This document shows, piece by piece, positions 1 through 64,000 of a DNA stretch of 64,000 nucleotides (positions are counted from its first letter, which is position 1; the number at the start of each line of letters is the position of its first letter). The notes beneath the pieces were generated by a model. That model saw only the letters and a list, made by a program, of their open reading frames with translations, had not been told where the DNA came from and ran no database searches. A program made the translations under genes and the position numbers. This DNA comes from a virus, in the IMG/VR virus record IMGVR_UViG_3300045125_000140, positions 62,001 to 126,000 of that record; one strand, given 5' to 3'.

Positions 1-200
1 GTATTCCGTACTATGGGTTATTTCACTCAAGCTGTGTCGAGGGGAAGGACACAGAGTGGGAAAGAGCATTATCTAAGATGCTCCTAGATCAGGACGTCCA
101 GATCGAGATAAATCCTGATCTACCGCTCGAGCCGGCGTTACTGGCTCTTTTCATCCCCGTCCGTGTGGCATGGGCTACCCACAAAAAACTGTGGATCCTG
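1..200. other. Non-coding left edge with small hairpins
   Basis: No convincing gene lies here. A 66-codon open frame from 78 has no ribosome binding site and no recognisable product. A hairpin GTGTC/GACAC sits at 34-52, and a GAGCC/GGCTC stem followed by four T at about 129-153 could be a weak terminator for a gene outside the window. The region ends at the promoter-like motif before the sigma gene. Confidence 0.4.
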
Positions 201-217
201 TGTCATAAGAAGAATAG
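184..217 (+). promoter_or_regulatory. Phage-type promoter motif, copy 1
   Basis: The string CATAAGAAGAATAG occurs at 204-217, about 70 bases before the sigma gene start. The same 14 bases recur at 18179-18192 before another plus-strand operon, with a close variant at 36175. An AAACTG-like block lies about 12 bases upstream. It does not resemble TTGACA/TATAAT. Recognition by one of the phage sigma factors is an inference. Confidence 0.45.
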
Positions 218-285
218 TGGGAGAATTATTACCTTCGCTACGAAGGCTATAAGCGTCCCCACCATGTATCAGGTATAGGAGGTAT

Positions 286-873
286 ATGCCTGAATTGTTT
301 AGTAAGAGGAGAGCGGAGCTGCAAAAAGAGCTCATGCTCAAAGTAAAGAATTCTGCGCCGGATGCGCAGGAAGCCGCGGCGCAGCTCTACATGGAGCTGA
401 AGCGAGCGGTGGCCGGAAAAGCACTGTCCGTCAGTCGAAGGCTGACGCCGGTGCTGGACGACCTCATCCAAGAGGTATTTCTGCGGATGTTGGACCGCAG
501 CAAGTTGTACGACCCTAAGTACAACGTGAACTCTTGGGTGATGAGAATCACCCGGAACATCTGCATCGATAAGATGCGGTATGAAAAGGTCCGGGAGACC
601 GAGGTGCTCCAGGACAAACCGTCCGCAATCGTCGAGGCCTCGAATCAAATCGAAGCCGACGAACAACGAGCTCTAATCGAACTCGGACTGAAAAAGCTTC
701 CGGAGACCCAGCAGCTGGTTCTTCGGAAGTATTACTTGGAAGGGGATAATCTTGAGGAGATTATCTCGAGCACCAAATTCAAGAAGGGGACCATAACCTG
801 CGCCATGTCGCGCGGGATTAAGGCTCTCCGAGAGAACCCGAATATCGGGAAGCTAGCGCCAGAGGTTGACTAG
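286..873 (+). CDS. RNA polymerase sigma factor, small sigma70-family type
   Basis: A 195-residue protein with two sigma modules. Region 2 is seen in DDLIQEVFLRML, then NSWVMRITRNICIDKMR (about residues 59-105), the usual core-binding and -10-reading helices. Region 4 is seen in LPETQQLVLRKYYLEG followed by a helix-turn-helix (about 140-182). The length and two-domain form resemble ECF or phage sigma factors, with no region 1 or 3. The start is fixed by GGAGG seven bases upstream. It is expected to redirect host RNA polymerase to phage promoters. It is one of three sigma genes in the window and has its own promoter-like motif upstream. Confidence 0.85.
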   Translation: MPELFSKRRAELQKELMLKVKNSAPDAQEAAAQLYMELKRAVAGKALSVSRRLTPVLDDLIQEVFLRMLDRSKLYDPKYNVNSWVMRITRNICIDKMRYEKVRETEVLQDKPSAIVEASNQIEADEQRALIELGLKKLPETQQLVLRKYYLEGDNLEEIISSTKFKKGTITCAMSRGIKALRENPNIGKLAPEVD

Positions 874-927
874 CGTTGGGCGCGTTTGGACGACCGCAAT
901 CCGTCCGAATGCGCCCTGAACCGATCC

Positions 928-1000
928 GCTTTCGTAGCCCAACGGCAGAGGCAGGAGACTTAAAATCTCCCAAGTGTGGGTTCGAGTCCCACCGAAAGCA
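928..1000 (+). tRNA. tRNA-Leu (TAA anticodon), short variable arm
   Basis: Cloverleaf: acceptor GCTTTCG/CGAAAGC, T8-A9, D arm, anticodon stem GGAGA/TCTCC with loop CTTAAAA (anticodon TAA), a five-base variable region, and T arm GTGGG-TTCGAGT-CCCAC, discriminator A, no encoded CCA. The anticodon predicts Leu (UUA), but bacterial Leu tRNAs normally have a long variable arm, which is absent. The charging identity is therefore uncertain. The last 26 bases are repeated at 1718. Confidence 0.85.
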
Positions 1001-1001
1001 T
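975..1001 (+). repeat. 27-base direct repeat, copy A (tRNA-Leu 3' end)
   Basis: The T arm and acceptor 3' strand of tRNA-Leu plus one base are repeated exactly at 1718-1744. The two copies bracket the HTH gene at 1054. A duplicated tRNA 3' end flanking a gene is the usual footprint of site-specific insertion into a tRNA gene, though recombination between tRNA genes would look the same. Confidence 0.85.
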
Positions 1002-1007
1002 GGGCCG

Positions 1008-1030
1008 CACGATATACGTACGGCTTTTTT
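1008..1030 (+). terminator. Weak terminator after tRNA-Leu
   Basis: An imperfect GCCG..CGGC stem followed by six T (1025-1030) directly downstream of tRNA-Leu. Mismatches in the stem make it a weak candidate. Confidence 0.35.
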
Positions 1031-1053
1031 ATCAAAGGAGTGAGACACTATTT

Positions 1054-1683
1054 ATGAAGTCTATTATCCATATCGAAAAGATCGAAGCTGAAGGTGTTGT
1101 GTTCCACAACATCAAAATCGAAATCGACAACATCAAGGCCCACCTCCCGGGACCGTGTCGTCCGAACCGGACTTCCACGTACCCGGGAGGTGGGCCTGCC
1201 GCAGAACCGGCCGCACCTCGCGACCGTCGAACGCTGAAAACGGCGTTGGCGGGTACGGGGCTCACCACTAAGCAGCTCGCCGATCTCTTCGGCGTATCTG
1301 TCTGGTCGATTCGGGCGTGGTGCTTGGGAGACAACCGCCCCAAGGACGAGAAGATCGCGAAAATCGCGCAACTTCTCGACATGACGCCGAAGGAGGTCTC
1401 GCGACTTCTTCCTCGACGTCGCCCGTCGCGTACTGCGGCGAAGCGCGTCATGCGAACCCGCAAGTCTCTCGGATACGCCATCGCGGCGTACCCGGATGGC
1501 CGGTTCGTGGCGAACGACGGCCACACGGCCGTGACGTTCACGGTTCGGAAGATGGGCCAGCGTACCGTTCTCGACCAAATCGAGACCGGTAAGGACAGCC
1601 CGCTTGGGAAGAAGATCGCGCGCGACGGCAAGATCAGCGGCTTCGGCCGCGTCTGCCAAGCGGCGCGACTGAACACTCTGTGA
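1054..1683 (+). CDS. HTH (Cro/C1-type) DNA-binding protein
   Basis: A 209-residue protein. The middle, about residues 66-112, reads as a Cro/C1 helix-turn-helix: TGLTTKQLADLFGVSVWSIR, then LGDNRPKDEKIAKIAQLLDM. An Arg-rich stretch follows (LLPRRRPSRTAAKRVMRTRK). The C-terminus has no recognised fold. AAAGGAG lies 13 bases before the ATG, a rather long spacing. The first 50 codons contain a perfect 15-base inverted repeat, so the true N-terminus may differ or overlap an RNA element. The gene sits between two copies of the tRNA-Leu 3' end. A transcription regulator is likely; its target is unknown. Confidence 0.65.
   Translation: MKSIIHIEKIEAEGVVFHNIKIEIDNIKAHLPGPCRPNRTSTYPGGGPAAEPAAPRDRRTLKTALAGTGLTTKQLADLFGVSVWSIRAWCLGDNRPKDEKIAKIAQLLDMTPKEVSRLLPRRRPSRTAAKRVMRTRKSLGYAIAAYPDGRFVANDGHTAVTFTVRKMGQRTVLDQIETGKDSPLGKKIARDGKISGFGRVCQAARLNTL
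1137..1196 (+). repeat. Perfect 15-base inverted repeat inside the HTH gene
   Basis: GGCCCACCTCCCGGG at 1137-1151 pairs perfectly with 1182-1196 across a 30-base loop that itself contains GTCCG/CGGAC. Such a strong hairpin inside the 5' part of a coding region is unusual. It may be an RNA control element or a transposed palindrome. Confidence 0.7.
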
Positions 1684-1717
1684 TCGACATCCTCAGAGCC
1701 CGACGGGGGCTGGTGAC

Positions 1718-1744
1718 TGTGGGTTCGAGTCCCACCGAAAGCAT
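1718..1744 (+). repeat. 27-base direct repeat, copy B (tRNA 3' fragment)
   Basis: Identical to 975-1001. No matching 5' acceptor strand (GCTTTCG) or anticodon arm precedes it, so this is a tRNA fragment and not a second tRNA gene. It lies at the left end of the structured RNA region. Confidence 0.8.
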
Positions 1745-2290
1745 CAGTGGCTTCTATCTTGAGAGGATCGGGGCGAGCTAAGGATAAATATCCAAGGCTC
1801 GTTAACCCAAAACTCTCGAGGTTACTGCGGCGAGCTCGCCGCGGGGAAACAAATTCGGACCATAAAATCCCTAGAATGCCCTACCCTCGAGGATCGCTCG
1901 AGGATAGGGCGCCTTCGGAGGTCCCCCTCCGACCAGGCTCGAGGAGCTTACGGGTCCCTCTGCCCGCGCGCACGGCTATTCTGGCGTAACCGCCAGATCG
2001 CCGTCGCGCGCGGGCAACGGTCCCCTACAGCTACCTCGAGCCCTGGTCTACGGGGGTAAGCACTGAAACCCGATCGAGGCACGTCGCAGGACGCGCATAT
2101 CGATCGGGGGCGGGAGTACTTAGTACTGCTGCCATCGGTTAAGCGATTATTATCGCTGCACGGCTTAACACGTGCGGCACCATTTTCCTCCGACCAGAGG
2201 AAGATCCTCTCTACCTCCGAGGATCGAGTTTGTGCAGAGGTCTTAACCTTTCAACTCTGCATATTCACTTCTCTGGTCGGACCTTACAAA
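1745..2290 (+). ncRNA. Large highly structured RNA candidate
   Basis: About 550 bases with no supported reading frame and an unusual density of long complementary arms: GCGGCGA/TCGCCGC (1827-1842); GCCCTA and CCTCGAG arms (1878-1910); TCGGAGG/CCTCCGA (1915-1932); a 118-base compound hairpin (1931-2048) with GACCAG/CTGGTC, CTCGAGG/CCTCGAG, TGCCCGCGCGC/GCGCGCGGGCA, ACGGC/GCCGT and CTGGCG/CGCCAG; CCCGATCG/CGATCGGG (2069-2108); AGCGAT/ATCGCT (2142-2157); and a three-way junction closed by CCGACCAGAG/CTCTGGTCGG (about 2189-2279) holding GATCCTC/GAGGATC and GCAGAG/CTCTGC. GOLLD and ROOL are known large ornate RNAs found next to phage tRNAs. Size and context fit that kind of element, but I cannot assign a family. 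The strand is inferred from the neighbouring tRNAs. Confidence 0.75.
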
Positions 2291-2303
2291 GGAGCGAGGT
2301 AAC

Positions 2304-2453
2304 ATGAGCGAAGAGGCTATTGTTTTGAAACAGCAAAATATGATCCTATCAGCGCGATTGTCCGAGCTCCAACGCGAGCTAGACAGCGCGCGGCAAACAA
2401 TTGCGATCTTGGAGACTCTTCTCCAAGACGCGACGCTCTCGGCTAAAAACTGA
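2304..2453 (+). CDS. Small coiled-coil protein, 49 aa
   Basis: A short frame beginning MSEEAIVLKQQNMILSARL, with GGAGCGAGG about six bases before the ATG. The sequence is almost entirely helical with heptad-like Leu/Ile spacing (LSELQRELDSA, ILETLLQDA), so a small coiled coil is likely. It directly follows the structured RNA. The function is unknown. Confidence 0.6.
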   Translation: MSEEAIVLKQQNMILSARLSELQRELDSARQTIAILETLLQDATLSAKN

Positions 2454-2456
2454 GGG

Positions 2457-2510
2457 CGGCCCAGGTGGTGGCACGGCCGCAAGGCTCCGGGTTCAACTCC
2501 CGGCTGGGAT
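2457..2510 (+). other. tRNA-like element lacking a full cloverleaf
   Basis: A perfect T arm CCGGG-TTCAACT-CCCGG is followed by CTGGG, which pairs with CCCAG about 50 bases upstream. Between them is only a GGCC-GCAA-GGCT hairpin. The total of about 53 bases is too short for a tRNA, and the anticodon arm is missing. A decayed tRNA or a tRNA-mimic structure would fit. Confidence 0.4.
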
Positions 2511-2519
2511 TTCAAGGAG

Positions 2520-2603
2520 GAGAGGGGCCCGTGGCCCAACCGGTCAGTATCATTGTTTGATGCTGGCGGAGCGACATTCCCACGCTTCCGGGTCACCCTC
2601 TCT
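2520..2603 (+). other. Structured segment with tRNA-like ends
   Basis: GAGAGGG pairs perfectly with CCCTCTC over 84 bases, the size of a long-arm tRNA. Inside is a CAGTATCA/TGATGCTG hairpin. No canonical T loop or purine at position 37 can be placed, so I do not call a tRNA. It may be a degenerate tRNA or part of the neighbouring structured RNA region. Confidence 0.3.
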
Positions 2604-2702
2604 TCTGTCCGTACACGGTACATCACTACGAGCTCACTCCGATTCCATTCTCTTCATTGGTTAGTGTTCGTTTCTCCTTTAACAAGTAGTGATGTGCCGC
2701 AT

Positions 2703-2776
2703 GTTCCCATAGCTCAGATGGATAGAGCATCGGATTTCTAATCCGACGGTCGCAGGTTCGAATCCTGCTGGGAACG
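2703..2776 (+). tRNA. tRNA-Arg (TCT anticodon)
   Basis: Complete cloverleaf: acceptor GTTCCCA/TGGGAAC, T8-A9, D stem GCTC/GAGC, anticodon stem TCGGA/TCCGA with loop TTTCTAA (TCT, reading AGA), T arm GCAGG-TTCGAAT-CCTGC. CCA is not encoded. Phage tRNAs for AGA often supplement a codon rare in the host. Confidence 0.95.
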
Positions 2777-2778
2777 TT

Positions 2779-2820
2779 GAGGTCCCGTGACTGATCAAGT
2801 AGATTAGCGCGGGACTTCTT
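2779..2820 (+). terminator. Hairpin after tRNA-Arg
   Basis: GAGGTCCCG (2779-2787) pairs with CGGGACTTC (2810-2818) with one G-T pair, followed by a short T-rich stretch. It is a plausible terminator of the tRNA transcript; the 22-base loop makes it less certain. Confidence 0.4.
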
Positions 2821-2834
2821 TCGTGGAGGTTAAC

Positions 2835-3140
2835 ATGAACCGTAATCTGTTGAAGCGCGCCGTCAAGGCCGCTACCGCCCGCGCGGCGGAAGAGTTCTCG
2901 GAAAAGTTGTTCCAACTCAATCTTCAAGCCTTCACTCTCGGTCTTCGGATCGAGGTGGTCGAAGGTCCGAAGTCGTTGAAGCCGGTGCGCCACCGCCCCG
3001 GAACGTGGCGTGGGAAACTCGGCGAGCGTGTTGACGCTCGCGGGTACCACGTCACCAAGGCGCGGCTCGCATCGATCGCAAATGCCCGCAAGGTGCGGGC
3101 AGCTCGGCACGCCGCCCGCAAGGCGGCCATGAAGGGATAA
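2835..3140 (+). CDS. Small basic protein of unknown function
   Basis: A 101-residue protein starting MNRNLLKRAVKAATARAAEE. GGAGG seven bases before this ATG decides the start over an upstream GTG in the same frame. It is rich in Ala, Arg and Lys, with a very basic C-terminus (NARKVRAARHAARKAAMKG). Nucleic-acid binding is plausible from charge alone. No family is recognised. The next gene begins one base after the stop. Confidence 0.65.
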   Translation: MNRNLLKRAVKAATARAAEEFSEKLFQLNLQAFTLGLRIEVVEGPKSLKPVRHRPGTWRGKLGERVDARGYHVTKARLASIANARKVRAARHAARKAAMKG

Positions 3141-3141
3141 T

Positions 3142-3594
3142 ATGTTATCCCCCGGGGATACGATGTACCAGCACCAGTACCCGGCAAGGGTACGGGGCGC
3201 TAAGGTGCATCTCACTGGACAGACGGTTGTCATATCCGGTGATTGTGTCCCCAACTCGTCCGTAGTCCGTCACGCGGTTGTCATGGCGCGACGGTCTACG
3301 AGGAAGCAGGCCAAGCACGCCGCGGTCGTGTTCGACCGAGGGCGTGTGGTCTGCTCGGCGGTCAACGCCGATAAGACGCATCCGCGTGGAGCTGGGCCAT
3401 ATACCCGGCTTCACGCGGAAGTGCGTGCCCTACTTAAAATTTTCCGTTATAGGAGTAATTTGAGTGGGCTGAAGTTATTGGTCGTTCGCGTGGACAACGA
3501 CCAAAAGACACGGACCAGCATGCCGTGTGTGGATTGCATCGCTTTAATTAAAAAGCTTGGAATCCAGGTTTGCTGGTCAGAAGGCGTGGAATAG
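3142..3594 (+). CDS. Zinc-dependent cytidine deaminase-like protein
   Basis: The C-terminal 100 residues have the cytidine/deoxycytidylate deaminase signature: HAEVRALL (zinc-binding His and catalytic Glu) and, 40 residues later, MPCVDCIALI (PCxxC, two zinc Cys). The strand KHAAVVFDRGRVVCSA before them fits the first strand of the fold. The roughly 47-residue N-terminal leader is unlike the family, and a later ATG at 3283 (MARRSTRKQAKH) may be the real start. The substrate could be a free nucleotide (dCMP or cytidine) or RNA. Position beside tRNAs and a structured RNA makes an RNA substrate thinkable but unproven. Confidence 0.6.
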   Translation: MLSPGDTMYQHQYPARVRGAKVHLTGQTVVISGDCVPNSSVVRHAVVMARRSTRKQAKHAAVVFDRGRVVCSAVNADKTHPRGAGPYTRLHAEVRALLKIFRYRSNLSGLKLLVVRVDNDQKTRTSMPCVDCIALIKKLGIQVCWSEGVE

Positions 3595-3687
3595 AGGGGA
3601 TGAAAATCTACACTGCAGATAGACAGATACGCTGACAGGCGTACCACGTCCTCCTGCACTCATCTCCCTCCTCCCGCCTGTTGGCGC

Positions 3688-3721
3688 GCGGGGCGCACAC
3701 AAATGCGCCCCGCACCTTTTT
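3688..3721 (+). terminator. Rho-independent terminator
   Basis: A perfect 10-base stem GCGGGGCGCA/TGCGCCCCGC with a six-base loop, then ACC and five T. It ends the tRNA/deaminase transcript 4-11 bases before the ribosome binding site of the next gene. Confidence 0.8.
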
Positions 3722-3731
3722 AGGAGGTACC

Positions 3732-4145
3732 ATGAACAAAGACAAATTAGACCTGATGTCGGATCCCGTTCGTCTGCTTGAAATGACCATGGATATCATG
3801 GCCAGCAAGTTAGCCGTAGAAATGGCTAAAACCCTAAAAGAAGTTCTGAACGACTACAAGATATTCGGGAGCGACCAAACGACTATGGAGTCTGACCCGA
3901 GAAAGAGCAAAGAGATTATGACGGAGGTACACTCCCGAATCTTGAAGTCGGAAGCTCACAAGGACATCAAAAAGATGTGGGACACCACTATCTCTGCAAT
4001 TCAGCTTCTGGGAGAAACGCCGGAGTCGTTCGGGCTGTATTCCGCGCTGACCAAGAGAATCTTGGACGGCAAGGTGCCAAACATCAGTTTTCAGAGCGTT
4101 CAGAGCGAGGACCAGAGCTCGTCGTCGGAGTCTGGTAAGTCGTAA
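3732..4145 (+). CDS. Unknown helical protein, 137 aa
   Basis: Starts MNKDKLDLMSDPVRLLEMTM behind a strong AGGAGG at 3722. It is mostly charged and helical, with a Ser/Glu-rich tail (SEDQSSSSESGKS). No domain is recognised. Its 3' end overlaps the convergent minus-strand gene by 46 bases, marking the border between the plus-strand RNA/sigma block and the minus-strand tail block. Confidence 0.7.
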   Translation: MNKDKLDLMSDPVRLLEMTMDIMASKLAVEMAKTLKEVLNDYKIFGSDQTTMESDPRKSKEIMTEVHSRILKSEAHKDIKKMWDTTISAIQLLGETPESFGLYSALTKRILDGKVPNISFQSVQSEDQSSSSESGKS

Positions 4146-4699
4146 GACGCGATGAGGCAGTCGGTTACGCAGAACTGGAGGTAATCAAAAATAACCTTCG
4201 GTACAAAACCGGCCGCCTCTATCTGCTTCTGCGCCGTGTACGCGTCTTGCTCAATCACAATTGTGGTTACGTCTTCGTCGAGATCGGCGCAGCACGTATA
4301 CCACCACGAGCAGAGCTTATCTAAAAGGTCTTCCCGGCCAACAGGGATAAGTCGAACAGAATCGACGCAAAGGTTTTCGCGGCAAACGTGCTCGTAACCT
4401 TTTCCGTCTTCCGGAGTCCACAACAATCCAGACTTGTTGTGGTGCTCCGGAATGACGGCGTCGACGTACGACACTGCAGGAATTATATTCGAGTAATCGA
4501 CCTTCTTAACCAGGAGGCGATAAACTCGATGGATGTTGAAGTCTTTATTTTTACTTGAAATACGTAGGAACGACATCAACTGATCCGACTCCACCGAGGA
4601 GGAGACGATCCGGTTCTTCGTATTAAATACTTGTTCCTGCGTGATTAGGGTCTGACTTTTCGGTCCCAGCGGCGTCGCGAAGTTTTCTGGATACATCAT
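4100..4699 (-). CDS. Unknown protein, 199 aa
   Basis: Starts MMYPENFATPLGPK, with AGGGGCGG close upstream. It shares 77 bases with the end of the preceding minus-strand gene in another frame. It is cysteine-containing (WWYTCCADLDED, FCVTDC) but without a clear metal motif. It is the last gene of the minus-strand tail block. Function unknown. Confidence 0.6.
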   Translation of the reverse strand: MMYPENFATPLGPKSQTLITQEQVFNTKNRIVSSSVESDQLMSFLRISSKNKDFNIHRVYRLLVKKVDYSNIIPAVSYVDAVIPEHHNKSGLLWTPEDGKGYEHVCRENLCVDSVRLIPVGREDLLDKLCSWWYTCCADLDEDVTTIVIEQDAYTAQKQIEAAGFVPKVIFDYLQFCVTDCLIASYDLPDSDDELWSSL

Positions 4700-5021
4700 C
4701 CGCCCCTACTGTAAATAGATCGGACAGCTTGCTGGAGTTCGGGATCTTGGAGATCTCTTCGGCCTCTTCTGGTGATCTGGGTACCAGAGCGGCAAGCTTT
4801 CCGGAGTCCGTAGTGTATACCACCGGGTTGAACGAAACCAAGTCCTGCACCCAACTATTTTGGCACCCGTCATCTCGGCACGTAAAGGAAAGCCGATTCT
4901 GAACGTGATGCGTCATGGCGCCGGACGGAAGAACTATTCTCGTTTGGCTAGTCACCGAGAATTCCCGGCAACCGCATTCAGGGCAGTCTGCGGGCCAGTT
5001 GGAAACCAATTTATAAGACAT
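4623..5021 (-). CDS. Zinc-ribbon protein
   Basis: A 132-residue protein. CPECGC near residue 14 and CRDDGC near residue 49 form a four-Cys zinc ribbon at the N-terminus. The rest is acidic and unrecognised. It lies downstream of the Ig/IPT-repeat protein in the tail block, with a good AGGAGG before the start. The role is unknown. Confidence 0.65.
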   Translation of the reverse strand: MSYKLVSNWPADCPECGCREFSVTSQTRIVLPSGAMTHHVQNRLSFTCRDDGCQNSWVQDLVSFNPVVYTTDSGKLAALVPRSPEEAEEISKIPNSSKLSDLFTVGADDVSRKLRDAAGTEKSDPNHAGTSI

Positions 5022-5049
5022 GCCTCCTCCTAATCGGCAACAAGACTTC

Positions 5050-5310
5050 TTAGAGTTTTCTCCAAGGAGTCTTTGTCTTTTTTGTGGCGACCAGCGCGCT
5101 CACGTGATAAAGCCACTGATTTTTAGTATGCTTTAACGAGATGAGTGTCGCCGCGCCCAGCTTGCTGTGGAACTCGCAAGAGAACGTGCCGTCCTCTCCG
5201 AACCTGATGGGGTCCGGAGCTGGGTCTTTAAAAACATCGAGCAGGCCAAGAACTAGTGCGTTACCTAGTTGAAGGCTGCCGGTGCAGGAGCAATCAAATT
5301 GGTAAGCCAC
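5050..5310 (-). CDS. Small unknown protein
   Basis: About 86 residues from a GTG at 5310 (VAYQFDCSCTGSLQLGN). The same frame stays open to 5367, but that part overlaps the true C-terminus of the Ig-like protein, whose stop is at 5324. No family is recognised. The C-terminus is basic (ATKKTKTPWRKL). Confidence 0.5.
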   Translation of the reverse strand: MAYQFDCSCTGSLQLGNALVLGLLDVFKDPAPDPIRFGEDGTFSCEFHSKLGAATLISLKHTKNQWLYHVSALVATKKTKTPWRKL

Positions 5311-5323
5311 GGTGTTATTTTCT

Positions 5324-6066
5324 TTAGACAACTGTGAAGGTGACCGGCGTCGAGGTTCCGCCACCAACTCCCCCGACGGACGGATTTTCTACGGTCATCA
5401 CTATAGAAGTTCCGACAGTGGCTTGTCAAGGTGTCTCGGAATAGTAAATGTTATTTGAGTGTCGCTCTGCGCCGATGGAGTAACTATCGTTACGGTTCCG
5501 CCGATGTCGAGGAGTACCGCAGTATCTGAATAGAAGCTGTACGACAAGCCTCCAGTAAGTGTTAAAGTTCTTGCGGTGCCTACCGGAATGGTTAAGTCGA
5601 CCGGAGGAGTAAACGTGGGAGCGTTTCTCACAACCGTGTAGGTAAATGCCGCAGAAGATCCGCCGCCGTTTCCGCCGATCGTGAAGTTTGAGATTACGAC
5701 CTCGAACGTGTTTCCGACAGTAAAGGTGGCGGCTCCTGAAGCTATGCCGAAGTTTTCGATTGTCGGAATATATCCGGGCGCGCTTCCGACGGTGACCGAC
5801 GGAGTTGAGGTCACACCGTTCTTGGTTATTGCGGTTTGTCCGTCTATAAACGCATACTGCGTTGCGCCCGTAAACGTATCAACTTTGTTTATGCCTTGCT
5901 GGACATAAAGAGCGGATCCCGTCGGGACAGTGAAGTCTGGGGCAATATTAACAACGGTAAAGTTGACGGTCGCGGACGGGCCGTTGCTCGGTGATGGGTT
6001 AGTTACTATAAGCGCGAGAACATCTTCGGGCGTAGTTACGGACGCGGCTCCGACGGTAAACGTCAA
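5324..6066 (-). CDS. Ig/IPT-repeat protein, C-terminal part (frame-broken)
   Basis: Continues the repeat protein at 6785-7912. The repeats are recognisable (NPSPSNGPSATVNFTVV, then FTPPVDLTIPVGTARTLTL). The frame breaks again near 5430, and the last repeat (MTVENPS ... STPVTFTVV) resumes in another frame to a stop at 5324. Undisturbed, the whole gene would span 5324-7912, about 860 residues. Confidence 0.6.
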
Positions 6067-6911
6067 GGTCGGGAGCGGGCCCGTGTCATCGAAGACGACG
6101 CCTGATGATAGTGTTGAACCGCCGAACGAGACCTCGACCCCGAGACGAACGAATACTCAGTAGTTCCTGTAAGGACAATTTCAACTTCCTCACCTACGTA
6201 TAGGTAGCTGCGGTTAACACCATCAACTGTGTAGGTAAACGTCGGCTGAGGGTTGGCAACCTCGAAGTTAACGACGGAGGAGTCGCCACCGCCTGGGGAC
6301 GGGTTCGTTACCTTAAGCGGAACGGTGGCCCCCGGTACGTCGGCCACCGAGTCGGGAATCGTAAAATCGAGCGTCGGTATGTAGTCCGGATCAGTGCCCG
6401 GTAAATAAGTTACAGGGGTGATCTCTGTAGTGTCGTTTACGAACACCTGGCTCGTTGGGTAGAACGCAAAGCTGTTTGTTCCGGTAAGGGTGACCGCGAG
6501 GGTGCCGTCGAACGGAATTATGAGGTCTTCGCCGGTAACCGGTTCGAAGTCCGGAACGGTGTGGATGACCGTTATGTTCTGAGGCGTAGACGAGCCGCCA
6601 CCCGGAGACGGGTTCGTGACAACGATCGGGAGAGAGATTCCGACGGAGTTGGTGAACGTATCCGGTATGGTGAACTCGAGCGTCGGGGCAACGCCGGCCG
6701 TGAATACTACAGGCGTTATAGGATCACCGTCGACCGTAACTGTTGACGTGGGGTATAGGGAGAATTCGGTAGTTCCCGTAACGGTCACGAGTTCCGATTC
6801 GCCATGAACGATCTCGTCATCAGCCAGCGGTTCGAGCGTCGGCGGGGCATATACGACGTCGAAGGTGAGCGACGTGGTTCCACCGCGAGGCGCTGGGTTG
6901 GTAAGCACCAT
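6063..6911 (-). CDS. Ig/IPT-repeat protein, middle part (frame-broken)
   Basis: Middle repeats of the same protein; in-frame coding extends upstream to about 7036. Each unit of about 85-95 residues carries TGTTEFSLYPTSTVTV-like and NPSPGGGSSTPQNITV-like segments. The frame is lost at about 6138-6141, in a run of four C on the plus strand; one more base restores it. Confidence 0.65.
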   Translation of the reverse strand: MVLTNPAPRGGTTSLTFDVVYAPPTLEPLADDEIVHGESELVTVTGTTEFSLYPTSTVTVDGDPITPVVFTAGVAPTLEFTIPDTFTNSVGISLPIVVTNPSPGGGSSTPQNITVIHTVPDFEPVTGEDLIIPFDGTLAVTLTGTNSFAFYPTSQVFVNDTTEITPVTYLPGTDPDYIPTLDFTIPDSVADVPGATVPLKVTNPSPGGGDSSVVNFEVANPQPTFTYTVDGVNRSYLYVGEEVEIVLTGTTEYSFVSGSRSRSAVQHYHQASSSMTRARSRP

Positions 6912-7912
6912 TTCGATTTCCGCTTCCGGTGTGCCGGTGAGGGTATCCGGAATCGTGAATTCAATGGTAGGAGGATTGCCTGCCGTAAACGTCGAAGGTA
7001 CGACCGTCCCTTCGAGAGAGATGGTCGAATTGGGGTAAAGGAGTAGGTGGTGATACCGGTGAGGGTGACCACCTTGTCCGCGCCGTTCTCCACGTCGGTA
7101 TCCGTGTATGTCTGGAATTCAGGTGGACGGTATCCGACAGTGAAGGTGGCTGGTTCCGACGTGCCGCCGCCTGGGCCTGGCGTCTCGACGGTAACAATAA
7201 AAGTCGACTCGACAATAGCGGTGAGCGACGAAGGCACGGTGAACGTAAGGGTCGGCGGATTTGTTGCCGCGAATGTCGACGCGACTCTGTTTTGATTAAT
7301 ATAAACTTTAGACGTGGGATATAGCGAATAAGGCTGTGTCCCGGTCAATGTTACAGAGGTCGTGCTGTTCTGTGCGACCGTCGGGTCCGCGATAGCGACG
7401 AAAGTCGGCGGAGCGTTGATCACGGCGACCGGCAATCTTGCGGAGTACGCGCCATCGGCGTTAACAACCGATATGTACATAGTCCGAACTTTGTCGAACG
7501 GGGCGTTACCGACTCCTACGGAGATAGTGGCTGCGATTGAAGTGGCGCTGGTGTACGTCGTTGTTGGTGAGAGCGTCTGCTCTACTCCAGTGCTGTCTAA
7601 GTAATAGACGCGGACGGCGCTTGAGCTGGCGAAACCCGTTCCGGTTATCGTGAACGTTACGGAGGTGCCTCTGACGTAGGCGTGGGAGACCTGGGCAGAA
7701 TATGTGTAGAACGAAGTAATTGTCGGTATGGCCGGAAGTGCGGCTATCGAAGCCTCAAGCCCCGCGATGACCTGCTGGACTACGGCGATCTCGGCGGTTA
7801 GCTCATTCACACGGGCAATAAGCTCAGCGCGCTGCGCGACCAGCGTATCTAATTGTGCGTTCTTTTGAAACAGCGCCTGCTGAAGGGTGCCGTATGTTGC
7901 GTTTCCAGCCAT
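6785..7912 (-). CDS. Tail fibre/baseplate-type protein with coiled coil and Ig/IPT repeats
   Basis: The N-terminal part of a large repeat protein. Residues 1-60 form a coiled coil (LVAQRAELIARVNELTAEIA). Then come IPT/TIG-like beta domains, in which TLTGTQPYSLYPTSKVYI and ETPGPGGGTSEPATFTVGY recur with Gly-rich ends. Ig-like repeats on phage tails commonly give weak surface adhesion, and a tail-fibre or decoration role is inferred from this and the tail-block position. The repeat frame is lost near 7038 (a missing base in TCCTTTACCCC restores it), so codons below that point are out of frame. Confidence 0.7.
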   Translation of the reverse strand: MAGNATYGTLQQALFQKNAQLDTLVAQRAELIARVNELTAEIAVVQQVIAGLEASIAALPAIPTITSFYTYSAQVSHAYVRGTSVTFTITGTGFASSSAVRVYYLDSTGVEQTLSPTTTYTSATSIAATISVGVGNAPFDKVRTMYISVVNADGAYSARLPVAVINAPPTFVAIADPTVAQNSTTSVTLTGTQPYSLYPTSKVYINQNRVASTFAATNPPTLTFTVPSSLTAIVESTFIVTVETPGPGGGTSEPATFTVGYRPPEFQTYTDTDVENGADKVVTLTGITTYSFTPIRPSLSKGRSYLRRLRQAILLPLNSRFRIPSPAHRKRKSKWCLPTQRLAVEPRRSPSTSYMPRRRSNRWLMTRSFMANRNS

Positions 7913-7954
7913 GGGTACCTCAGATATATTATACCCGGCTGGTCTTCTTTTTAC

Positions 7955-8209
7955 CTAAATTACCGTCAGCTTGTCGTCAGCAAGGGAAACAAATAGCTGA
8001 GTTCCCGGCCACTGAAATGGGGAGACTCCGTAGGTCTCGCTCTGATTCAGGGTAACAAACATGTTGCGGCTTAATTTAAGCAGCCCGCCCGTCTGACCCC
8101 ACGGACCGAATAAAAATAGAGTCCCTGGAGGGTTATCTGGGGAGAATGGGCCGCCGGCCCAGGTATCCGGCTCGAGCCGGAGAACTTCCTTAAATTCGAA
8201 CTTAGTCAT
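7955..8209 (-). CDS. Small unknown tail-block protein
   Basis: An 84-residue protein starting MTKFEFKEVLRLEPDTWAGG, rich in Gly, Pro and aromatics. Four-base overlap with the sigma gene upstream. No family is recognised. Confidence 0.65.
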   Translation of the reverse strand: MTKFEFKEVLRLEPDTWAGGPFSPDNPPGTLFLFGPWGQTGGLLKLSRNMFVTLNQSETYGVSPFQWPGTQLFVSLADDKLTVI

Positions 8210-8928
8210 CTGGCTTGCTGTAGTTTCTTGGCGAGGTCTCGTTTAATTGAATAAACCTTGTCCTGCGTCAGACCGGTCTTATGGCATATATCGCTAACGC
8301 TGTCAAGTCTGGGTTTGCCGTGAGCTCCGAGAGAATAGTCAAATACCAGCTGCTCTTGGGGAGTCAGGACAAAATAGATGAATTCGAGGCTATCTTTAAA
8401 TCGATCATTTACGGCGCCGACCTGATCGAAGGTCATACCGGAGGAGGAGAGCTCCTTGCGGCTGATGGCTTTCTCCAGCTCCGTAGCGTCGGAAACTGAT
8501 ATGTGGAGCGCCTCAGCCATCTCGGTGGGAGTAGGCTCCCGGTCTTTCTCGGTCTTAAGGATTTCTTTAGTTGCTACGTATCGGCTCAACATAAGGAATC
8601 TATGTTCTGGAATTCTAGCTACGTTCTTAGTCTGATTTACGAATCTCGATAAACGTAAATTAGACTCTAGGAACGTTCTAAAGTTAGCGTCACTTGAAGG
8701 GTCATATCTATCGATAACGCCTTTAAAGATCTTGATGGCCTGAGCCTTTATAACAGACTGAGGTACGGGAGCGGAAGAGTAGGCTTGAGATTTTTTCGTA
8801 ATGAGGTCGTGGTGGCGCTCGAGCAGCTGATTAAATGCGTGATCGTCGCCCCGCTTTGCTTTGGTCACCAAGTCCTTATCCGGAGATAGGCCCATGGCCT
8901 TCATTAGGTTTGGTTGGTCAGGAATCAT
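8206..8928 (-). CDS. Sigma70-family RNA polymerase sigma factor (in tail block)
   Basis: A 240-residue protein with sigma features. Region 2-like FNQLLERHHDLITKKSQAY, then IDRYDPSSDANFRTFLESNL (about 32-92); a region 3-like helix with REPTPTEMAEALHISVSDA (about 128-150), as in primary-type sigmas; and a C-terminal region 4-like part LTPQEQLVFDYSLG ... SDICHKTGLTQDKVYSIK. It lacks region 1. Lying among late structural genes, it may drive late transcription, but that is inference. It shares four bases with each neighbouring gene. Confidence 0.75.
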   Translation of the reverse strand: MIPDQPNLMKAMGLSPDKDLVTKAKRGDDHAFNQLLERHHDLITKKSQAYSSAPVPQSVIKAQAIKIFKGVIDRYDPSSDANFRTFLESNLRLSRFVNQTKNVARIPEHRFLMLSRYVATKEILKTEKDREPTPTEMAEALHISVSDATELEKAISRKELSSSGMTFDQVGAVNDRFKDSLEFIYFVLTPQEQLVFDYSLGAHGKPRLDSVSDICHKTGLTQDKVYSIKRDLAKKLQQAR

Positions 8929-9587
8929 TTGGATACCTTATTCAGATAAGCGGCGGCGCCGGCAGCTACGGCCGAAGAGGCGGCCTCGATCACGTAGGTG
9001 TTGAATGCGGCGGATAGGATCTTGTTTGCGCGTTCAAGCTCCTCACCACTCAGTTTACCTTCTAGAAAACTCTTAGCTTTGGCGCTAGCTAGGTGCTCGG
9101 ACACCAGTACAGGGACGTGGCCGAATAAGGACACCAGAGTAGCGGCGATGGGCATTCCCTCTACCGCGAGAACTGAGGACACCGCTTGGGAGACGGCGGG
9201 GGCGGTATTATATAAGTCGCCGGTGTGCCATGCGCCGTCTTTTAAATATGAGGCGTGGGCCAGCTCGTGCAACCGAACAACCGGATCGTCGATTGCGCCG
9301 CCCTTGGCGCCCTGAACAGTTATCACCTTCTTGCCGTCCTTTTCGACAGCGAAGGTTGCTGGTGATCCGCCCTTCTTAAGATACTTAAGTTCCACGTCAC
9401 CTAAATCGTGGTGGTGCTTGAACTCGTCCATGAGTCGGTCGGCAAGTTTAGGATTAATGTTTTGATAACCTAAAACCCTAGCGAGCTCTCGGCTGCTGGC
9501 GAAGCCTCCGAGTTTGTTGAATAGGAATACCGAACCTACGAAGGTAAGTAGGTTCTTGGCGGTATCGCTGAGCGGTTTCTCGATCAT
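8925..9587 (-). CDS. HExxH-motif protein, putative virion-associated peptidase
   Basis: A 220-residue protein. VRLHELAHASYLKDG at about residue 105 matches the HExxH zinc-metallopeptidase active site. Hydrophobic helices lie on each side (NLLTFVGSVFLFNKLGGF near the N-terminus, AASSAVAAGAAAYL at the C-terminus). Gene order inside the tail block suggests a virion or assembly protein. Peptidase activity is inferred from one motif; the third zinc ligand is not obvious. Confidence 0.55.
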   Translation of the reverse strand: MIEKPLSDTAKNLLTFVGSVFLFNKLGGFASSRELARVLGYQNINPKLADRLMDEFKHHHDLGDVELKYLKKGGSPATFAVEKDGKKVITVQGAKGGAIDDPVVRLHELAHASYLKDGAWHTGDLYNTAPAVSQAVSSVLAVEGMPIAATLVSLFGHVPVLVSEHLASAKAKSFLEGKLSGEELERANKILSAAFNTYVIEAASSAVAAGAAAYLNKVSK

Positions 9588-11422
9588 CCCTTGATACTCA
9601 TGTTGCCAAAGCTACGGAGTGAATACTGCCGGACCAGCTCCTGGCGATATGAGCTGGTCAATTGCTTAGTTATTACGTGTTTAAATTCAGACGCTATCGC
9701 TATGCCTCTACGCTCTTTTACGAGCGGGTCTTCGCTGAGTCCGGCGATCGATCGGCCGTCTACTAATCGGCATATTATGGAATTGTCAAACTGGTAATTT
9801 TTAGATTTTGCGGCCTGAGTGATTTGGGCCGGAACCATACGCTGGAACTTAGCTCCGTTGAACGGGCTTTCCGAGTTAAGAACCGGAGAGAACCCGTTTG
9901 CTCTAAGATAGTTCTCGAGAGTTTGCGCGGATCGTCTGTGGAACGACTGCTCTACCCAAGAAGTCACGTCTTCTCCGCTAAGTACCTGCTGATCCCATGA
10001 GGGGCTGACCGCGTCGAAGGAGGTGTCCGAGGGGGCGTACTTTCGGGCGCCGTCGAATACGCGCGCAAGCACCTTGAGCAGCTCAAGATAGTTCCGTGCG
10101 GAAGACTTGGAGTCGGTAGCGTCGGCTATCTTTATGCCCTTACCGTAAGCTTCAGATGAATAGAACTTCTGGCACCCAAGGAGCTGCTCGTAGAGTTTGT
10201 CGAGGCGCTGTGGGCTGGTGTAAGTAAATTCGGCCGACGGAGGCGGAGCTGGAAATTGATAATAGTCCAGGTCCTCGACTCGTTTGAACTTAAAGACCGT
10301 AGAGCTCTCGAACGTGTAATCCAATGGGGCGAGCTCTCTAACCTGCGAAAGCTGCATTACGGTGCGCTCATCGCCTCCCGCGGAGATGGACGTCTCGGTC
10401 TTCTCCAACTTTCCTATATAGCAGGCATCTTTGTCAAATATGACGCAGGAGAATCCAGGAACAGCCCAACGCAAGCCGCGGCAAACCACGTTCAGCTGTC
10501 TCGTGTACATGTCTATGGTGTGACGGAATTTTAGATATTGCTGATTGAAGTCGAATATTTGTTTATCGTATGCTTTCTGTGCCTGCTGTCTGGCTCCAGC
10601 CTCGACGCTTTCAAGGAGTGGGGTTATAAAGTCCTGCCGGATCGCCGGACGTAATGGAGTAGCTTTCGTCAAATCGCCAAGTTTAGCACTGGCCGACGCC
10701 GCCGTCTTTCCTATAGAGAGGAGCGCGGCAAAGGTAGAGTTTTTAAAGTTCTGATCTGCGGACGCGTACTCATCAAAGAATGCTCGCGCCGCCGCAAAGT
10801 AGAACTCGGGGCCGGGATCTACGGAGTTAAGAACAACTCCTCTCGTCAGCTCGTCGTCAGATAACGCTTTAAGTATATTAAGGTTATCGAACATTTCGAG
10901 GTTGAAGTCCGAGTCCATGCCGACTGTGGGTGTTCGTAACTCCCCGGTATTGCTGGGGAGCATGTTCCCCATGAACGCGTTTATAGACTGCTCAAGATCG
11001 TCAGTGCTCTTATAAGATTGAAAAACAATCGTCTGATTAGAAGGTAAGCCGCCTCGAAGGGTCATCAAAGATCTAGTAGGTTCCTGATCAAAGTCTCGAG
11101 AGAAGGACAGCGATGTTATCGAATCAGGAAATATTAAATTGCATGGAGGGGGAGGCAGGTAGTACGTTTCGGGAAGTACTAAGAAATCATTTCTTGTGAG
11201 ATTGGTAGAGATCGCCCCTGGCGGGACCAGCATGGCTCTGAAGCTGTCTTCACTCAAAAGCTCAGTCTGCCCGGAACCGTTGGTCTGAGCAGATCCCGGG
11301 CATGTTGTTGAATACAGCGAATACCCAAATCGATTTAAAAAAGAAATAAGTATTTCAAGTAGCGGAGGTGTTTGACGACGCGCTCTGTTCTGTGTCGACC
11401 GCAAGTTGCTGCAGCGTTTCAA
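9584..11422 (-). CDS. Large baseplate/tail protein, main part
   Basis: 612 codons, intact over 1.8 kb. No family is firmly recognised. It has long helical parts (QDFITPLLESVEAGARQQAQ) and mixed alpha/beta segments. The two short frames upstream (11355-11717 and 11627-12082) read as its N-terminus in other frames, so the full protein would be about 830 residues. Position between a baseplate-hub-like start and the HExxH gene suggests a baseplate or tail-hub component. The first 20-30 codons here are probably out-of-frame reading. Confidence 0.6.
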   Translation of the reverse strand: MKRCSNLRSTQNRARRQTPPLLEILISFLNRFGYSLYSTTCPGSAQTNGSGQTELLSEDSFRAMLVPPGAISTNLTRNDFLVLPETYYLPPPPCNLIFPDSITSLSFSRDFDQEPTRSLMTLRGGLPSNQTIVFQSYKSTDDLEQSINAFMGNMLPSNTGELRTPTVGMDSDFNLEMFDNLNILKALSDDELTRGVVLNSVDPGPEFYFAAARAFFDEYASADQNFKNSTFAALLSIGKTAASASAKLGDLTKATPLRPAIRQDFITPLLESVEAGARQQAQKAYDKQIFDFNQQYLKFRHTIDMYTRQLNVVCRGLRWAVPGFSCVIFDKDACYIGKLEKTETSISAGGDERTVMQLSQVRELAPLDYTFESSTVFKFKRVEDLDYYQFPAPPPSAEFTYTSPQRLDKLYEQLLGCQKFYSSEAYGKGIKIADATDSKSSARNYLELLKVLARVFDGARKYAPSDTSFDAVSPSWDQQVLSGEDVTSWVEQSFHRRSAQTLENYLRANGFSPVLNSESPFNGAKFQRMVPAQITQAAKSKNYQFDNSIICRLVDGRSIAGLSEDPLVKERRGIAIASEFKHVITKQLTSSYRQELVRQYSLRSFGNMSIKG

Positions 11423-11717
11423 CCCTAACGACCGTCTCCAAAGAAGCGTCGGTCATGCACGCAAATTTATCCAGAAGGCGTGTCCTATTAGCTTCGTTCT
11501 TGCACGCGCCGTTGGCGGAAATGAGCAGAGACGTCAGCGACATGATCAAAAGGGATAAATCAGTATCTGTTCTATTTGGGATAGAGCCGCGTTTAAATTT
11601 ACTCTGATCCGTAGGAAAAATTAGAGCTAAGAACTCAGAAACGGGCGTACGCTCTTGCGCATTTGGAGTTGATATGTATGTCGAGGACGATATGTCGGCG
11701 ATGACGTCGTCGGACAT
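11355..11717 (-). CDS. Middle segment of the frame-broken baseplate-like gene
   Basis: Reads SDDVIADISSSTYISTPNAQ onward. It joins the upstream frame if the run of five A (plus-strand T, 11733-11737) had one more base, giving HKKGNISRMSDDV. Its end runs into the 612-codon frame near 11375. It is probably not a separate gene. Confidence 0.5.
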   Translation of the reverse strand: MSDDVIADISSSTYISTPNAQERTPVSEFLALIFPTDQSKFKRGSIPNRTDTDLSLLIMSLTSLLISANGACKNEANRTRLLDKFACMTDASLETVVRVETLQQLAVDTEQSASSNTSAT

Positions 11718-12082
11718 TCGAGATATGTTTCCTTTTTATGTCTAATTAGGGTATCCAGGTGTCCTCTAAAAGATAGCGATGTGTTGCGTTGATCGGCAGA
11801 TTTAGATGTCGATATCTCGTATACCGAGCCTTCTGCAAATAGGACGTAATCACGCTCGATGACGTCGGACTGCTGCTGTTTCTTAGGCGCGGCTCGATCT
11901 CTAAAGAATATTGCTATCGCGGCATATGGAGAAAGCCCCATGAGAAGCAGGCTAGATTGAACCTCTACCGAGCCGCTTAATTCTCCGTTCTTTCCGGAAG
12001 AGACGTTTATAGAGATGAACGGGATCTCCACTCCCTCCAGGAACACCTTCCAGTCATTTGATTGAAATACCGTGTTTCTCAT
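11627..12082 (-). CDS. N-terminal segment of baseplate hub-like protein
   Basis: Starts MRNTVFQSNDWKVFLEGVEI, in a four-base overlap with the previous gene. Segments such as GELSGSVEVQSSLLLMGLSP and IAIFFRDRA resemble the beta-rich start of phage baseplate hub/late-control proteins; this is a weak fold-level impression. The genuine frame ends near 11735, and the last 35 codons are out of frame. Confidence 0.5.
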   Translation of the reverse strand: MRNTVFQSNDWKVFLEGVEIPFISINVSSGKNGELSGSVEVQSSLLLMGLSPYAAIAIFFRDRAAPKKQQQSDVIERDYVLFAEGSVYEISTSKSADQRNTSLSFRGHLDTLIRHKKETYLECPTTSSPTYRPRHTYQLQMRKSVRPFLSS

Positions 12083-12804
12083 CGGGACGGCTTCGCGTTC
12101 TTCTCGGCCTCTGTTGGTGGTTTAGCTTTATCAGAGATTTTCTGAATCGGCGTGTGCTGATACGGAGTGGAGATGTTGGTGCAGACGAACGATAGCACGT
12201 GGGTCGTTATATTCGGGCGGTCGGCCCGAATCTCTGACGTCCGGGACACGAACCCTCCGGTGCATCGTATTCCATCCACCACCACCTCAGCGGACCCACC
12301 TGTGTAGGCAAGATACGAGACTCTAGCAGAGTCGTAAAATTCAACAAATAAATCTGGGAGATTTGGATTTACCGAAGTAGGTATCGAGTATTGAGTGTTG
12401 GTGCTGCTTAAAGTCCCTCGAGCGTTTTTAGGGAGATCTATTTTAACGGGCGAGTCGTTGATGCTAAGTAACGGAATATATCCCGCGATCTCCAGCATCG
12501 ATATTGCAGGTCCGTTGTTTACGAGCTTTTCGCCGTCCTGGGTAATGAATTGTTGTATTTTGATTCCGAGCGAAAAATTTACCGTCTCCGCGCAGAACCA
12601 TGGGAAGTACGCCACCAACGATCCTGAATTCGAGAATACTCTAAATTGAATCGGCTCTTGATCGGAGTCCTTTAGAAGTCCGGATCCGTACTCCGTGTTT
12701 CTAAATGGACCATCCGCGGCAGCCGACTCTCCCGTATATTGGACTTTACTAAGTCGGGATGACCCGTCTCGGAGTTTTGTAAGCCGATAGTTATTACGTG
12801 ACAT
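12079..12804 (-). CDS. Tail/baseplate protein of unknown function
   Basis: A 241-residue, beta-rich protein (RFRVFSNSGSLVAYFPWFCAE is typical), with a charged, Pro-rich tail ending NAKPSR. It overlaps its neighbours by 4 and 11 bases, so it is co-translated with the baseplate-like genes. No family is recognised. Confidence 0.6.
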   Translation of the reverse strand: MSRNNYRLTKLRDGSSRLSKVQYTGESAAADGPFRNTEYGSGLLKDSDQEPIQFRVFSNSGSLVAYFPWFCAETVNFSLGIKIQQFITQDGEKLVNNGPAISMLEIAGYIPLLSINDSPVKIDLPKNARGTLSSTNTQYSIPTSVNPNLPDLFVEFYDSARVSYLAYTGGSAEVVVDGIRCTGGFVSRTSEIRADRPNITTHVLSFVCTNISTPYQHTPIQKISDKAKPPTEAEKNAKPSR

Positions 12805-13375
12805 CTGTTACAAATATCCCAAATGAGATAGACAAGACGCCCGGAAGTTGGGCGTCCGCGCCTATCTGGCACGTGGTTACGTGACCTTTAACCGTTTTCT
12901 TTAGATACGATAATCTGGTTTCGTAACGAGTGATCTGTGTTTGGTCTGATGCGGTGGCGTCGGAGCTGAAGTACGTCTTCCACGCGTCGACCCAACGACT
13001 GAATGTTTTATTGAGGGAGTCTTGGGCGAGAAGATACCCGGTGTAGGAGTAGTTTCTAAACAGACGCCCGCTACCTCCAACGGACTCTCCGCCGCCACCC
13101 GACGTGGTCACGATCGTAGGTCCTAGCGTGTAAACTGGGTTGTTTCTCTCTTCGTCCGCTTCTCGTATGGAGACGATAATAAAATCGTCGAGAGCAAATA
13201 ATAAAGTTTGATTGGTGCCTTCTTTAATTTCCCACACGGACAACGCCGCATGAGCCTCGTCAGGTATCTGCGTTCGTGAAAAGAGCTGCGCCTTAGCATC
13301 GGACAGTGCGGTATTTTTATAATCCGAAACTATCGTCTTGGCGGATGCTTTGTTTATTATGTCCTCTGCGGCCAT
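12794..13375 (-). CDS. Tail/baseplate protein of unknown function
   Basis: A 193-residue protein starting MAAEDIINKASAKTIVSDYK. It contains a Gly-rich loop (TTSGGGGESVGGSGRLF) between beta-rich segments. It lies directly downstream of the tape-measure-like gene, where baseplate or tail-completion proteins usually sit. Confidence 0.6.
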   Translation of the reverse strand: MAAEDIINKASAKTIVSDYKNTALSDAKAQLFSRTQIPDEAHAALSVWEIKEGTNQTLLFALDDFIIVSIREADEERNNPVYTLGPTIVTTSGGGGESVGGSGRLFRNYSYTGYLLAQDSLNKTFSRWVDAWKTYFSSDATASDQTQITRYETRLSYLKKTVKGHVTTCQIGADAQLPGVLSISFGIFVTDVT

Positions 13376-14401
13376 GGCTATGCAAATTTACGGTAATCAA
13401 TTCACTGCGGTTTACTAGGCGCGTGCGCTAACAATGTTTACGTCGACACGTTCCTATAACTCTTGCTTCTGAAGGTCCTGTTCCTTTATTGATAGATCCG
13501 TCTACTCGTTGAGCAGAAATCGGGTCCCTAAACAAGGAGCGTATGTACTCTTTGGTTCCAATGGCTTTATCCTTGAGCAACTTAAGTCCCTTGTCGCTTA
13601 ATTCGTCAGTTTAGCGATATCGTACTTAGCAATAGAGCCCATTATATTGCCGCCGGATGCCTGTTTAACTGCACTAGCCATTGCGGCATCGCTGAACAGT
13701 CCTGGCTCATCGACTTTGTTTTTTAGGAACAACCCTCTGTTTGTTCGGGCTTCTGCAGATTATTCTTCGATATAAATTTCGAAGTCTCTCGTTAGGTGCG
13801 CTTTAGCGTCTATGCTCGTCTCCTTTGGACGGATCTCTTAGAAATATGCAAAATTACAAGTTTATCGACTTGATCTACGCCGTGTCTAGGAGCTACTCGC
13901 TCTTATCGCATCCGTTACTAGTTTTTGGCGATCGCGGCGAGTATCATCGAGGAAAGGCCGGATATAAAATCCCCTACACGATTTTTTCCGGACTTGTCAT
14001 ACTGCGGAGCCAGAGAGACCTTCCTGTATCATGCCAATTTCAGAGGTGGCGAAGATTTAATGCGGCTCAGCTGTGCGCGCGTCTAATCGCTTTACCGCTA
14101 ATAGCAGACTCTGAAACCTCCGGGTGTTTTAGCTTAGGTATTGAGCGAACAGTTGCCATACCCTTGAGGATCCGTTATACCGTACGCATTGGCGACAATT
14201 TTAGACTGCCGCTAAGTCTCTGCTACCGGATCCATGCTACGAAACGTCTGTGGGAAGCTGTTCTGCGGCTAGCGCGCTCGAAAGATTTCTCAAAAGTCTA
14301 TTTCGTTGGAACGCCGGCGATTTATTTAAGGCGGCAGAAAGGACACCTGCTTGCCCCAACTTTAGACAGCAACATTGGAGGCCATCACATCTGGAAAAAG
14401 T

Positions 14402-14896
14402 TTATAGCGCAGAGCTAGTAACGGATTTGACAACGTTGCGCCGAATGTTCCGGCGCGCCCTCGCAGCATTCCGGCTACGCCGGAGAATGCCGCCGGATTG
14501 AAGGCCTAAAGCTGCTTGCTGATTTACCACGGCAAATAATCCGCCGGCACTCATGCTCTCGGATAAAAGCTGCTCTCTAGTGGCCTGTAGGCTTTGAAGT
14601 CCCGCTATTCCGGTACCAAATACACCGGATTGATTAGCGCCTATAACCTCAAACTCACGCGTTGCCTGAGCTACGGAGGCAAACCTCGCGTTGCGCATCA
14701 TATCCGCCTGCGCTCCTCTTAATCCTCTCGAGCTCGCTGAAATGGCCGTTTGAGATGCGAGCTGCGTTATAAACTCGTCGGTTCCAAAAGAACCAAACAG
14801 ATTTTGAGATCTTGCGGTTTGTACCGAGCTCAGAAATAACTTGGAGGCGTCGAGATTGGTAGCGCCTGCTTTAGCAAGTTCTTGATATCCGGACAT
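14402..14896 (-). CDS. Open fragment of the tape-measure-like gene
   Basis: The longest central open piece (MSGYQELAKAGATNLDASKL ...), helical and Ala/Ser/Gln-rich. In-frame coding continues upstream to about 14940. It is not likely to be a separate protein. Confidence 0.45.
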   Translation of the reverse strand: MSGYQELAKAGATNLDASKLFLSSVQTARSQNLFGSFGTDEFITQLASQTAISASSRGLRGAQADMMRNARFASVAQATREFEVIGANQSGVFGTGIAGLQSLQATREQLLSESMSAGGLFAVVNQQAALGLQSGGILRRSRNAARARRNIRRNVVKSVTSSAL

Positions 14897-15218
14897 GAGC
14901 TTGTCGGCGCTTATGCCGAGTTTTCCAACAGACTTTGCTAAAATCTTCTAAAAATTTAGAGGACTTATCTCCCAACATCCTTGGTAGTAGATCCGACGGG
15001 TCCTCCAAACGCTAAAGCGAGCTTAGCGAGCTCTTCTTGCTGAGAAGCTCCTAGACCCATACCCCATCTTTTCAGCGTTAAGCTTACCTATTCTGAGAGA
15101 CGACCCTATTTACGACGTTGCCCGCTAGCGCCGGTTCTTCCGATGAGGGCCGCCCATCTGCTCGGCTAGTTGTCTAGTGAGTCCTGATCTTATTCTCTCG
15201 TCGTAACCGCCGGTAGCT

Positions 15219-15710
15219 CTATACGCTATGCTGTCGTCGAGCAGGCCGCCGAAGGTGAAGTGCGCCGTATTTAACGTTGGATATGAACTCCTGACCTCTG
15301 AGTCTTAATTCTGACTGTGCGTTATCTCGCATCTGCTCAGCAGTTTGCGAAATACTTCTATTAACATCCTGGAATAGGTATCCTCCCGAAGCTCTATTAA
15401 GAAGGCTGCCTAGTCCTGACTCGTAAAGAAGGCCACCAGGGCCGCCCACACGAGGCCCAAACGCAGAGGCCGACGCATACATGCCTCGGCCCATAGCCTG
15501 ATTAAGGAATCCCGAGCTAGCGCCTAGGAACGGGGATATCATGCCCATCCCCGCATACGCGCCAGCGGCGCCGTGCGCTAATCCACCGGCTACGATCCCG
15601 CCTGCCCCCATCAGCGAGTTCTTGACCATCTGCAGCTGCTGCATGGTCTCTGCCCGGAGCTGAGCTTGCTGAAGGCTATCGGTAAGTTGTGCGGACAGAT
15701 TATCAGGCAT
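15219..15710 (-). CDS. N-terminal fragment of the tape-measure-like gene
   Basis: Holds the true start of the gene: helical MPDNLSAQLTDSLQQAQLRA, then Gly/Ala/Met-rich hydrophobic stretches (LGASSGFLNQAMGRGMYASA). The last 15 codons (LHLRRPARRQHSV) look out of frame. Confidence 0.55.
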   Translation of the reverse strand: MPDNLSAQLTDSLQQAQLRAETMQQLQMVKNSLMGAGGIVAGGLAHGAAGAYAGMGMISPFLGASSGFLNQAMGRGMYASASAFGPRVGGPGGLLYESGLGSLLNRASGGYLFQDVNRSISQTAEQMRDNAQSELRLRGQEFISNVKYGALHLRRPARRQHSV

Positions 15711-15723
15711 ACGTATACAGTTT

Positions 15724-15755
15724 AAATAAAAGAAGCCCCGGCAACGAGCCGGGGC
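15724..15755 (-). terminator. Rho-independent terminator (minus strand)
   Basis: On the minus strand GCCCCGGC, a five-base loop and GCCGGGGC are followed by a T-rich tract (TTCTTTTATTT). It ends the lysis-like gene group just before the tape-measure-like gene. Confidence 0.7.
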
Positions 15756-15769
15756 CGGCTGTTAAGCCA

Positions 15770-16171
15770 TCACTTTTCGCCAGCTTGTCTTCTGGCGTTA
15801 AGTAATAAATTATCCAGCTCTGCTCGAATCATGGTGTCGATGGAGCTATCGGACCGATGATTCTCGAGGAAGCGGATGATGGTTGTTTCGTAGTCCGTGA
15901 GCTCTAGATACCGGTCAGGCATTACGACGAACATGCCGTTTAATCGGCGCTTCGACGTAAAGGGTTTGCCCTCCCCGGTAAATACGGCTACTTCGATGTC
16001 CTCGTCGGACATGATTTTAAGCCCGTTATTAACCGATAATCCGGAGTCGATTAAATGGACCGTATGGGTCTCGGTCGTCTTTTCAACGACCGAGCACGCC
16101 GTTACGCCCAATACGATCATACAGCCGGCCAACGCTGCTAGAAGGGGCCGACGGGCGATCTTGGTTAACAT
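15770..16171 (-). CDS. Small lipoprotein, possible outer-membrane spanin
   Basis: Starts MLTKIARRPLLAALAGC at 16171, with GGAGA upstream; the same frame is open further but unsupported. A short basic N-terminus and hydrophobic stretch lead to lipobox VTAC (GCMIVLGVTACSVVEK), so it should be lipidated. The mature part is about 105 residues. Its gene begins inside the upstream small membrane-protein gene in another frame, as in Rz/Rz1 spanin pairs. This argues for a Gram-negative host. The spanin role is inferred. Confidence 0.55.
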   Translation of the reverse strand: MLTKIARRPLLAALAGCMIVLGVTACSVVEKTTETHTVHLIDSGLSVNNGLKIMSDEDIEVAVFTGEGKPFTSKRRLNGMFVVMPDRYLELTDYETTIIRFLENHRSDSSIDTMIRAELDNLLLNARRQAGEK

Positions 16172-16274
16172 ACTCAATCTTCTCCGTGATGGTCGTCTTG
16201 GGAACAAATACAGCCAATAACTGCTGTATCAGGGCCTCAAACACAGGCTTTAAAAGCGTGAGCAAAATGCTCAT
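16083..16274 (-). CDS. Small N-terminally hydrophobic protein, possible inner spanin
   Basis: A 63-residue protein. MSILLTLLKPVFEALIQQLL forms one hydrophobic/amphipathic segment, followed by a polar tail. The downstream lipoprotein gene starts within it in another frame. It is short for an inner spanin, so the role is tentative. Confidence 0.4.
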   Translation of the reverse strand: MSILLTLLKPVFEALIQQLLAVFVPKTTITEKIEYVNQDRPSAPSSSVGRLYDRIGRNGVLGR

Positions 16275-16639
16275 GCCGTCGCCTTAATTCCCATCTTATC
16301 GAGAATGAGGCCGATCATGCCCTTAACACGGTTCTCGCCCCAGGTCTTGATAAAGACACCGACCGGGCCCTTGGCCTCTTCAAGGACGAGCTCCCAAGCC
16401 TTTTGGCGGATAGCCGAAAGCTCGGCCGCGGTCACCTTGGCGCCACCGTCGGAGTCGGGCGCCATGGCGATCTTGAGCCACTCCTGCGCCTTATCGGTTA
16501 CGCGCTTGGTGCAGGCGAGGATGAGTTCCTCGGCATCCTTAGCGAGGTTAGCCTTCTTAACGCCCCAGGCGACGAGCGCCACAACCAGAGCAGCCAGAAG
16601 AGAAGGAAGATGGTCAAGTAGGATAGGTAGGATTTCCAT
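16271..16639 (-). CDS. Holin-like membrane protein
   Basis: About 122 residues from ATG 16639: MEILPILLDHLPSLLAALVV, then ALVAWGV, give one N-terminal membrane segment; a long amphipathic, charged helical tail follows. The form resembles the LLH holin superfamily (one N-terminal membrane segment, soluble tail), which makes lethal membrane holes at lysis. It shares four bases with the next gene of the lysis-like group. No endolysin is recognisable nearby. Confidence 0.5.
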   Translation of the reverse strand: MEILPILLDHLPSLLAALVVALVAWGVKKANLAKDAEELILACTKRVTDKAQEWLKIAMAPDSDGGAKVTAAELSAIRQKAWELVLEEAKGPVGVFIKTWGENRVKGMIGLILDKMGIKATA

Positions 16640-16646
16640 GGGTATC

Positions 16647-17171
16647 TCACGTGAACAGGTAAGCACCTAAATAACCATGGATGTTTCGCACTCTTTCCCG
16701 CACAATCGAGTCAGAGTCCGCAACTTCCAGGTCAGCAGCATCATTGATGTGCTGCACGAATATAGCAGGTCCTACACGGGATGCAATAGTGGACGACGAC
16801 AGATTTATCTTATCCCGGTACTTGGCGGCAAATGTAGCGTTTACTCCGGGCACGCTCAAAAGGGGGTTTTGAGTATCCTGGGTGAGGTCATCAGTAATGG
16901 AGGTCTCAAGACCGGCGGCCGCCAGGAAGTCGGTAAAGAACCGGGACGACTCTATCACCTGAGAGGCGAACTGCTGGGTGGTAAGCTCGGACAGCCCGGC
17001 CGAGGTTCTAGACGCGTTGGCCGCGGCCAGGGCGTCGTCGAACTCGTTAGGTGGGATAGCTCGGGCCTCGTAAAAGGGCGAGAGTCTCGGATTCTGTAAA
17101 TCCCGAAGATCTTCTTTGGCGAGCTCGATGAGGGAGATCGCCAGATCTTGGGCAAGGTAGGTGTCAGCCAT
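16647..17171 (-). CDS. Unknown protein, 174 aa
   Basis: An acidic, mostly helical protein (MADTYLAQDLAISLIELAKE at the start). It overlaps the previous gene by eight bases and nearly touches the holin-like gene. No family is recognised. Confidence 0.6.
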   Translation of the reverse strand: MADTYLAQDLAISLIELAKEDLRDLQNPRLSPFYEARAIPPNEFDDALAAANASRTSAGLSELTTQQFASQVIESSRFFTDFLAAAGLETSITDDLTQDTQNPLLSVPGVNATFAAKYRDKINLSSSTIASRVGPAIFVQHINDAADLEVADSDSIVRERVRNIHGYLGAYLFT

Positions 17172-17460
17172 TCGGTTTCTTCCTTACCTCTAGAATACTG
17201 CCGCGCGGCGACGGCACCGCCACGAATGCGTATTTTTGAATTTCGGCAAGCTCGGCTGCGGCAACCGTGGCCTTCTTCTTCTCGTTATCCTTGATCCCGA
17301 TAAAGTACTCGTTCTTAAGGATCTCCAGGAGCTGCTCGGCCATCTCCTTGGACTTGGCGTTGGATACGACCATGGCGCACTGGTCCATATATCGGAGGGT
17401 GGTTTCCTTACGTTCGTATTCAATAATATCCACTTGCTCAAGCGGAGACAGCTCTCGCAT
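17164..17460 (-). CDS. Unknown small helical protein
   Basis: A 98-residue protein starting MRELSPLEQVDIIEYERKET, strongly helical and charged. It overlaps the next gene by eight bases. In many myoviruses small genes before the tape measure are tail assembly chaperones; that role cannot be shown here. Confidence 0.6.
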   Translation of the reverse strand: MRELSPLEQVDIIEYERKETTLRYMDQCAMVVSNAKSKEMAEQLLEILKNEYFIGIKDNEKKKATVAAAELAEIQKYAFVAVPSPRGSILEVRKKPNG

Positions 17461-17515
17461 GTCTACACCCCCGTACGCAGAAGAGCTTTTAATCGGTAAA
17501 ACGCGAACGGGGTGC

Positions 17516-18130
17516 TTAAGGGTTTTTAAGATTTTCCAGGAGGGCCAATTGCTTAGCCTGATCCAGGTCGTTCAGAACACTCAGGATATAGTTGAAGAAG
17601 ATGGGGTCCATATCCAGGATGTAGTCGTACTGCTGCTTTACCAGAGGGTCAGCCGCCCACGTTGTCCTATTATCGGACGTGAGGGGGACCTTTTGGAATA
17701 TAGTGTCGCCGAGGCGGACGATCTGAATAACGACCCGGTAAGCGCCCAAGTCGCGCTTGACTTCGTTAGACTGAGTCGAGCTTATACCAAACAGCGGGTC
17801 GAAGAGGGCGATGGCGGTCTGCTCTCTCCGGCTCATGCTTTGAACAACCAGCTCGGTTTTAAGGATCTTGGTCGTATATTGAATCCTACCAGTGATCAGG
17901 TGGTCCTTATCGATCACCTGGTCCCAGATGGACTTATATTGGGCCTTGAACTCGTTGTACGAGAGCTTTCCGAATATATCCGAGGTGACGTCCTCGGGGA
18001 GCTTGACTAGGTCCTCACGGGACGCCTTATCGCTCTCCTCTTTACGGACCTTATCTACTGCCTCTACGGCCTGGGAGTCCCGATACTTCTGTTCGAGCAT
18101 TTCCCGGCTAGGACCGAATGAACTCTGCAT
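17516..18130 (-). CDS. Unknown protein, first gene of the minus-strand tail block
   Basis: The start at 18130 (MQSSFGPSREMLEQKYRDSQ) is chosen for the AAGGAGACG behind it; a longer frame to 18244 would run into the divergent promoter region. 204 residues, charged and helical. Position ahead of the tape-measure-like gene fits a tail-assembly or neck role, by context only. Confidence 0.6.
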   Translation of the reverse strand: MQSSFGPSREMLEQKYRDSQAVEAVDKVRKEESDKASREDLVKLPEDVTSDIFGKLSYNEFKAQYKSIWDQVIDKDHLITGRIQYTTKILKTELVVQSMSRREQTAIALFDPLFGISSTQSNEVKRDLGAYRVVIQIVRLGDTIFQKVPLTSDNRTTWAADPLVKQQYDYILDMDPIFFNYILSVLNDLDQAKQLALLENLKNP

Positions 18131-18157
18131 GCACGTCTCCTTGGGTATAGGATAACC

Positions 18158-18192
18158 AAAAATACGCACATATTGTGGCATAAGAAGAATAG
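18158..18192 (+). promoter_or_regulatory. Phage-type promoter motif, copy 2
   Basis: CATAAGAAGAATAG at 18179-18192 is identical to the copy before the first sigma gene. AATACG lies 12 bases upstream. It sits in the divergent gap between the minus-strand tail block and the plus-strand accessory operon, 33 bases before the first small frame. Confidence 0.5.
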
Positions 18193-18224
18193 TCGGCTTA
18201 TTTATTTGCCGATGGAGAGCAACC

Positions 18225-18287
18225 ATGACGTTTGTCAACGACATCCTGGCCGTATTTCACAACCTGGCCGGAGGTAAGAAAAAGTGA
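18225..18287 (+). CDS. Leader peptide, 20 aa
   Basis: MTFVNDILAVFHNLAGGKKK has its own GGAGAG ribosome binding site, and its stop TGA overlaps the GTG start of the next gene. The SD for that gene (GGAGG) lies inside the peptide's codons. This is a typical translational-coupling arrangement. Confidence 0.5.
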   Translation: MTFVNDILAVFHNLAGGKKK

Positions 18288-18862
18288 TCGACGACGAGTC
18301 GGATAAGTTCAGCGAGGTGGCTCAACAGGCCATCAAACTGATGCGACGGTGCGAAGAAAGGCAGATGCATATCGAGATCATCCGCGAGTGCGAGGATGGG
18401 CCGGACGGGAAGCCACTCTCGCCAGTCGTCGCGGTTTTTAACCGGGACCTACCGGACGTCGCTATGGCGTTCTACAAAATGTACGGCGCGAGTCCGTACT
18501 GGGGAATCCTGATCACGAATCGGGAAACCAAGACGAGGATCGCTTTACACAAGGTGATCTTCGAAGATCTCGAAAAGCTGATCTTTGATGCAAAGAAAGA
18601 TCGGCTAAATAAAATGCTGGGGACAAATACCCGGCACATGGTGATCGGCGACGAGGTCGTCGAATCCGAAACCGGCCCGTTCCTCTCCAATGGGGATTTG
18701 GAGTTCAGCAAGGTCCACCCTAACTGGGTAGTCTTGGTGGACGAGGCGCAGGAACCCAAGTTCTACGTGCCGGACGATGAGGAGTACCCGAATCAAAAGA
18801 TTGCGGCGTACGAAAGAAAATACAACAAGTTCTGCCGTTGGATGGTCCAGCAGCTGACTTGA
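18284..18862 (+). CDS. Unknown protein, 192 aa
   Basis: GTG start behind GGAGG. Begins MIDDESDKFSEVAQQAIKLM; acidic, mixed alpha/beta, no recognised family. It is the first full gene of the accessory operon and is followed at once by a strong terminator, so its transcript may be largely separate from the reverse transcriptase operon. Confidence 0.7.
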   Translation: MIDDESDKFSEVAQQAIKLMRRCEERQMHIEIIRECEDGPDGKPLSPVVAVFNRDLPDVAMAFYKMYGASPYWGILITNRETKTRIALHKVIFEDLEKLIFDAKKDRLNKMLGTNTRHMVIGDEVVESETGPFLSNGDLEFSKVHPNWVVLVDEAQEPKFYVPDDEEYPNQKIAAYERKYNKFCRWMVQQLT

Positions 18863-18872
18863 CGAAATCGGG

Positions 18873-18904
18873 GCGCGGGAGTCACTCTCCCGCGCTCATT
18901 TTTT
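18873..18904 (+). terminator. Rho-independent terminator
   Basis: Perfect nine-base stem GCGCGGGAG/CTCCCGCGC with a five-base loop, then T-rich sequence ending in six T. Confidence 0.75.
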
Positions 18905-18916
18905 ACCAGAGGTTAT

Positions 18917-19102
18917 ATGAATATCGATGACGTAACCGGCATCAATCAGATGGCGGACAAGTACGACTGGCTCGCGATCGGCGACATCGACGGAGCCGAG
19001 TCAAGTGACTTAGTTCATCACCGCTACGTAAAGATGTTTAAAAACGTCTGCTTCTCGATAGCGGTAGTTTGCAAAGGTCGAAGCGGCGTCGATTATGCTT
19101 GA
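18917..19102 (+). CDS. Small unknown protein, 61 aa
   Basis: Starts MNIDDVTGINQMADKYDWLA behind AGAGG. It overlaps the next gene by eight bases. No domain is recognised. It is the first gene after the terminator and leads directly into the reverse transcriptase operon. Confidence 0.6.
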   Translation: MNIDDVTGINQMADKYDWLAIGDIDGAESSDLVHHRYVKMFKNVCFSIAVVCKGRSGVDYA

Positions 19103-19454
19103 TATGTTTGACCTAGATAAGGGTCAGCCGCAAATCGTGTGCGCGCTGTCCCATTGGGATATGGATATCCTGGAGAGGCTCTTCAGCCGACTGGACGCAG
19201 AGGCGGCTAAGAAGTGGGCGAACAACGAAGCTAACCGTGAATACGTCCTTTCTCGGAACGGCCTGGTAGCCGTAGAGATGGGTGAGGGGGTTATTCGCGG
19301 AAGCGGTATGATCTGCGCACGACTTCTGGCTAACTGGAATGAAGAGCTCCAGGAGCCCATAACCGGAGACCGGGAAACGAATCTAGTGCTCGACAGCGTC
19401 GCAAAGCGCCTCCCGATTTTTGTAAATCAGGTTATGGAGGCGTTGGCCCCTTGA
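19095..19454 (+). CDS. Unknown protein upstream of the reverse transcriptase
   Basis: A 119-residue, mostly helical protein (SHWDMDILERLFSRLDAEAA). Its TGA overlaps the TTG start of the reverse transcriptase, so the two are probably translated together. No family is recognised. Confidence 0.65.
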   Translation: MLDMFDLDKGQPQIVCALSHWDMDILERLFSRLDAEAAKKWANNEANREYVLSRNGLVAVEMGEGVIRGSGMICARLLANWNEELQEPITGDRETNLVLDSVAKRLPIFVNQVMEALAP

Positions 19455-20515
19455 GCTGGTTATCCAGAACACAGGCGATGGCCAGAAGAGGGATACCCGC
19501 GCGACTGCGTAAGCCCGAGCAGTTTGAGCAGGCTAGGCAGGTGCTAGAGTGCGCGGAGAAGGCGATCATCGACGCGCGCAGCCGAGGAAAGGGGCCCGAT
19601 GTTCGGGTTATAAAGATAGAAAGCCGATCTGGGAAAATTCGAAGGCTGGTAGAGCCAATCGAAGAAATCAAGCTGATTCAAAATCTAATCGGTTTAATCG
19701 TCCACAACATTCTGAAAAACACAGGTTCGCTCACCGGCGTTAAGCGGCAGAATCGGAAAGCTGTGCTCAGCCTTCACGGATTCATGAAAGAGCGAAGCAT
19801 CAAATCGTACGCCGGCAACCATACTCGAAGAAATGTTGTGGTTAAGATGGACATTAAAAACTATTTTGAATCCATCACTGAACCTCTTATTTTTCGAGCG
19901 ATGGATAAAGGTGAGTTAATCGGGTATCACTTTCCAGACTGGCTGCGAAATTATATATCTACGTATTGTCTCTGCTCTACAAATCCTATGCGGATTGCCG
20001 ACAAGGCGGAGACGGCCAGAAAAGCGCTAGCCTTGGGATTTCCGAGCAGTCCTAGCCTAGCAAACGTCGTAAGCGCCTTCTTAGTCGTCCCTCCAATACT
20101 GGGGGTACTTAAGGAGATGGATAAGTACGACATCGCGTTCACCATGTACGCCGACGACATGACCTTCTCTTCGCATTATCCAGAGTGTGCAAAAGTCGCT
20201 CGGATAGTTCCGATGCTCCTAAAACGGGAAGGACTCAGCATAAATAGTAAAAAGACTAAAATCTTAAAGCAGAGCGCTCGTCAGGTCGTGTGCGGTGTTG
20301 TCGTAAATTCTCGGATGGGCGCAACTCGGGCATATCGACGAGCGCTTCGAAAACAGATTCATCACACGACTAAAGAGCTACTAATTGGTGCGAAAACGCC
20401 TGCTAATATTAACGTAAGTGTTTTACGTGGGCAGGTGTCGCACGTTGAATTTCTGAACTCGGCGCACGCTGAGTCGTTAAAACGTCAGCTCAAGACGTTG
20501 GAGGAGTTGGTATGA
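19451..20515 (+). CDS. Reverse transcriptase, retron-like
   Basis: A 354-residue RNA-directed DNA polymerase. Motif A: VKMDIKNYFESI (about 131-142). Motif B: GFPSSPSLANVVSAF (196-210). Motif C with catalytic aspartates: FTMYADDMTFS (230-240). Motif D/E region: NSKKTKILKQSARQVVCGVV, matching the retron pattern in which a VTG-like triplet follows (here VCG). The C-terminal RGQVSHVEFLN resembles the retron thumb. Length and lack of added domains fit retron-type enzymes more than group II introns. No msr/msd gene can lie directly upstream, because the preceding gene overlaps. The start of a 507-residue partner overlaps its stop. Whether it serves defence, diversification or another role is unknown. 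Confidence 0.85.
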   Translation: MSWLSRTQAMARRGIPARLRKPEQFEQARQVLECAEKAIIDARSRGKGPDVRVIKIESRSGKIRRLVEPIEEIKLIQNLIGLIVHNILKNTGSLTGVKRQNRKAVLSLHGFMKERSIKSYAGNHTRRNVVVKMDIKNYFESITEPLIFRAMDKGELIGYHFPDWLRNYISTYCLCSTNPMRIADKAETARKALALGFPSSPSLANVVSAFLVVPPILGVLKEMDKYDIAFTMYADDMTFSSHYPECAKVARIVPMLLKREGLSINSKKTKILKQSARQVVCGVVVNSRMGATRAYRRALRKQIHHTTKELLIGAKTPANINVSVLRGQVSHVEFLNSAHAESLKRQLKTLEELV

Positions 20516-22035
20516 AGAAGGCAATTATTGCTTATCTTAACACGTTCTCGGAGTACGGCGTATCTATTCCGGACGACATGGCCGAGTCCGTAAATAACAT
20601 CGTGGCCGGAGCCTCGGAGCAAATCGGCGGTGTTATTGGAAGTAGGGTGTCGTCGACGCCCGTAAAGCTCACGGATGTGACGACGGGAAGCACTGCGGCA
20701 GAAATTATCAAAAAGGCGGCGGAGGGCGGTACCCATAAAGTTACCGTAGAGTTGCTCGGTCGCTCGTCATACACATGGCCTGAGTTTGGTGGAGGTTTCG
20801 GTGCGTTCAAATTTGAGGTACCCGGGATAGTAATAAAGACCCCGAACAACTACGATCAAGCGGCCTCAGAATTTATAACAAGAATCATAGTAACGTGCGC
20901 GTCTGATAAATTTGCGCACCTGTGTACAATTGACAGCAATAACCAAAAACGCTACAGCGTCGCGGGACAGCTGCAGCTGGGTGCAAAGTTTGCGGACCCG
21001 GAGTCACGTGCCGGCGCTGAGTTGCTCGATAAAGACATTAAAGCGCGCGAAGAAGTTCACGTGCTTGAGGCCATTAAACGGCTGCAAAGATTCCGTGAGC
21101 TTGATCCGATCACCGGAGATAAGGCGGTCATAATCACACCACGATTTAAACTAAATCGTCACGTGATGGATGTGTGTGCTGGAAATACGACAAACCCCGC
21201 TAAAGTTTCGGACGAGATCTCTTTTGATGTCGAATATGTGTCTCGGCAAGAGATACAGAACGGTTTAGACAAAATAGACGAGGAGTACGTCAATCGAAAA
21301 GGGCTCGCTATTCTGGCCTTCACTTTAACCAGCGAGATCGTAAAACATCTGGTCTCCGTGCGGCCGCTGCTTGATACTCCGACTGATAGATTTGAATTAT
21401 CCAAGTTTGTCTTGCAGATGCACAATCAAATCGCGTCTGCCGCGACGTTACGGGACATTACGGTTAGAGACTTCATCAATTTCTTTGACAACGCTGTTTT
21501 GCGATCATATACGAGCACACGGGTTCCTGGGCACTACATCCCGTTGGATCCTCATCAGATTTCGTTAAATTTTATACCATCTGAACTAATCGACGTAAAT
21601 AAAACTGTTTTCGGAGGAGAAGATGACGGGAATCTTCTAGAATCTCAAAACTACAAAGCGGTTTGCCTACTCTTAGCAAATATTCTATCACAAACAGCTT
21701 ATAAACTAGTTCAACGAAAATTCAACTATTTACCGAAAATAGAAAATCGATCGGACGAACTGGTTTCCGCAAACTACGTGGCCGGAGACATTGTTGCCGC
21801 GAAGATAGTTTCGGTAGTCGAGCGCAATAACGCCAGGTCAGCACTATGTAAGGGAATCGGTCCGCGTGGCGACATCGCGTTCTTGATTACCGCAACAGTT
21901 GAACACAGTCGTGAAATCTACGACAGGCTCGATGAGGGGGCGGTGATTGTAAAACCGGCATCGAAGTGGCGGCTGGGTATTGTAGACTCAGTGGAGACTT
22001 TCAAAAATGCAGTTCCGTCATCTGGGATGAGGTAA
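20512..22035 (+). CDS. Large unknown protein coupled to the reverse transcriptase, 507 aa
   Basis: ATG overlaps the reverse transcriptase stop (ATGA). Begins MKKAIIAYLNTFSEYGVSIP. It is mixed alpha/beta with a Gly-rich stretch (WPEFGGGFGAFKFEVPG), with no recognised catalytic motif, signal peptide or membrane segment. The tight coupling suggests that it works with the reverse transcriptase or the Ubl cassette further down. Its size and soluble character resemble the next gene; they may form a pair. Confidence 0.7.
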   Translation: MKKAIIAYLNTFSEYGVSIPDDMAESVNNIVAGASEQIGGVIGSRVSSTPVKLTDVTTGSTAAEIIKKAAEGGTHKVTVELLGRSSYTWPEFGGGFGAFKFEVPGIVIKTPNNYDQAASEFITRIIVTCASDKFAHLCTIDSNNQKRYSVAGQLQLGAKFADPESRAGAELLDKDIKAREEVHVLEAIKRLQRFRELDPITGDKAVIITPRFKLNRHVMDVCAGNTTNPAKVSDEISFDVEYVSRQEIQNGLDKIDEEYVNRKGLAILAFTLTSEIVKHLVSVRPLLDTPTDRFELSKFVLQMHNQIASAATLRDITVRDFINFFDNAVLRSYTSTRVPGHYIPLDPHQISLNFIPSELIDVNKTVFGGEDDGNLLESQNYKAVCLLLANILSQTAYKLVQRKFNYLPKIENRSDELVSANYVAGDIVAAKIVSVVERNNARSALCKGIGPRGDIAFLITATVEHSREIYDRLDEGAVIVKPASKWRLGIVDSVETFKNAVPSSGMR

Positions 22036-22305
22036 TTGGGGCTGAAATTGCGGAATACATAAATGAGAATGTAGGTAGAAATAGAATCTATCCGATCGCC
22101 TCACTACGCGGAACCCGGTACTGCGGGCTGGAGCACGGTATCGACATCAGCTCTTAACCTCATTAAGAACCTAGATCCAGCTCAGAGAGCTGCTAGAGTT
22201 GCGATAAACTACCCGGATCACCATCTATCGGATAATGTAACTTTTCATTACGCAATAAATACAGTTAACACTGTTCAAAATTTTCCGGATAAAAACTTAT
22301 CACTC

Positions 22306-23964
22306 TTGTTGTCTGGGAGAAAGTCGTATCACAGCGTTTACGGATACTCTTCGTTTGCGTCGGGTTATATAATTAACATGGGAGATAGCTGGTCAACCGG
22401 CGAGAGATGGCACTACCAGAGTGAAGAGAAGCGGCTCACGAGTCCAAATAATCCAGTTTACATAGCTCCCATATCTCAGCAGCAGTTGGGAGTCGTTTCG
22501 ATTCGACGAAGCGCCCAGCAGGTTATGGAAGCGGGATCGGTAACTGCTGCTTGGGCATTTAATCGCGGGCTTCTTAGATTAATCGCGACTGGAAAAGAAT
22601 TTAAATTCTCGCTAAACTCCAGCAGCGCTGAGCTCGTAGTCAAAAAGGATGAGATTGTTTTCGGTGGTCGACGATTTAAAAGCTTGCTGGTAAAACCGGT
22701 GCCGGATATCTCTATAATTGCTAGAACCATCTACACTCGAATTCAGCAAAGAGCTAACATAGCGAACACGTTCGATACGTTCAACGCTCTTCTCGCTGAC
22801 GGTGCTCAAAAGCAAGAGGCTCATGACCACCTTAAAAACGATCAAATCTTGATTGAATTCCTGACAGAGGTCGCCAAGCTCCTCCAAGGAGATTATCAAA
22901 ATGATTTGAAAACTCACAGGTTAAACGTGGTGCGATCCGAGACTCGAAGCATGTTTCAGCCGAAGTTTCAAAGAGGCGGGAATAATGCTAACGACAGTGG
23001 ATTTGACGGACCGTGGGCGGACATAAACACTCACGAGCTGTCGGAGTTTTCGCGATACGAAATGGCGCGCACGTCGGCGATCGAGACCGACCCTAAAATG
23101 CACCTCGCCTCGTTTCGAAATTCAGAAACTCTTCGACAAAAGCTCTATCCGGCCGTCTTCAGCGGCGACGGGAGCGGAGAAAGCGTTGAGGAGCTGTTTA
23201 ACTTCAATAACCTGGTTGAGAGAGTGGTAGAAAGATCGCTGGCACCGGAGCTGTTCATAAAGGGTCAGACATCAGCTGATCTTAAAGCTTCGGGAATGCG
23301 GGTCAAAAAGGTGGACGATAAAACCTGGATCGTGGATATCTTTACGATCGGGGACGTCACCGTCGAGGTGACGGCCGAAACTACTACCGGCGGCGTTCTT
23401 AACTCTACCCGGTATTTTGTAAACGGCTACCAAATCAAGGCGGTGGAGGTAATTAGAGTCGTTACTATGGCTACGTGTTTTGAGAACACTGAGACATATA
23501 ACGAAACGGTTGCCCAAATCTCCGAGGTGTCTCTCGCGGCCAGAGATATTCTTCAAAATGGTTTCCACGCATCCGTAGATACGAACTACAAGACCTCGAA
23601 CATTATGCTCGAGATCGACCGCATTAAAAATAAGTGGGTTCTCGTAATACGAGACAAGGACGGTAACGTAACCAAGAATGTCCACATTCCTGGGGGCGTG
23701 ACTCGGTTCATCTCTGTTCCGAGAATTAGAAACCGCGTAAGAAAAATGACGGTAGAATCTTTTGCGGCACTTCTGGACGGAATTCCGGAATTGGCGTTTA
23801 TAGATATTAAACGTATTCACGAAAACGGTTTCACTAGGTACAATGAAATCATCGCCCGATCGAGGAAGTTCTTGGAGGACGTGATTGGTCTGACCAAGGC
23901 GTCTTTTGGAACTTTCGAGCTCGGCGGGGGCGTAACGCTGGCGCCATTTCTGGATACAGCGTAA
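22306..23964 (+). CDS. Large unknown protein in the RT-Ubl operon, 552 aa or more
   Basis: TTG 22306 is the first usable start, but coding-like sequence in the same frame runs back to 22075 (SPHYAEPGTAGWSTVSTSA), and another frame (SVIWDEVIGAEIAEYIN) covers 22010-22075. The true gene probably starts close to the end of its neighbour, with a one-base break at about 22075-22105. The product is soluble and mixed alpha/beta; residues near DTNYKTSNIMLEIDRIKN and the C-terminal helix (RKFLEDVIGLTKASFGTFEL) show no recognised family. It may be a substrate or effector of the Ubl system that follows; that is only context. Confidence 0.65.
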   Translation: MLSGRKSYHSVYGYSSFASGYIINMGDSWSTGERWHYQSEEKRLTSPNNPVYIAPISQQQLGVVSIRRSAQQVMEAGSVTAAWAFNRGLLRLIATGKEFKFSLNSSSAELVVKKDEIVFGGRRFKSLLVKPVPDISIIARTIYTRIQQRANIANTFDTFNALLADGAQKQEAHDHLKNDQILIEFLTEVAKLLQGDYQNDLKTHRLNVVRSETRSMFQPKFQRGGNNANDSGFDGPWADINTHELSEFSRYEMARTSAIETDPKMHLASFRNSETLRQKLYPAVFSGDGSGESVEELFNFNNLVERVVERSLAPELFIKGQTSADLKASGMRVKKVDDKTWIVDIFTIGDVTVEVTAETTTGGVLNSTRYFVNGYQIKAVEVIRVVTMATCFENTETYNETVAQISEVSLAARDILQNGFHASVDTNYKTSNIMLEIDRIKNKWVLVIRDKDGNVTKNVHIPGGVTRFISVPRIRNRVRKMTVESFAALLDGIPELAFIDIKRIHENGFTRYNEIIARSRKFLEDVIGLTKASFGTFELGGGVTLAPFLDTA

Positions 23965-23969
23965 AGGGA

Positions 23970-24212
23970 ATGTCCGGCAAGTCTTACGTCGTTGCTTGCT
24001 CGGATATTGCCAAAGAAAAGCCGTTCGAGCACGATCACGGCACAAATAAGTTCGGGGCCATCTACTCGATGGAGACGGGCGAATATGTGTGCGTTGTCGA
24101 CCGCTCGAGCGACCAGTCCGGTTACGATGTTATCGCCAACAGGTTGTTGGCGATGTCGAACGACGTGGCTCTTGTGGATCAAATCCACACCTTAGGAAAG
24201 TTTGTTAGTTAA
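23970..24212 (+). CDS. Small unknown protein before the Ubl
   Basis: An 80-residue protein starting MSGKSYVVACSDIAKEKPFE behind AAAGGGA. No domain is recognised. It lies six bases after the large gene and one base before the Ubl start, so it belongs to the cassette. Confidence 0.65.
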   Translation: MSGKSYVVACSDIAKEKPFEHDHGTNKFGAIYSMETGEYVCVVDRSSDQSGYDVIANRLLAMSNDVALVDQIHTLGKFVS

Positions 24213-24213
24213 T

Positions 24214-24423
24214 ATGGTTACGATCAAAGTTGCTTCTCCTCGTGGACACGACGTTCTCGAACTCGCTCCGGCCGACGCGGTGGCTAAGCTCCGCGGCTTC
24301 CTGAACGACAAGAAGTTCGTCTACATCAACGGCCGCATTGTTACGGCCGCCACCCCGATCACGGAAGAAATGGTCACCACGGCTGAGGCGATCACCGTGG
24401 CGCCCAATCTTCAGGGCGGCTGA
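24214..24423 (+). CDS. Ubiquitin-like (beta-grasp) protein ending in Gly-Gly
   Basis: 69 residues from ATG 24214; a TTG four codons upstream has no proper SD. The order strand-strand-helix-strand is visible: VTIKVASPRGHDVLEL, then helix ADAVAKLRGFLNDK, then KFVYINGRIV, then EAITVAPN, closing with LQGG. A C-terminal diglycine on a beta-grasp protein of this size marks ThiS/MoaD/CysO sulfur carriers and conjugated ubiquitin-like proteins. The next two genes are a JAB peptidase and an E1-like activator, the expected partners that process and adenylate such a tail. The GG is the natural C-terminus, so no maturation is needed. Confidence 0.75.
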   Translation: MVTIKVASPRGHDVLELAPADAVAKLRGFLNDKKFVYINGRIVTAATPITEEMVTTAEAITVAPNLQGG

Positions 24424-24425
24424 TC

Positions 24426-24877
24426 TTGCGCCGGGTTGTCTACTACGACAACCGGGTAACTGAAGAAATGGTTTCGCACGCGCTCCGGCACCCTTACGAA
24501 GAAATTTGTGGGGTGCTGGAGGGCAAATATCTTAGCCCCGAGGGAGCAATCTCTCGGGGTGAAGATTTCATCGTGCGAGTCACCGCATACTACCCGGTTA
24601 AAAATACGGCTTCCGACAAGCTCGGCGGGTTCACTATGGATCCGTACGAGACAAAAGCGGCGTGGGACGCGATCATTGAACGCGGTAACCACGTTGTCGG
24701 CTGCTACCACAGCCATCCATTATGGTCGTCGAAGTTCTCGGCCATCGATCTAAGAGAAGCAAAAATGCAGGCGGATGAGCTACTGTGGCTCATCTATGGA
24801 AAAAGGACGATCGCATCTCCGCGTTTGTCTTGGACAAGGATCGAATCAACCTTGTGGAATTGGAGGTGGATGTATGA
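24426..24877 (+). CDS. JAB/MPN-domain metallopeptidase (deubiquitinase-like)
   Basis: TTG start two bases after the Ubl stop. The JAMM zinc site is complete: Glu in HPYEEICGVLEG (about residue 25), then HSHPLWSSKFSAID, which fits HxHx7Sx2D exactly (His 95, His 97, Ser 105, Asp 108). Such enzymes cut isopeptide or C-terminal bonds of ubiquitin-like proteins (Mec+, Rpn11). As read, the frame runs on to 24992 with an odd basic tail. One more A in the run at 24800-24804 gives the natural ending KKDDRISAFVLDKDRINLVE and a stop overlapping the E1 start, so a one-base loss is likely. The expected length is about 150 residues. Confidence 0.8.
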
Positions 24878-25470
24878 AGAATATGCACATCGTGGGCTGC
24901 GGCGGAATCGGCTCGTACTTCTGCGGCGAAGTCGACCGGCTCGTAAAGACGCAGCAGCTCAAGGACTTGATGGTCACTATCTGGGATGGTGACGACGTCG
25001 AGCTCAAAAACCTCACGTATCAAAACTTCAGCGAAAACGAGGTCTACGCCAACAAGGCGGCTACGCTCGGTCGCAGATATCAGCTAAACTCGGCTCAGAG
25101 CCGGGTGGAAGACTTTGATAAGCCCCCGATCAACGACGCCACTATCATCGTTTTGTGCGTCGATAACGTCAAAACTCGAAAAGCGTTTTTCGAAAGCCGC
25201 CTCTTCGAGAGGGTGCAGTGGATCGATCTCCGGTCGCAGGGCCGCGCGGTGGCGTACTACTGCTCTTCGAAAATGACCACTCGGGAGTTCATGCTCTCGA
25301 CTCTTCCGGAAAAACAGGAGGAGGGTACCGGCTCCTGCCAGTACGCTACAGATATTCTGAACAATCGTATCGAGAACGGCAACAAGATCGTTGCCGCTAT
25401 CGGCGCGCAAGTGCTCTTAAATCTTGTTCGAAAAGAACAACTGGTTTCGAACTACATCCACGAGTTCTAA
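24874..25470 (+). CDS. E1-like activating enzyme (ThiF/MoeB family)
   Basis: 198 residues from ATG 24874, overlapping the corrected JAB stop. The Rossmann nucleotide loop is GCGGIGS (residues 8-14). The second motif DGDDVELKNLTYQ (38-50) matches the E1 pattern D-x-D-x-V-E-x-x-N-L-x-R-Q, with Tyr replacing the usual Arg. CVDNVKTR (95-102) is the third E1 motif. Cys154 in TGSCQYATD is a candidate catalytic cysteine. These enzymes adenylate the Gly-Gly end of a Ubl. It is shorter than MoeB and has no rhodanese domain. No E2 gene is recognisable, so either sulfur carriage or E2-free conjugation is possible. Confidence 0.82.
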   Translation: MKNMHIVGCGGIGSYFCGEVDRLVKTQQLKDLMVTIWDGDDVELKNLTYQNFSENEVYANKAATLGRRYQLNSAQSRVEDFDKPPINDATIIVLCVDNVKTRKAFFESRLFERVQWIDLRSQGRAVAYYCSSKMTTREFMLSTLPEKQEEGTGSCQYATDILNNRIENGNKIVAAIGAQVLLNLVRKEQLVSNYIHEF

Positions 25471-25480
25471 ACTACTAACG

Positions 25481-25749
25481 GTGAAGAACGAGATCAGGGA
25501 GTACATCAAGCAGCATAAAACGGATAAACCGTGTTTTGATTGCGGCAAGGTGTACCCCTGGTACGTTATGGATTATGATCACTTGGAAGGGAAACGGTTT
25601 AATATCGGCAGCGCTAGAAAGACCGTTCCCTCGATATCATCAAGAAGGAAATACGGAAGTGTCAAGTGGTTTGCGCTAACTGCCACCGAGAGCGTACTTA
25701 TCAAAGGCAGCAAAAAAAGAAAAACCCTCTTGACTCGATATCCGAGTGA
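25481..25749 (+). CDS. HNH endonuclease, frame-broken
   Basis: Reads KNEIREYIKQHKTDKPCFDC, with GKVYPWYVMDYDHLEG next: CxxC and a DxDH core of a phage HNH nuclease. One extra C in the run at 25628-25630 restores LDIIKKEIRKCQVVCANCHR, giving the second CxxC and final His. The corrected stop is at 25747; uncorrected, the frame runs to 25783. About 90 residues, typical of free-standing HNH homing nucleases. The start (GTG 25481) is uncertain. Confidence 0.65.
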
Positions 25750-25757
25750 TATAATAA
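25730..25757 (+). promoter_or_regulatory. Sigma70-like promoter candidate
   Basis: TTGACT at 25730-25735, 16 bases, then TAATAA at 25752-25757 within TATAATAAT. It lies about 50 bases before the next gene. Confidence 0.45.
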
Positions 25758-25803
25758 TTCCGACGTGGATTGGGTTTTGTTAACTCGGACCTGAGGAAAT
25801 GAG

Positions 25804-25989
25804 ATGGCCAGAAAGTTCGAAGTGTCCTTATGGGTAGAAGTATCCATGGACGTAAACGCCGAAACTCACGAAGACGCTGAAGCGCGGGCGCTCTCTAAGC
25901 TGGAGAACGCCGCGACGCATGCCGGCATAAAGATACGGGATGCCGGGCAGCCGACGTCTACGGAGCACACGCCAGAAAAGAAACGGTGA
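25804..25989 (+). CDS. Small unknown protein, 61 aa
   Basis: MARKFEVSLWVEVSMDVNAE behind TGAGGAAATGAG. A short beta-alpha fold with a charged C-terminal tail. Variants of such proteins are common in phage early regions, without known function. Confidence 0.65.
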   Translation: MARKFEVSLWVEVSMDVNAETHEDAEARALSKLENAATHAGIKIRDAGQPTSTEHTPEKKR

Positions 25990-26030
25990 GTGCGGGGAGC
26001 TGGACTAACCTCCAGCTCCCATCCCCTCCT

Positions 26031-26104
26031 CGGCCTTTAGCTCAGTTGGTTAGAGCCGACGTCTTATACACGTCTGGTCCCCGGTTCGAGTCCGGGAAGG
26101 CCGA
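26031..26104 (+). tRNA. tRNA-Ile (TAT anticodon)
   Basis: Acceptor CGGCCTT/AAGGCCG, T8-A9, D stem GCTC/GAGC, anticodon stem GACGT/ACGTC with loop CTTATAC (TAT, reading AUA), T arm CCCGG-TTCGAGT-CCGGG, discriminator A, CCA not encoded. Most bacteria read AUA with a lysidine-modified CAT anticodon; a TAT tRNA bypasses that modification. Confidence 0.93.
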
Positions 26105-26105
26105 T

Positions 26106-26810
26106 ATGCGCGAGCAAGTAATGGCGGCGGTGGCTAGAATTGTTCCTGAGATCACAGCCGCTTGCAAAGAAAAATATGGAAGATGCGCACCGCCCGATGA
26201 GGTAATAGAAACGGTAACCAATCTTATCGTGAATTGGTTGCCCTCATTTGGTGCGATTAAAAAGGTTGAAGGAAAACCTCTGGAAAACCTGGGCGAACGT
26301 GTTCGCGAATTTCTTACGAAAGACGGCGCTCCGTATACACTGTCCGAAAAGCAGGTTGCCGAATTAGCGGCTCTCGGTGTTTCGGTAAACAGGGTGCGTA
26401 TGGACGCGTCATCTGTGCGGGCCTGGAATACGGATAAGTATCGCTACGACCCGTCTGACGCAAAGCCTCTCCCTGACAACTCGGCGCTCGGAGACGTCGT
26501 CAAGGCTTTGCAAGCGGCAAAAACAATCTCTCCGGAAAACTTAAGGTCAGCTGTCCCATTTACGGTCAAGGGACGCAAGCAAAACAAATACGTCATTATC
26601 AAAGAAGACATGACGTTTGAGTGCTCAAACAAGCCCCAGGAAGGGGACATGACCATTTTGGGTGAAAGGCTCTGGCCGAGCTTAGTAGCTCTAGACGATA
26701 CTAAAGCGTTTTGGAAGGTCGGCATGTGTCCGACCGGACGCTTACTTGTTATCACCGACGGCGTCACTATAAGTGCCGTATCTGTGTTACGGGAGAAAAC
26801 ACATGAATAA
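26106..26810 (+). CDS. Unknown protein immediately after tRNA-Ile
   Basis: ATG 26106 follows the tRNA by one base; the tRNA 3' strand (GGGAAGG) is the only SD-like sequence. A second start at 26124 (MAAVARIVPEITAACKEKYG) is also possible. About 234 residues, mixed alpha/beta, no recognised family. The frame extends upstream through the tRNA, which is not coding. Confidence 0.65.
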   Translation: MREQVMAAVARIVPEITAACKEKYGRCAPPDEVIETVTNLIVNWLPSFGAIKKVEGKPLENLGERVREFLTKDGAPYTLSEKQVAELAALGVSVNRVRMDASSVRAWNTDKYRYDPSDAKPLPDNSALGDVVKALQAAKTISPENLRSAVPFTVKGRKQNKYVIIKEDMTFECSNKPQEGDMTILGERLWPSLVALDDTKAFWKVGMCPTGRLLVITDGVTISAVSVLREKTHE

Positions 26811-27015
26811 AGAGATTGAAGAACGCGTCAACTTGCTTTACCGGAAAAAGAAAGTTATTGAAAACAAAATCAATAGCTACCTGATATTTCTAAAAAACAA
26901 CCCCAATGATTCGTTTCAAAACGACTACAGGAAGATGATTGACGATCTGGAAGAGAGGCTCGCCAAAACGGACGAGATACTGGCTAATATTAAAGAGCTA
27001 TGCAAACCTTCCTGA
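26803..27015 (+). CDS. Small coiled-coil protein, 70 aa
   Basis: MNKEIEERVNLLYRKKKVIE behind GGGAG; an eight-base overlap with the previous gene. Almost wholly helical with heptads (DDLEERLAKTDEILANIKEL). Function unknown. Confidence 0.65.
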   Translation: MNKEIEERVNLLYRKKKVIENKINSYLIFLKNNPNDSFQNDYRKMIDDLEERLAKTDEILANIKELCKPS

Positions 27016-27427
27016 TAAGTCGATCGTTCCTGGTTACGGCGCAAGCTCTCGACGATAAACGTCTAGGCAAGCAACGCGTCGAAACCTTGCAAATCTTAAA
27101 CACACTCACTGGAAAATCTAAGGGATGGGTAAACCATCCTGCCGTTAAAATGTGGAAAGGGCACGAAGGTGCTCTGATACGTTACGGCGAGGCTATGATA
27201 GGTGAGTGGCGGCATCGTGGCTTCAAAAACACGATGAGTCTGTACGGAACTTTTGGGATATTCCGGATGGTCCGGAACCACCTTGGATGTACGATGAGCG
27301 GGCGGAGCGTGTGTTCGCTTCGCATCGAGCAAACCTGTTAAGAAAGGACGCGGCCTACTACGGATATTTTGGTTGGACTGAAGATCCAACAATGCCGTAT
27401 TACTGGCCGACAGGAGACGATCCATGA
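27000..27427 (+). CDS. Pyrimidine-dimer DNA glycosylase-like protein, frame-broken
   Basis: MQTFLISRSFLVTAQALDDK, then RLGKQRVETLQIL and NHPAVKMWKGHEGALIRYGE, match a widespread small family annotated as pyrimidine dimer DNA glycosylase/endonuclease V-like (MSMEG_6728-type). The second half (PPWMYDERAERVFASHRANL, then KDAAYYGYFGW) follows in another frame. One more A in the run at 27225-27229 joins them as GFKKHDESV. Expected length is about 142 residues. It probably takes part in DNA repair or removal of UV lesions, but function in this subfamily is not well established. Confidence 0.65.
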
Positions 27428-27687
27428 ACTACGTTATTGCACTTTTGATGACGGCGATCTCTTTTGGGCAAGTTGTTCCAATTAAGTCCGAAAGCCGTCC
27501 GAGCGTCCCAACAGATTCCAGACCGTCTGCGTGGATTACAGAGCAGGCCGCGCGGCTTGTCGATCACGCAAACAGCACAAATAAAGCTAAGAACGAATCT
27601 CTTCATCTATATTTGACCGAGCCGAGCGGGTCGTATCAGGAAAAAGAGAATACTTTAAGAATAGGTCGGACTCGTTCCGAACTATGA
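27424..27687 (+). CDS. Small putative secreted protein
   Basis: 87 residues; MNYVIALLMTAISFGQVVPI looks like a signal peptide or membrane anchor. The rest is polar and Ser-rich. Four-base overlaps on both sides place it in an operon of small early-type genes. No family is recognised. Confidence 0.5.
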   Translation: MNYVIALLMTAISFGQVVPIKSESRPSVPTDSRPSAWITEQAARLVDHANSTNKAKNESLHLYLTEPSGSYQEKENTLRIGRTRSEL

Positions 27688-28193
27688 TCGCTGAAATGGT
27701 TCGATACGGTAATGTTATTAGTGAGATTGAAGCCGGCGTAGCTGCGGACAAAGACAACACGTATGGTTGGACCTCGGTTGGAAGCGGGGTCGCCATAAAG
27801 CTGCTTCCGGGCTGGTACAGCAAGAGTCAGACAACTCGAACTGCTTTGCTAAAGAGCTCTCAAATCGACGCCGACATGATGAAGTTCTTCGACGACGCCT
27901 GTTTTGGAAAGTTTACGCAGCCTATCTTAGTTAGAGTTGATCGTGCGCGCGTAGACGCATTTAAGATTATTTTGGGATTTACTGATAAGTTTGATGATGC
28001 TATCGCTACCTGTGAAATAAGAAGGGACTCGGTAAAAGCGGAAACAGAGCTAGCGGTAATGGCGATACTGAGCGAGAAGGAATCTAACCGGGTGGCCGAG
28101 AAGCTGGAAGCACGAATGTCTGGGCGAGGATTTGATATCCCGTTTAACGTAATCAGCGCCGAAATCATTCCGAGAATCGAAAGTTCAAAGTGA
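27684..28193 (+). CDS. Unknown protein, 169 aa
   Basis: Starts MIAEMVRYGNVISEIEAGVA. Helical and charged in the second half. No recognised motif. It overlaps the previous gene (ATGA) and the GTG of the following small membrane peptide. Confidence 0.6.
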   Translation: MIAEMVRYGNVISEIEAGVAADKDNTYGWTSVGSGVAIKLLPGWYSKSQTTRTALLKSSQIDADMMKFFDDACFGKFTQPILVRVDRARVDAFKIILGFTDKFDDAIATCEIRRDSVKAETELAVMAILSEKESNRVAEKLEARMSGRGFDIPFNVISAEIIPRIESSK

Positions 28194-28285
28194 TTCTTAG
28201 AGCAATCGGAACGATTTGCAGAGTTGCCTTATGGGCGATAATCGGACTACTATGTTGGGCGACAGCGTGTCACGTGATCGTCTGA
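28190..28285 (+). CDS. Single-pass membrane peptide, 31 aa
   Basis: GTG overlaps the previous stop (GTGA). MILRAIGTICRVALWAIIGL, then LCWATACHVIV, is nearly one transmembrane helix. It is last in its transcript before a promoter-like region. Small membrane peptides are frequent in phage early regions. Confidence 0.45.
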   Translation: MILRAIGTICRVALWAIIGLLCWATACHVIV

Positions 28286-28304
28286 CCAAAACGTAGTTGA
28301 TTTT

Positions 28305-28334
28305 TTGACAACTACTCAATGTATTGAGTAATTT
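28305..28334 (+). promoter_or_regulatory. Promoter candidate with palindromic operator
   Basis: TTGACA at 28305-28310; a weak -10 (TAATTT) follows 18 bases later. Between them lies a perfect palindrome TACTCAA-TGTA-TTGAGTA (28313-28330), well placed for a dimeric repressor to block polymerase. Confidence 0.5.
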
Positions 28335-28342
28335 GGAAACCA

Positions 28343-28375
28343 GGCCAACTTGTAAGTAATTCTTACAGGTTGGCC
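28343..28375 (+). promoter_or_regulatory. 14-base hairpin in the leader of the membrane-protein gene
   Basis: GGCCAACTTGTAAG pairs with CTTACAGGTTGGCC (one G-T pair) around a five-base loop. No T-run follows, so it is more likely a transcript-stability or attenuation structure than a plain terminator. Confidence 0.5.
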
Positions 28376-28393
28376 ATTTACATTAGAGGCTAT

Positions 28394-28747
28394 ATGAATA
28401 TTGGTTGTTTTGTTCTTACGCTCTCTTGGTCGCTTACGTCGTTTGTTCCGGTTTATTGGGATCTCGTCGATCAGCACACTAAGTTTATTCACGGACCCCC
28501 TGTTTTTAAAGTGTGCTATGTTGCCGGCTTAGTTGCTGGCATCCTGGGTACTTGCCGAGCATACTTGGCAATACCGTTTGCTGGCGTGTTTATTGCGACG
28601 TTGGCCTGGTCGGGTTTGACCATGCGAGACCAGATTTTCGTAAAAGCCGACGTGCTGTCCTGGTCTGCAATTCTGACCTTGGCAATTTTGATTGTTTGGG
28701 AGATTTTTAGGGGTCAAGATCTCCGGCAGAACAGCCGGCCAACTTGA
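28394..28747 (+). CDS. Integral membrane protein, 117 aa
   Basis: ATG 28394 behind AGAGG. Three or four hydrophobic segments: NIGCFVLTLSWSLTSFVPVY, VCYVAGLVAGILGTC, IPFAGVFIATLAWSGL and WSAILTLAILIVWEIF. It resembles no named family; a small phage-encoded inner-membrane protein. Confidence 0.65.
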   Translation: MNIGCFVLTLSWSLTSFVPVYWDLVDQHTKFIHGPPVFKVCYVAGLVAGILGTCRAYLAIPFAGVFIATLAWSGLTMRDQIFVKADVLSWSAILTLAILIVWEIFRGQDLRQNSRPT

Positions 28748-28772
28748 CTTCTACGAGACATCCTAGGATAAT
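28744..28772 (+). promoter_or_regulatory. Sigma70-like promoter
   Basis: TTGACT (28744-28749), exactly 17 bases, GATAAT (28767-28772). It lies about 48 bases before the next gene. A good match to a host housekeeping promoter. Confidence 0.6.
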
Positions 28773-28819
28773 CAGAAGACCCGTGCGTCGACCTACCGAG
28801 TCGGCGAAGAAGCAAGACA

Positions 28820-29142
28820 ATGAATAAAAAATAGCCAGTAAATGGATCGCCGCTCTTCGGAGCGGTAAGTACCGTCAGGGGCGCGGCATGCTGTATGACG
28901 GAGAGTGCTTCTGCGCCATAGGCGTGCTGCATGAACTTTTTCGGCGAGATCAGAAGATCTCGAAGAAGGAGTTTTGGAGCGACCCCTCTGATTCAGACGC
29001 GGCCTGGTTTGTCTCCCACTGGGCCGGGTGTCGCGCTGATTTTTCGTACGCACCGAACCGTTTTATCTCGGTCGATAACGATCGAGGGGCGGAGTTCGGG
29101 GTAATCGCCGATACGATCGAAAAGCACTACAAGGAGCTTTAG
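28820..29142 (+). CDS. Conserved small phage protein, frame-broken near its start
   Basis: ATG AAT AAA AAA TAG stops at once, but one more A in the run at 28826-28831 gives MNKKIASKWIAALRSGKYRQ, then GRGMLYDGECFCAIGVLHEL, a pattern common in small phage proteins of unknown function. The remainder is acidic (SVDNDRGAEFGVIADTIEKH). Without correction the first start is 28888 or later. About 107 residues expected. Confidence 0.55.
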
Positions 29143-29433
29143 ATGAAGAAGTCCGCGCTTAAGTGCCCAATACCGGCGTGTGACGGAACGCTGGATAACG
29201 GTAGAGTGTACCGGGTTCTTTATTCATCCCCGATATCGGACGGATGGAGAGCTTGTCCAGCCAAGTGCAAGAAATGCAAGATGTGGATGCCGATAGCTAT
29301 AATGCCCGGCTATATCTCTACGGAGCTTGCTGATCAGGCGTTTAAGACACGACAGCAGGCGGAGCGTGCAATAGTTAAACACTCGAAGATTTGGTTAAAG
29401 GGGAAGGGAAATGATAAAGCGAGAAAAGGATAG
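29143..29433 (+). CDS. Small zinc-binding protein
   Basis: A 96-residue protein with CPIPAC near the N-terminus and CPAKCKKCKMW in the middle, so a zinc-binding fold is likely. It begins right after the previous stop; no family assigned. Confidence 0.55.
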   Translation: MKKSALKCPIPACDGTLDNGRVYRVLYSSPISDGWRACPAKCKKCKMWMPIAIMPGYISTELADQAFKTRQQAERAIVKHSKIWLKGKGNDKARKG

Positions 29434-29778
29434 AGCCTACAGAGATAGGCTTAAGAAGCTGTTCTTGGCGAACAAGGATCTTCTTGAGGCGCACAGAAAG
29501 AAAAAGCGGAAGCCGCAAAGCGGCGTTACGACATAAAGAAGAACGATCCGGAGTTTAAAAAGAAGCGCTGCGAAATATCAAAGCGCTACTATGCCAAGAA
29601 AAAGACTGACCCTGAGTTTAAGGAGAAGATGCGGAAGAGGGTTAGAGAGACCTGGAATCGCCTAAGCAAGGAGTGGCGTAAGAACCCGGAGTGGGTTAAC
29701 AAGAACCGGGCAAACCAACGGAAGTACTACCACCTCAGAAAGGGGCGAAAGTGCGAGTTAAAAAATTCAAGCCCGTAA
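29411..29778 (+). CDS. Very basic Lys/Arg-rich protein, frame-broken
   Basis: MIKREKDRAYRDRLKKLFLA ... HRKKK, then after a lost base in the A-run at 29501-29505, AEAAKRRYDIKKNDPEFKKK and a second KTDPEFKEKMRKR repeat. Two DPEFK repeats and a net strongly positive charge suggest a nucleic-acid-binding helical protein, as seen beside HNH-type genes. About 120 residues when joined. Confidence 0.5.
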
Positions 29779-30209
29779 TTACTGATGTTGCGGAGTGCGG
29801 CGGTTGCGGAAAACTTCCGATGTTTTTACATCTTGGAAGCACTAACGAGTTTAAACTTCGATGCTTTGATTGTGGGATAACAACAGACTCGGATATCTCT
29901 CGAGATGTCTGTGTCTCGCGTTGGAACACATTAGCTGCATCGAAGAAGTCGGCGTACGTTACAAAAGCGCTCATCGAGATCCAGATCAACGATGACGATC
30001 TGATTAGGGCGCTTGACGGCAAGCGGTGCTTTGAGGACGGGTATAGATTGGCTAAAGGACTCGAGGAGTCTTTGGTCAGTGAAGTCCTAGAGCTGTTCAA
30101 TCGCAAAATTAAGGAGGCTTGTAATGACTCCGATGAATCTAGTGAAGCTGTGGGAATTCACCACAAAAACGGCGCCGCGGCGCCTGAGGAACGGGCAGAG
30201 CGCGGGTAA
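29751..30209 (+). CDS. Lar-like restriction-alleviation zinc-ribbon protein
   Basis: GTG start. CGGCGKLPMFLHLG, then LRCFDCGITTD and VSRWNTLAA, reproduce the Lar-type treble: CxxC, a second CxxC and a closing WN. Lar proteins of prophages moderate type I restriction; many homologues are uncharacterised. The 90-residue C-terminal extension is helical and acidic. The final 29 codons overlap the next gene in another frame. Confidence 0.6.
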   Translation: MRVKKFKPVITDVAECGGCGKLPMFLHLGSTNEFKLRCFDCGITTDSDISRDVCVSRWNTLAASKKSAYVTKALIEIQINDDDLIRALDGKRCFEDGYRLAKGLEESLVSEVLELFNRKIKEACNDSDESSEAVGIHHKNGAAAPEERAERG

Positions 30210-30474
30210 CCTTGCGCCGTGCCTACTTCAAAAGGTGACGCTGAGTCTTCGGCGAAATCCAAATAAAGATTGGGAGGCCTTGTTCAGGCGCATAGCGGAA
30301 ACGCCTAGCCTGAACGGGACACCCTTCCGTCGCAAGTATTCAAGGGCGAGTCACGGCAGAAAGAGGGGCTCGCCTGACTTTGAGGACTCGTTTAAAGCTA
30401 CGCTGCTTTGGGTCCTTGATCCAAAAACATGGCCGATATTGAGGCCGGCCACTACGACGAGGTACATGGTTTAA
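30124..30474 (+). CDS. Unknown basic protein, 116 aa
   Basis: Strong AAGGAGG before ATG 30124 supports the start although the first 86 bases overlap the preceding gene. MTPMNLVKLWEFTTKTAPRR; basic with many Arg. No family recognised. Confidence 0.5.
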   Translation: MTPMNLVKLWEFTTKTAPRRLRNGQSAGNLAPCLLQKVTLSLRRNPNKDWEALFRRIAETPSLNGTPFRRKYSRASHGRKRGSPDFEDSFKATLLWVLDPKTWPILRPATTTRYMV

Positions 30475-30486
30475 TGGAGAATAGTT

Positions 30487-30759
30487 GTGAACGAACCGAA
30501 CTGGACTGATAAGGTCAAGTCATACGCGGGGAATAGCAACGACGGACCGACAATGTGGCTTCAACACAACGGCAACGTAATTCGCGTTCGTTGCCGTTAC
30601 AATGAAACCTATGAGTTGGGGAGCGGGGAGGGGGACGATTCTCGCTACGTGGTACGTCAATACGAAATTCACGATATTGAAAAAGGAACGTACGTCTACC
30701 CACTGGAAGAGGACTTCCAGGAATTCCTTTCGTCATTTTGGAACAACAAGAATAATTAA
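30487..30759 (+). CDS. Small unknown acidic protein, 90 aa
   Basis: GTG start with GGAG seven bases upstream. MNEPNWTDKVKSYAGNSNDG, then beta-rich (NVIRVRCRYNETYELG). Function unknown. Confidence 0.6.
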   Translation: MNEPNWTDKVKSYAGNSNDGPTMWLQHNGNVIRVRCRYNETYELGSGEGDDSRYVVRQYEIHDIEKGTYVYPLEEDFQEFLSSFWNNKNN

Positions 30760-30799
30760 TACCTGGGGCATACTATCTTAGGCTACGGCCGGAGATAAT

Positions 30800-31291
30800 A
30801 TGCGAAGATTCCTTATCGGGGGTCTCGTGGTTTTGGCGGCAGTTGTTTGTATAGCGTGGGGTGTTCAATCCCCCGCGATCATCAATCAGCTGCCGCTCAG
30901 CCGCATGACCCGTATAAAGCTTACAGCGAACTACACAACGTTCGCTGACCCGGAATTCCGGGGCTGGGTTAACAGCTACGCGGTGATCGACATCCCGCCC
31001 TTACCGGCGGGTATGGCGATTACCGAGATCGTTAAAACCGGCGACACGATGTGCGACACGATCTACATCGAGCTTAACGGCTCGTTCGTTGGTGCGATTC
31101 ACACCAACAACGTGTTCATCCTCGGCAACGGGAACACGGGCCGCCACGACGCGTTCAACTTCCAGTTGCACTCGCCGATCTTTATACCGCCGGGGACGGT
31201 GGCCAAGTTGTACACCCCGTACCCGCAAGGCGTTACCTTGCTGCCCTCGTTCTACTTCGTAGGATATCCGCTAAACGTCGGCGAATTCTGA
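30800..31291 (+). CDS. Secreted or membrane-anchored beta protein
   Basis: 163 residues. MRRFLIGGLVVLAAVVCIAW is an export signal or anchor. The rest is beta-rich (IVKTGDTMCDTIYIELNGSF, VFILGNGNTGRHDAFNF), with no recognised family. GC-rich and cleanly framed between a good SD (CCGGAG) and a terminator. The periplasmic or surface role is inferred only from the signal. Confidence 0.65.
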   Translation: MRRFLIGGLVVLAAVVCIAWGVQSPAIINQLPLSRMTRIKLTANYTTFADPEFRGWVNSYAVIDIPPLPAGMAITEIVKTGDTMCDTIYIELNGSFVGAIHTNNVFILGNGNTGRHDAFNFQLHSPIFIPPGTVAKLYTPYPQGVTLLPSFYFVGYPLNVGEF

Positions 31292-31315
31292 TCTTACGAA
31301 AGATTGCGGGAATAG

Positions 31316-31344
31316 AAGCGCGGGAAACCGCGCTTTTGTTTTTT
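31316..31344 (+). terminator. Rho-independent terminator
   Basis: AAGCGCGG-GAAA-CCGCGCTT followed by TTGTTTTTT. Strong; closes the accessory early block before the replication block. Confidence 0.85.
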
Positions 31345-31365
31345 ACAAAATCTGTGTCCAAGAAC

Positions 31366-31394
31366 TTGACACAGCAAAGCACCTATAGTAGGAT
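31366..31394 (+). promoter_or_regulatory. Sigma70-like promoter for the replication block
   Basis: TTGACA (31366-31371), 17 bases, TAGGAT (31389-31394). Consensus -35 and good -10, 28 bases before the first gene of the replication block and right after a terminator. Confidence 0.7.
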
Positions 31395-31396
31395 GC

Positions 31397-31415
31397 CTCC
31401 GGCTTTCAGCCGGAG
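31397..31415 (+). promoter_or_regulatory. Hairpin that sequesters a ribosome binding site
   Basis: CTCCGGCT pairs perfectly with AGCCGGAG around a three-base loop. The second arm contains the GGAG that serves ATG 31422, so translation should depend on opening this hairpin. Confidence 0.6.
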
Positions 31416-31421
31416 TTGATC

Positions 31422-31592
31422 ATGAACGAAATCAAGGAAGCGCTTACTCAGGTTAAGAACCAAGTCGAGTGCGCGAGAGAACTTGAAGGAACTGATTTAG
31501 AGATCGACTGCCTACTTGGCGCTGCGGAAGCCGCGGCAGTTCTCGGAAAGGCTCTTTTAAAACGTGCCACGCAAATCGATAACGCTGTATAA
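31422..31592 (+). CDS. Small helical protein, 56 aa
   Basis: MNEIKEALTQVKNQVECARE; helical, with an Ala-rich middle (AEAAAVLGKALLKRATQ). It is the first gene after the promoter at 31366. Its end overlaps the winged-helix gene by 29 bases. Function unknown. Confidence 0.6.
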   Translation: MNEIKEALTQVKNQVECARELEGTDLEIDCLLGAAEAAAVLGKALLKRATQIDNAV

Positions 31593-32037
31593 AAAAGACG
31601 AGGAGACCTGGACGGACGTAATCGAAACAGCGGACTCGCGTTATGCGACCGTTCCGATTCCAATTCTACGAAGCCGGGTCTTGTCGTCGACCGCAAAGCT
31701 GGCGATAGCTGAGCTTATGCGAGTAGCCAGAATCGGTCGGGAAGACGAGCAGACCGATCGAGGTAAAATAAGTTCTACCGAACTTGCTCGAAATCTTGGA
31801 ATAAAAGTTCGGAGCTTGCTCCGGATAAAGAAAGAATTGATGGATGTTGAGCTGCTGATCGAATATAAGAAAAGTGGTGAATTCGAGCTTTTTAAGAATC
31901 AGCAGCTCACCTACTGGCACCTGTATAAGCTGTTCCCGACAAGGATCGATAGCCGTGAAGTCCGAAATAAACTTGTCCGGATGATGGCTCTGGACGCGGA
32001 AACGGCGAAGCTTATACCGGCATTTTTAAATGCCTAA
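31564..32037 (+). CDS. Winged-helix protein, replication initiator-like
   Basis: 157 residues, GTG start. The segment SSTELARNLGIKVRSLLRIK followed by KELMDVELLIEYKK (about 75-108) reads as a winged helix like the N-terminal domain of phage replisome organisers and RepA-type initiators. It lies at the head of the replication genes, and iteron-like repeats follow its stop. The role in origin recognition is inferred from this arrangement. Confidence 0.55.
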   Translation: MPRKSITLYKKDEETWTDVIETADSRYATVPIPILRSRVLSSTAKLAIAELMRVARIGREDEQTDRGKISSTELARNLGIKVRSLLRIKKELMDVELLIEYKKSGEFELFKNQQLTYWHLYKLFPTRIDSREVRNKLVRMMALDAETAKLIPAFLNA

Positions 32038-32059
32038 AAGGCTAAAAGGAGGATTAAAA

Positions 32060-32179
32060 ATGTACACAAAAATGTCCGCAAAATCTACACAAGAATGTCC
32101 GCAGAATCTACACAAGAATGTCGCCGGGGGAAAGATCAAAATCGGTATAAAAACCCCTATGAATTCCACGGAATCTTGA
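32060..32179 (+). CDS. Short frame covering the iteron-like repeats, 39 aa
   Basis: AAAGGAGG seven bases before the ATG is a strong SD. The codons, however, are mostly the 23-base repeats (STQECPQNLHKNV), so this could be a real small peptide or an accident of the repeat array. Confidence 0.4.
   Translation: MYTKMSAKSTQECPQNLHKNVAGGKIKIGIKTPMNSTES
32063..32122 (+). repeat. Tandem 23-base repeats (iteron-like)
   Basis: Unit CTACACAAGAATGTCCGCAG plus AAT: a full copy at 32085-32107, a near copy at 32063-32084 and 15 bases of a third at 32108-32122. Direct repeats next to an initiator-like gene are typical binding sites for replication initiators. Confidence 0.7.
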
Positions 32180-32195
32180 CTTGCCCCCTCGCTGC

Positions 32196-32240
32196 CTAAT
32201 AAATAAATAAGTAAATAAGAGCGGTCGGAGCCCCGACCGC
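32196..32240 (+). other. AT-rich tract and GC-rich hairpin
   Basis: A run of TAAATAAATAAGTAAATAAG (32199-32218) is followed by GCGGTCGG/CCGACCGC (32221-32240). AT-rich DNA next to iterons could be the unwinding element of an origin; the hairpin might be a terminator-like or origin structure. Confidence 0.45.
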
Positions 32241-32247
32241 AACGAAT

Positions 32248-32880
32248 ATGGATAAGCCAAAGAAGGAAGAGCTAAAAGCGCTCATCAAAGCCGGAGCCGA
32301 CAAGCTTGATCGGTACCGAGCTAAAAAAGGCTACTCCATCGAGGAGCGGCTTGCCTCAGCAAAGCAAACCTCAAAACCGGTAAAGCCGGTCGGCATCGAT
32401 TGGGCTAATCCGGCAAAGTGGGGAAAGGACACCTGGCTAAAAGCTTTTGTCCAGCTCTCCTGCGAAAGTGACCCGGAGGTACCTCTCTGGATCGACAACC
32501 CCTCCAACGACGGCTCGTTGACTCGTAACGACGTCTACGAGGCTCACGACCTCGGTTCTAAAAGCCGCAGAGCTCACGCAGGGCGTCGGTTAGTGGAACT
32601 AGTCCACTTTGTTTCCAAATCGATCTCCGGCTTTTCTGAGCCATCTAATGAACAGCTGCTCGACACCATCAAATTTATTCGGGAAGTTTGGTTTCCGAGG
32701 TGGGGCGAGTTCTGCACCAAGTATTTGAAAAAAGAAGCAGCCTTCCGATTCTCTCCTGCGTATCTTATCGCTGCGCAGGAGCCGGTGTCTAAATTCATCA
32801 AAGCTACCAGGGCAAAGATTACCAGCGTTAAACCGAAGAGATCGGCCAACGACTGGTTGAAGGAGACAGAAGATGAGTGA
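32248..32880 (+). CDS. Unknown protein of the replication block, 210 aa
   Basis: MDKPKKEELKALIKAGADKL; Lys-rich N-terminus, then a globular region with several Trp. No recognised motif. It overlaps the next gene by eight bases; replication-linked by position only. Confidence 0.65.
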   Translation: MDKPKKEELKALIKAGADKLDRYRAKKGYSIEERLASAKQTSKPVKPVGIDWANPAKWGKDTWLKAFVQLSCESDPEVPLWIDNPSNDGSLTRNDVYEAHDLGSKSRRAHAGRRLVELVHFVSKSISGFSEPSNEQLLDTIKFIREVWFPRWGEFCTKYLKKEAAFRFSPAYLIAAQEPVSKFIKATRAKITSVKPKRSANDWLKETEDE

Positions 32881-33976
32881 TCCGATTATCAAACGTGCGG
32901 TTTTTGACGAAGCGACCAACACGTGGACAACGGATACCGATAAGGTGTTCCGTGTCGGCGAGGTCCTTACCCTCGACATGTCTGGTCCCGTAGGCTACTC
33001 GCTCAACAAGCTCCGCGACATCTACGAAGAGCTGCTGCTCGAGCGCGGCAAGCTCCAACAAAAACTTGCTAACTCGTTTATGAACTATCGAGTTAGGCAC
33101 GAGAAACCTCCAGAAAACTACGACGACCTGAACTCGGAGCTGGCCTACCAGTCGCTCCGCCTTGCGGCGTTAACGGATAATGCTGGAGTTTATAAGAGCT
33201 TAGCCGAGCTGGACATCTACGTAGAGCTGGGCTATTTTGTAACTCTCTCCATGAAGTTTACGCTCGACGGAGACGGCCTGGTTATTACGGTCTCTCCACC
33301 GAGAGAGAACGAACTTCAGCACGAAAACATCGTCTCGATGAGTGCGAGCGTTTCCGAGTATGTTTCGGAGGGCGCAAAGTTTGCGGCAACGATTACCAAT
33401 ATCCGGCCGATAATTCGTTCGGTATCTTCCGCTAAGGAACTCGAAGCTGCCGGATACTCAGCCTCGTCCGACCAAGTTATCGACGTCGCCAACAAGATTC
33501 CGGGACTATACCTCCCTATCTCGTTGTGGCCAAAGCTGTTCGGAATGTTTGGCTGGGTCTACGCCGATCTGGATATGAGCAAGCTTCCCGAGATTCTTCC
33601 TGACGTCTTCAACAACATTGTTTTAAAAGACCAGCTTGCCGTTTACGTTTTGGGGTCAGGCTCAATCAACTCGCACCGCGGCGCTTTTATTCACGTGATT
33701 CCGGCGGACGCGTTTGCGTCGGACGACTCGATCGAGTCAAACATAAACAAACTTTCAACCGTAAGCGGGACGCTTGATCTGGACAGCTTTGCGGTGTTTA
33801 AGGCTGTTCCTGTAGACGAGGCTATGATTCCGGTAGCCCTTGTTGTTTCGAAGGATACGACCACGACGTATTCGCAAAGCCAGATCAACGGGATGTTCGA
33901 CGTCGACAGCGATCTGTCCAAATCGGCTTTTGATTTGACCATGTTTACGTCATTGACTAAGCGGATTGTCCTGTGA
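32873..33976 (+). CDS. Unknown protein of the replication block, 367 aa
   Basis: MSDPIIKRAVFDEATNTWTT; mixed alpha/beta, no Walker or nuclease motif seen. Four-base overlap with the following helicase-loader-like gene, so co-expressed with the replisome. Function unknown. Confidence 0.65.
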   Translation: MSDPIIKRAVFDEATNTWTTDTDKVFRVGEVLTLDMSGPVGYSLNKLRDIYEELLLERGKLQQKLANSFMNYRVRHEKPPENYDDLNSELAYQSLRLAALTDNAGVYKSLAELDIYVELGYFVTLSMKFTLDGDGLVITVSPPRENELQHENIVSMSASVSEYVSEGAKFAATITNIRPIIRSVSSAKELEAAGYSASSDQVIDVANKIPGLYLPISLWPKLFGMFGWVYADLDMSKLPEILPDVFNNIVLKDQLAVYVLGSGSINSHRGAFIHVIPADAFASDDSIESNINKLSTVSGTLDLDSFAVFKAVPVDEAMIPVALVVSKDTTTTYSQSQINGMFDVDSDLSKSAFDLTMFTSLTKRIVL

Positions 33977-34569
33977 ATAAATTAACGCCGCATTCTGGTT
34001 TACGTGATATGCCCATCGAAAGGTGGGCATCCAACGACCCATTTTTTGGATTTGACTCCGACCTAGTTTTGCGGATGCAGCGAATGTTCGAATCGCCCAG
34101 CGCTGTTGAGCAGGCCGCGCAAGAGTCCATCTACAAAAAGCTGGTTAAAAATCCTAACTTCGTTCCTATCGAAAACGGGAGAATGTTTCTGCTTAACGGC
34201 GGAGACGCTGATTGCGGTATGGTTCTTTGCGCTTTGCTTTTATTTGCAAAGAACATGTGCGCCGCTCCTGGACGCGTAGATGCCCGATCATTAGCCGAGA
34301 TGGTATCCATCAAGGAATCCATCATCTTAAAAATGAACGAGTATCCGGTATCGCAACTTGTGCGTAAGGACCTCGATCTTCTTGTTCTTCAGAATGTGGA
34401 TTCATTTCTGCACGATCGCTTTAAGGACAAGATTTCCTCAGTCATATCCGCGCGGCTTAATAAACCGCTAATTACGATTATCGAGTGCGCGGATATCGAC
34501 ACCACCCTAGAAGAATTTGGAATGCTTAATTCCGGATTCAACGCGAGATTCGTAACCAGATGGCCCTAG
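33973..34569 (+). CDS. Putative helicase-loader-like protein
   Basis: 198 residues. LLNGGDADCGMVLCALLLFA could be a degenerate nucleotide-binding region, and LDLLVLQNVDSFLHDRFKD ... KPLITIIECADI resembles the Walker B/sensor 1 portion of DnaC-type loaders. No clear GKT is present. It overlaps the DnaB-like gene by ten bases, the usual place for a loader. Confidence 0.4.
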   Translation: MNKLTPHSGLRDMPIERWASNDPFFGFDSDLVLRMQRMFESPSAVEQAAQESIYKKLVKNPNFVPIENGRMFLLNGGDADCGMVLCALLLFAKNMCAAPGRVDARSLAEMVSIKESIILKMNEYPVSQLVRKDLDLLVLQNVDSFLHDRFKDKISSVISARLNKPLITIIECADIDTTLEEFGMLNSGFNARFVTRWP

Positions 34570-35963
34570 ACGACTACACACCAGTCGAGGACAGCCTCGA
34601 ATCAAACGCGGTACGTGCCATAAACCGCGACATGCGGGAGCGCGAATTTATGACGCGCCTCGTGTGTCACCAACCAAAACACAAGGAAATTGACGACTTA
34701 ATTCGTAACGGAGTTAAGTTTGACAGTTTTTCCGAACCAAACGAAAAGATTCTGCGGTGGGTGCTCGACCAGTACTCCACCTCCAGAACCATTCCAACAG
34801 CCGATCAGCTTCAAGCGCATTTTCCTACGTTACAGGATGTTGCGCTGCTCCCGCCGGAATCTCCGGTTCAGGAGAACTGCACGCTTATCGGCCTGCATAC
34901 AAACGTCGTTGACGCGCATTATCTTGTAAGTTTACGGAAGCACGTTGAGACCATCGCGAACGAATGGTCGTCCGACATCTCGATTACCGACCTAAAGAAC
35001 GTCGTCGAGAAGGGTCACCGCGAACTCAACAAGATTCTTGCCGTAACTTCTAGTACCGCAAAAACATTAGCTGAATCCGTCGATGACGTTCTAAAAGACT
35101 TCAACGATTCAAAGCTTGGCGTTAATTGGGGAATACAGCTTCCGTTTCCGTTCCTCAACGAGACGCTCCGTGGCTTGCAGCCGGCGCAGCTGATGACCGT
35201 CGTTGCACGTCCGGGTGTGGGCAAGACCTGGTTTCTGTTGATGTGCGCGTGCAGCGCTATTACCGGTAACCCGTGGTTGTTCACGCCGTCCGAGCGTCGC
35301 GGAGTGATCCTCACCGACGACGATTACAAGAAGTTTTCGGCCGCGCGCCGGCGCGTTGTTTTTGTTTCTATGGAAATGCCCATCGTGGACATCTCCAAAC
35401 GCGCCATCGCGCTTCTTACAAAACTGAAGTACCCCGAGATTCGTACGGGCGTATTTTCAGACGCTAACGACGAAACTCGTTTTGTTAAAAAGCTAGACGC
35501 GCTCAAAGCGCCCAGAAGCATCGGCGAGAACCTGCTTCTTGTTACGGCTCAAACACCGGAGCAGGTTGCCGCATACGCCGACCAGTTCAATGCCGATATG
35601 GTAATCGTCGACGGCTTTTACCTTATGGGCGGCAGCGGCGAGAAGCGCTGGGAGCGAGTTCAGGACAATCTCCAGCAGATGCGAAACGACAGCCTTTCTT
35701 CCTTACGGCCTTATGTGCTTGCTTCGCAGCTTGCGCAAAAGGAGGACAGGATGGCCTTCTCGCAAAGCGTGGAGCAGGACTCGTCGATCATTATTCAGCT
35801 ACATCAGAATCTGCAGGATAGAAACCTCGGGCAGATTCGGATGCAAACTAGGAAAGTTCGCGAAGGCGTATCCGATCTTCAATATTACTACAAATGGGAC
35901 GTAGGTACCATGACCTTTACCGAGGAAGGGCAGGTGGTCCAAAATGGGAGAGACGATGTTTAA
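34560..35963 (+). CDS. DnaB-like replicative helicase
   Basis: 467 residues. RecA-type core: LPFPFLNETLRGLQPAQLM, Walker A ARPGVGKTW (216-224), the H1a-like VFVSMEMP, Walker B ADMVIVDGFYLMG, and a Q/R-rich C-terminal part (GQIRMQTRKVREG). The N-terminal 150 residues are helical as in DnaB/T4 gp41 N-domains. It unwinds DNA ahead of the polymerase and recruits primase, which is encoded 0.5 kb downstream. Confidence 0.8.
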   Translation: MALDDYTPVEDSLESNAVRAINRDMREREFMTRLVCHQPKHKEIDDLIRNGVKFDSFSEPNEKILRWVLDQYSTSRTIPTADQLQAHFPTLQDVALLPPESPVQENCTLIGLHTNVVDAHYLVSLRKHVETIANEWSSDISITDLKNVVEKGHRELNKILAVTSSTAKTLAESVDDVLKDFNDSKLGVNWGIQLPFPFLNETLRGLQPAQLMTVVARPGVGKTWFLLMCACSAITGNPWLFTPSERRGVILTDDDYKKFSAARRRVVFVSMEMPIVDISKRAIALLTKLKYPEIRTGVFSDANDETRFVKKLDALKAPRSIGENLLLVTAQTPEQVAAYADQFNADMVIVDGFYLMGGSGEKRWERVQDNLQQMRNDSLSSLRPYVLASQLAQKEDRMAFSQSVEQDSSIIIQLHQNLQDRNLGQIRMQTRKVREGVSDLQYYYKWDVGTMTFTEEGQVVQNGRDDV

Positions 35964-36162
35964 TAAACAAACCGTGCGTGATATTTGGAACGCGCTGCTG
36001 GAAGCGGTCGTAGCCACGCTGCTCACGGCCACCATTCTTTGGGCAATCAACGGATTTGATACCTCAACCGACCCACCGTTTGGATTCTTTTTAGTTCTGT
36101 TTATTGCCTACTTTGCGTACCTGTATGCATTTTCAAAACTCCGTATTTTTCGCAAATACTGA
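35956..36162 (+). CDS. Small two-helix membrane protein, 68 aa
   Basis: ATG 35956 is preferred over 35944, with GGGAG upstream. Hydrophobic segments LLEAVVATLLTATILWAI and FGFFLVLFIAYFAYLYAF, with a basic C-terminus. Function unknown. Confidence 0.6.
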   Translation: MFNKQTVRDIWNALLEAVVATLLTATILWAINGFDTSTDPPFGFFLVLFIAYFAYLYAFSKLRIFRKY

Positions 36163-36187
36163 CCCTAAATAGGGCATAAGAATAATA
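36150..36187 (+). promoter_or_regulatory. Phage-type promoter motif, copy 3 (variant)
   Basis: CATAAGAATAATA at 36175-36187 matches the motif at 204 and 18179 with small changes; AATACT lies 14 bases upstream. It is 14 bases before the next small gene. Confidence 0.45.
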
Positions 36188-36200
36188 CGGAGACGTGTTT

Positions 36201-36356
36201 ATGTTAAACGGTATGTATGAATTTTGGGCGGACTGGCGCCTCTGGGTCTATTCTGACCCGGTGGCGCTCGGCTTTGTCTACATGCTGACGGGGTGTTCCC
36301 TGATCGGCGTGTACACGCTTGCGGAAGACCTGTACAAGGGTCTCCGCAAGAAATAA
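36201..36356 (+). CDS. Small membrane protein, 51 aa
   Basis: MLNGMYEFWADWRLWVYSDP, then a membrane segment (VALGFVYMLTGCSLIGVYTL) and a basic tail KGLRKK. GGAGA upstream. It lies between a promoter motif and a terminator, so it may be a one-gene transcript. Confidence 0.55.
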   Translation: MLNGMYEFWADWRLWVYSDPVALGFVYMLTGCSLIGVYTLAEDLYKGLRKK

Positions 36357-36361
36357 AAAAT

Positions 36362-36395
36362 AAACAAAGCAGGGAGACATCTCTGCTTTGTTTTT
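36362..36395 (+). terminator. Rho-independent terminator
   Basis: AAACAAAGCAG pairs with CTGCTTTGTTT and continues into five T. Confidence 0.8.
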
Positions 36396-36406
36396 ACTAC
36401 TAAATT

Positions 36407-36505
36407 ATGACTTACTTAATTATTGTTACCATTATCCTTTCACTCATCTTTTGGTACAAGCTTTCGACTCTGTCGGAACAAGAAGACAACAACCCATTGA
36501 AGTGA
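36407..36505 (+). CDS. Single-pass membrane peptide, 32 aa
   Basis: MTYLIIVTIILSLIFWYKLS followed by a short polar tail. No SD; it starts 12 bases after the terminator. Its stop is one base before the primase GTG, so it could be a coupled leader. Reality is uncertain. Confidence 0.4.
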   Translation: MTYLIIVTIILSLIFWYKLSTLSEQEDNNPLK

Positions 36506-36506
36506 T

Positions 36507-36971
36507 GTGCAAGAAGCGCAGCTAACCCAATTTCTTATGGAGATTGGGTTGTGGCCGCTAAAACGAAGCGGCACAAACAATTACAGCACGGCCTGCTTTT
36601 TTCCCGAAAAACATAAGGGAGGCGTTGACCGGCGACCGTCGGCTACCATCTCCTTTAATCAGGGTGAATCGTGGTTCCGTTGCTACGGCTGCGGGACACG
36701 AAAACCTATAATCTCAACAATTCGAGAGGCCGCCGTTAGGGATCTTTCGAAAAGAGATTGGCTAGAAGCCGTCGAGAAGTTCAGGACGGTCGAGGATTCG
36801 GACGCGCTTATCATGTCCGTTCGTAAGATGCAGATTGCCGAACCGGAGGCGATAGACTGCACGGATGGCCTTAAACTTATGCTTACCCGGTGCAAGGTTT
36901 ACCCCAAAAGCGTCGTCGAGTTTCTCGAGTCTAAAAACGTCTCGGTAGAGACGGCCAAGAAATTTTTGTAG
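36507..36971 (+). CDS. DNA primase, N-terminal zinc-binding part (frame-broken)
   Basis: GTG start. Phage primase zinc module: ACFFPEKHKGG, SATISFNQGESWFRCYGCGT with CxxC at about residue 54; a fourth ligand may be His or Cys upstream. A helical linker follows. The frame stops at 36969, but one more T in the run at 36963-36967 gives KKFFVAFAPQGYVDRFVARG and joins the Toprim half. The whole primase would be about 340 residues, making RNA primers for the adjacent polymerase. Confidence 0.7.
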   Translation: MQEAQLTQFLMEIGLWPLKRSGTNNYSTACFFPEKHKGGVDRRPSATISFNQGESWFRCYGCGTRKPIISTIREAAVRDLSKRDWLEAVEKFRTVEDSDALIMSVRKMQIAEPEAIDCTDGLKLMLTRCKVYPKSVVEFLESKNVSVETAKKFL

Positions 36972-37528
36972 CCTTCGCACCCCAGGGATACGTAGATAGA
37001 TTTGTGGCCCGAGGATCGGATGGGAAACCTAAGCCGGTCTTATCCGACTCTATTTTTATTCCGACCCTGATTAAAAACAGGGACGGAAAAACTATCTGCG
37101 TCGGCGGTCAGGCTAGACCTCTTGACAAGGGTCTAGGGTCGAAGTACTTTACGATGTATCCGCACAGCATCGGCAGATTTCTGTACGCGCAGCATTTAGC
37201 GGATACCACAAGAAATAAGGCTGCTCTCCTGGTGGAGGGCGCTTTCGACGTAATGCATCTGTGGCAGGAGGGCTATCGAGCTTATGGGCTCTTCGGCCTC
37301 AACGCCAGCCACCACAGGTGCGTGAAGTTAAAAAAGATGGGCATCTCCGAAGCCGTAGTTTTTCTGGATCCGGATCAATCCGGAATCAGCGCTACGGAAA
37401 AGGCGGTGCAGGCGCTGCGGGATGAAAACATCAACGCGACGTCCATCTCATATAACAAGCAACCAAAAGAATGTACGGCCGAAGAGCTTAATGCGTTAGC
37501 GCCGCAAACGCGGCAGGAGTATCTATGA
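36969..37528 (+). CDS. DNA primase, Toprim part (frame-broken)
   Basis: Continues the primase (AFAPQGYVDRFVARGSDGKP); an internal start at 37004 exists. Toprim motifs: ALLVEGAFDVMHLW (catalytic Glu and Asp) and VVFLDPDQSG (DxD). It overlaps the SSB start by four bases. Confidence 0.75.
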
Positions 37529-38511
37529 GTCTTAATAATTTCGGTGCGCCAAACTTTAGCAACCTCTCGCCAGCCATGCGCAAAATGATGGCGTCGTCTA
37601 CGGCGGCGGCTGCCCGGATCTCTAACTCAGATCCGTGGTCGGCACGTCGCGCACACCGTGGACCGCACTACCCGTTCAGCGCACAGCGCGGCAAAACTAC
37701 GAATATCCTGTTCCTGTCCGAGCCGGTGTCCATCAAGGCGCACCAGTACGTGACCGGGTACAAGATCGGCAAGGGCGCGTCCTTTGCCGAAAAGGAGCTC
37801 GGTGCTCTCATCATGGATGCGGACGGCAACGTCAATCCTAACGAGCCGGCATGCGTGGCTCTCGGAAACCCGATCGACTATTCCGTGTTCGTCATCTCAG
37901 AGCTGGTGTCCTACACCAACTCTCGTGGCGAGCAGTTCCAAAATCCGGTCCGTCTTCTTATCGTAAAGGACGGTTCGGACCAGAGCCTACAGCTCATCGC
38001 GCAGGCGGCTCGCAAGGAGGCCGGCGGTTCTCTGCTTAACTGCGTCATCGAGGTAACTCGCGGCACAGGTCAGCAGACTCCGTCGATCGGCTCCTCCTTC
38101 TCGCTCGTCGGCAAGATGTCTCGCGAAGAGCTCCTCGCTGATCCTACTTGGGTCAAGATGAACGAGACGCTCGGAAAGATTAACATCGCCGAGTATTTCC
38201 GTCCGTTCAGCCGCGATGAGCAGATCGAGAGCCTTAAGCGGTATCAAGCCGTTGCGGATAAGTACGGCATCCGCTACGACGCCGCGGCTTTTGGAATCGC
38301 GCTGGCTGGCGGACCTATCTCCGTCAGCTCGTCCGCTGTTCCAAGCAAGGCCGCTTCATCTCTAAGTGCATTTGCTAAGATGGGCGACGCGGTCGAGGAC
38401 GAGGAGGAGGTAGCCCCGGCTCCAAAGCCCTCTCCGAAGCAGGCGCCCAAAGCCGTAGAAAAACCGCAAGTTCAGGAAGTACTCGATGACCTTGACGATA
38501 TCTGGAAGTGA
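37525..38511 (+). CDS. Single-stranded DNA-binding protein, T4 gp32-like
   Basis: 328 residues: an Arg/Ala-rich N-terminus, a central beta-rich OB-like core (KTTNILFLSEPVSIKAHQYV) and, after a Pro/Lys linker, an acidic tail ending LDDLDDIWK, as in phage SSBs that recruit partners through the tail. Between primase and polymerase genes. The zinc site of gp32 is not seen, so it is a functional analogue at most. Confidence 0.65.
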   Translation: MSLNNFGAPNFSNLSPAMRKMMASSTAAAARISNSDPWSARRAHRGPHYPFSAQRGKTTNILFLSEPVSIKAHQYVTGYKIGKGASFAEKELGALIMDADGNVNPNEPACVALGNPIDYSVFVISELVSYTNSRGEQFQNPVRLLIVKDGSDQSLQLIAQAARKEAGGSLLNCVIEVTRGTGQQTPSIGSSFSLVGKMSREELLADPTWVKMNETLGKINIAEYFRPFSRDEQIESLKRYQAVADKYGIRYDAAAFGIALAGGPISVSSSAVPSKAASSLSAFAKMGDAVEDEEEVAPAPKPSPKQAPKAVEKPQVQEVLDDLDDIWK

Positions 38512-38516
38512 TCTCG

Positions 38517-38534
38517 ATCTCCTTAAAAGGAGAT
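38517..38534 (+). promoter_or_regulatory. Perfect palindrome masking the polymerase SD
   Basis: ATCTCCTT-AA-AAGGAGAT. The second arm holds AAGGAG, the only SD for the polymerase gene, so its translation may be held down until the hairpin is opened. Confidence 0.55.
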
Positions 38535-38631
38535 TAGCAAAACTTCGCAGCTTGCGTTCGACCTCGAGTGCCGGCCCCCGGAAGGGGGTCGGCCGTCGGA
38601 CGCGCTCGATACTAAGATAACGATTCCCTTC

Positions 38632-40965
38632 TTGCTGGTTATTGCGTCTGGAAAGCTTTCCAAAGCTCTCGACATAACTCAGCAAGAGGTCCGCGATTTT
38701 ATTCGGGATATGCTCTATGACCCGAATATGGAAGTTATCTGCCATAACGCGATGTACGATATTACCGTATTGCACTATCGCGGAATAATAGATGCAAATA
38801 AAATAACGTGCAAACTTCGCGATACGATGGTTTGCCAGTTCCTGCTCGACGAAGAAGAGTCTAAGCACCTAAAAGAAATGGTTTTGCGGCACCTCCACCA
38901 CCGGATGGTTACTTACGAGGAGGCCACAAAGTCGAACGACTCCGCCGTCGAAAAGATTGCCATTCAATCGGCCATCGATAACGTGACGGAAATTCATAAC
39001 AATTTTCACAAGCGTCGCCCTTGGCCAGGATACGACAGCACAAATCTCGTAACGCCGGCAAACTTTAAACTTCGCATTAAACAGGCTGTAGACACTAAGT
39101 GGCCTTCCGAGGTCAACGGCGAAAAGGTCAAGTACGACGCTGCGGCTCGCCAGGAAAAGAAAGATTTCCAAACAAAGAATCTAGCTAGACTGGAGCTGCT
39201 GTTCGGTCAGGACGCTAAAGACGACTACTGGCGTTGGGCAGAAACCACTATCATCAATCCGGGCCGCGCACGGATTGCAGAGCTTGATGTCAAGCTCGAC
39301 GAGATTATGAAGTCTTATTCTGAAGACGACGCGCGTCAAACGCTTCGGCTTTGGAATAGGCTTGCAAAAAGAATCGAAAAGCTTGGCCTGACGCAATGGT
39401 TGCGGCTTGAGTGCGAAGTTCGCCGCATAACGGTTGCCATGTCCGTTACCGGTATCCCTACAAATACCGACGTCTACAAGGAGCTGGACAAGATCGCCAA
39501 ACCTCTCATGGAGGAGATGTGGGGCGAATTGCAGAACACGGTCAAACAGCTCAACGACGACGGCGAGCCGTTTAATCCGAGATCTCCTAAGCAACTTATT
39601 CAGGCCGTGTTCGGCCTTCTTCGCTGCGATGTTCCCGTATACAAAAAATTGCCCAACGGTCAGCTGCTTCCAAAGCTTACGTCCGAGGGCGAGAAATACG
39701 TGCAACGAAACGGGATAGTCCTGGATCTGCGTAACCCGGCCACGCTCACGGAAGATATTCGAACCAAGTACCTCGCGTGCGATAACGAGGTTCTCGAGCG
39801 CATCAGCCATCCAATCGGTATGATGATTCTGAATTATCGAACCGTAGATAAGCTTCACTCCACTTATGTGGTTGAGGGCTTAAAGGGTCCGGCAAACGGA
39901 AGAATCAAGGGATTGTTTGATTCGATCGGCACGGCAACCGGCCGGCTATCTTCCAAAGAACCAAATCTTCAAAATATCCCGTCTCGTAAAAAAGGCGATA
40001 ACTACGATAAGCGAGTTCAGTATCTCGGACCGCGACTTCGCGAAGCTATTGCTGCAGAGCCGGGCAAGTCTTTGATCGTTGTTGACCAGTCGCAGATCGA
40101 GCTTAGAATTATTGCCGACTACTGCCAGGAACGGAACATGATTGCCGCGTACACCGAGGGTGTTGAAGTTGGCGGGATCAAGTTCTATACCGGCGACATT
40201 CACGCAAAAACTTCTAAGCAATTAAGCATCGATCGAAAGCTGGCGAAGAACATCAACTTCGGATTCAATTACGGTATGGGTCCGGAGAAGTTTGCTCGGC
40301 AAATGCGCCTGTTCGACAAGCAGGGCACCTACGACGTCGTTCGGGCAACCGACTGGCGTAATGGGTTCTTCCGCACTTATCCGGGAATCTTGGCGTATAT
40401 CGATACGTTAAAGAATCACTGGGACGAGGGTACTCGAGAGTTTTCGATGCGTTCGGGCCGGCACCGGCACTTCCCCGAGCAGTTCACCACCGGCGGTAAG
40501 ATTTTGAACGCCAAGGTTCAGGGCTCGTCAGCGGACATTATGAAGATCAATATGTTTATGATCGACAAATATGTTCGACCGATTTGCCCATCCTTGGAGC
40601 TTATCTTCCAGGTACACGACGAACTCGGGTTCCAGTGCAATAGCGGCATCGAGTCAAAGAAGGCGGCGGTACTTATCAAGTACATTATGGAACGCGAATG
40701 GTTCCCCATGGCCGTTCCGATCCTATCTTCGGCTAAGGTCTGCCAGTCCTGGGCAGCAAAGGACGACGACAACATCCCAGAAGTCGGCGTCTTTTACGCA
40801 CGGGTCGAAGGCGTAGACATGCTGTTTACCGAGAAGAATTGGTCAGAGTATCTGGCCTACGAAAAACAAAAGAAGGTCGAAGTTAAATGCGCGGTAGCTA
40901 TGTTGTCTCCGCAACACCTCGACTTCTGCAAGAAACACATACCAGAAAGACTTCCCGAATTATGA
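38632..40965 (+). CDS. DNA polymerase, family A, with 3'-5' exonuclease
   Basis: Exonuclease: CHNAMYD (Exo II) and YSEDD (Exo III). Exo I (LAFDLEC) lies upstream of 38632 in the same frame, which is open from 38527, so the real start is near 38530, but no ATG, GTG or TTG is there; a base may be missing. Polymerase: motif A VVDQSQIELRIIADY, motif B RKLAKNINFGFNYGMG, motif C FQVHDELGFQ. At about 810 residues it resembles phage T5/T7-type Pol A enzymes and should be the replicative polymerase. Confidence 0.92.
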   Translation: MLVIASGKLSKALDITQQEVRDFIRDMLYDPNMEVICHNAMYDITVLHYRGIIDANKITCKLRDTMVCQFLLDEEESKHLKEMVLRHLHHRMVTYEEATKSNDSAVEKIAIQSAIDNVTEIHNNFHKRRPWPGYDSTNLVTPANFKLRIKQAVDTKWPSEVNGEKVKYDAAARQEKKDFQTKNLARLELLFGQDAKDDYWRWAETTIINPGRARIAELDVKLDEIMKSYSEDDARQTLRLWNRLAKRIEKLGLTQWLRLECEVRRITVAMSVTGIPTNTDVYKELDKIAKPLMEEMWGELQNTVKQLNDDGEPFNPRSPKQLIQAVFGLLRCDVPVYKKLPNGQLLPKLTSEGEKYVQRNGIVLDLRNPATLTEDIRTKYLACDNEVLERISHPIGMMILNYRTVDKLHSTYVVEGLKGPANGRIKGLFDSIGTATGRLSSKEPNLQNIPSRKKGDNYDKRVQYLGPRLREAIAAEPGKSLIVVDQSQIELRIIADYCQERNMIAAYTEGVEVGGIKFYTGDIHAKTSKQLSIDRKLAKNINFGFNYGMGPEKFARQMRLFDKQGTYDVVRATDWRNGFFRTYPGILAYIDTLKNHWDEGTREFSMRSGRHRHFPEQFTTGGKILNAKVQGSSADIMKINMFMIDKYVRPICPSLELIFQVHDELGFQCNSGIESKKAAVLIKYIMEREWFPMAVPILSSAKVCQSWAAKDDDNIPEVGVFYARVEGVDMLFTEKNWSEYLAYEKQKKVEVKCAVAMLSPQHLDFCKKHIPERLPEL

Positions 40966-41423
40966 GCAAGCAGGAAACGCCTCCGTGGCAAATAAACATT
41001 AGCGATAAAAAGAACATGGAACTTGCGCTGTTCAAGATGTTCTTCGCTTCGGCGCTCGATCAGGGTCATGCGATCTCCGATGAGCGTCACGGCATCTCGT
41101 ACAAAGACGGCGAATTTTTTATTTTCGATAAAGCGTCTCAGGAGGTTACGGTTCCTCCGACGTCGTTATTAATGCTCGCTGGTAAGCGTTCTATTCCGGA
41201 GTGCCTTGCCGAGTGGTGGCTTACCGTAAAGTTCAACTCGATCTCAAATGTCGTGTTTCACAAAAGCTACGACCTAACTAGCACCGGAATTACATGGAGC
41301 TGGTTTAAAAATCAAACGCTTGCTCCGATGGTGATCTGCACAAGCGGATCCATGAAGAGGTTTATCGAACGGCAGGAGCATAAGGTTGCTGACTCAAGGA
41401 ACGATGACTCGATCGAAATTTAA
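40962..41423 (+). CDS. Unknown protein between polymerase and helicase
   Basis: ATG 40962 overlaps the polymerase stop (ATGA). MSKQETPPWQINISDKKNME; about 153 residues, mixed fold, with several Trp. No recognised family; polymerase accessory role is possible by position only. Confidence 0.65.
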   Translation: MSKQETPPWQINISDKKNMELALFKMFFASALDQGHAISDERHGISYKDGEFFIFDKASQEVTVPPTSLLMLAGKRSIPECLAEWWLTVKFNSISNVVFHKSYDLTSTGITWSWFKNQTLAPMVICTSGSMKRFIERQEHKVADSRNDDSIEI

Positions 41424-43260
41424 CTTTACCGAGAGCCAGCAAAAGATCGTAGATCATTTCCAGGGGAATGCCGTGGTCTTAGCCGTCGCTGGAGCCGGCA
41501 AGACTACGGTCATGACCCATCGCGCTGCTAATCTTGTAAATTACGGGATACCGCAGCCGCGAATCTTAATGGTCACGTTCACCAACAAAGCCGCTGAAGC
41601 TATGAAAAATAAGCTGGTCAGCCTCGGCTGTCCGGCTATTGAGGTGCGAACGCTTCACGCGTTCTGCTACCAGCTTCTGCGAGAATTCAGGCCGGCGTAT
41701 CGAAACGGTGCGAACCTACTTACCGAGAAGGAAGATTGGCGCCGATCCGGCTGGGCTAAAGACGCGGCAAAAAGAGCCAAGCTCACCTCGCTAAAAGCCC
41801 ACGAGGCGCTGGCTCTAATAGAGTCGTGTAAAACCGCAGGTCTGCACCCGACGTTAGTAGATCGCTGCCCAGCTATACAAAACACGCTAAACGACAAAGC
41901 GGTTAATTTGTACAGGGTGTGGACGGGCGACCGTCTGCAGGGAGATCGTTTCGACTATAACGACTTAGTTCTTGAAGCGATGCACCTACTACGTACGGAT
42001 AAAACGGCTCGGGACACCGTCCGCGCTCGGCTGAGCTACGTCATGGTAGACGAGTATCAGGACACGGATCCCTCCCAGGAAATGATGCTTGAGTATTTGT
42101 GCGGGTGCAAGAACTCGACGCTAAAGGACAGTCCTGCCGGTGGTCCGTCGCTTATGGTTATCGGAGACGATGACCAGAGCATCTACGGATTTAGACATGC
42201 TAAGCCGGATCTTATCCTAAACTTTCCGGACAAGTGGGGCGCCGAGACCTACTTCATGGAGGAGAATTTCAGATCGGGCTCCGCGATCCTTAACGCGGCT
42301 AACTCTCTAATTAAAGAAAATACAGTTAGATACGACAAGAAACTCCTTCCAACAAAATCATCAGAAGGATCTGTCGAGATAATGCAGACGCCGGCCGAGG
42401 GCGACTACGTAGCTAAACGCATAAAGATAATGGAAAAGACCGGTGTGGAGCTACCCGAGATAGCAATTCTTTTCCGAACAAATGCACAGTCTTGCGCAAT
42501 CGAGTCGGCTCTTACCGAAGAAGGGGTTCCGTACATCTGCGACGGAAGCCAGCGAGAGGGCTTCTACGGAATAACCGAAGTCAAAACAATCTTGTCGTAC
42601 CTTCGAGTAATTTACGACGAAGAAGATCTTAACGCATTTCAATTCGCACTTAATCGACCAAACAGATTTATCAAGAAAGAATACATAGCGGACTGCTCGT
42701 CCGGATGCTCAACTGTCTACGAATTAATAGACAAAATCTCGTTCAAACATTCTGGTGTGTCCGGCAGGTTAACACAGCTCAAAAATATACTTACTAGCCA
42801 ACCAGTTAAGACTCTAACTAAGCCGGTTAAATTAATCGACTTTCTTATCCAAGCGCTTGGAATAAAAGAGTGGATAAATACAGTCGCAGAAGATTCGACG
42901 AGAACGGTTGACGAAATGCGAGATTGCGTCGATCAGATGCGCAGAGACGCGGCCAGAAAAGGCACGCTTAAACAATACCTGGATCACGTCGATCGAGTTA
43001 TCGAGAACGCAAAGAAACCAAAATCTAAAAACGCCGTCAAGCTGTTGACTTTGCACAGAGCAAAAGGACTAGAGTTTGATGTGGTGTTCTTTACCGGTTT
43101 CAGCAATAAATATGTCCCACATCCAAAAGGCGACGAGCCGGAAGAGCGTCGTCTAGCGTTTGTTGGATTAACTCGCGCAAAGAAGCAACTCATCCTTACT
43201 GCTAAAGAAGACCTGTCAATTTTTTCAACGTACGTTAAACCCCCAGAGGAGGTTAAGTGA
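41404..43260 (+). CDS. UvrD/PcrA-like superfamily 1 DNA helicase
   Basis: 618 residues from ATG 41404 (AAGGAA upstream). All SF1A motifs are visible: Q-motif (TESQQKIVDHF), Walker A AVAGAGKTT, motif Ia TFTNKAAEAM, Walker B VMVDEYQDTDPSQ, motif III GDDDQSIYGFRHA, motif V TLHRAKGLEFDVVF, motif VI RLAFVGLTRAKK. A 3'-5' helicase for repair, replication restart or recombination. Confidence 0.92.
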   Translation: MTRSKFNFTESQQKIVDHFQGNAVVLAVAGAGKTTVMTHRAANLVNYGIPQPRILMVTFTNKAAEAMKNKLVSLGCPAIEVRTLHAFCYQLLREFRPAYRNGANLLTEKEDWRRSGWAKDAAKRAKLTSLKAHEALALIESCKTAGLHPTLVDRCPAIQNTLNDKAVNLYRVWTGDRLQGDRFDYNDLVLEAMHLLRTDKTARDTVRARLSYVMVDEYQDTDPSQEMMLEYLCGCKNSTLKDSPAGGPSLMVIGDDDQSIYGFRHAKPDLILNFPDKWGAETYFMEENFRSGSAILNAANSLIKENTVRYDKKLLPTKSSEGSVEIMQTPAEGDYVAKRIKIMEKTGVELPEIAILFRTNAQSCAIESALTEEGVPYICDGSQREGFYGITEVKTILSYLRVIYDEEDLNAFQFALNRPNRFIKKEYIADCSSGCSTVYELIDKISFKHSGVSGRLTQLKNILTSQPVKTLTKPVKLIDFLIQALGIKEWINTVAEDSTRTVDEMRDCVDQMRRDAARKGTLKQYLDHVDRVIENAKKPKSKNAVKLLTLHRAKGLEFDVVFFTGFSNKYVPHPKGDEPEERRLAFVGLTRAKKQLILTAKEDLSIFSTYVKPPEEVK

Positions 43261-44786
43261 TAACACTGCGTGGCGGGGTGCTCGTATCTCATGACGAGAC
43301 TAGCACCATCGAGCAGATTCGAAAATATCAGGTTGCCGATCCAGGCAACATCATCGGCGCGAGGAACGCGCAAAAGTTTAGCGTGTACGCGGAGACGCAG
43401 GACGGCCTGCTCATACCCAGGTATTGCCCGGTCGTCCGGGGACTGGTTCCTAGAAAAGACGAGTTTGTTCACACCGAGTTGGCGGTGATCAATCCGCCCG
43501 ACTCGATGGTTTCGTGGGCCGAGAGTCGTCCCTTGCGGAGCGCGCAACTTCCCGGGGCCGCAAACGCTGAAACGACTCTTATACAAAAACGCGGCTGTAT
43601 TATCCGCGGGGACACAGGTAGCGGAAAAACCGTGGTCGGTTTGAACATGGTCTACCGGCTTCAGCCCGAAAAGGTCCTGATTCTGGTCGATCAGCTCGAC
43701 ATCGCAAAGCAGTGGGCCGTACGTATTCGAGAGTTTCTTCCTAACGCGAACCTCGAATACATCATGCCCAAGGCGGAGGCGAAGGAGATCGAGGCGGCCG
43801 TTCCCCCAGCTACTCCGGGCGGCAAGACGGTAATCACGATCGCTACCGCGCAAAGCTTGCACCGTTCGACGGAGTTGACGCACGACAACCCGTTTAAGTG
43901 CGAGCTGCTCATCTGCGACGAGGTTCACGTGTTTGCGGCACCGACGTTCATGTCCGCAATCTTCAAGGTAAACTTCGGCAGGTCGATCGGCCTGACCGCT
44001 ACGGCCGACCGCAAGGACGGCCTTCAATGGATCTTCCAGCAGTGCTTGGGCTGGACCATGGTGGAGTTTGCCGGAGAGGTGATGGACCCGATCGTATATA
44101 AACTCACGGCCCCGTCGGGTAACGTCGACACCGAAGATTGGAAGATGGCTTGGTGTCGATACAAGCGGGGCATGACGTGGCACAACAAGTGCAAAAGCTG
44201 CGACTTCTACAAGTTGTATCCGAACGAGTGCGGCGGCAATCTTCCGATGGCGGCACCTAACAGACCTGCTTGGGATCGACTTAACCGAGCGGGCTTGGTA
44301 GCCGCGTGGGTTCAGACTCCGGAATACCTAGAGTGGTTGAAGGCGCTGGTTGACCAGACCATGAGCAAAGGAAGAAACATCTTCTTCTTCGGCGACTCTC
44401 GGGTCTTCTTGATCACCATGGCCGAGTGGGCCATCGAAAAATACGGTAAAGAAAAAGTAGGAATCTATCTCGGAAAAGCTGGAAATAGTTCCGAGCCGGA
44501 CTGGGTTGAGGAAGATCGAGATTCGGCCTTGACGAAGCCGCTAACCTTTTGTACATATGGGGTGGCTCGAAAAGCTATCGACGTAAAAGAAAAGGACACG
44601 GCGATCTTTGCAACCCCGATCTCCGATGCCCGTCAAGCCGCAGGCCGCGTTAGGCGGACGGCCGCAAACAAAAAACAACCGATCGTAATCGTCCCAGTTC
44701 CTGAAACCATTTACCCCTTTAGGGCGTCATGGCGAAAAATCGAAAAGCAGTTCAGGGAAACGGGTTGGACAATAAAGTACGCCTAG
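43257..44786 (+). CDS. Superfamily 2 DEAD/H-box helicase, UvsW-like
   Basis: 509 residues, GTG overlapping the UvrD-like stop. Walker A RGDTGSGKTVVGLN, DEVH box LLICDEVHVF, motif III GLTATADRKDG, and motif VI AAGRVRRTA. A Cys-containing insert (CKSCDFYKLYPNECGG) could bind zinc. T4 UvsW has a similar layout and resolves branched DNA; the role here is inferred. Confidence 0.85.
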   Translation: MITLRGGVLVSHDETSTIEQIRKYQVADPGNIIGARNAQKFSVYAETQDGLLIPRYCPVVRGLVPRKDEFVHTELAVINPPDSMVSWAESRPLRSAQLPGAANAETTLIQKRGCIIRGDTGSGKTVVGLNMVYRLQPEKVLILVDQLDIAKQWAVRIREFLPNANLEYIMPKAEAKEIEAAVPPATPGGKTVITIATAQSLHRSTELTHDNPFKCELLICDEVHVFAAPTFMSAIFKVNFGRSIGLTATADRKDGLQWIFQQCLGWTMVEFAGEVMDPIVYKLTAPSGNVDTEDWKMAWCRYKRGMTWHNKCKSCDFYKLYPNECGGNLPMAAPNRPAWDRLNRAGLVAAWVQTPEYLEWLKALVDQTMSKGRNIFFFGDSRVFLITMAEWAIEKYGKEKVGIYLGKAGNSSEPDWVEEDRDSALTKPLTFCTYGVARKAIDVKEKDTAIFATPISDARQAAGRVRRTAANKKQPIVIVPVPETIYPFRASWRKIEKQFRETGWTIKYA

Positions 44787-44818
44787 GGCTCGGAATCTCG
44801 CCCCTCGGAGGGGCAAGA

Positions 44819-45244
44819 ATGTTTCCGGTCCACGCCACCGTCACGGCGATCGCGAGCAAGAAGTTTCGAGGTCCCCGTGGGATGGTGGAGCTAACCAAAC
44901 CCATTTATAGAAAAGTAGTCCAGGTAGGTAACCTGGACGTAGATAAGATGAGAGGATCAATGACTACCAAGAAACATCCCGACGAAGGCTTGTGCCTCGT
45001 TAACGTCGGAGTTAGCATGAAACTTCCTGGGGTTGTCCCCATGGACTACGGCATGGTCGAGGTGACCGTTGCCGTTACCTCTATATGCGAGGAGGACAAG
45101 TTCAATGACCGTTATAAGCAATTGCTTGGCGTGGTTGGAACAGCTGTGCAAAACAGCTTGGACGAAATTGCAACAGCTTGTGGAGGGTCTCCTCCGTTTT
45201 CTGCAGCTGAAGTAAAGAGTGCCGAACAGAGAGCTGGAAACTAA
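44819..45244 (+). CDS. Unknown protein, 141 aa
   Basis: ATG 44819 behind GGAGGGG (a longer frame from 44729 overlaps the helicase). MFPVHATVTAIASKKFRGPR; beta-rich then a helical C-terminus. Between a helicase and the RecA-like recombinase; no family. Confidence 0.65.
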   Translation: MFPVHATVTAIASKKFRGPRGMVELTKPIYRKVVQVGNLDVDKMRGSMTTKKHPDEGLCLVNVGVSMKLPGVVPMDYGMVEVTVAVTSICEEDKFNDRYKQLLGVVGTAVQNSLDEIATACGGSPPFSAAEVKSAEQRAGN

Positions 45245-45245
45245 T

Positions 45246-46811
45246 ATGGGCGAGTTCGACGAGACAGAGGTCGAGAAGCGCAAGAAAGAAATCCTTGACG
45301 GCAAGGATATCAACATCAAGCGCATGTCTCGGCATTCAATGGCCGATGTGGTTGGTCAGTTTTCGGAAACCACCCGGCAAGAGATGACGCCGGCATCGGC
45401 TGCAAAAGCTTTCAGCCAGCCGCGGCTGTTCACATCGCTCGTCGATCTTGATCTGTTTTCCGGTGGAATCATCGGGACACGTACCGAGATTCTCGGCGAG
45501 CCGAATACCGGCAAGTCTTTGCTGGCCTACGCACTCGGCGGTGCGTGCCGTCGCACCTGCCGGCGTTGCTTCACTCCGATCGTCAAATGGATCGACGACT
45601 ACTCGGTGCTGAAGCAGAATCCGAAGAAGTGGGAATCCGATCCCAACTCTCCGGACTTCGAATCAAAAACGACGTGCCTGTGCGGAGCGAACGATCCGAT
45701 GACGGTATTGTTTATCGATACCGAGGATCAGTTCGATCCGTACTGGGCCTCCATCTGGGGACTCGATGTCGGAAACTTTGACGACTACGATGCCGTCGAC
45801 GCGGATAACGCGAGAAGCGGCGGCAGCGTATGGTCAGGAGTTAAGATCTCCCCGGACGCATCCGTCGTAGTGTGTCGACCGACTTCTTCTAGAACATTGG
45901 AGGACGTAATTCTTCCGATGGTAAAACAAGGCGCGGCCGACGTAGTCATCCTGGACTCGATTGCGTCGTTTGCGATTGAAGAGGATTTAGCGGGGCAAGA
46001 GCGTGTAGCTTCGAGAGCTCGCTTTATGCGTCGGTTCCTCACGCTTCTTCTGGCGGCTCAGATCTCCGCCAACAAGGAGCATGGGGCAAGACCCACGCTT
46101 ATTGCGACCAACCACTACATGCAGGGACCAGTGGCGAACCCCCGTATGAATCCAAACAAACCCACCGGCGGTAAAGCGGTTGGGTATACGATGGATCAGG
46201 TGATCGAGCTGTCGTCGTCCAAGACCAACGTGGCCTTGGGAGACGAAGGTTGGAAAGAAGGCGCCGTCACCCGCGACGTCACCTTTAAAATCACCAAAGC
46301 TCGTCAAGGAACGCGCACCAACCAGACGGGCACGTTCCGGGTTTACCTTGACGACCACAAGCTTAACGACAAGATCAGCTTTACCGCCGGCGATACCGAC
46401 GATCCGGAAAAGCTGCTCGAATACGTCAAGTCTTGCGAAGATCCGGATGTGTGGCTTGTCGAACAGACCAAATCAGGCGCCGTAAAGGCGTACTGGCTTC
46501 TTGGTCGGCCGTTCAAAAAGGTCAAGGACATCGTCAAGTTCTTAGAGCGTGACGATATCCGATTTATGCTGCGGTTCATCTTGTTTGCGAGATACTTACC
46601 AGTCTCCGGCAAGATGCACCTCAGAGCAACATACTTCGGCTACTCCCCATACACAGATGACCCGGCCATTAAAACCATCAAGAAGTACGACGACAAGCTC
46701 GGGGAAAATCTCCGACGTGCTCGGTCAGCTGTGGCCGGAGCACCACCAGCAAAGCCCACCGCCAAAGAAGACGAAGCCAAACAAGCACTCGACTTCCTTA
46801 GCGAGGGATAG
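45246..46811 (+). CDS. RecA/UvsX-like recombinase with a zinc-type insertion
   Basis: ATG 45246. Core of a RecA-family ATPase: Walker A GEPNTGKSLL (84-93), Walker B ADVVILDSIASF, and a polymerisation/DNA-loop region around ATNHYMQGPVANPRMNPNKP. Between Walker A and the next strand is an insertion with CRRTCRRC and CLCG (Cys 101, 105, 108, 144, 146), a probable zinc site that is absent from RecA and UvsX. 521 residues. Expected to catalyse strand exchange with the nearby nucleases and resolvases. Confidence 0.8.
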   Translation: MGEFDETEVEKRKKEILDGKDINIKRMSRHSMADVVGQFSETTRQEMTPASAAKAFSQPRLFTSLVDLDLFSGGIIGTRTEILGEPNTGKSLLAYALGGACRRTCRRCFTPIVKWIDDYSVLKQNPKKWESDPNSPDFESKTTCLCGANDPMTVLFIDTEDQFDPYWASIWGLDVGNFDDYDAVDADNARSGGSVWSGVKISPDASVVVCRPTSSRTLEDVILPMVKQGAADVVILDSIASFAIEEDLAGQERVASRARFMRRFLTLLLAAQISANKEHGARPTLIATNHYMQGPVANPRMNPNKPTGGKAVGYTMDQVIELSSSKTNVALGDEGWKEGAVTRDVTFKITKARQGTRTNQTGTFRVYLDDHKLNDKISFTAGDTDDPEKLLEYVKSCEDPDVWLVEQTKSGAVKAYWLLGRPFKKVKDIVKFLERDDIRFMLRFILFARYLPVSGKMHLRATYFGYSPYTDDPAIKTIKKYDDKLGENLRRARSAVAGAPPAKPTAKEDEAKQALDFLSEG

Positions 46812-46830
46812 CGGAAAACAAAACGAAAAG

Positions 46831-47316
46831 TTGGCGTCCGAGGTAACAGGTCTGGCGCAGACTCGCGGCTCCGGCTGCGGACTGCTGGAGAAGGGAGACC
46901 TCGGCGCCGACTCTCCTATTCACGTGGAGGCCAAGTCCACCACGACCAAGGTATTACGGGTATATTGGTCGTGGTGGTACAAGGCGATGGCGCAGGCCGC
47001 CCCGCGTAATAAAAAGATCGTGCTCCTGCAGCTGGCTTTTATGCAGCGATTTGTCGGCCCGGACACTTGCCAGGATTTACGCTGGATCGGGATGAGTGAC
47101 ACAGTCTATAAATGCTTGTGGCCCGAACTTCCGCCAACCGTATTAGCTGAAAAAGCTACCTGGGCGTTTAGACAAGATAAAATTCCTGGCCTCGATAAAA
47201 AGGGCCACTTCAGGATTCAGCAAGGTACCGGAGCTATATGTATGGTTCCGGAGCATCAGATAAACATGACGATGCTAACCGCTGTTCTTAAAACTTTGGA
47301 GTCCTACACTGGTTGA
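46831..47316 (+). CDS. PD-(D/E)xK nuclease, Holliday-junction resolvase-like
   Basis: TTG 46831 (LASEVTGLAQTRGSGCGLLE); a longer frame overlaps the recombinase. The signature GSG ... EKGDLGADSPIHVEAKSTTT matches the GSG-KGD-ExK pattern of Hjc-like and phage resolvase-like nucleases. 161 residues. It probably cuts branched or junction DNA; a RuvC-like enzyme is also present at 50720. Confidence 0.6.
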   Translation: MASEVTGLAQTRGSGCGLLEKGDLGADSPIHVEAKSTTTKVLRVYWSWWYKAMAQAAPRNKKIVLLQLAFMQRFVGPDTCQDLRWIGMSDTVYKCLWPELPPTVLAEKATWAFRQDKIPGLDKKGHFRIQQGTGAICMVPEHQINMTMLTAVLKTLESYTG

Positions 47317-47340
47317 TACCCAAGTACGGAGTCCGACATC

Positions 47341-47631
47341 ATGAACGATCTTTTTGACGAGTTTAGTGCCGACGGTTATTCATCTTTAATGGGGCAGTTT
47401 ATTCACAAATTACTACGGTGTTGCTACCTTGCCCCGGTCGATATCTCGACGTATAATGGTTCGGTTCTTGCAGCCTTCACGGACGGATCGAGCGTACTAA
47501 TTCCCGAGAAGAGTTTTCGGGAGCTCGCCGCCCTTCCTGACTCAGCCTTTTCACAGGCGTTGATGGCGTATATCAGATATGAACCTGTTGCAACAAATGG
47601 CTCGGTTCTTCAAAACGGTAACGCCGGTTGA
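47341..47631 (+). CDS. Small unknown protein, 96 aa
   Basis: MNDLFDEFSADGYSSLMGQF behind CGGAG. The last 52 bases overlap the Cas4-like gene in another frame. Contains KLLRCCYLAP; no family. Confidence 0.6.
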   Translation: MNDLFDEFSADGYSSLMGQFIHKLLRCCYLAPVDISTYNGSVLAAFTDGSSVLIPEKSFRELAALPDSAFSQALMAYIRYEPVATNGSVLQNGNAG

Positions 47632-48253
47632 AGCGAGTGATGTTCTAGATTTAAATGACGTAGTCGTACAGATAGCAACCAAGCGACCGATAAGGGCCAG
47701 ATCCGAAAGATTCTGGCCCTCTTCTATTAACAACCCTTACGGGTGTGATCGAAAAGAAGCCTTATCAAGAATCGAGAAGATCTATACCGATAAGACTCCT
47801 CCGGATATCGGATCGCATCGATATGGAGATCTCGGCAACGCGATTCACCACATCATCCAAACCGAGTATCTCGGTCCAAGCGGGATGCTGTTCGGCGGGT
47901 GGAAGTGCCCAAACTGCCGGCAATCGTTTGGCGGTTTTAGCACGTACCCCAAAATGCTCTGCCGCAATAAAATATCGATAAGCCCGGTATCTGAATTTGC
48001 GGGATCAGCGTACGCCGCCCAAGAAATAACCTGCGCGTCGGTCCAGATGGAGAAGATCCGAATGGGCGCAGCCGCGTGGGAATACGAGGAGATAAGGGTG
48101 TTCGATCCGGCGCTCAAGATCTCCGGGCGAGTAGACGGGATTATCGTAAACAACGATGCCGAGTGGTTTACCCTCGAACTTAAAACAACCTCCCTCTCGG
48201 ATTTGAGGGGTTGCGTGCGGAAAAGATATCTGCTAAAAGATTTCCAGCCGTAG
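47579..48253 (+). CDS. Cas4/RecB-like exonuclease, N-terminal part (frame-broken)
   Basis: MNLLQQMARFFKTVTPVEAS. RecB-family core: GRVDGIIVNNDAEWFTLELK gives Asp and ExK of the PD-(D/E)xK site. An early Cys in NPYGCDRKE would be the first iron-sulfur ligand, and a CPNC pair is inserted. One more G in the run at 48207-48210 joins the C-terminal part. Whole gene 47579-48732, about 384 residues. Confidence 0.65.
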   Translation: MNLLQQMARFFKTVTPVEASDVLDLNDVVVQIATKRPIRARSERFWPSSINNPYGCDRKEALSRIEKIYTDKTPPDIGSHRYGDLGNAIHHIIQTEYLGPSGMLFGGWKCPNCRQSFGGFSTYPKMLCRNKISISPVSEFAGSAYAAQEITCASVQMEKIRMGAAAWEYEEIRVFDPALKISGRVDGIIVNNDAEWFTLELKTTSLSDLRGCVRKRYLLKDFQP

Positions 48254-48732
48254 CCGGCACCATTTTAGAAGATGCTCCGATCCTCGTCGAGGCGCGGACG
48301 CAGCTTCCAAAAGCGGCGCACGTAACTCAAGCTTCGATTTACAGCGAGCTTTTGCTACGCGAGGCTCGGGCCGGTAACTTGTCCTTGAATCCTGACGGAT
48401 ATCGAGGAACATTTATCGCGTACATCAATCGAGACACTCTCGAGATAAAATCGTTCTTGCGGAAAAACTCGGCGGCCGTATTTGAATACGCGGCGAGCAC
48501 CGTTAAAAACATTATCCGAGTTGTGGAGATGGCCGATCGGATTCCATCCTCCGACGAAGCCGTCGAGCTCGAGAGAGTTACAAAAAACAGAGATCTCGTA
48601 TTTAGACACTTACCGAAAACTTGTAGTTCTCGGACGGACAAAAAAGCTACGGCTTGCCCCTGGCAGTTGGTGTGCTTTCCGTATAAGGATACGAGCAAGA
48701 ATAAAGTTGAATACTTGCAGGAGAGCGTATGA
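48211..48732 (+). CDS. Cas4/RecB-like exonuclease, C-terminal part (frame-broken)
   Basis: Continues with AHVTQASIYSELLLREARAG (the Q-x-x-x-Y element of RecB nucleases) and ends with CSSRTDKKATACPWQLVCFP, three Cys completing a 4Fe-4S cluster as in Cas4/AddB. Four-base overlap with the next gene. Likely a DNA end-processing nuclease working with the recombinase. Confidence 0.65.
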   Translation: MRAEKISAKRFPAVAGTILEDAPILVEARTQLPKAAHVTQASIYSELLLREARAGNLSLNPDGYRGTFIAYINRDTLEIKSFLRKNSAAVFEYAASTVKNIIRVVEMADRIPSSDEAVELERVTKNRDLVFRHLPKTCSSRTDKKATACPWQLVCFPYKDTSKNKVEYLQESV

Positions 48733-50321
48733 AGAAATCGAAGAACGTGGTTGCCGGAAGCCCGGCAGCAAAACGCGACGAGGAATTAACCGAGAAGGCG
48801 TTATCGCAGCTCGGTGAAGAGATTCAAAATACCGCCACGGAAGCGCCGTTCGTAATTCCGGAAACGGTCGAAAAGGTTATCGAACGAGCCAAAGAGCTCA
48901 ACAAGGCACGAGACGAAGAGGAGGTCGAGCTGTCGGCTCTTCTCTACAAGCTCGAAGCTGACCGCACGTATAACCAGTACGAGTGCGCAAACTTATCTGA
49001 GTTTGCTATTCAACACCTGGATATGAGCGGGTCAAAGGCGCGCTCGTTGAGCGCGGCGTGGGGCCACTTCCTTAATCTCGGCCTTAAGCCGGAGATCCTC
49101 GGGAGCAAGGGCGGAGTCAGCTTTGTAAAATTTAAGCTCCTCCTCCCATGCATCACCAGAGACGTCATCAACAAGAATAACGTCTCCGAGTGGCTGCCGC
49201 TTATTAAAAAGGAGGGTGCGACCGCTCTCACCCGCCAAGCCATCGAAAGCAAAGTAAAAACGCTTACCGCAAAAGCGCAGTCGAACGAGGCCGACGATGA
49301 CAAGCTCGTCCGTGTTTCTATTATGCTTCGCGGTTCGTTGTCGGAACCGTTCCGTCAACTTATCGAGATGTACAAGGAAGCTACGGGCGTAGCCAGCGAT
49401 GGTGAGGCCGTTTTCCACGGAATGAACGCCGCCTCGGCGGCTGTTGTAGACCGTGCCCGCGGCCAAGCTACCGTCGGCGGAATCGTAAATCTTATGGATA
49501 TGATCGCGCGCCTCGCGCCGGTCGCTCCCATAATCTTTTCCGATGATCCCGGAATTACGCTTGACACAATCGGCGTACCCGTGATAAATAAGGTTTATTA
49601 TGTAGCTCAGTCGGATATTGGCGCCGGGTTCTGCCTTGCTCCCGATATTCAGTCTGCAGCTAAATTCATGAAGGTGGCGGAATCCGCAGTCCGCGTATTC
49701 CCGCTGCACGTCTCGCCGGAACTCAAACCAACCGTTAAGCCGGAGCTCGCAACCGAGACTCCTGCCGATGACTCAACCCAGACCGATTCAGAGGACGATA
49801 TGACCAACCGTAATTACACAGGGCCCAGCAAGGTTACTCTCGACGACGTCAACAAGACGATTGTTTTCACACTCGAGGGCAGCAATGAACAGATGACCGG
49901 CGTCGTCGCCTCCGTTAAGCCGGAGCGCGGTTACGTATACGTCAAGGGTCACCGCGGCCGCCCCAAGGCGGTCAAGTTTGAAAACGTCGTCTCGCTCCGT
50001 GAGGAGGCGACGATTGACGAGAGCAAGAAGAAGCCGGGTCGCCGCGGCCGTCCTTCCAAGAAGGCCGAGCAGGAGACCCCTGAAACGGCCTCCGCAGGCA
50101 ACGGAGCAGAGGACATTCGTACTACCCTCCGAAACCTGGCCGAAGCCCGCGTAAAGGCTCTCACGGCTCAGGGGCAGGGCGAAACTGCGGCGGAGTTCGC
50201 CTCCAACCTCCGCGCGGTCGTTAGAGACGCTACAGACGCCGCAAAGAACCAAGGACTCAGCCCGGAAGGCGCCGAGCTCCGCGGACTCCGCGCAGGCATT
50301 GACTTTGTCTCCAGGAAGTGA
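48729..50321 (+). CDS. AT-hook-containing DNA-binding protein, 530 aa
   Basis: The N-terminal half is helical, with a possible HTH. After an acidic linker, GHRGRPKAV and KKPGRRGRPSKKAEQ are AT-hook-like minor-groove motifs, with a helical C-terminus after them. An internal ATG at 49800 (MTNRNYTGPSKV), after the linker, might give a second, shorter AT-hook product. It may organise or silence DNA; the function is unknown. Confidence 0.6.
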   Translation: MKKSKNVVAGSPAAKRDEELTEKALSQLGEEIQNTATEAPFVIPETVEKVIERAKELNKARDEEEVELSALLYKLEADRTYNQYECANLSEFAIQHLDMSGSKARSLSAAWGHFLNLGLKPEILGSKGGVSFVKFKLLLPCITRDVINKNNVSEWLPLIKKEGATALTRQAIESKVKTLTAKAQSNEADDDKLVRVSIMLRGSLSEPFRQLIEMYKEATGVASDGEAVFHGMNAASAAVVDRARGQATVGGIVNLMDMIARLAPVAPIIFSDDPGITLDTIGVPVINKVYYVAQSDIGAGFCLAPDIQSAAKFMKVAESAVRVFPLHVSPELKPTVKPELATETPADDSTQTDSEDDMTNRNYTGPSKVTLDDVNKTIVFTLEGSNEQMTGVVASVKPERGYVYVKGHRGRPKAVKFENVVSLREEATIDESKKKPGRRGRPSKKAEQETPETASAGNGAEDIRTTLRNLAEARVKALTAQGQGETAAEFASNLRAVVRDATDAAKNQGLSPEGAELRGLRAGIDFVSRK

Positions 50322-50719
50322 TGAGCGACCCGGCGACAACCGATAAGTTCTGGACATTCCTTATCAAAGGGATGTCCTTCGCCGGTAATCAGGCATCGGC
50401 CACGGGATGGTTCGTATTTGTAACCATTACCGTGGCCGAGCCGTCCGACATTACCGCGACGTCACCGAAGCGGATGGATCTGCAGTACCTGACCCCTCCG
50501 GATCAGCCTGTGTCTCTCGACTTGACACAGTTCATTCCGGAGACGGTCACTATGCAGGACATCAGCCCAAAAGCTATAATGGACTATTTAACTCAGCTAT
50601 TTAGCAGTCCATTCAAGCAAATTCCAAAAGCTCCCATCGATCTTCCAATGCATCGAATTCCGCCGTCGCAGCGCCGGAAGATGGAAGAGCAGCTACGAGC
50701 TCCTAAAAGAGATCCATAA
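50321..50719 (+). CDS. Unknown protein, 132 aa
   Basis: ATG 50321 overlaps the previous stop. MSDPATTDKFWTFLIKGMSF; Pro-rich C-terminus (PIDLPMHRIPPSQRRKM). Directly before the RuvC-like gene. No family. Confidence 0.6.
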   Translation: MSDPATTDKFWTFLIKGMSFAGNQASATGWFVFVTITVAEPSDITATSPKRMDLQYLTPPDQPVSLDLTQFIPETVTMQDISPKAIMDYLTQLFSSPFKQIPKAPIDLPMHRIPPSQRRKMEEQLRAPKRDP

Positions 50720-51256
50720 ATGCGTATCATGGGAATCGATGAAGGTAGTCGTAAGGCCGGCATAGCGGTCATAGATATCGATCCGTCGCAGCGGAAATTG
50801 GTCTATGCAACTCAGCTTCGGCTGGATAAGGCTCCGTACAGTAAGATGGAGGCGCCCGAGCGCATCTATCACCTGTACGACCAGATCAAGACGGCTATAC
50901 GCGCGTATGCTCCAGACCTCGTAAGTTTGGAGCACATTCGTGTAAATATGGGCGGAAAGAATATGGACGCGATGCTTGTCGTCGCCCGCGCTCAATCCGC
51001 CGCCTCCATCGCTGCCTATGAATGCAAGATCCGTTCGATCGAGATTATGGCTAATCAGGTCCGCAGCTGTTTAGGGGTAAAAGCCAAACGCAGGGATGAG
51101 GCGAAGGACGCCATGCGCGAAGTGGTCAATAAGATGTTTGCCGAGGACCTAGCGTCGCTCGGATTTATTGACGGCATCGTTAAATCGGCGGAAGACGTCT
51201 CGGACGCAATAGCGCTGGCATTAGCGGGAAACTATTATGGTACGAGAAAATCCTGA
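50720..51256 (+). CDS. RuvC-like Holliday junction resolvase
   Basis: 178 residues with the RuvC acidic tetrad pattern: Asp in MGIDEGSRKAGIAVID (strand 1), Glu in VSLEHIRV, and acidic residues in AEDVSDAIALALA near the C-terminus. RNase H-fold resolvase that cuts recombination intermediates symmetrically, needed to free DNA for packaging. Confidence 0.82.
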   Translation: MRIMGIDEGSRKAGIAVIDIDPSQRKLVYATQLRLDKAPYSKMEAPERIYHLYDQIKTAIRAYAPDLVSLEHIRVNMGGKNMDAMLVVARAQSAASIAAYECKIRSIEIMANQVRSCLGVKAKRRDEAKDAMREVVNKMFAEDLASLGFIDGIVKSAEDVSDAIALALAGNYYGTRKS

Positions 51257-51425
51257 AGATTCCTTGGTTAAATACGGAGATACCCACTGTCCAGCATGCG
51301 GGTCAGCCGACGTTAAAATTGAGGAAGTTCGATTTCCTCACAAGACGTTGGTGCAGCTGCTCGGAGAGTGTCTGACTTGCAAACATCTCTGGGTTGAAGA
51401 TCTTTTGGATGAAGCGCGGGAGTAA
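51237..51425 (+). CDS. Small zinc-ribbon protein, 62 aa
   Basis: CPACGS and, 27 residues on, CLTCKHLW form a four-Cys zinc ribbon. It overlaps RuvC by 20 bases. Such ribbons resemble TFIIS/Rpb9-like or DNA-binding knuckles; its target is unknown. Confidence 0.7.
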   Translation: MVRENPEDSLVKYGDTHCPACGSADVKIEEVRFPHKTLVQLLGECLTCKHLWVEDLLDEARE

Positions 51426-51441
51426 TATACATAACGGAGTT

Positions 51442-51786
51442 ATGATACCGTACTGGATATCTAAAACCGTATATAATAAACTTACTCGAATAAAGGTAAA
51501 GACAGGTCGGTGTCTGATTGATATATTTAACGTAGCAATCAGACACCGATTTGTGTATTCAAGCGTATATAAAGAGCCGACGTCCGAACCTCGGCCGCTA
51601 AGAAAAAAGCTGCGAGTTTCGAGAGCGACTGCTTTAGAGCTGTCTGAATTAGCCTGGGACGCTGGACTTAGTCGGTCCAGGTACCTAGCAGACACGATTA
51701 CTCTTTTTTTACGTTTTATTGATCAATCAGTCTTGTGCGATATTTTAGTTCGTGGTAAAGATATCAGGGATCGAATGTTGGAGTAG
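51442..51786 (+). CDS. Putative ribbon-helix-helix-like protein
   Basis: ATG 51442 behind CGGAG. The second half (KLRVSRATALELSELAWDAG, then LSRSRYLADTI) has the strand-helix-helix look of an Arc/MetJ-type DNA-binding domain. 114 residues. Transcription control of the nearby sigma gene is thinkable, not shown. Confidence 0.5.
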   Translation: MIPYWISKTVYNKLTRIKVKTGRCLIDIFNVAIRHRFVYSSVYKEPTSEPRPLRKKLRVSRATALELSELAWDAGLSRSRYLADTITLFLRFIDQSVLCDILVRGKDIRDRMLE

Positions 51787-51789
51787 TAT

Positions 51790-52224
51790 GTGAACAAAGA
51801 TAAATTGTCCGCTGACGTGGCTAAGAGGATGCGGGAAGTTGAGGATCAGCTCACGGCTGCGCCCGCGCATCTCGACGCCAGAGAACTGCTGCTCAAATTT
51901 ACTGACGTTCCGGTATCCGGTGTAGATGCTTGCCCGGATGCGCTCATCTCGCACGCTGTGCAATACTTAGGCACACACTGCAAGATTATCTTTCACATAA
52001 AGAACGTCTCCACGGCTCTGATGGAATCTCTAGCCGACGAGGGTAAAAAGATCTGCGTGGACGTGCTTAACAAGCTCGCAGCGCCTGTTACCGTCGACGC
52101 CGGCAGAAGTCCGGTGTTCAGAGGTCAGTGGGATTTTGTAGCCTGGGGCATTCCCATCCTGAGATCCTCTGAACTGGAGAAGCACATATTAAAGTGCTTC
52201 ATTAACAAATTAAAGGAGGTTTGA
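51790..52224 (+). CDS. Unknown protein before the sigma gene
   Basis: GTG start behind GGAG. MNKDKLSADVAKRMREVEDQ; 144 residues, mixed fold. It ends in the AAGGAGG that serves the sigma gene. No recognised family. Confidence 0.6.
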   Translation: MNKDKLSADVAKRMREVEDQLTAAPAHLDARELLLKFTDVPVSGVDACPDALISHAVQYLGTHCKIIFHIKNVSTALMESLADEGKKICVDVLNKLAAPVTVDAGRSPVFRGQWDFVAWGIPILRSSELEKHILKCFINKLKEV

Positions 52225-53073
52225 TTGTCCAATGAAATCAAAGATCTTTTTGATTCGGACGACATTGCCAGGCCGCCATTCAATCCGCTTGAAGAGCGCG
52301 CATATCTCGAAATAATCCATATAAATTGTCAGGGCGACAATCACATTGAGGATCATAATTGCTCCGCTCGAGACGAATTTATAAAACGGAATATGAAACT
52401 GGTGCTCGCCTGCGCCAGACGCTTTGTGTCCGAGAGTGACCCAAGGCTGCCGGATCTAGTGTCTGAGGGCGTGCTTGGGCTGATGCGCGGGATCGACAAG
52501 TTCAATATCGATAAGGTAGGTACAAACGGAAAACCCTACCGGTTTTCAACCTACGGAATGTGGTGGATTCAGTCTCTTATTAGAGAGGCTCTCGGTATCG
52601 GCGATAACCGAGTCATCCGACATAAGTCGTATCACGAGCAATTTAAGAAGGCTCGAGACGAGATATCCGCGGCTACCGGAATTAAGAACATAAATGACGA
52701 AGAAGTTTACATCTACCTAGAAGAGGTCAAAGGCTGGCCGCACGCCAAGATTGTAAAACTTCGGGCAGATACGGATAGAAGAATTGTTCCGGTAACCTCG
52801 ATCGAGGATCCTCCGGACGGAAGCATCGAGCCCATCGATCAGATGCTTTTGAAAGAACGCTCCGAGCTTTTAAACAAAGAACTTAGCAACATGTCGTTCG
52901 AGGACGTGTACCTGCTTATGCAGCATTATCACTCGGGCGATACGTACGACGACATCGCGGAGGCGTTTAATTTAAGCCGCGAAAGAATTCGTCAGCGCGA
53001 AAATGCAGCACTTCGACAGCTATGGTCGCGGCTGTCTTCGGTTATCGGTACTAACCCTGAGCAGCGGACGTAG
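52225..53073 (+). CDS. Sigma70-family RNA polymerase sigma factor, RpoD/RpoH-like
   Basis: 282 residues, TTG start with AAGGAGG. Region 2: NMKLVLACARRFVSES, LVSEGVLGLMRGIDKF, then the -10-reading YRFSTYGMWWIQSLIREAL. Region 3 is partly present. Region 4: YDDIAEAFNLSRERIRQREN with the classical -35 recognition helix. The most housekeeping-like of the three sigmas here. Last gene of the plus-strand block, overlapping the convergent minus-strand gene by 23 bases, so it may be made at the end of early expression to switch on later promoters. Confidence 0.9.
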   Translation: MSNEIKDLFDSDDIARPPFNPLEERAYLEIIHINCQGDNHIEDHNCSARDEFIKRNMKLVLACARRFVSESDPRLPDLVSEGVLGLMRGIDKFNIDKVGTNGKPYRFSTYGMWWIQSLIREALGIGDNRVIRHKSYHEQFKKARDEISAATGIKNINDEEVYIYLEEVKGWPHAKIVKLRADTDRRIVPVTSIEDPPDGSIEPIDQMLLKERSELLNKELSNMSFEDVYLLMQHYHSGDTYDDIAEAFNLSRERIRQRENAALRQLWSRLSSVIGTNPEQRT

Positions 53074-53620
53074 GACCGGAATCGGCAGCCGCGGCGTCGA
53101 GTTTCTTTTTATTACGAAGCGCGGAAACTGCGGCAGCAAGACCGAGTCCTGTGAGTCCGATCAGCGGCAGGTTCAGCGTAGATCTCTCACTTTGAGGATA
53201 GGCGCCTCGAGCGGCCGCGGCTTGCGCGAACGACTGCCCGGCCTTGCCTTCACCGAATGCCTCGAACAGGCCGGAAAGCTCCGCCTTGGTGTCCTCTGGA
53301 AGTTTGCCGAGGTGGCGGCGCATACCGGCTACCGACTTAAATATCTTCTGAAGTTCGGCCGGCGATTTTCCTTCGAGCCGCGCACGAAGAAGCAGATTCT
53401 GCATTAACTGATCTTCGTCGTGCTTACCGGTGAGCGATTTTACTCGCTCACCCAAACCGAAGATCTTTTCGCGAGCCGCGTCTGCCGTAGCCTCACCCAC
53501 GTCTTTAGCCGTATCGACGGTCGCTCTTACCGGGCTCATGAGAATTGACTTGAGCACAGACTCTTTAGCAGCCTGCTTTATCAACTCGTCCATGAAGCCG
53601 AAATAGATGCGATTCGCCAT
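53051..53620 (-). CDS. Unknown structural-block protein, 189 aa
   Basis: MANRIYFGFMDELIKQAAKE; helical N-terminus, Ala-rich middle and a C-terminal hydrophobic stretch (LIGLTGLGLAAAVSALRNKK). The ELIKQAAK element near the N-terminus recurs in other proteins of this block. Follows the tail tube gene. Confidence 0.6.
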   Translation of the reverse strand: MANRIYFGFMDELIKQAAKESVLKSILMSPVRATVDTAKDVGEATADAAREKIFGLGERVKSLTGKHDEDQLMQNLLLRARLEGKSPAELQKIFKSVAGMRRHLGKLPEDTKAELSGLFEAFGEGKAGQSFAQAAAARGAYPQSERSTLNLPLIGLTGLGLAAAVSALRNKKKLDAAAADSGPTSAAQG

Positions 53621-53634
53621 GATAACAGTATACC

Positions 53635-54348
53635 TCAGACGCCGGTTACGATGGACTGGAACGGGGACAGTCTGTCGAACGTTCCGGTAACTATTTCGGC
53701 CAAGAACACGGTAGACGTTTCTACCGAGAACGAGTGCGATTGGACATACGCATCTTCCATGTACATGGCCGCGTATCCGCGATTCTTGGAGTCACGGAAA
53801 TAAACCGCCATGCCGAACGGAACGTTAAATAGTTCCGACATCATGTTCATCCAGAAATCTCGGTTCTGGTTTTCTGCGGTAAGGCCGCCGGATCCCGGCT
53901 CGATGATACGGGTCTGGTCTTGGGAAAACAGCGCCTCGTACTTCGGCGAACGCGGGGTGTTGCCCTCGTTATCCTTAAGCTTGTTGCCCCACTTGCCGGC
54001 TGTTTCGATAGGAGCTAGGGCATAGAGAAGGCGCATGAGTGACGGGCCATAGAACAAGGTGCGCGTCATCTGGAAGTCGCCGCGGAGTCTGTTTGGGATG
54101 AAGTAGGCGCGCTTGGAGCCGACTTCATACAAACGGTTGACTTCGCGCGCCTGGTCAAATCGGAATGAGCCAACCAATCCGATCGGGAAGAGCGGATACT
54201 TCGCCGAACCCTGCTCATTTACACCTTCGGTAAAGGTTAGCTGGGAAGGACCGGCGAGGAGAATGGTGGACTCTGTCGAGATGTATTCACCATTCTCAAT
54301 CTCTTTCTGAACGTGCTCGGAGGTAAAATTAAAGTCGGTTCCAGCCAT
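53635..54348 (-). CDS. Tail tube protein
   Basis: 237 residues. Beta-rich with YISTESTILLAGPSQLTFTE and a closing FLAEIVTGTFDRLSPF, directly downstream of the sheath gene, the normal order for contractile tails. The assignment leans on position, size and fold type. It forms the inner tube through which DNA passes. Confidence 0.7.
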   Translation of the reverse strand: MAGTDFNFTSEHVQKEIENGEYISTESTILLAGPSQLTFTEGVNEQGSAKYPLFPIGLVGSFRFDQAREVNRLYEVGSKRAYFIPNRLRGDFQMTRTLFYGPSLMRLLYALAPIETAGKWGNKLKDNEGNTPRSPKYEALFSQDQTRIIEPGSGGLTAENQNRDFWMNMMSELFNVPFGMAVYFRDSKNRGYAAMYMEDAYVQSHSFSVETSTVFLAEIVTGTFDRLSPFQSIVTGV

Positions 54349-54355
54349 GATGACC

Positions 54356-57300
54356 TCAGATGTAGATTGTTATATCGGCATGAGCCGCGGTGTAGTATGG
54401 GCGTACCTGGTACGAAACCAGGAACGTGTCGGCGCGTACCGGATCTTCCGTAACGGATACGAGAACGATCTCGCGCATCTCCTTGTTGGAGATTACGTCC
54501 TTGATGACCGCGCCGGACAATACCGAGAAGAGGTCAAAGAACGAGCGGTCAAGGATCGTCGATCCGATTATGGGAGAAATCTGCTTACGGAGGCGGCGAG
54601 CGAGATTATCTACCTGAGTCGTTACCGACTCTTCGAGATAATTAAGCTGTGTCACGTCGGTTGTTACAGCGCGGATAGCCTCGACGTTCGAGTTGTCTCC
54701 GGCGAGCTGGACCAACACGAAGTTGCCGCCGTCGAGGATCTTATCCAGGTCGGTATCGGCTGAGCCGCCGCCTTGAACAAGGCGCTGGACGCCGGAGAAC
54801 GGGCGGCGCGTGAGCGTCGCCGACGCCGGGATGCTCGACCGCATTGCTGCCAAGATCGAGGCCGGGTACCAACCACCGACTTCGTAGTTTGCCACGGTCC
54901 CGCCGCCGTAAATGCCTACCGAGGTGTCGTTCGGATTCGTGACGTCCGAGAACGTAACGAGGCAGCGATCGGGGTAGACGTTGCGGAAGCGGCGATTCTT
55001 GATCGTTGCGGGATACGCAGCGATTGCATCGCGAACCTGCGTTGCCGAGAGCGGCTTCGACTTGATGGTGATCGACGAGAGAACAACACCGCCTGTCAGG
55101 GTTATCGGATCCGTCGAGCGGCGGAGGAGGGTTAACGTCGAATCACCTGAGGTGCTTACGCTAACTACCCGCATGTCCGACACCGAACCAGACACGAAGC
55201 CCTTATCAGCGACCTGGCCGAAGTACTCGAACGAGACGAGGTCGCCCGGAATTACGCCAAGAGCAGGGAGTCCTTTATCGGTGCTCCACGTGATCGTCGG
55301 AGTTGCCGACGCCGACGTGCAAACAAACTTGGCTGTATCCAGAGCCGCGGCTGCCCAGGTGTATCTGGTGATCTGCGACTCCTGACGATGCGACTGGAAG
55401 AGGATCCGTTCGCGCTTGTTTTCCGGCTGGCTTTCGAGCTCCACGTGAGCTCGGAAAAGGCCAAGATACGTCTCGTTTTGAGTGAGCGGGGCAACCGAGT
55501 AGACCTGGCTGGTCTTGATCAGGTTGATTGCGTTTGTCCAGCCGGAAGAGGTGTCCGCTGAAACCTGCGCGCAGTAAACCGGCACGGTCGTGTTTGACAC
55601 CGCAGCAGCGGCCGCAAATCCGAGCGGATTGTGCGGAACTGCCGGGCCGAGAATCGATTCGACCGTATCGGCGTTTACCTCGATGAGTTCTCCGGCGTGA
55701 TCATTTCTAACCGACGCAAAGGACACGAGTACGTCCGCCACCAGAGAGGACACTACCTTACGAACCTGGTAATTCACATCCTCAAGAGCGTCCGCGACTT
55801 CGATAGTCGTACGCAGGCCGTCGTACGCAGTACCGGTGCTCGTTATGATACCGGCCGTATCCTTGACGACCACGGACGTTTCGCCGACTACCTTGGTGAC
55901 GATGAGTTCGGCCGGCGTCGGCTTTGCGGTGACTACCGGGAGCGCAAAGCTCGCCGAGTACGTCAAACCAGCCTTCGTATCCGGAACAACCGTAAACAAC
56001 GTTGTCGAGCTAGCCGCCGTAATCTTGAACAAGAGTATGCCGGTTTGCGAGAAAACGAGATCGTTTACAGCCAGGGCAGTGCCCGGAGCCGAATCAAGAT
56101 TCATGGTCCAAACGCCGCTGGAGAGCGTGAACTGCGCCTTTGCAATCGATGCCGCAGCCGCAACCCCGTCAATTACGAGAGCGTTAGCTGGCATGCCGCT
56201 GGACGGAAGGTACGTGGGAACGTCGTTTCCGTAAATGTCCGTGACGACCAATGAGCTGCTCGTTCCGCTCGTAACCTTAAAGGCTACCTTGGCGCGAATC
56301 GACATGACGATTACTGTGCTTGTTCCAGCTACCGGCGCGGTCTCAAGGGTGAGCTCTGCGCCCGAGTTGTTGACCGAAACGATTGTCGAGAACAGGCGAT
56401 TAACGAACGCGGTACCGCTAAGGACTACGACCTTGTCGCCGGACTTAAACGCGCTGAATGGCGTTCCCGACGCGGCAGTCACGGTTTTGGCAGTGTTGTC
56501 TAATACAACGCCTGTCTCTCTTACCAAACGATCCGAGCAGATAACGAGGTCATCAGCCGCCGGAGACGAGAACGTTCCGGAGATGGTGCGGCTTCCCGCA
56601 TCACCGACGACGGTTGCGGCAATTACCGTATTGCGAACTGTTTCAATGCCGTCCTTATAAAGCTCGTACGCGCGTTGAGGCTTGCCGGCAGATCCAGCGA
56701 TATCCGAATCAGCGATAGTTGGCGAAACTGCTACGGCCGAGAATCCGGTGCCGGTTCCGGAAGTAAGGAGCATGAACGCCGGATATTTTACGCCCAGGTC
56801 GTTTGAAAGATAGACGAGATCGCCGACCTTAGCGGTAACCGAGCCGCTAAACGTGATCGTGCGCACGCCGGAAGAGTCTGCGGCGGTGAAGCTTAGCTTG
56901 TTGCCGATTATTTGACGACCATCCCAGCCTTGCACGGTGACGATATCGCCGGCTCTTACGCCTTCGGTAACAAATCCGTCGTAGACTGTCCCGGCGTCGC
57001 CCGTGTAAGTAAGCGTTCTATAAAGACCGGTCGCAGCCGATATAGAGACCTTCGAGTCATCGGGACCACGATCTATCCGGTCAACGGAGAGAGTTGTATC
57101 ATCGACAACGGAGGACACCGTAAAAGCTTGGCGGCCGTTTACGCTGATAATATCGTTTGCCGCAACTTGATCTGTGACAAAGTCCGCCGACGGATCAGTG
57201 AAGTATCCGGTAACGGCATTGTAGTTTCCGGTAGATCCGGTAACCGTATCAAAAATCGCCGTGGTCGTTGGCGACAAATCAAACGTCGGAGGCGTAACTC

Positions 57301-57604
57301 CGAGGTTGAAGGTCGCGTACGAGGTGACGTCGGCAACGCCGTAAGAGGTGCTGAGATAGACCTTGGGACGGATGGTGGAGTCAACTGCGGAGGTGTTGGG
57401 CTCAACAACCGCGCCGCTGATGAGGCCCGGGAACGCGTAATCCGCGTACTCCGCGTTAGTTTGGAAAGTGCCTGCGTAGGCTCTGTAAACTAACTGGCGG
57501 TTAAGTCCGACGAGAACGGCCGGGTTATTGGCCGTAGGGACGGTGGCCTGAGCGGCTCTAAAAACTTGGCGAATTATAAGATCAGGGCGAAGGCTGCTGG
57601 CCAT
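54356..57604 (-). CDS. Tail sheath protein, very long
   Basis: 1082 residues. The N-terminus (SLRPDLIIRQVFRAAQATVP) and C-terminus (LNYLEESVTTQVDNLARRLR, then IIGSTILDRSFFDLFSVLSG) match the conserved sheath ends that link neighbouring subunits. The middle is a long series of Thr/Ser/Val-rich beta domains that make it much longer than most sheaths (about 400-700 residues). Contracts during infection. The extra domains probably face outward. Confidence 0.85.
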   Translation of the reverse strand: MASSLRPDLIIRQVFRAAQATVPTANNPAVLVGLNRQLVYRAYAGTFQTNAEYADYAFPGLISGAVVEPNTSAVDSTIRPKVYLSTSYGVADVTSYATFNLGVTPPTFDLSPTTTAIFDTVTGSTGNYNAVTGYFTDPSADFVTDQVAANDIISVNGRQAFTVSSVVDDTTLSVDRIDRGPDDSKVSISAATGLYRTLTYTGDAGTVYDGFVTEGVRAGDIVTVQGWDGRQIIGNKLSFTAADSSGVRTITFSGSVTAKVGDLVYLSNDLGVKYPAFMLLTSGTGTGFSAVAVSPTIADSDIAGSAGKPQRAYELYKDGIETVRNTVIAATVVGDAGSRTISGTFSSPAADDLVICSDRLVRETGVVLDNTAKTVTAASGTPFSAFKSGDKVVVLSGTAFVNRLFSTIVSVNNSGAELTLETAPVAGTSTVIVMSIRAKVAFKVTSGTSSSLVVTDIYGNDVPTYLPSSGMPANALVIDGVAAAASIAKAQFTLSSGVWTMNLDSAPGTALAVNDLVFSQTGILLFKITAASSTTLFTVVPDTKAGLTYSASFALPVVTAKPTPAELIVTKVVGETSVVVKDTAGIITSTGTAYDGLRTTIEVADALEDVNYQVRKVVSSLVADVLVSFASVRNDHAGELIEVNADTVESILGPAVPHNPLGFAAAAAVSNTTVPVYCAQVSADTSSGWTNAINLIKTSQVYSVAPLTQNETYLGLFRAHVELESQPENKRERILFQSHRQESQITRYTWAAAALDTAKFVCTSASATPTITWSTDKGLPALGVIPGDLVSFEYFGQVADKGFVSGSVSDMRVVSVSTSGDSTLTLLRRSTDPITLTGGVVLSSITIKSKPLSATQVRDAIAAYPATIKNRRFRNVYPDRCLVTFSDVTNPNDTSVGIYGGGTVANYEVGGWYPASILAAMRSSIPASATLTRRPFSGVQRLVQGGGSADTDLDKILDGGNFVLVQLAGDNSNVEAIRAVTTDVTQLNYLEESVTTQVDNLARRLRKQISPIIGSTILDRSFFDLFSVLSGAVIKDVISNKEMREIVLVSVTEDPVRADTFLVSYQVRPYYTAAHADITIYI

Positions 57605-57617
57605 GGTCTACTCCTCG

Positions 57618-58298
57618 TCAGATTGCGATAGTTAGGGTCTCTATCGAGACCTTGACGTCATTCGCGATCGTCGGATTTATTATTTTGGTTACCCACGTAA
57701 CTGGTTGCGACACCTGCAGAATAACTTTGGTGTTATAGGACACCACTTCGCTATCCGTGGCTTCTGCTGAGGTCGGCTCTACTTGTGGCGCACTAATGTA
57801 CATAAGTGCGCTCTTTTCTCTGATGGTGTTCTGGAAGTAAAGAACTACTCCAGAAACAACCATCGCCAGGAGCTCACTCTCCAACTTCTTCGACGAGTGG
57901 CAGTTTATCTCCACTGAGCTGTCGAATACGTCGGATGAATGACGTGAGCCAGGCCATACCTCTCTAGTGCGCGCAAGACCGACCTGGGTAAATCGGCCGG
58001 AGCCACGCTCTACAGAAAGTCTTGGTCTGTTGTCTCCTCGGACCAGCTTTTCGCTGCCCGAATCGGACAGAACAATTAAGCTGTCCGGAGACAAGTTTCC
58101 GGCTGAGTCGTACTTCAACAAAAACTGATTGCGATCTCTGACCGTTCCGGGTTCCGCAAAATTATCAAACAGATTCTCTTCCTGCAGCGCTAGCCGCAGA
58201 ACCTCGAGAATTATGCGCCTCGGGTATAGAAGAAAATTGCCTACAAGCGGATTCTTCGTACCGAAGGGCACTACCCCTAATCGGTCAGTAACGCTCAT
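57618..58298 (-). CDS. Neck or tail-terminator-like protein
   Basis: 226 residues, just upstream of the sheath gene. MSVTDRLGVVPFGTKNPLVG; middle DVFDSSVEINCHSSKKLESE and LLAMVVSGVVLYFQNTIRE resemble phage tail-completion proteins. The assignment is mainly by position. Overlaps the next gene by one base pattern (ATGA). Confidence 0.5.
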   Translation of the reverse strand: MSVTDRLGVVPFGTKNPLVGNFLLYPRRIILEVLRLALQEENLFDNFAEPGTVRDRNQFLLKYDSAGNLSPDSLIVLSDSGSEKLVRGDNRPRLSVERGSGRFTQVGLARTREVWPGSRHSSDVFDSSVEINCHSSKKLESELLAMVVSGVVLYFQNTIREKSALMYISAPQVEPTSAEATDSEVVSYNTKVILQVSQPVTWVTKIINPTIANDVKVSIETLTIAI

Positions 58299-58525
58299 CA
58301 GTTCACGAAGAAGGAGTCGATCTCGTGCATTCTCTTGGCGAGGACCGCTTCAAACCCGTTTACAAAGTGCGAGTTATCAACGATCTCGTCCATAGACATG
58401 GACGCGAGCTTTTCAAGAACACCCATCTCTTCCCCACGTGCGTGGGAAAAAGAGGCGGTTTTCGAAATATTCGCGCCGGTGATATCGGCGAGGCGATCAA
58501 AGAAACGATCTTCTGGCTTATCCAT
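58298..58525 (-). CDS. Small unknown structural-block protein, 75 aa
   Basis: MDKPEDRFFDRLADITGANI; helical, charged, with the ISKTASF element related to the KxA motif of neighbours. GGAGAATCACG upstream. Confidence 0.6.
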   Translation of the reverse strand: MDKPEDRFFDRLADITGANISKTASFSHARGEEMGVLEKLASMSMDEIVDNSHFVNGFEAVLAKRMHEIDSFFVN

Positions 58526-58588
58526 TACGTGATTCTCCTCTGAATAGAGGGCTCTCTAATAGTTTGAGTATCTGGCTCACAAAATCAA

Positions 58589-58819
58589 TCAATTTCCCAC
58601 ATTATGTATGTAGCCGGCGTTGCGAGCTCCGCCGGTAATTTTTGAGCGAATTACCCCGAGAAGGGGACGGCCCTGCTTCTTGGCCGCGTTTATCCTGGCG
58701 CGCAAGTTAGGTAGGTACCTAGCCGCCGTCGGATTGTGCGCTTCTCGAACAGCTAAAGACACCGGAGATTTAGCCGCGATTTTAATCAGTTCGTTTATAA
58801 ATGCGGCTGTTATACCCAT
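58589..58819 (-). CDS. Small basic structural-block protein, 76 aa
   Basis: MGITAAFINELIKIAAKSPV; a basic middle (ARINAAKKQGRPLLGVIRSK). Carries the ELIKxAAK element. Shares ten bases with the next gene. Confidence 0.6.
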   Translation of the reverse strand: MGITAAFINELIKIAAKSPVSLAVREAHNPTAARYLPNLRARINAAKKQGRPLLGVIRSKITGGARNAGYIHNVGN

Positions 58820-59523
58820 ATCTCAAGCACCTTAACTTCTTCGCCGATGTTCTTGGTTATTATCTTTTCTTTCCGAACGCGCTTTCTGGAAAGAACGGGT
58901 TTTATAGTGGCTGGAATGTCCAACTCCAGCTCAATTTGATCCATATTAAGCATTCTCAAATTAACTTCCTGATAGAGGATGTGATGATCTTTTCTATATG
59001 GAGTTATTTGAGTTACGTTCCACGCGTACGTCGTGTTTACTTCACGAATGATGTCGTTAACACGAAGTGTCGGAAAGTTGGGTAAAAGAGCTGATGTCGA
59101 CTGTCCGAAGTTTGCGGCATCGGTAACCGCGGTGGCTAGGGTTGCCGGCCGTATATCCGCGAGTGTTAAAATGGGGCTGTAGTATCCGGAATCCGTAGTA
59201 GCCGTCACAAACCCAGTTCCTTGGCACTTATCGCAGTGGGAGGTTACCACCATTTGCGATATTTCGTCCCAGCACTTCGGGCATCGCTTGGTCACGTCGC
59301 CGTACGCATATTGATAGATAAGAACCGGGATAGCCCCGTTGTTTCGGAGCATTATGTGAACGTTGTGGATTATCTGCGCGCTATAAGCATCGAGCTCATC
59401 TTTTACATGATACGGTCCGTACTCGCGCTGATCCGTGCCGTCTTTTGCAATGAGTTTGTAGTACGGAAATGTCCAGCGGCTGGCAGGATGAACCTCAGTA
59501 TCGACAAAGAACTTATCGGACAT
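58810..59523 (-). CDS. Zinc-ribbon neck/virion protein
   Basis: 237 residues. CPKCWDEI and CDKCQGTGF form a four-Cys zinc module in the middle, with beta-rich flanks. Similar two-Cys-pair proteins occur among phage head-tail genes. Precedes the neck-like genes; the exact role is unknown. Confidence 0.6.
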   Translation of the reverse strand: MSDKFFVDTEVHPASRWTFPYYKLIAKDGTDQREYGPYHVKDELDAYSAQIIHNVHIMLRNNGAIPVLIYQYAYGDVTKRCPKCWDEISQMVVTSHCDKCQGTGFVTATTDSGYYSPILTLADIRPATLATAVTDAANFGQSTSALLPNFPTLRVNDIIREVNTTYAWNVTQITPYRKDHHILYQEVNLRMLNMDQIELELDIPATIKPVLSRKRVRKEKIITKNIGEEVKVLEIWV

Positions 59524-59542
59524 CGTGGCTGTTCCGATAAGC

Positions 59543-59698
59543 TCATAAGCCGAGTGCTCTATATAAGATCTGATAGATCTCTACTTGAGACGTCAGTCCG
59601 GCCTTACCATTGACGGTATCGCCGCCATATTGCCACGTAACTATGGCGCTATGGAACATTTGCTGCGAGACGTCGATATTATATAGAGCTGGAAGCAT
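59543..59698 (-). CDS. Small structural-block protein, 51 aa
   Basis: MLPALYNIDVSQQMFHSAIV, ending VEIYQILYRALGL. Fills the gap between two genes and has GGAG upstream of ATG 59698. The coding look of the frame is good; no family. Confidence 0.5.
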   Translation of the reverse strand: MLPALYNIDVSQQMFHSAIVTWQYGGDTVNGKAGLTSQVEIYQILYRALGL

Positions 59699-59720
59699 CT
59701 GTGTTATTGCTCCAGATACA

Positions 59721-60251
59721 TCAGCTAATTACGCCGCCAACAACCGACACGATTCCGCCGTGCTCGTAGATTTCTCGCACAAGCAAGTCGGAGTTTGCCA
59801 CTTGGAAAGCGCCCATAAGATTCATTTGAATCTTATAGTTATTACGCCGAGCTTCCCATGTGTTTAACATCTCGTTGGCCAGCGTAATAAGAGCGGTGCC
59901 CACAGCATTAGGTTCAAAGCTCACGTTACCAGCCGTATACGGCATGTTGTTTCGTAAGCGTCGAATAGCGCCGTACTTAAGGGCTCTGGCTGCCGCCGCT
60001 TCTTCAACCCAGTGACGAAGCCGAGAGTGGCCGCCAAGAAGCGACGGAAAACTAACGGTTTCGCTTAATACCGGTGGCGCCGAATTAAAGTCATATACGA
60101 TAGCAACGAGATGCTTAGCGAGAGCGAGGTCGGAAAACTCTCGACCCTCGATAAGCTCGTTGCTCATGGTGTCGTCGGAGAGCAGTTCTCGGACGTTGTC
60201 CACCATAACTTTCGGAACATCTATCGACGTATTTCCGTCGCGCGTGTCCAT
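59721..60251 (-). CDS. Structural-block protein, 176 aa
   Basis: MDTRDGNTSIDVPKVMVDNV; helical with HSRLRHWVEEAAAARALKYG and a C-terminal VANSDLLVREIYEHGGI. Between capsid and neck genes; head-completion role by position only. Confidence 0.55.
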   Translation of the reverse strand: MDTRDGNTSIDVPKVMVDNVRELLSDDTMSNELIEGREFSDLALAKHLVAIVYDFNSAPPVLSETVSFPSLLGGHSRLRHWVEEAAAARALKYGAIRRLRNNMPYTAGNVSFEPNAVGTALITLANEMLNTWEARRNNYKIQMNLMGAFQVANSDLLVREIYEHGGIVSVVGGVIS

Positions 60252-60814
60252 CAGGCACCTATAGCTGCGTCGAGGATAAGCTTCGCAACCTTGTTCTTAA
60301 CGTTAGTCACCTTGCGAATATAATCGACGGTCCAGGTATCTACCGGAGCCGCTTCGAGCGCCATGATATCGTCGTCGGTTAGCTGAGGGGCAACCTTACG
60401 AAGTCTGTCGGCCAACGGGAGATCGTCGGTTACCTGAGGTTCCGCCGGCGTTACCGCTGCTGTTATATCGACGGGGACGATGTCCACCTCATTTGCGTTC
60501 GGCGTGGCCGGTTCAACAGGAGCTGCAGCCTTAGTAACCCCCATAACCGGGACCGCGTCGACCTCAGTAGCAATGTTGTTATCTACAACAACAGAAGCCG
60601 GCGCGGGCGCAGGCGCCACATCAACCGCAGCATTTACGTCATCCGGTTTTGCAACTGTTTGACCAGTCGCTGTGTTGACGACGTACAGCTTGCCTGGATA
60701 TTTATCCATAAGTACTGCCGCTATCTGCGACGGCACTGCAGTCCATTTATTTTCTGGGCACACGAAACCGCCGGCTTTGGCTAACGGTATTCCAACAGGC
60801 ATGATCTTAATCAT
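60251..60814 (-). CDS. Protein with Pro/Ala-rich linker, 187 aa
   Basis: A small N-terminal domain (MIKIMPVGIPLAKAGGFVCP), a long Ala/Pro/Val linker (DVAPAPAPASVVVDNN), then a helical C-terminal domain with a helix-hairpin-like NVKNKVAKLILDAAIGA. Directly downstream of the capsid gene; head accessory or completion protein by context. Confidence 0.55.
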   Translation of the reverse strand: MIKIMPVGIPLAKAGGFVCPENKWTAVPSQIAAVLMDKYPGKLYVVNTATGQTVAKPDDVNAAVDVAPAPAPASVVVDNNIATEVDAVPVMGVTKAAAPVEPATPNANEVDIVPVDITAAVTPAEPQVTDDLPLADRLRKVAPQLTDDDIMALEAAPVDTWTVDYIRKVTNVKNKVAKLILDAAIGA

Positions 60815-60841
60815 CGGAGCAGTCTCCTTATGTAGTGTAAT

Positions 60842-60879
60842 AAAAAAACATCACGCCCCGAATTGCTTCAGGGCGTGAT
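60842..60879 (-). terminator. Rho-independent terminator after the capsid gene
   Basis: On the minus strand ATCACGCCC, a 12-base loop, GGGCGTGAT and then seven T (60842-60848). It would allow capsid transcripts to outnumber downstream neck transcripts. Confidence 0.8.
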
Positions 60880-60897
60880 ATTAAGCCAGATTATGGA

Positions 60898-62103
60898 TCA
60901 GGCTTCGGTAGCGTCGGATGCAGCAAGATTGCTGAGTGAGCTGCCGATGTTGTTGGTCACGGTGACCGAGCGGTGCGTGGGATCATTCGTAAAGCGAGCC
61001 GGCAACTTGATCGAGGCGCCCTTGAGGAGGATGCAAGCAAGACCCTTGATGTTACCGAAGCCGATGCCCGAATCTTCCCAAGCTTCCATCGTGATGAAGC
61101 GACCCTGCTTCGAGATCCAGAACTTGGTATTCTCGAGGATGAGGTAGCGGCCGAGGAACTCGGGCGACGGGAAGACGAAGATCTGGCCGGGCGAAACGAT
61201 ATCCGGATTGTCACGAACGGTCGTCACGAAGGTGTAGCCGGCAACAGTGGTGTACTTGTAGCCGTCCTTCACGATTTCCGACGTAACTTCGAGACCGGCT
61301 TCGTTCTGGCTCCACGCGATCGTGTCGTTCCAGGTCGACTCGTGCATGAGGAAGCAGCGCGCCTTGAGCTGACGAGACGCATGAACCTTGATTACGTCAC
61401 GAAGAACGTCGCGGTTGAACACGTCGCTATTCGCGAGGATGAGGTTCGAGTACTGATGCTGATTAGCGAAGTACGTCGTATTACCGGAGGTTGTGGCAAA
61501 TCCGCCAGGGCCGCCGGATGCGGCCAGGTACGACGAGAACTCAGTCTCACTGTAAAACTGGGCGCCGGACGCGACGTTCGCTGAAGCCGAGATCGTGCCG
61601 CGATCGATCAAAGTCTTAGCGCGAGATTCGGTCGCGAGGAAGATGCCAGCCTTCACGTGCTTCATGAAGGTGACGTCGATCTGCTCTTGCATATCCTTTA
61701 CGGTGTTCTGCTCGATGATCTTGGTCAAGGGCATCTTGTACGAACGAAGTTCCTGCTCCGACTTCTGGAATCTTTCCGAAGAAATCGTCGAGAGCTTGAT
61801 CTCGTAGCGCTTGCCTTGGAGGTAGGTACGGTTCGGTTCGCCGCGCCAGTTCACGCGCATCGCGATCGAATCCGGCTCGATGTCGTCGATGAAGGAGAGG
61901 CCTTCATCCGAAACGTTACGGGTGAGCTCGGACTCGGTGACGGTCTGCGGGGGAAGAATCTTGCGGGCGAACGAATTTTCACGAAGCTTGTCCTGGATGT
62001 ACAACCCGGTCGCTTCGCCGAGCTTTTCCATGGCTTCGCCGCCGCCATTGAGGGCGGCCGCGAACATGGCGTTAAACTCGGAGGTGTTAAGAATGTCAGA
62101 CAT
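60898..62103 (-). CDS. Major capsid protein, HK97 fold
   Basis: 401 residues. A helical N-terminal arm (MSDILNTSEFNAMFAAALNG), then EGLSFIDDIEPDSIAMRVNW and the spine-helix region, a P-domain core with CFLMHESTWNDTIAWS and a closing VFPSPEFLGRYLILENTKFW ... RFITMEAWEDSGIGFGNIKG. Size and order match HK97-type capsids of large myoviruses; no cleaved delta domain is evident. Flanked by its own terminator downstream. Confidence 0.85.
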   Translation of the reverse strand: MSDILNTSEFNAMFAAALNGGGEAMEKLGEATGLYIQDKLRENSFARKILPPQTVTESELTRNVSDEGLSFIDDIEPDSIAMRVNWRGEPNRTYLQGKRYEIKLSTISSERFQKSEQELRSYKMPLTKIIEQNTVKDMQEQIDVTFMKHVKAGIFLATESRAKTLIDRGTISASANVASGAQFYSETEFSSYLAASGGPGGFATTSGNTTYFANQHQYSNLILANSDVFNRDVLRDVIKVHASRQLKARCFLMHESTWNDTIAWSQNEAGLEVTSEIVKDGYKYTTVAGYTFVTTVRDNPDIVSPGQIFVFPSPEFLGRYLILENTKFWISKQGRFITMEAWEDSGIGFGNIKGLACILLKGASIKLPARFTNDPTHRSVTVTNNIGSSLSNLAASDATEA

Positions 62104-62141
62104 TTTTCAATGCTCCTAATTATGTATATTGGCTCGTGATA

Positions 62142-62411
62142 TCAGGCGATGATAACGAGCGGCTTCGTGGCCGATGTGAACAGGAAATACGCAATCCCGT
62201 TCTCGACTCGAGTAACCACGCCGACCGAGTACTTGTAGGTGATTGCACCATTGGCAGTGGTGGCGGTGTCCAGCGTGTGCACCTCGATCTTGCCGCTCGC
62301 CGCTAATGCTACCTGCTTGCCGATATCGGTAGACGCGTCAACCGCGGCTGACCAGTAGGTGGTCGTGTTGGGCACGCCAACTTCAAAGCCTGTTCCGCAG
62401 ATGCCGGTCAA
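62142..62411 (-). CDS. Head decoration-like protein, C-terminal part (frame-broken)
   Basis: Reads GICGTGFEVGVPNTTTYWSA, ending TSATKPLVIIA. Joins the frame at 62408-62674 if the A-run (plus-strand T, 62461-62463) had one more base (AQKDPFRDDGSNITIETGGL). Together about 177 residues, beta-rich. Confidence 0.6.
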   Translation of the reverse strand: MTGICGTGFEVGVPNTTTYWSAAVDASTDIGKQVALAASGKIEVHTLDTATTANGAITYKYSVGVVTRVENGIAYFLFTSATKPLVIIA

Positions 62412-62674
62412 ACCACCAGTTTCGATGGTGATGTTCGAGCCGTCGTCACGGAATGGGTCCTTTGCGCCGTGGCGGCATCGCTGCGGCCGGCTGGCGTGAA
62501 GTTGAGGTATGCAACGCTGGAGGAAGCTCCGGCGAGTGCGGTTTGACCCGAGGAGTTCAAGGTCAACATGCAGCCTTCGAAGGCTGTGGAGAGGTACGGA
62601 AGCCGCATGAAGTTGACGCTCTCAATCTTCGCGTTAAGCCGTACCGTAGTCGAAGTAGACGTACGAATTGCCAT
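62408..62674 (-). CDS. Head decoration-like protein, N-terminal part (frame-broken)
   Basis: MAIRTSTSTTVRLNAKIESV; beta-rich with small residues, immediately upstream of the capsid gene, where decoration or capsid-stabilising proteins are usual. The last 15 codons are out of frame. Confidence 0.6.
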   Translation of the reverse strand: MAIRTSTSTTVRLNAKIESVNFMRLPYLSTAFEGCMLTLNSSGQTALAGASSSVAYLNFTPAGRSDAATAQRTHSVTTARTSPSKLVV

Positions 62675-62685
62675 AACAAAGTCCT

Positions 62686-63051
62686 TTATGTTAAAGTAAA
62701 GCCGAGTCCATCAGTTGCGTTTCTCAACCGTTGGACGTATTTTTCTTCCGGCGAATTACCGGAACTTGATGAGACGTCATCAACAGCGGTGCCGAGTTTG
62801 GTTACCTCGTTCATCCCCGACGTCATGGCGGTTTCGAAGATATCTAAGCGGCTTTTATCCGCCTTAAACTCCGCAACCTTTTCCATCGCAACGGCAGGAT
62901 CCACGAGACCCTGCGCGACCAGAGATAGCGTCCTTTGATAAACTTCGTTTTCCTGGATTAGCGCTTCGGCTCTTTTTTCGAGCTCTGCGGTTTTGACCAG
63001 TACTTCACGAATTTCATGCAAAGTTTGAGCAGCAACCTTTACGAAGGCCAC
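62686..63051 (-). CDS. Helical structural-block protein, 121 aa
   Basis: MAFVKVAAQTLHEIREVLVK; a coiled-coil-like protein with VKTAEL and MEKVAEFK repeats. Possibly scaffold- or core-like given its place before the capsid gene; not shown. Confidence 0.6.
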   Translation of the reverse strand: MAFVKVAAQTLHEIREVLVKTAELEKRAEALIQENEVYQRTLSLVAQGLVDPAVAMEKVAEFKADKSRLDIFETAMTSGMNEVTKLGTAVDDVSSSSGNSPEEKYVQRLRNATDGLGFTLT

Positions 63052-63312
63052 TCAGCTAATCCCCCTAGCCAATATGTCGCCAGCGGCGAGAAGTTTGGCT
63101 ATCGCGATTTTTCCATCACGCGCGGCTGAAGAGATCTCATCTTCCCGCAGGATCTGGTCAATCTCTCCAACGAGATTGTTTGATCTTGCCGAAAGAGGAG
63201 CCTCAGCAACCTTTTCGACGACATCTGAAGCCGGCGACTTAGCCGAGGTTCTCCCGGCTATCTCGTCGCAAAGCTTTTTAATATCGTCGTTAAACATTTC
63301 AGGCGTTCTCAA
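63052..63312 (-). CDS. Helical structural-block protein, 86 aa
   Basis: MRTPEMFNDDIKKLCDEIAG; DVVEKVAEAPLS carries the recurring KVAE element. Acidic-basic mixed helices. Overlaps the upstream gene by 14 bases. Confidence 0.6.
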   Translation of the reverse strand: MRTPEMFNDDIKKLCDEIAGRTSAKSPASDVVEKVAEAPLSARSNNLVGEIDQILREDEISSAARDGKIAIAKLLAAGDILARGIS

Positions 63313-63691
63313 CTACGCGAACGACCGCTTGAGCGAGCGCGCGACCGAAGAGTTCCGCCTCTTCATCCGACGCGATCTTCTCGAGGTCTTCGACAGTTAC
63401 GCCAGCAGCCGCGGCAACGTGAGCCGCAACTTGACCGAGCTCTTCGGCAACCTTTTCCATTTCCACTTCTTCAGCGGTCTTGGTGAGGCCGAGGTGCTCG
63501 AGGGTGAGCGCGTACGCAACGTCGATCGCTTCCGAGAGGTCCTCGACGCCGGCTTCCTTGACGAGGTCAAGCGCCGCATCGAACGTTTGGACTACTTCGG
63601 GATTGTCTCCGAGGGTCTGCTCAACGGCCGCAATCTTTTCCAAGACCACAGCTTCGTTACGTTCCGCGATAATATCTGAAAGTGACTTCAT
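63299..63691 (-). CDS. Acidic helical structural-block protein, 130 aa
   Basis: MKSLSDIIAERNEAVVLEKI; very acidic, Ala/Glu/Val-rich helices with LEKIAAVEQ, MEKVAEEL and LEKIASDE. The composition fits a scaffolding or core protein, which the nearby capsid gene needs. Confidence 0.55.
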   Translation of the reverse strand: MKSLSDIIAERNEAVVLEKIAAVEQTLGDNPEVVQTFDAALDLVKEAGVEDLSEAIDVAYALTLEHLGLTKTAEEVEMEKVAEELGQVAAHVAAAAGVTVEDLEKIASDEEAELFGRALAQAVVRVVENA

Positions 63692-63706
63692 GGTTTCCTG
63701 CTCCTA

Positions 63707-63988
63707 TCACGCCTTCGGCATGGGAATGTTGTGACGAGCGACGCCTTCGATGACGTCTTCGGCGCGAGTATGACCTTCATCCTCGCCACCCTTCTTGGCA
63801 CCATAGAACTTCTGGTGCTTCTCCTTCACCGCGCTCCACTTGCTGGGCTCTTTAACGCCCGTGCCGGCAGCGTGCGACGAATTCGGATGAGCGGCTGCGC
63901 GCTTCTCAAGAAGCTCGATAACGCGATCAACAAACGACTCAGCCATGATACGACCGGCGGAATCGAGTTCAGCTGCAAGCTTCTCCAT
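63707..63988 (-). CDS. Structural-block protein at the window edge
   Basis: MEKLAAELDSAGRIMAESFV; helical N-terminus, a Lys/Gly-rich C-terminus (KFYGAKKGGEDEGHTRAEDV). The frame stays open upstream to the window edge and the ATG lacks a clear SD, so it may be the 3' part of a longer gene. Confidence 0.5.
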   Translation of the reverse strand: MEKLAAELDSAGRIMAESFVDRVIELLEKRAAAHPNSSHAAGTGVKEPSKWSAVKEKHQKFYGAKKGGEDEGHTRAEDVIEGVARHNIPMPKA

Positions 63989-64000
63989 GGGTTCACCGTG

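Follow-up and report, generated by a model that had tools for sequence, protein, structure and literature searches.

The window, 64,000 nucleotides in all, covers bases 62,001 to 126,000 of a 155,302-bp IMG/VR virus record. The record encodes a head protein, a PolA-type polymerase, helicases, and a UvsX-like recombinase, and is therefore a phage, as an earlier sequence-only reading had held; the phage is of the bacterial type. Four consecutive genes lie on the plus strand: a large module protein (LP, 22306-24212), a 69-amino-acid ubiquitin-like protein (Ubl, 24214-24423), a JAB/JAMM metallopeptidase (24426-24877), and a 198-amino-acid E1-like adenylating enzyme (24874-25470). The last three are located where that reading had put them, but it had missed both LP and a frame break within the JAB gene.

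The Ubl gene extends from an ATG at 24214 to a stop codon ending at 24423. The protein terminates in ...NLQGG, with the Gly-Gly codons at 24415-24420 and the stop codon immediately 3' of them. Sequence libraries, including Pfam, NCBIfam, and PADLOC, recognized no family, a single-sequence search of the PDB gave no match, and a Pfam S4 match was taken as chance. An AlphaFold2 model built with 42 aligned relatives (pLDDT 89.7) has a beta-grasp fold in the order strand-strand-helix-strand-strand-short helix-strand, followed by a loose Gly-Gly tail. Each of the 50 Foldseek PDB matches listed for this model is to ubiquitin or a ubiquitin-like protein; the scores are modest, the best having E 8e-3, a probability of 0.99, and a TM of about 0.5. 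The 69-mer had been described as a beta-grasp protein with a free Gly-Gly, a description that a different fold would have overturned; the predicted fold, the ubiquitin matches, and the ...NLQGG end all uphold it. Both glycines, G68 and G69, are invariant across the 42 aligned Ubls, and the Ubl profile matches 57 viral Ubls. All phage-type Ubls terminate in GG plus 0 to 4 amino acids, and homologs with such ends are present in every sufficiently covered related locus; the background is about 4% of open reading frames (ORFs) of 60 to 95 amino acids in these loci, with the Ubls counted in.

The JAB gene reads from 24426, where the TTG start codon is uncertain. Its product matches Pfam Prok-JAB above the gathering score (E 3e-16), and the best NCBIfam match is to desampylase (E 2e-16; 59.9 bits versus a cut-off of 130). 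The motif E..HSHPLWSSKFSAID, i.e., HxHx7SxxD, is complete, with H-S-H starting at 24708 and the whole extending to 24749. Together with the Prok-JAB match, this agrees with the previous description of a JAMM peptidase that has all of its zinc and catalytic residues. The reading frame is broken at about 24,797, within a run of A. From there, the -1 frame reads KKDDRISAFVLDKDRINLVELEVDV and then a stop, and its ending, ...DRISAFVLDKDRINLVELEVDV, is the one conserved among family members. A JAB profile of the relatives scores 41.3 bits with the -1 tail versus 34.9 bits with the frame as deposited. The true end of the gene is the TGA at 24875-24877 in the -1 frame, which overlaps the ATG of the E1 gene.

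That ATG, at 24874, is the true E1 start; the ORF opens earlier, at 24775, which extends the N terminus too far. The protein matches Pfam ThiF at 2.8e-8, over the gathering score, and PRTRC_ThiF is its best NCBIfam match (E 2e-9; 37 bits versus a cut-off of 145). It has GCGGIGS at residues 8-14 and a cysteine, Cys155 (codon 25336-25338), that is conserved in 81 of 81 E1s of the clade and occupies the same alignment column as the Cys of Escherichia coli MoeB and ThiF. The nucleotide-binding motif, the acidic (Asp) residues, and Lys61 are likewise kept across the 81 relatives. At residue 49, where the NLxRQ motif normally has Arg, there is a Tyr, and this is so throughout the clade (81/81); E. 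coli MoeB and ThiF have Arg, PRTRC E1s retain it, and crAss E1s have Gly at that site. Since the Arg is Tyr in all 81 E1s, adenylation by these enzymes needs proof. The replacement limits what may be claimed for activity, not for descent, because homology to E1 stands on the Pfam match and the tree. In a maximum-likelihood tree, in which the window E1 has a long branch and support is only moderate at some nodes, this protein falls with the E1s of phages and magrovirus-like contigs. A PRTRC/plasmid ThiF clade lies next to them, with E. coli MoeB and ThiF distant. Membership among non-Ubl Rossmann enzymes had been named as the alternative, and the protein groups instead beside these Ubl-type ThiF proteins; the ThiF match and the shared cysteine column likewise support the view of it as a short ThiF/MoeB-like activator. 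By its sequence, we classify it as a Ubl-type E1.

Relatives were collected from IMG/VR. Single-sequence scans with E1, LP, or JAB returned no match there; alignment-based scans succeeded. A scan with the E1 alignment yielded 267 relatives, of which 80 were kept, and a second one, aimed at the window's clade, yielded 178, of which 80 were kept. Sixteen non-redundant phage contigs, reaching 210 kb in length, share the order LP-Ubl-[JAB]-E1, with JAB in 14 of the 16; there is no adjacent JAB in L108 (the same contig as L007) or L122. The usual flanks in phage contigs, of which the RNR, sigma, and PolA genes were named by sequence inspection, are an RNR-like gene, a 142-amino-acid gene, sigma70, and PolA. 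The window retains the module, without these four flanks. In a second group of contigs (L010-L086), those sampled encode a chaperonin, a TFIIB-type zinc ribbon whose match is under the gathering score, and in many cases a split PolB, features that match the description of Aoguangviridae (PMC10768690). Models for MCM and PCNA found nothing in the sampled contigs of this group, which look magrovirus-like. Among the magrovirus-like loci with enough flanking sequence, LP, Ubl, JAB, and E1 are all present in 46 of 46. The words ThiF, JAB, and ubiquitin are absent from the main text of two magrovirus papers, PMC10160649 and PMC5332604. The dN/dS values are 0 to 0.25 for the module, with Ubl at or below about 0.1, and the module is under purifying selection. 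Its recurrence across large phages and archaeal viruses, dozens in all, suggests that these viruses run a protein-tagging pathway of their own.

The fourth gene, LP, lies directly upstream of Ubl and is split into two ORFs (22306-23964 and 23970-24212), with the break near 23,930. Against an LP profile of L007-L009, the first ORF matches positions 456-641 (E 1.6e-16) and the second matches positions 652-723 (E 2.3e-12). Because they match consecutive parts of one profile, the two ORFs are a single gene interrupted by a frame break. The phage-type and magrovirus-type LP families are homologous (hhalign 98.5%, E 2.6e-14). They share a C-terminal motif that has a Cys in G-x-x-C-x-[DN]; next come a conserved helix containing R, A, and ND and, after it, a Thr. 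The Cys, encoded in the window at 24090-24092 in the context GEYVCVVD, does not vary among 17 phage-type and 50 magrovirus-type LPs. LP matches no known family and constitutes a new component family. When we scanned 84,980 cellular genomes with two short magrovirus-type LP patterns, which may miss divergent copies, only one contig was found; it belongs to a Maricaulis metagenome-assembled genome and is probably misbinned. In crAss001 and DAC15, JAB and E1 are present, and profile searches found no LP or matching Ubl.

Could LP be the E2 that the cassette seems to lack? The earlier reading had seen no recognizable E2, and this is borne out, in that hhalign with small and large profiles detected no similarity of LP to E2 or Prok-E2_D, although the three E2 sequences used were approximate, which makes that control weak. 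At the sequence level, homology of LP to PRTRC_B or to a classical E2 was thus rejected. The AlphaFold2 model of a magrovirus-type LP (pLDDT 85.7, pTM 0.56) is predicted to place a helix, a strand meander, the Cys, and a helix in the order seen in E2s. With LP, Foldseek gave several UBC domains among its weak matches, none of them significant. In a viral structure library, the close matches are all unnamed or uncharacterized. A match of LP to RNA polymerase D in the sequence libraries was taken as chance. We treat an E2 role for LP as a lead, not a result. Alternatively, LP may be a dedicated target or partner of Ubl, switched by tagging as cGAS is in CBASS; this would fit conjugation in general and differ only in the role of LP. 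We consider it unlikely, though the absence of similarity to E2 families would be expected, and LP occurs in every fully covered locus and adjoins Ubl in the phages. However, the residue that never varies in LP is not a lysine but a Cys, set in a conserved motif, and the order of elements in the C-terminal domain is E2-like.

With frame breaks in both LP and JAB, it is tempting to regard the cassette as decaying in this genome. The breaks would then be real mutations, which we judge improbable. Ubl and E1 are intact, as are the relatives, and a nearby gene at 27000-27427 (+), presumably a pyrimidine-dimer-type DNA glycosylase, is split between two frames in the same way. Given that this gene is likewise broken, the breaks most likely reflect indel errors in the contig.

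Cassettes of Ubl, E1, and JAB are already known from host metabolism, plasmids, and anti-phage defense systems, and the module resembles several of them in part. By its E1 and by its JAB-ThiF pair, PRTRC is the closest. As in PRTRC plasmids and ICEs, a JAB gene is followed by a ThiF gene, and the E1 lies in a neighboring tree clade with PRTRC_ThiF as its best NCBIfam match. Unlike PRTRC, the window has LP instead of Prok-E2_D/PRTRC_B, which was not found in its phage; the Ubl ends in GG rather than GTKG, the JAB is of the HSHP rather than the HSHN..AFFS type, and the E1 has Tyr for Arg. Prok-E2_D and the PRTRC types of Ubl and JAB are missing from its LP-type relatives as well. The NCBIfam models PRTRC_A and PRTRC_C match neither the window JAB nor the Ubl. 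A PRTRC-like set, in which the matches to Prok-E2_D are weak, is present in phages such as Arash, KLEB27-3, and D69. The lambda TAPI/TAPK pair also combines a phage Ubl with a JAB, where the Ubl has a C-terminal extension and the JAB is joined with NlpC/P60 in a tail locus with no E1 (PMC1779556; Iyer 2006). In contrast, the window Ubl stops at Gly-Gly, and its JAB is short and stand-alone, with E1 next to it.

Bil and type II CBASS likewise hold a Ubl or target, an E1, and a JAB within one operon, but the module has neither an E2 domain nor a tandem-Ubl BilA and is found in viruses, not in host defense. The PADLOC matches of the cassette are weak and partial, with no E2 recognized. Nevertheless, JAB and E1 do match, weakly, the PADLOC JAB and E1-E2 models, and defense systems share this chemistry (PMC10097602), so the phage kit might poison or reverse a host Ubl defense (Bil or type II CBASS) through competition for E1 and E2 or cleavage by JAB. 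We find this very improbable. Cleaving host conjugates does not require the full set of Ubl, E1, and LP, and presence in 46/46 covered magrovirus-like contigs, along with a conserved order in the core region of phages, is unlike variable accessory anti-defense genes. Simple counter-defense, which the earlier reading had entertained, is a poor fit for a module that two very different virus groups carry almost universally in their replication region.

That reading had also invoked the CysO/Mec+/MoeZ system, in which Ubl, JAB, and E1 are adjacent as they are here. As a sulfur carrier, the Ubl would be converted by E1 to a thiocarboxylate, from which a tRNA, nucleotide, or cofactor would receive its sulfur; JAB would free the product, along CysO/Mec+ or TtuB-like lines. 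A small, ThiS-size Ubl together with JAB and E1 makes up a CysO-type kit, the ThiF Cys and Cys155 share an alignment column, and the module adjoins nucleotide-metabolism genes in relatives. However, no cysteine synthase was recognized beside the module, no sulfur-accepting enzyme is evident among the neighboring genes, and the E1 is without a rhodanese domain. Rhodanese was absent from all 9 records searched, and cysteine desulfurase was not found in the phage of the window (another record has one weak Aminotran_5 match); both results argue against the CysO/Mec+ reading. Host sulfur donors could still supply the sulfur, but LP would be left unexplained. Altogether, we regard a sulfur carrier as doubtful.

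The module belongs to none of PRTRC, Bil, CysO, and lambda-TAPI. Its nearest functional analog may be the archaeal SAMP/UbaA/HvJAMM system of Haloferax, with which it shares a SAMP-type parts list, i.e., a single Gly-Gly Ubl, a stand-alone E1, a JAMM desampylase, and no E2; membership is putative. The desampylase match of the window JAB is below the curated cut-off. In addition, the window genes are clustered, viral (in a bacterial-type phage), and accompanied by LP, and the E1 is shorter, with Tyr for Arg. Archaeal SAMPs are known to be conjugated with no E2 involved.

With moderate confidence, we interpret the cassette as one copy of a virus-specific four-gene Ubl conjugation module, LP-Ubl-JAB-E1. 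What stands of the sequence-only reading is a Ubl, a JAMM peptidase, and an E1 in a phage with no recognizable E2; the minimal three-gene kit that it had proposed is instead a four-gene viral module, and its CysO/Mec+ and simple counter-defense interpretations find little support. This analysis shows the sequences, predicted folds, motifs, co-occurrence, gene order, and selection; the whole of the chemistry, the part played by LP, and the identity of the targets are inferred. The most economical reading of this evidence is that the module would carry out reversible Ubl-protein conjugation, with LP as a candidate E2-like carrier or dedicated target. E1 would adenylate the C-terminal glycine of Ubl with ATP and then hold it as a thioester on Cys155. 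Ubl would next be joined to a lysine on the target protein. This transfer could be direct, as archaeal SAMPylation is, or LP could mediate it in an E2-like manner with its invariant Cys. JAB would remove the tag and trim the Ubl precursors that, in many relatives, have 1 to 4 residues beyond Gly-Gly; the window Ubl, which ends at Gly-Gly, needs no such trimming.

The module probably serves the infection program, because in relatives it lies in the replication and nucleotide-metabolism region beside genes for RNR, sigma70 or a TFB-like factor, and DNA polymerase. In Haloferax, SAMP1/HvJAMM1 conjugation is described as reversible (PMC4443979), and Ubl-modified TBP2 is reported to be targeted for degradation (PMC4895103). 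By a neighborhood argument from TBP2, the sigma70 and TFB-like genes of the relatives are candidate targets. More tentatively, and as a possibility with the odds against it, large tailed phages and magrovirus-like archaeal viruses may share a complete, virus-owned Ubl conjugation pathway in which LP does the E2 step and the Tyr-variant E1 activates, with a core infection function on the transcription or replication machinery. A conserved, virus-specific version common to bacterial phages and archaeal viruses would mean that Ubl tagging is part of the viruses' own program. The module offers a testable four-protein system, defines the LP family, and would represent a viral branch in the prehistory of ubiquitin signaling.

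Several other observations concern the module's surroundings and related loci. Immediately 5' of LP, 20512-22035 (+) encodes a 507-amino-acid protein of no known family, which the LP profile does not match. Also upstream of the module, 19451-20515 (+) encodes a retron/RT-like reverse transcriptase (RVT_1; PADLOC RT_III-A, E 1e-43; phrog_2825) that was not noticed in the related loci read. Twelve magrovirus-type Ubls (L048 1379-1585 and 11 similar) have a weak Pfam match to the T4 PinA Lon inhibitor (Inhibitor_I24, E 4.6e-4, below gathering), possibly by chance. In crAss001, gp76-79 (L003 2244-6654) include JAB and an E1 with Gly replacing the Arg, as does L181; gp79 has a possible Ubl-like N terminus, and the E1 is annotated as a thiamine biosynthesis protein. 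Salmonella phage Arash, for which a literature search found no publication, is the nearest named relative seen, through distant matches of E1 and of a 1,082-amino-acid protein (54356-57604, minus strand) with 26% identity to an Arash structural protein. Vibrio phage D69 (L006 1391-2182) has three tandem PRTRC_C-like repeats ending in ..GTKG, beside a Prok-E2_D-like protein, JAB, and ThiF, which together make a phage-borne PRTRC-like set.
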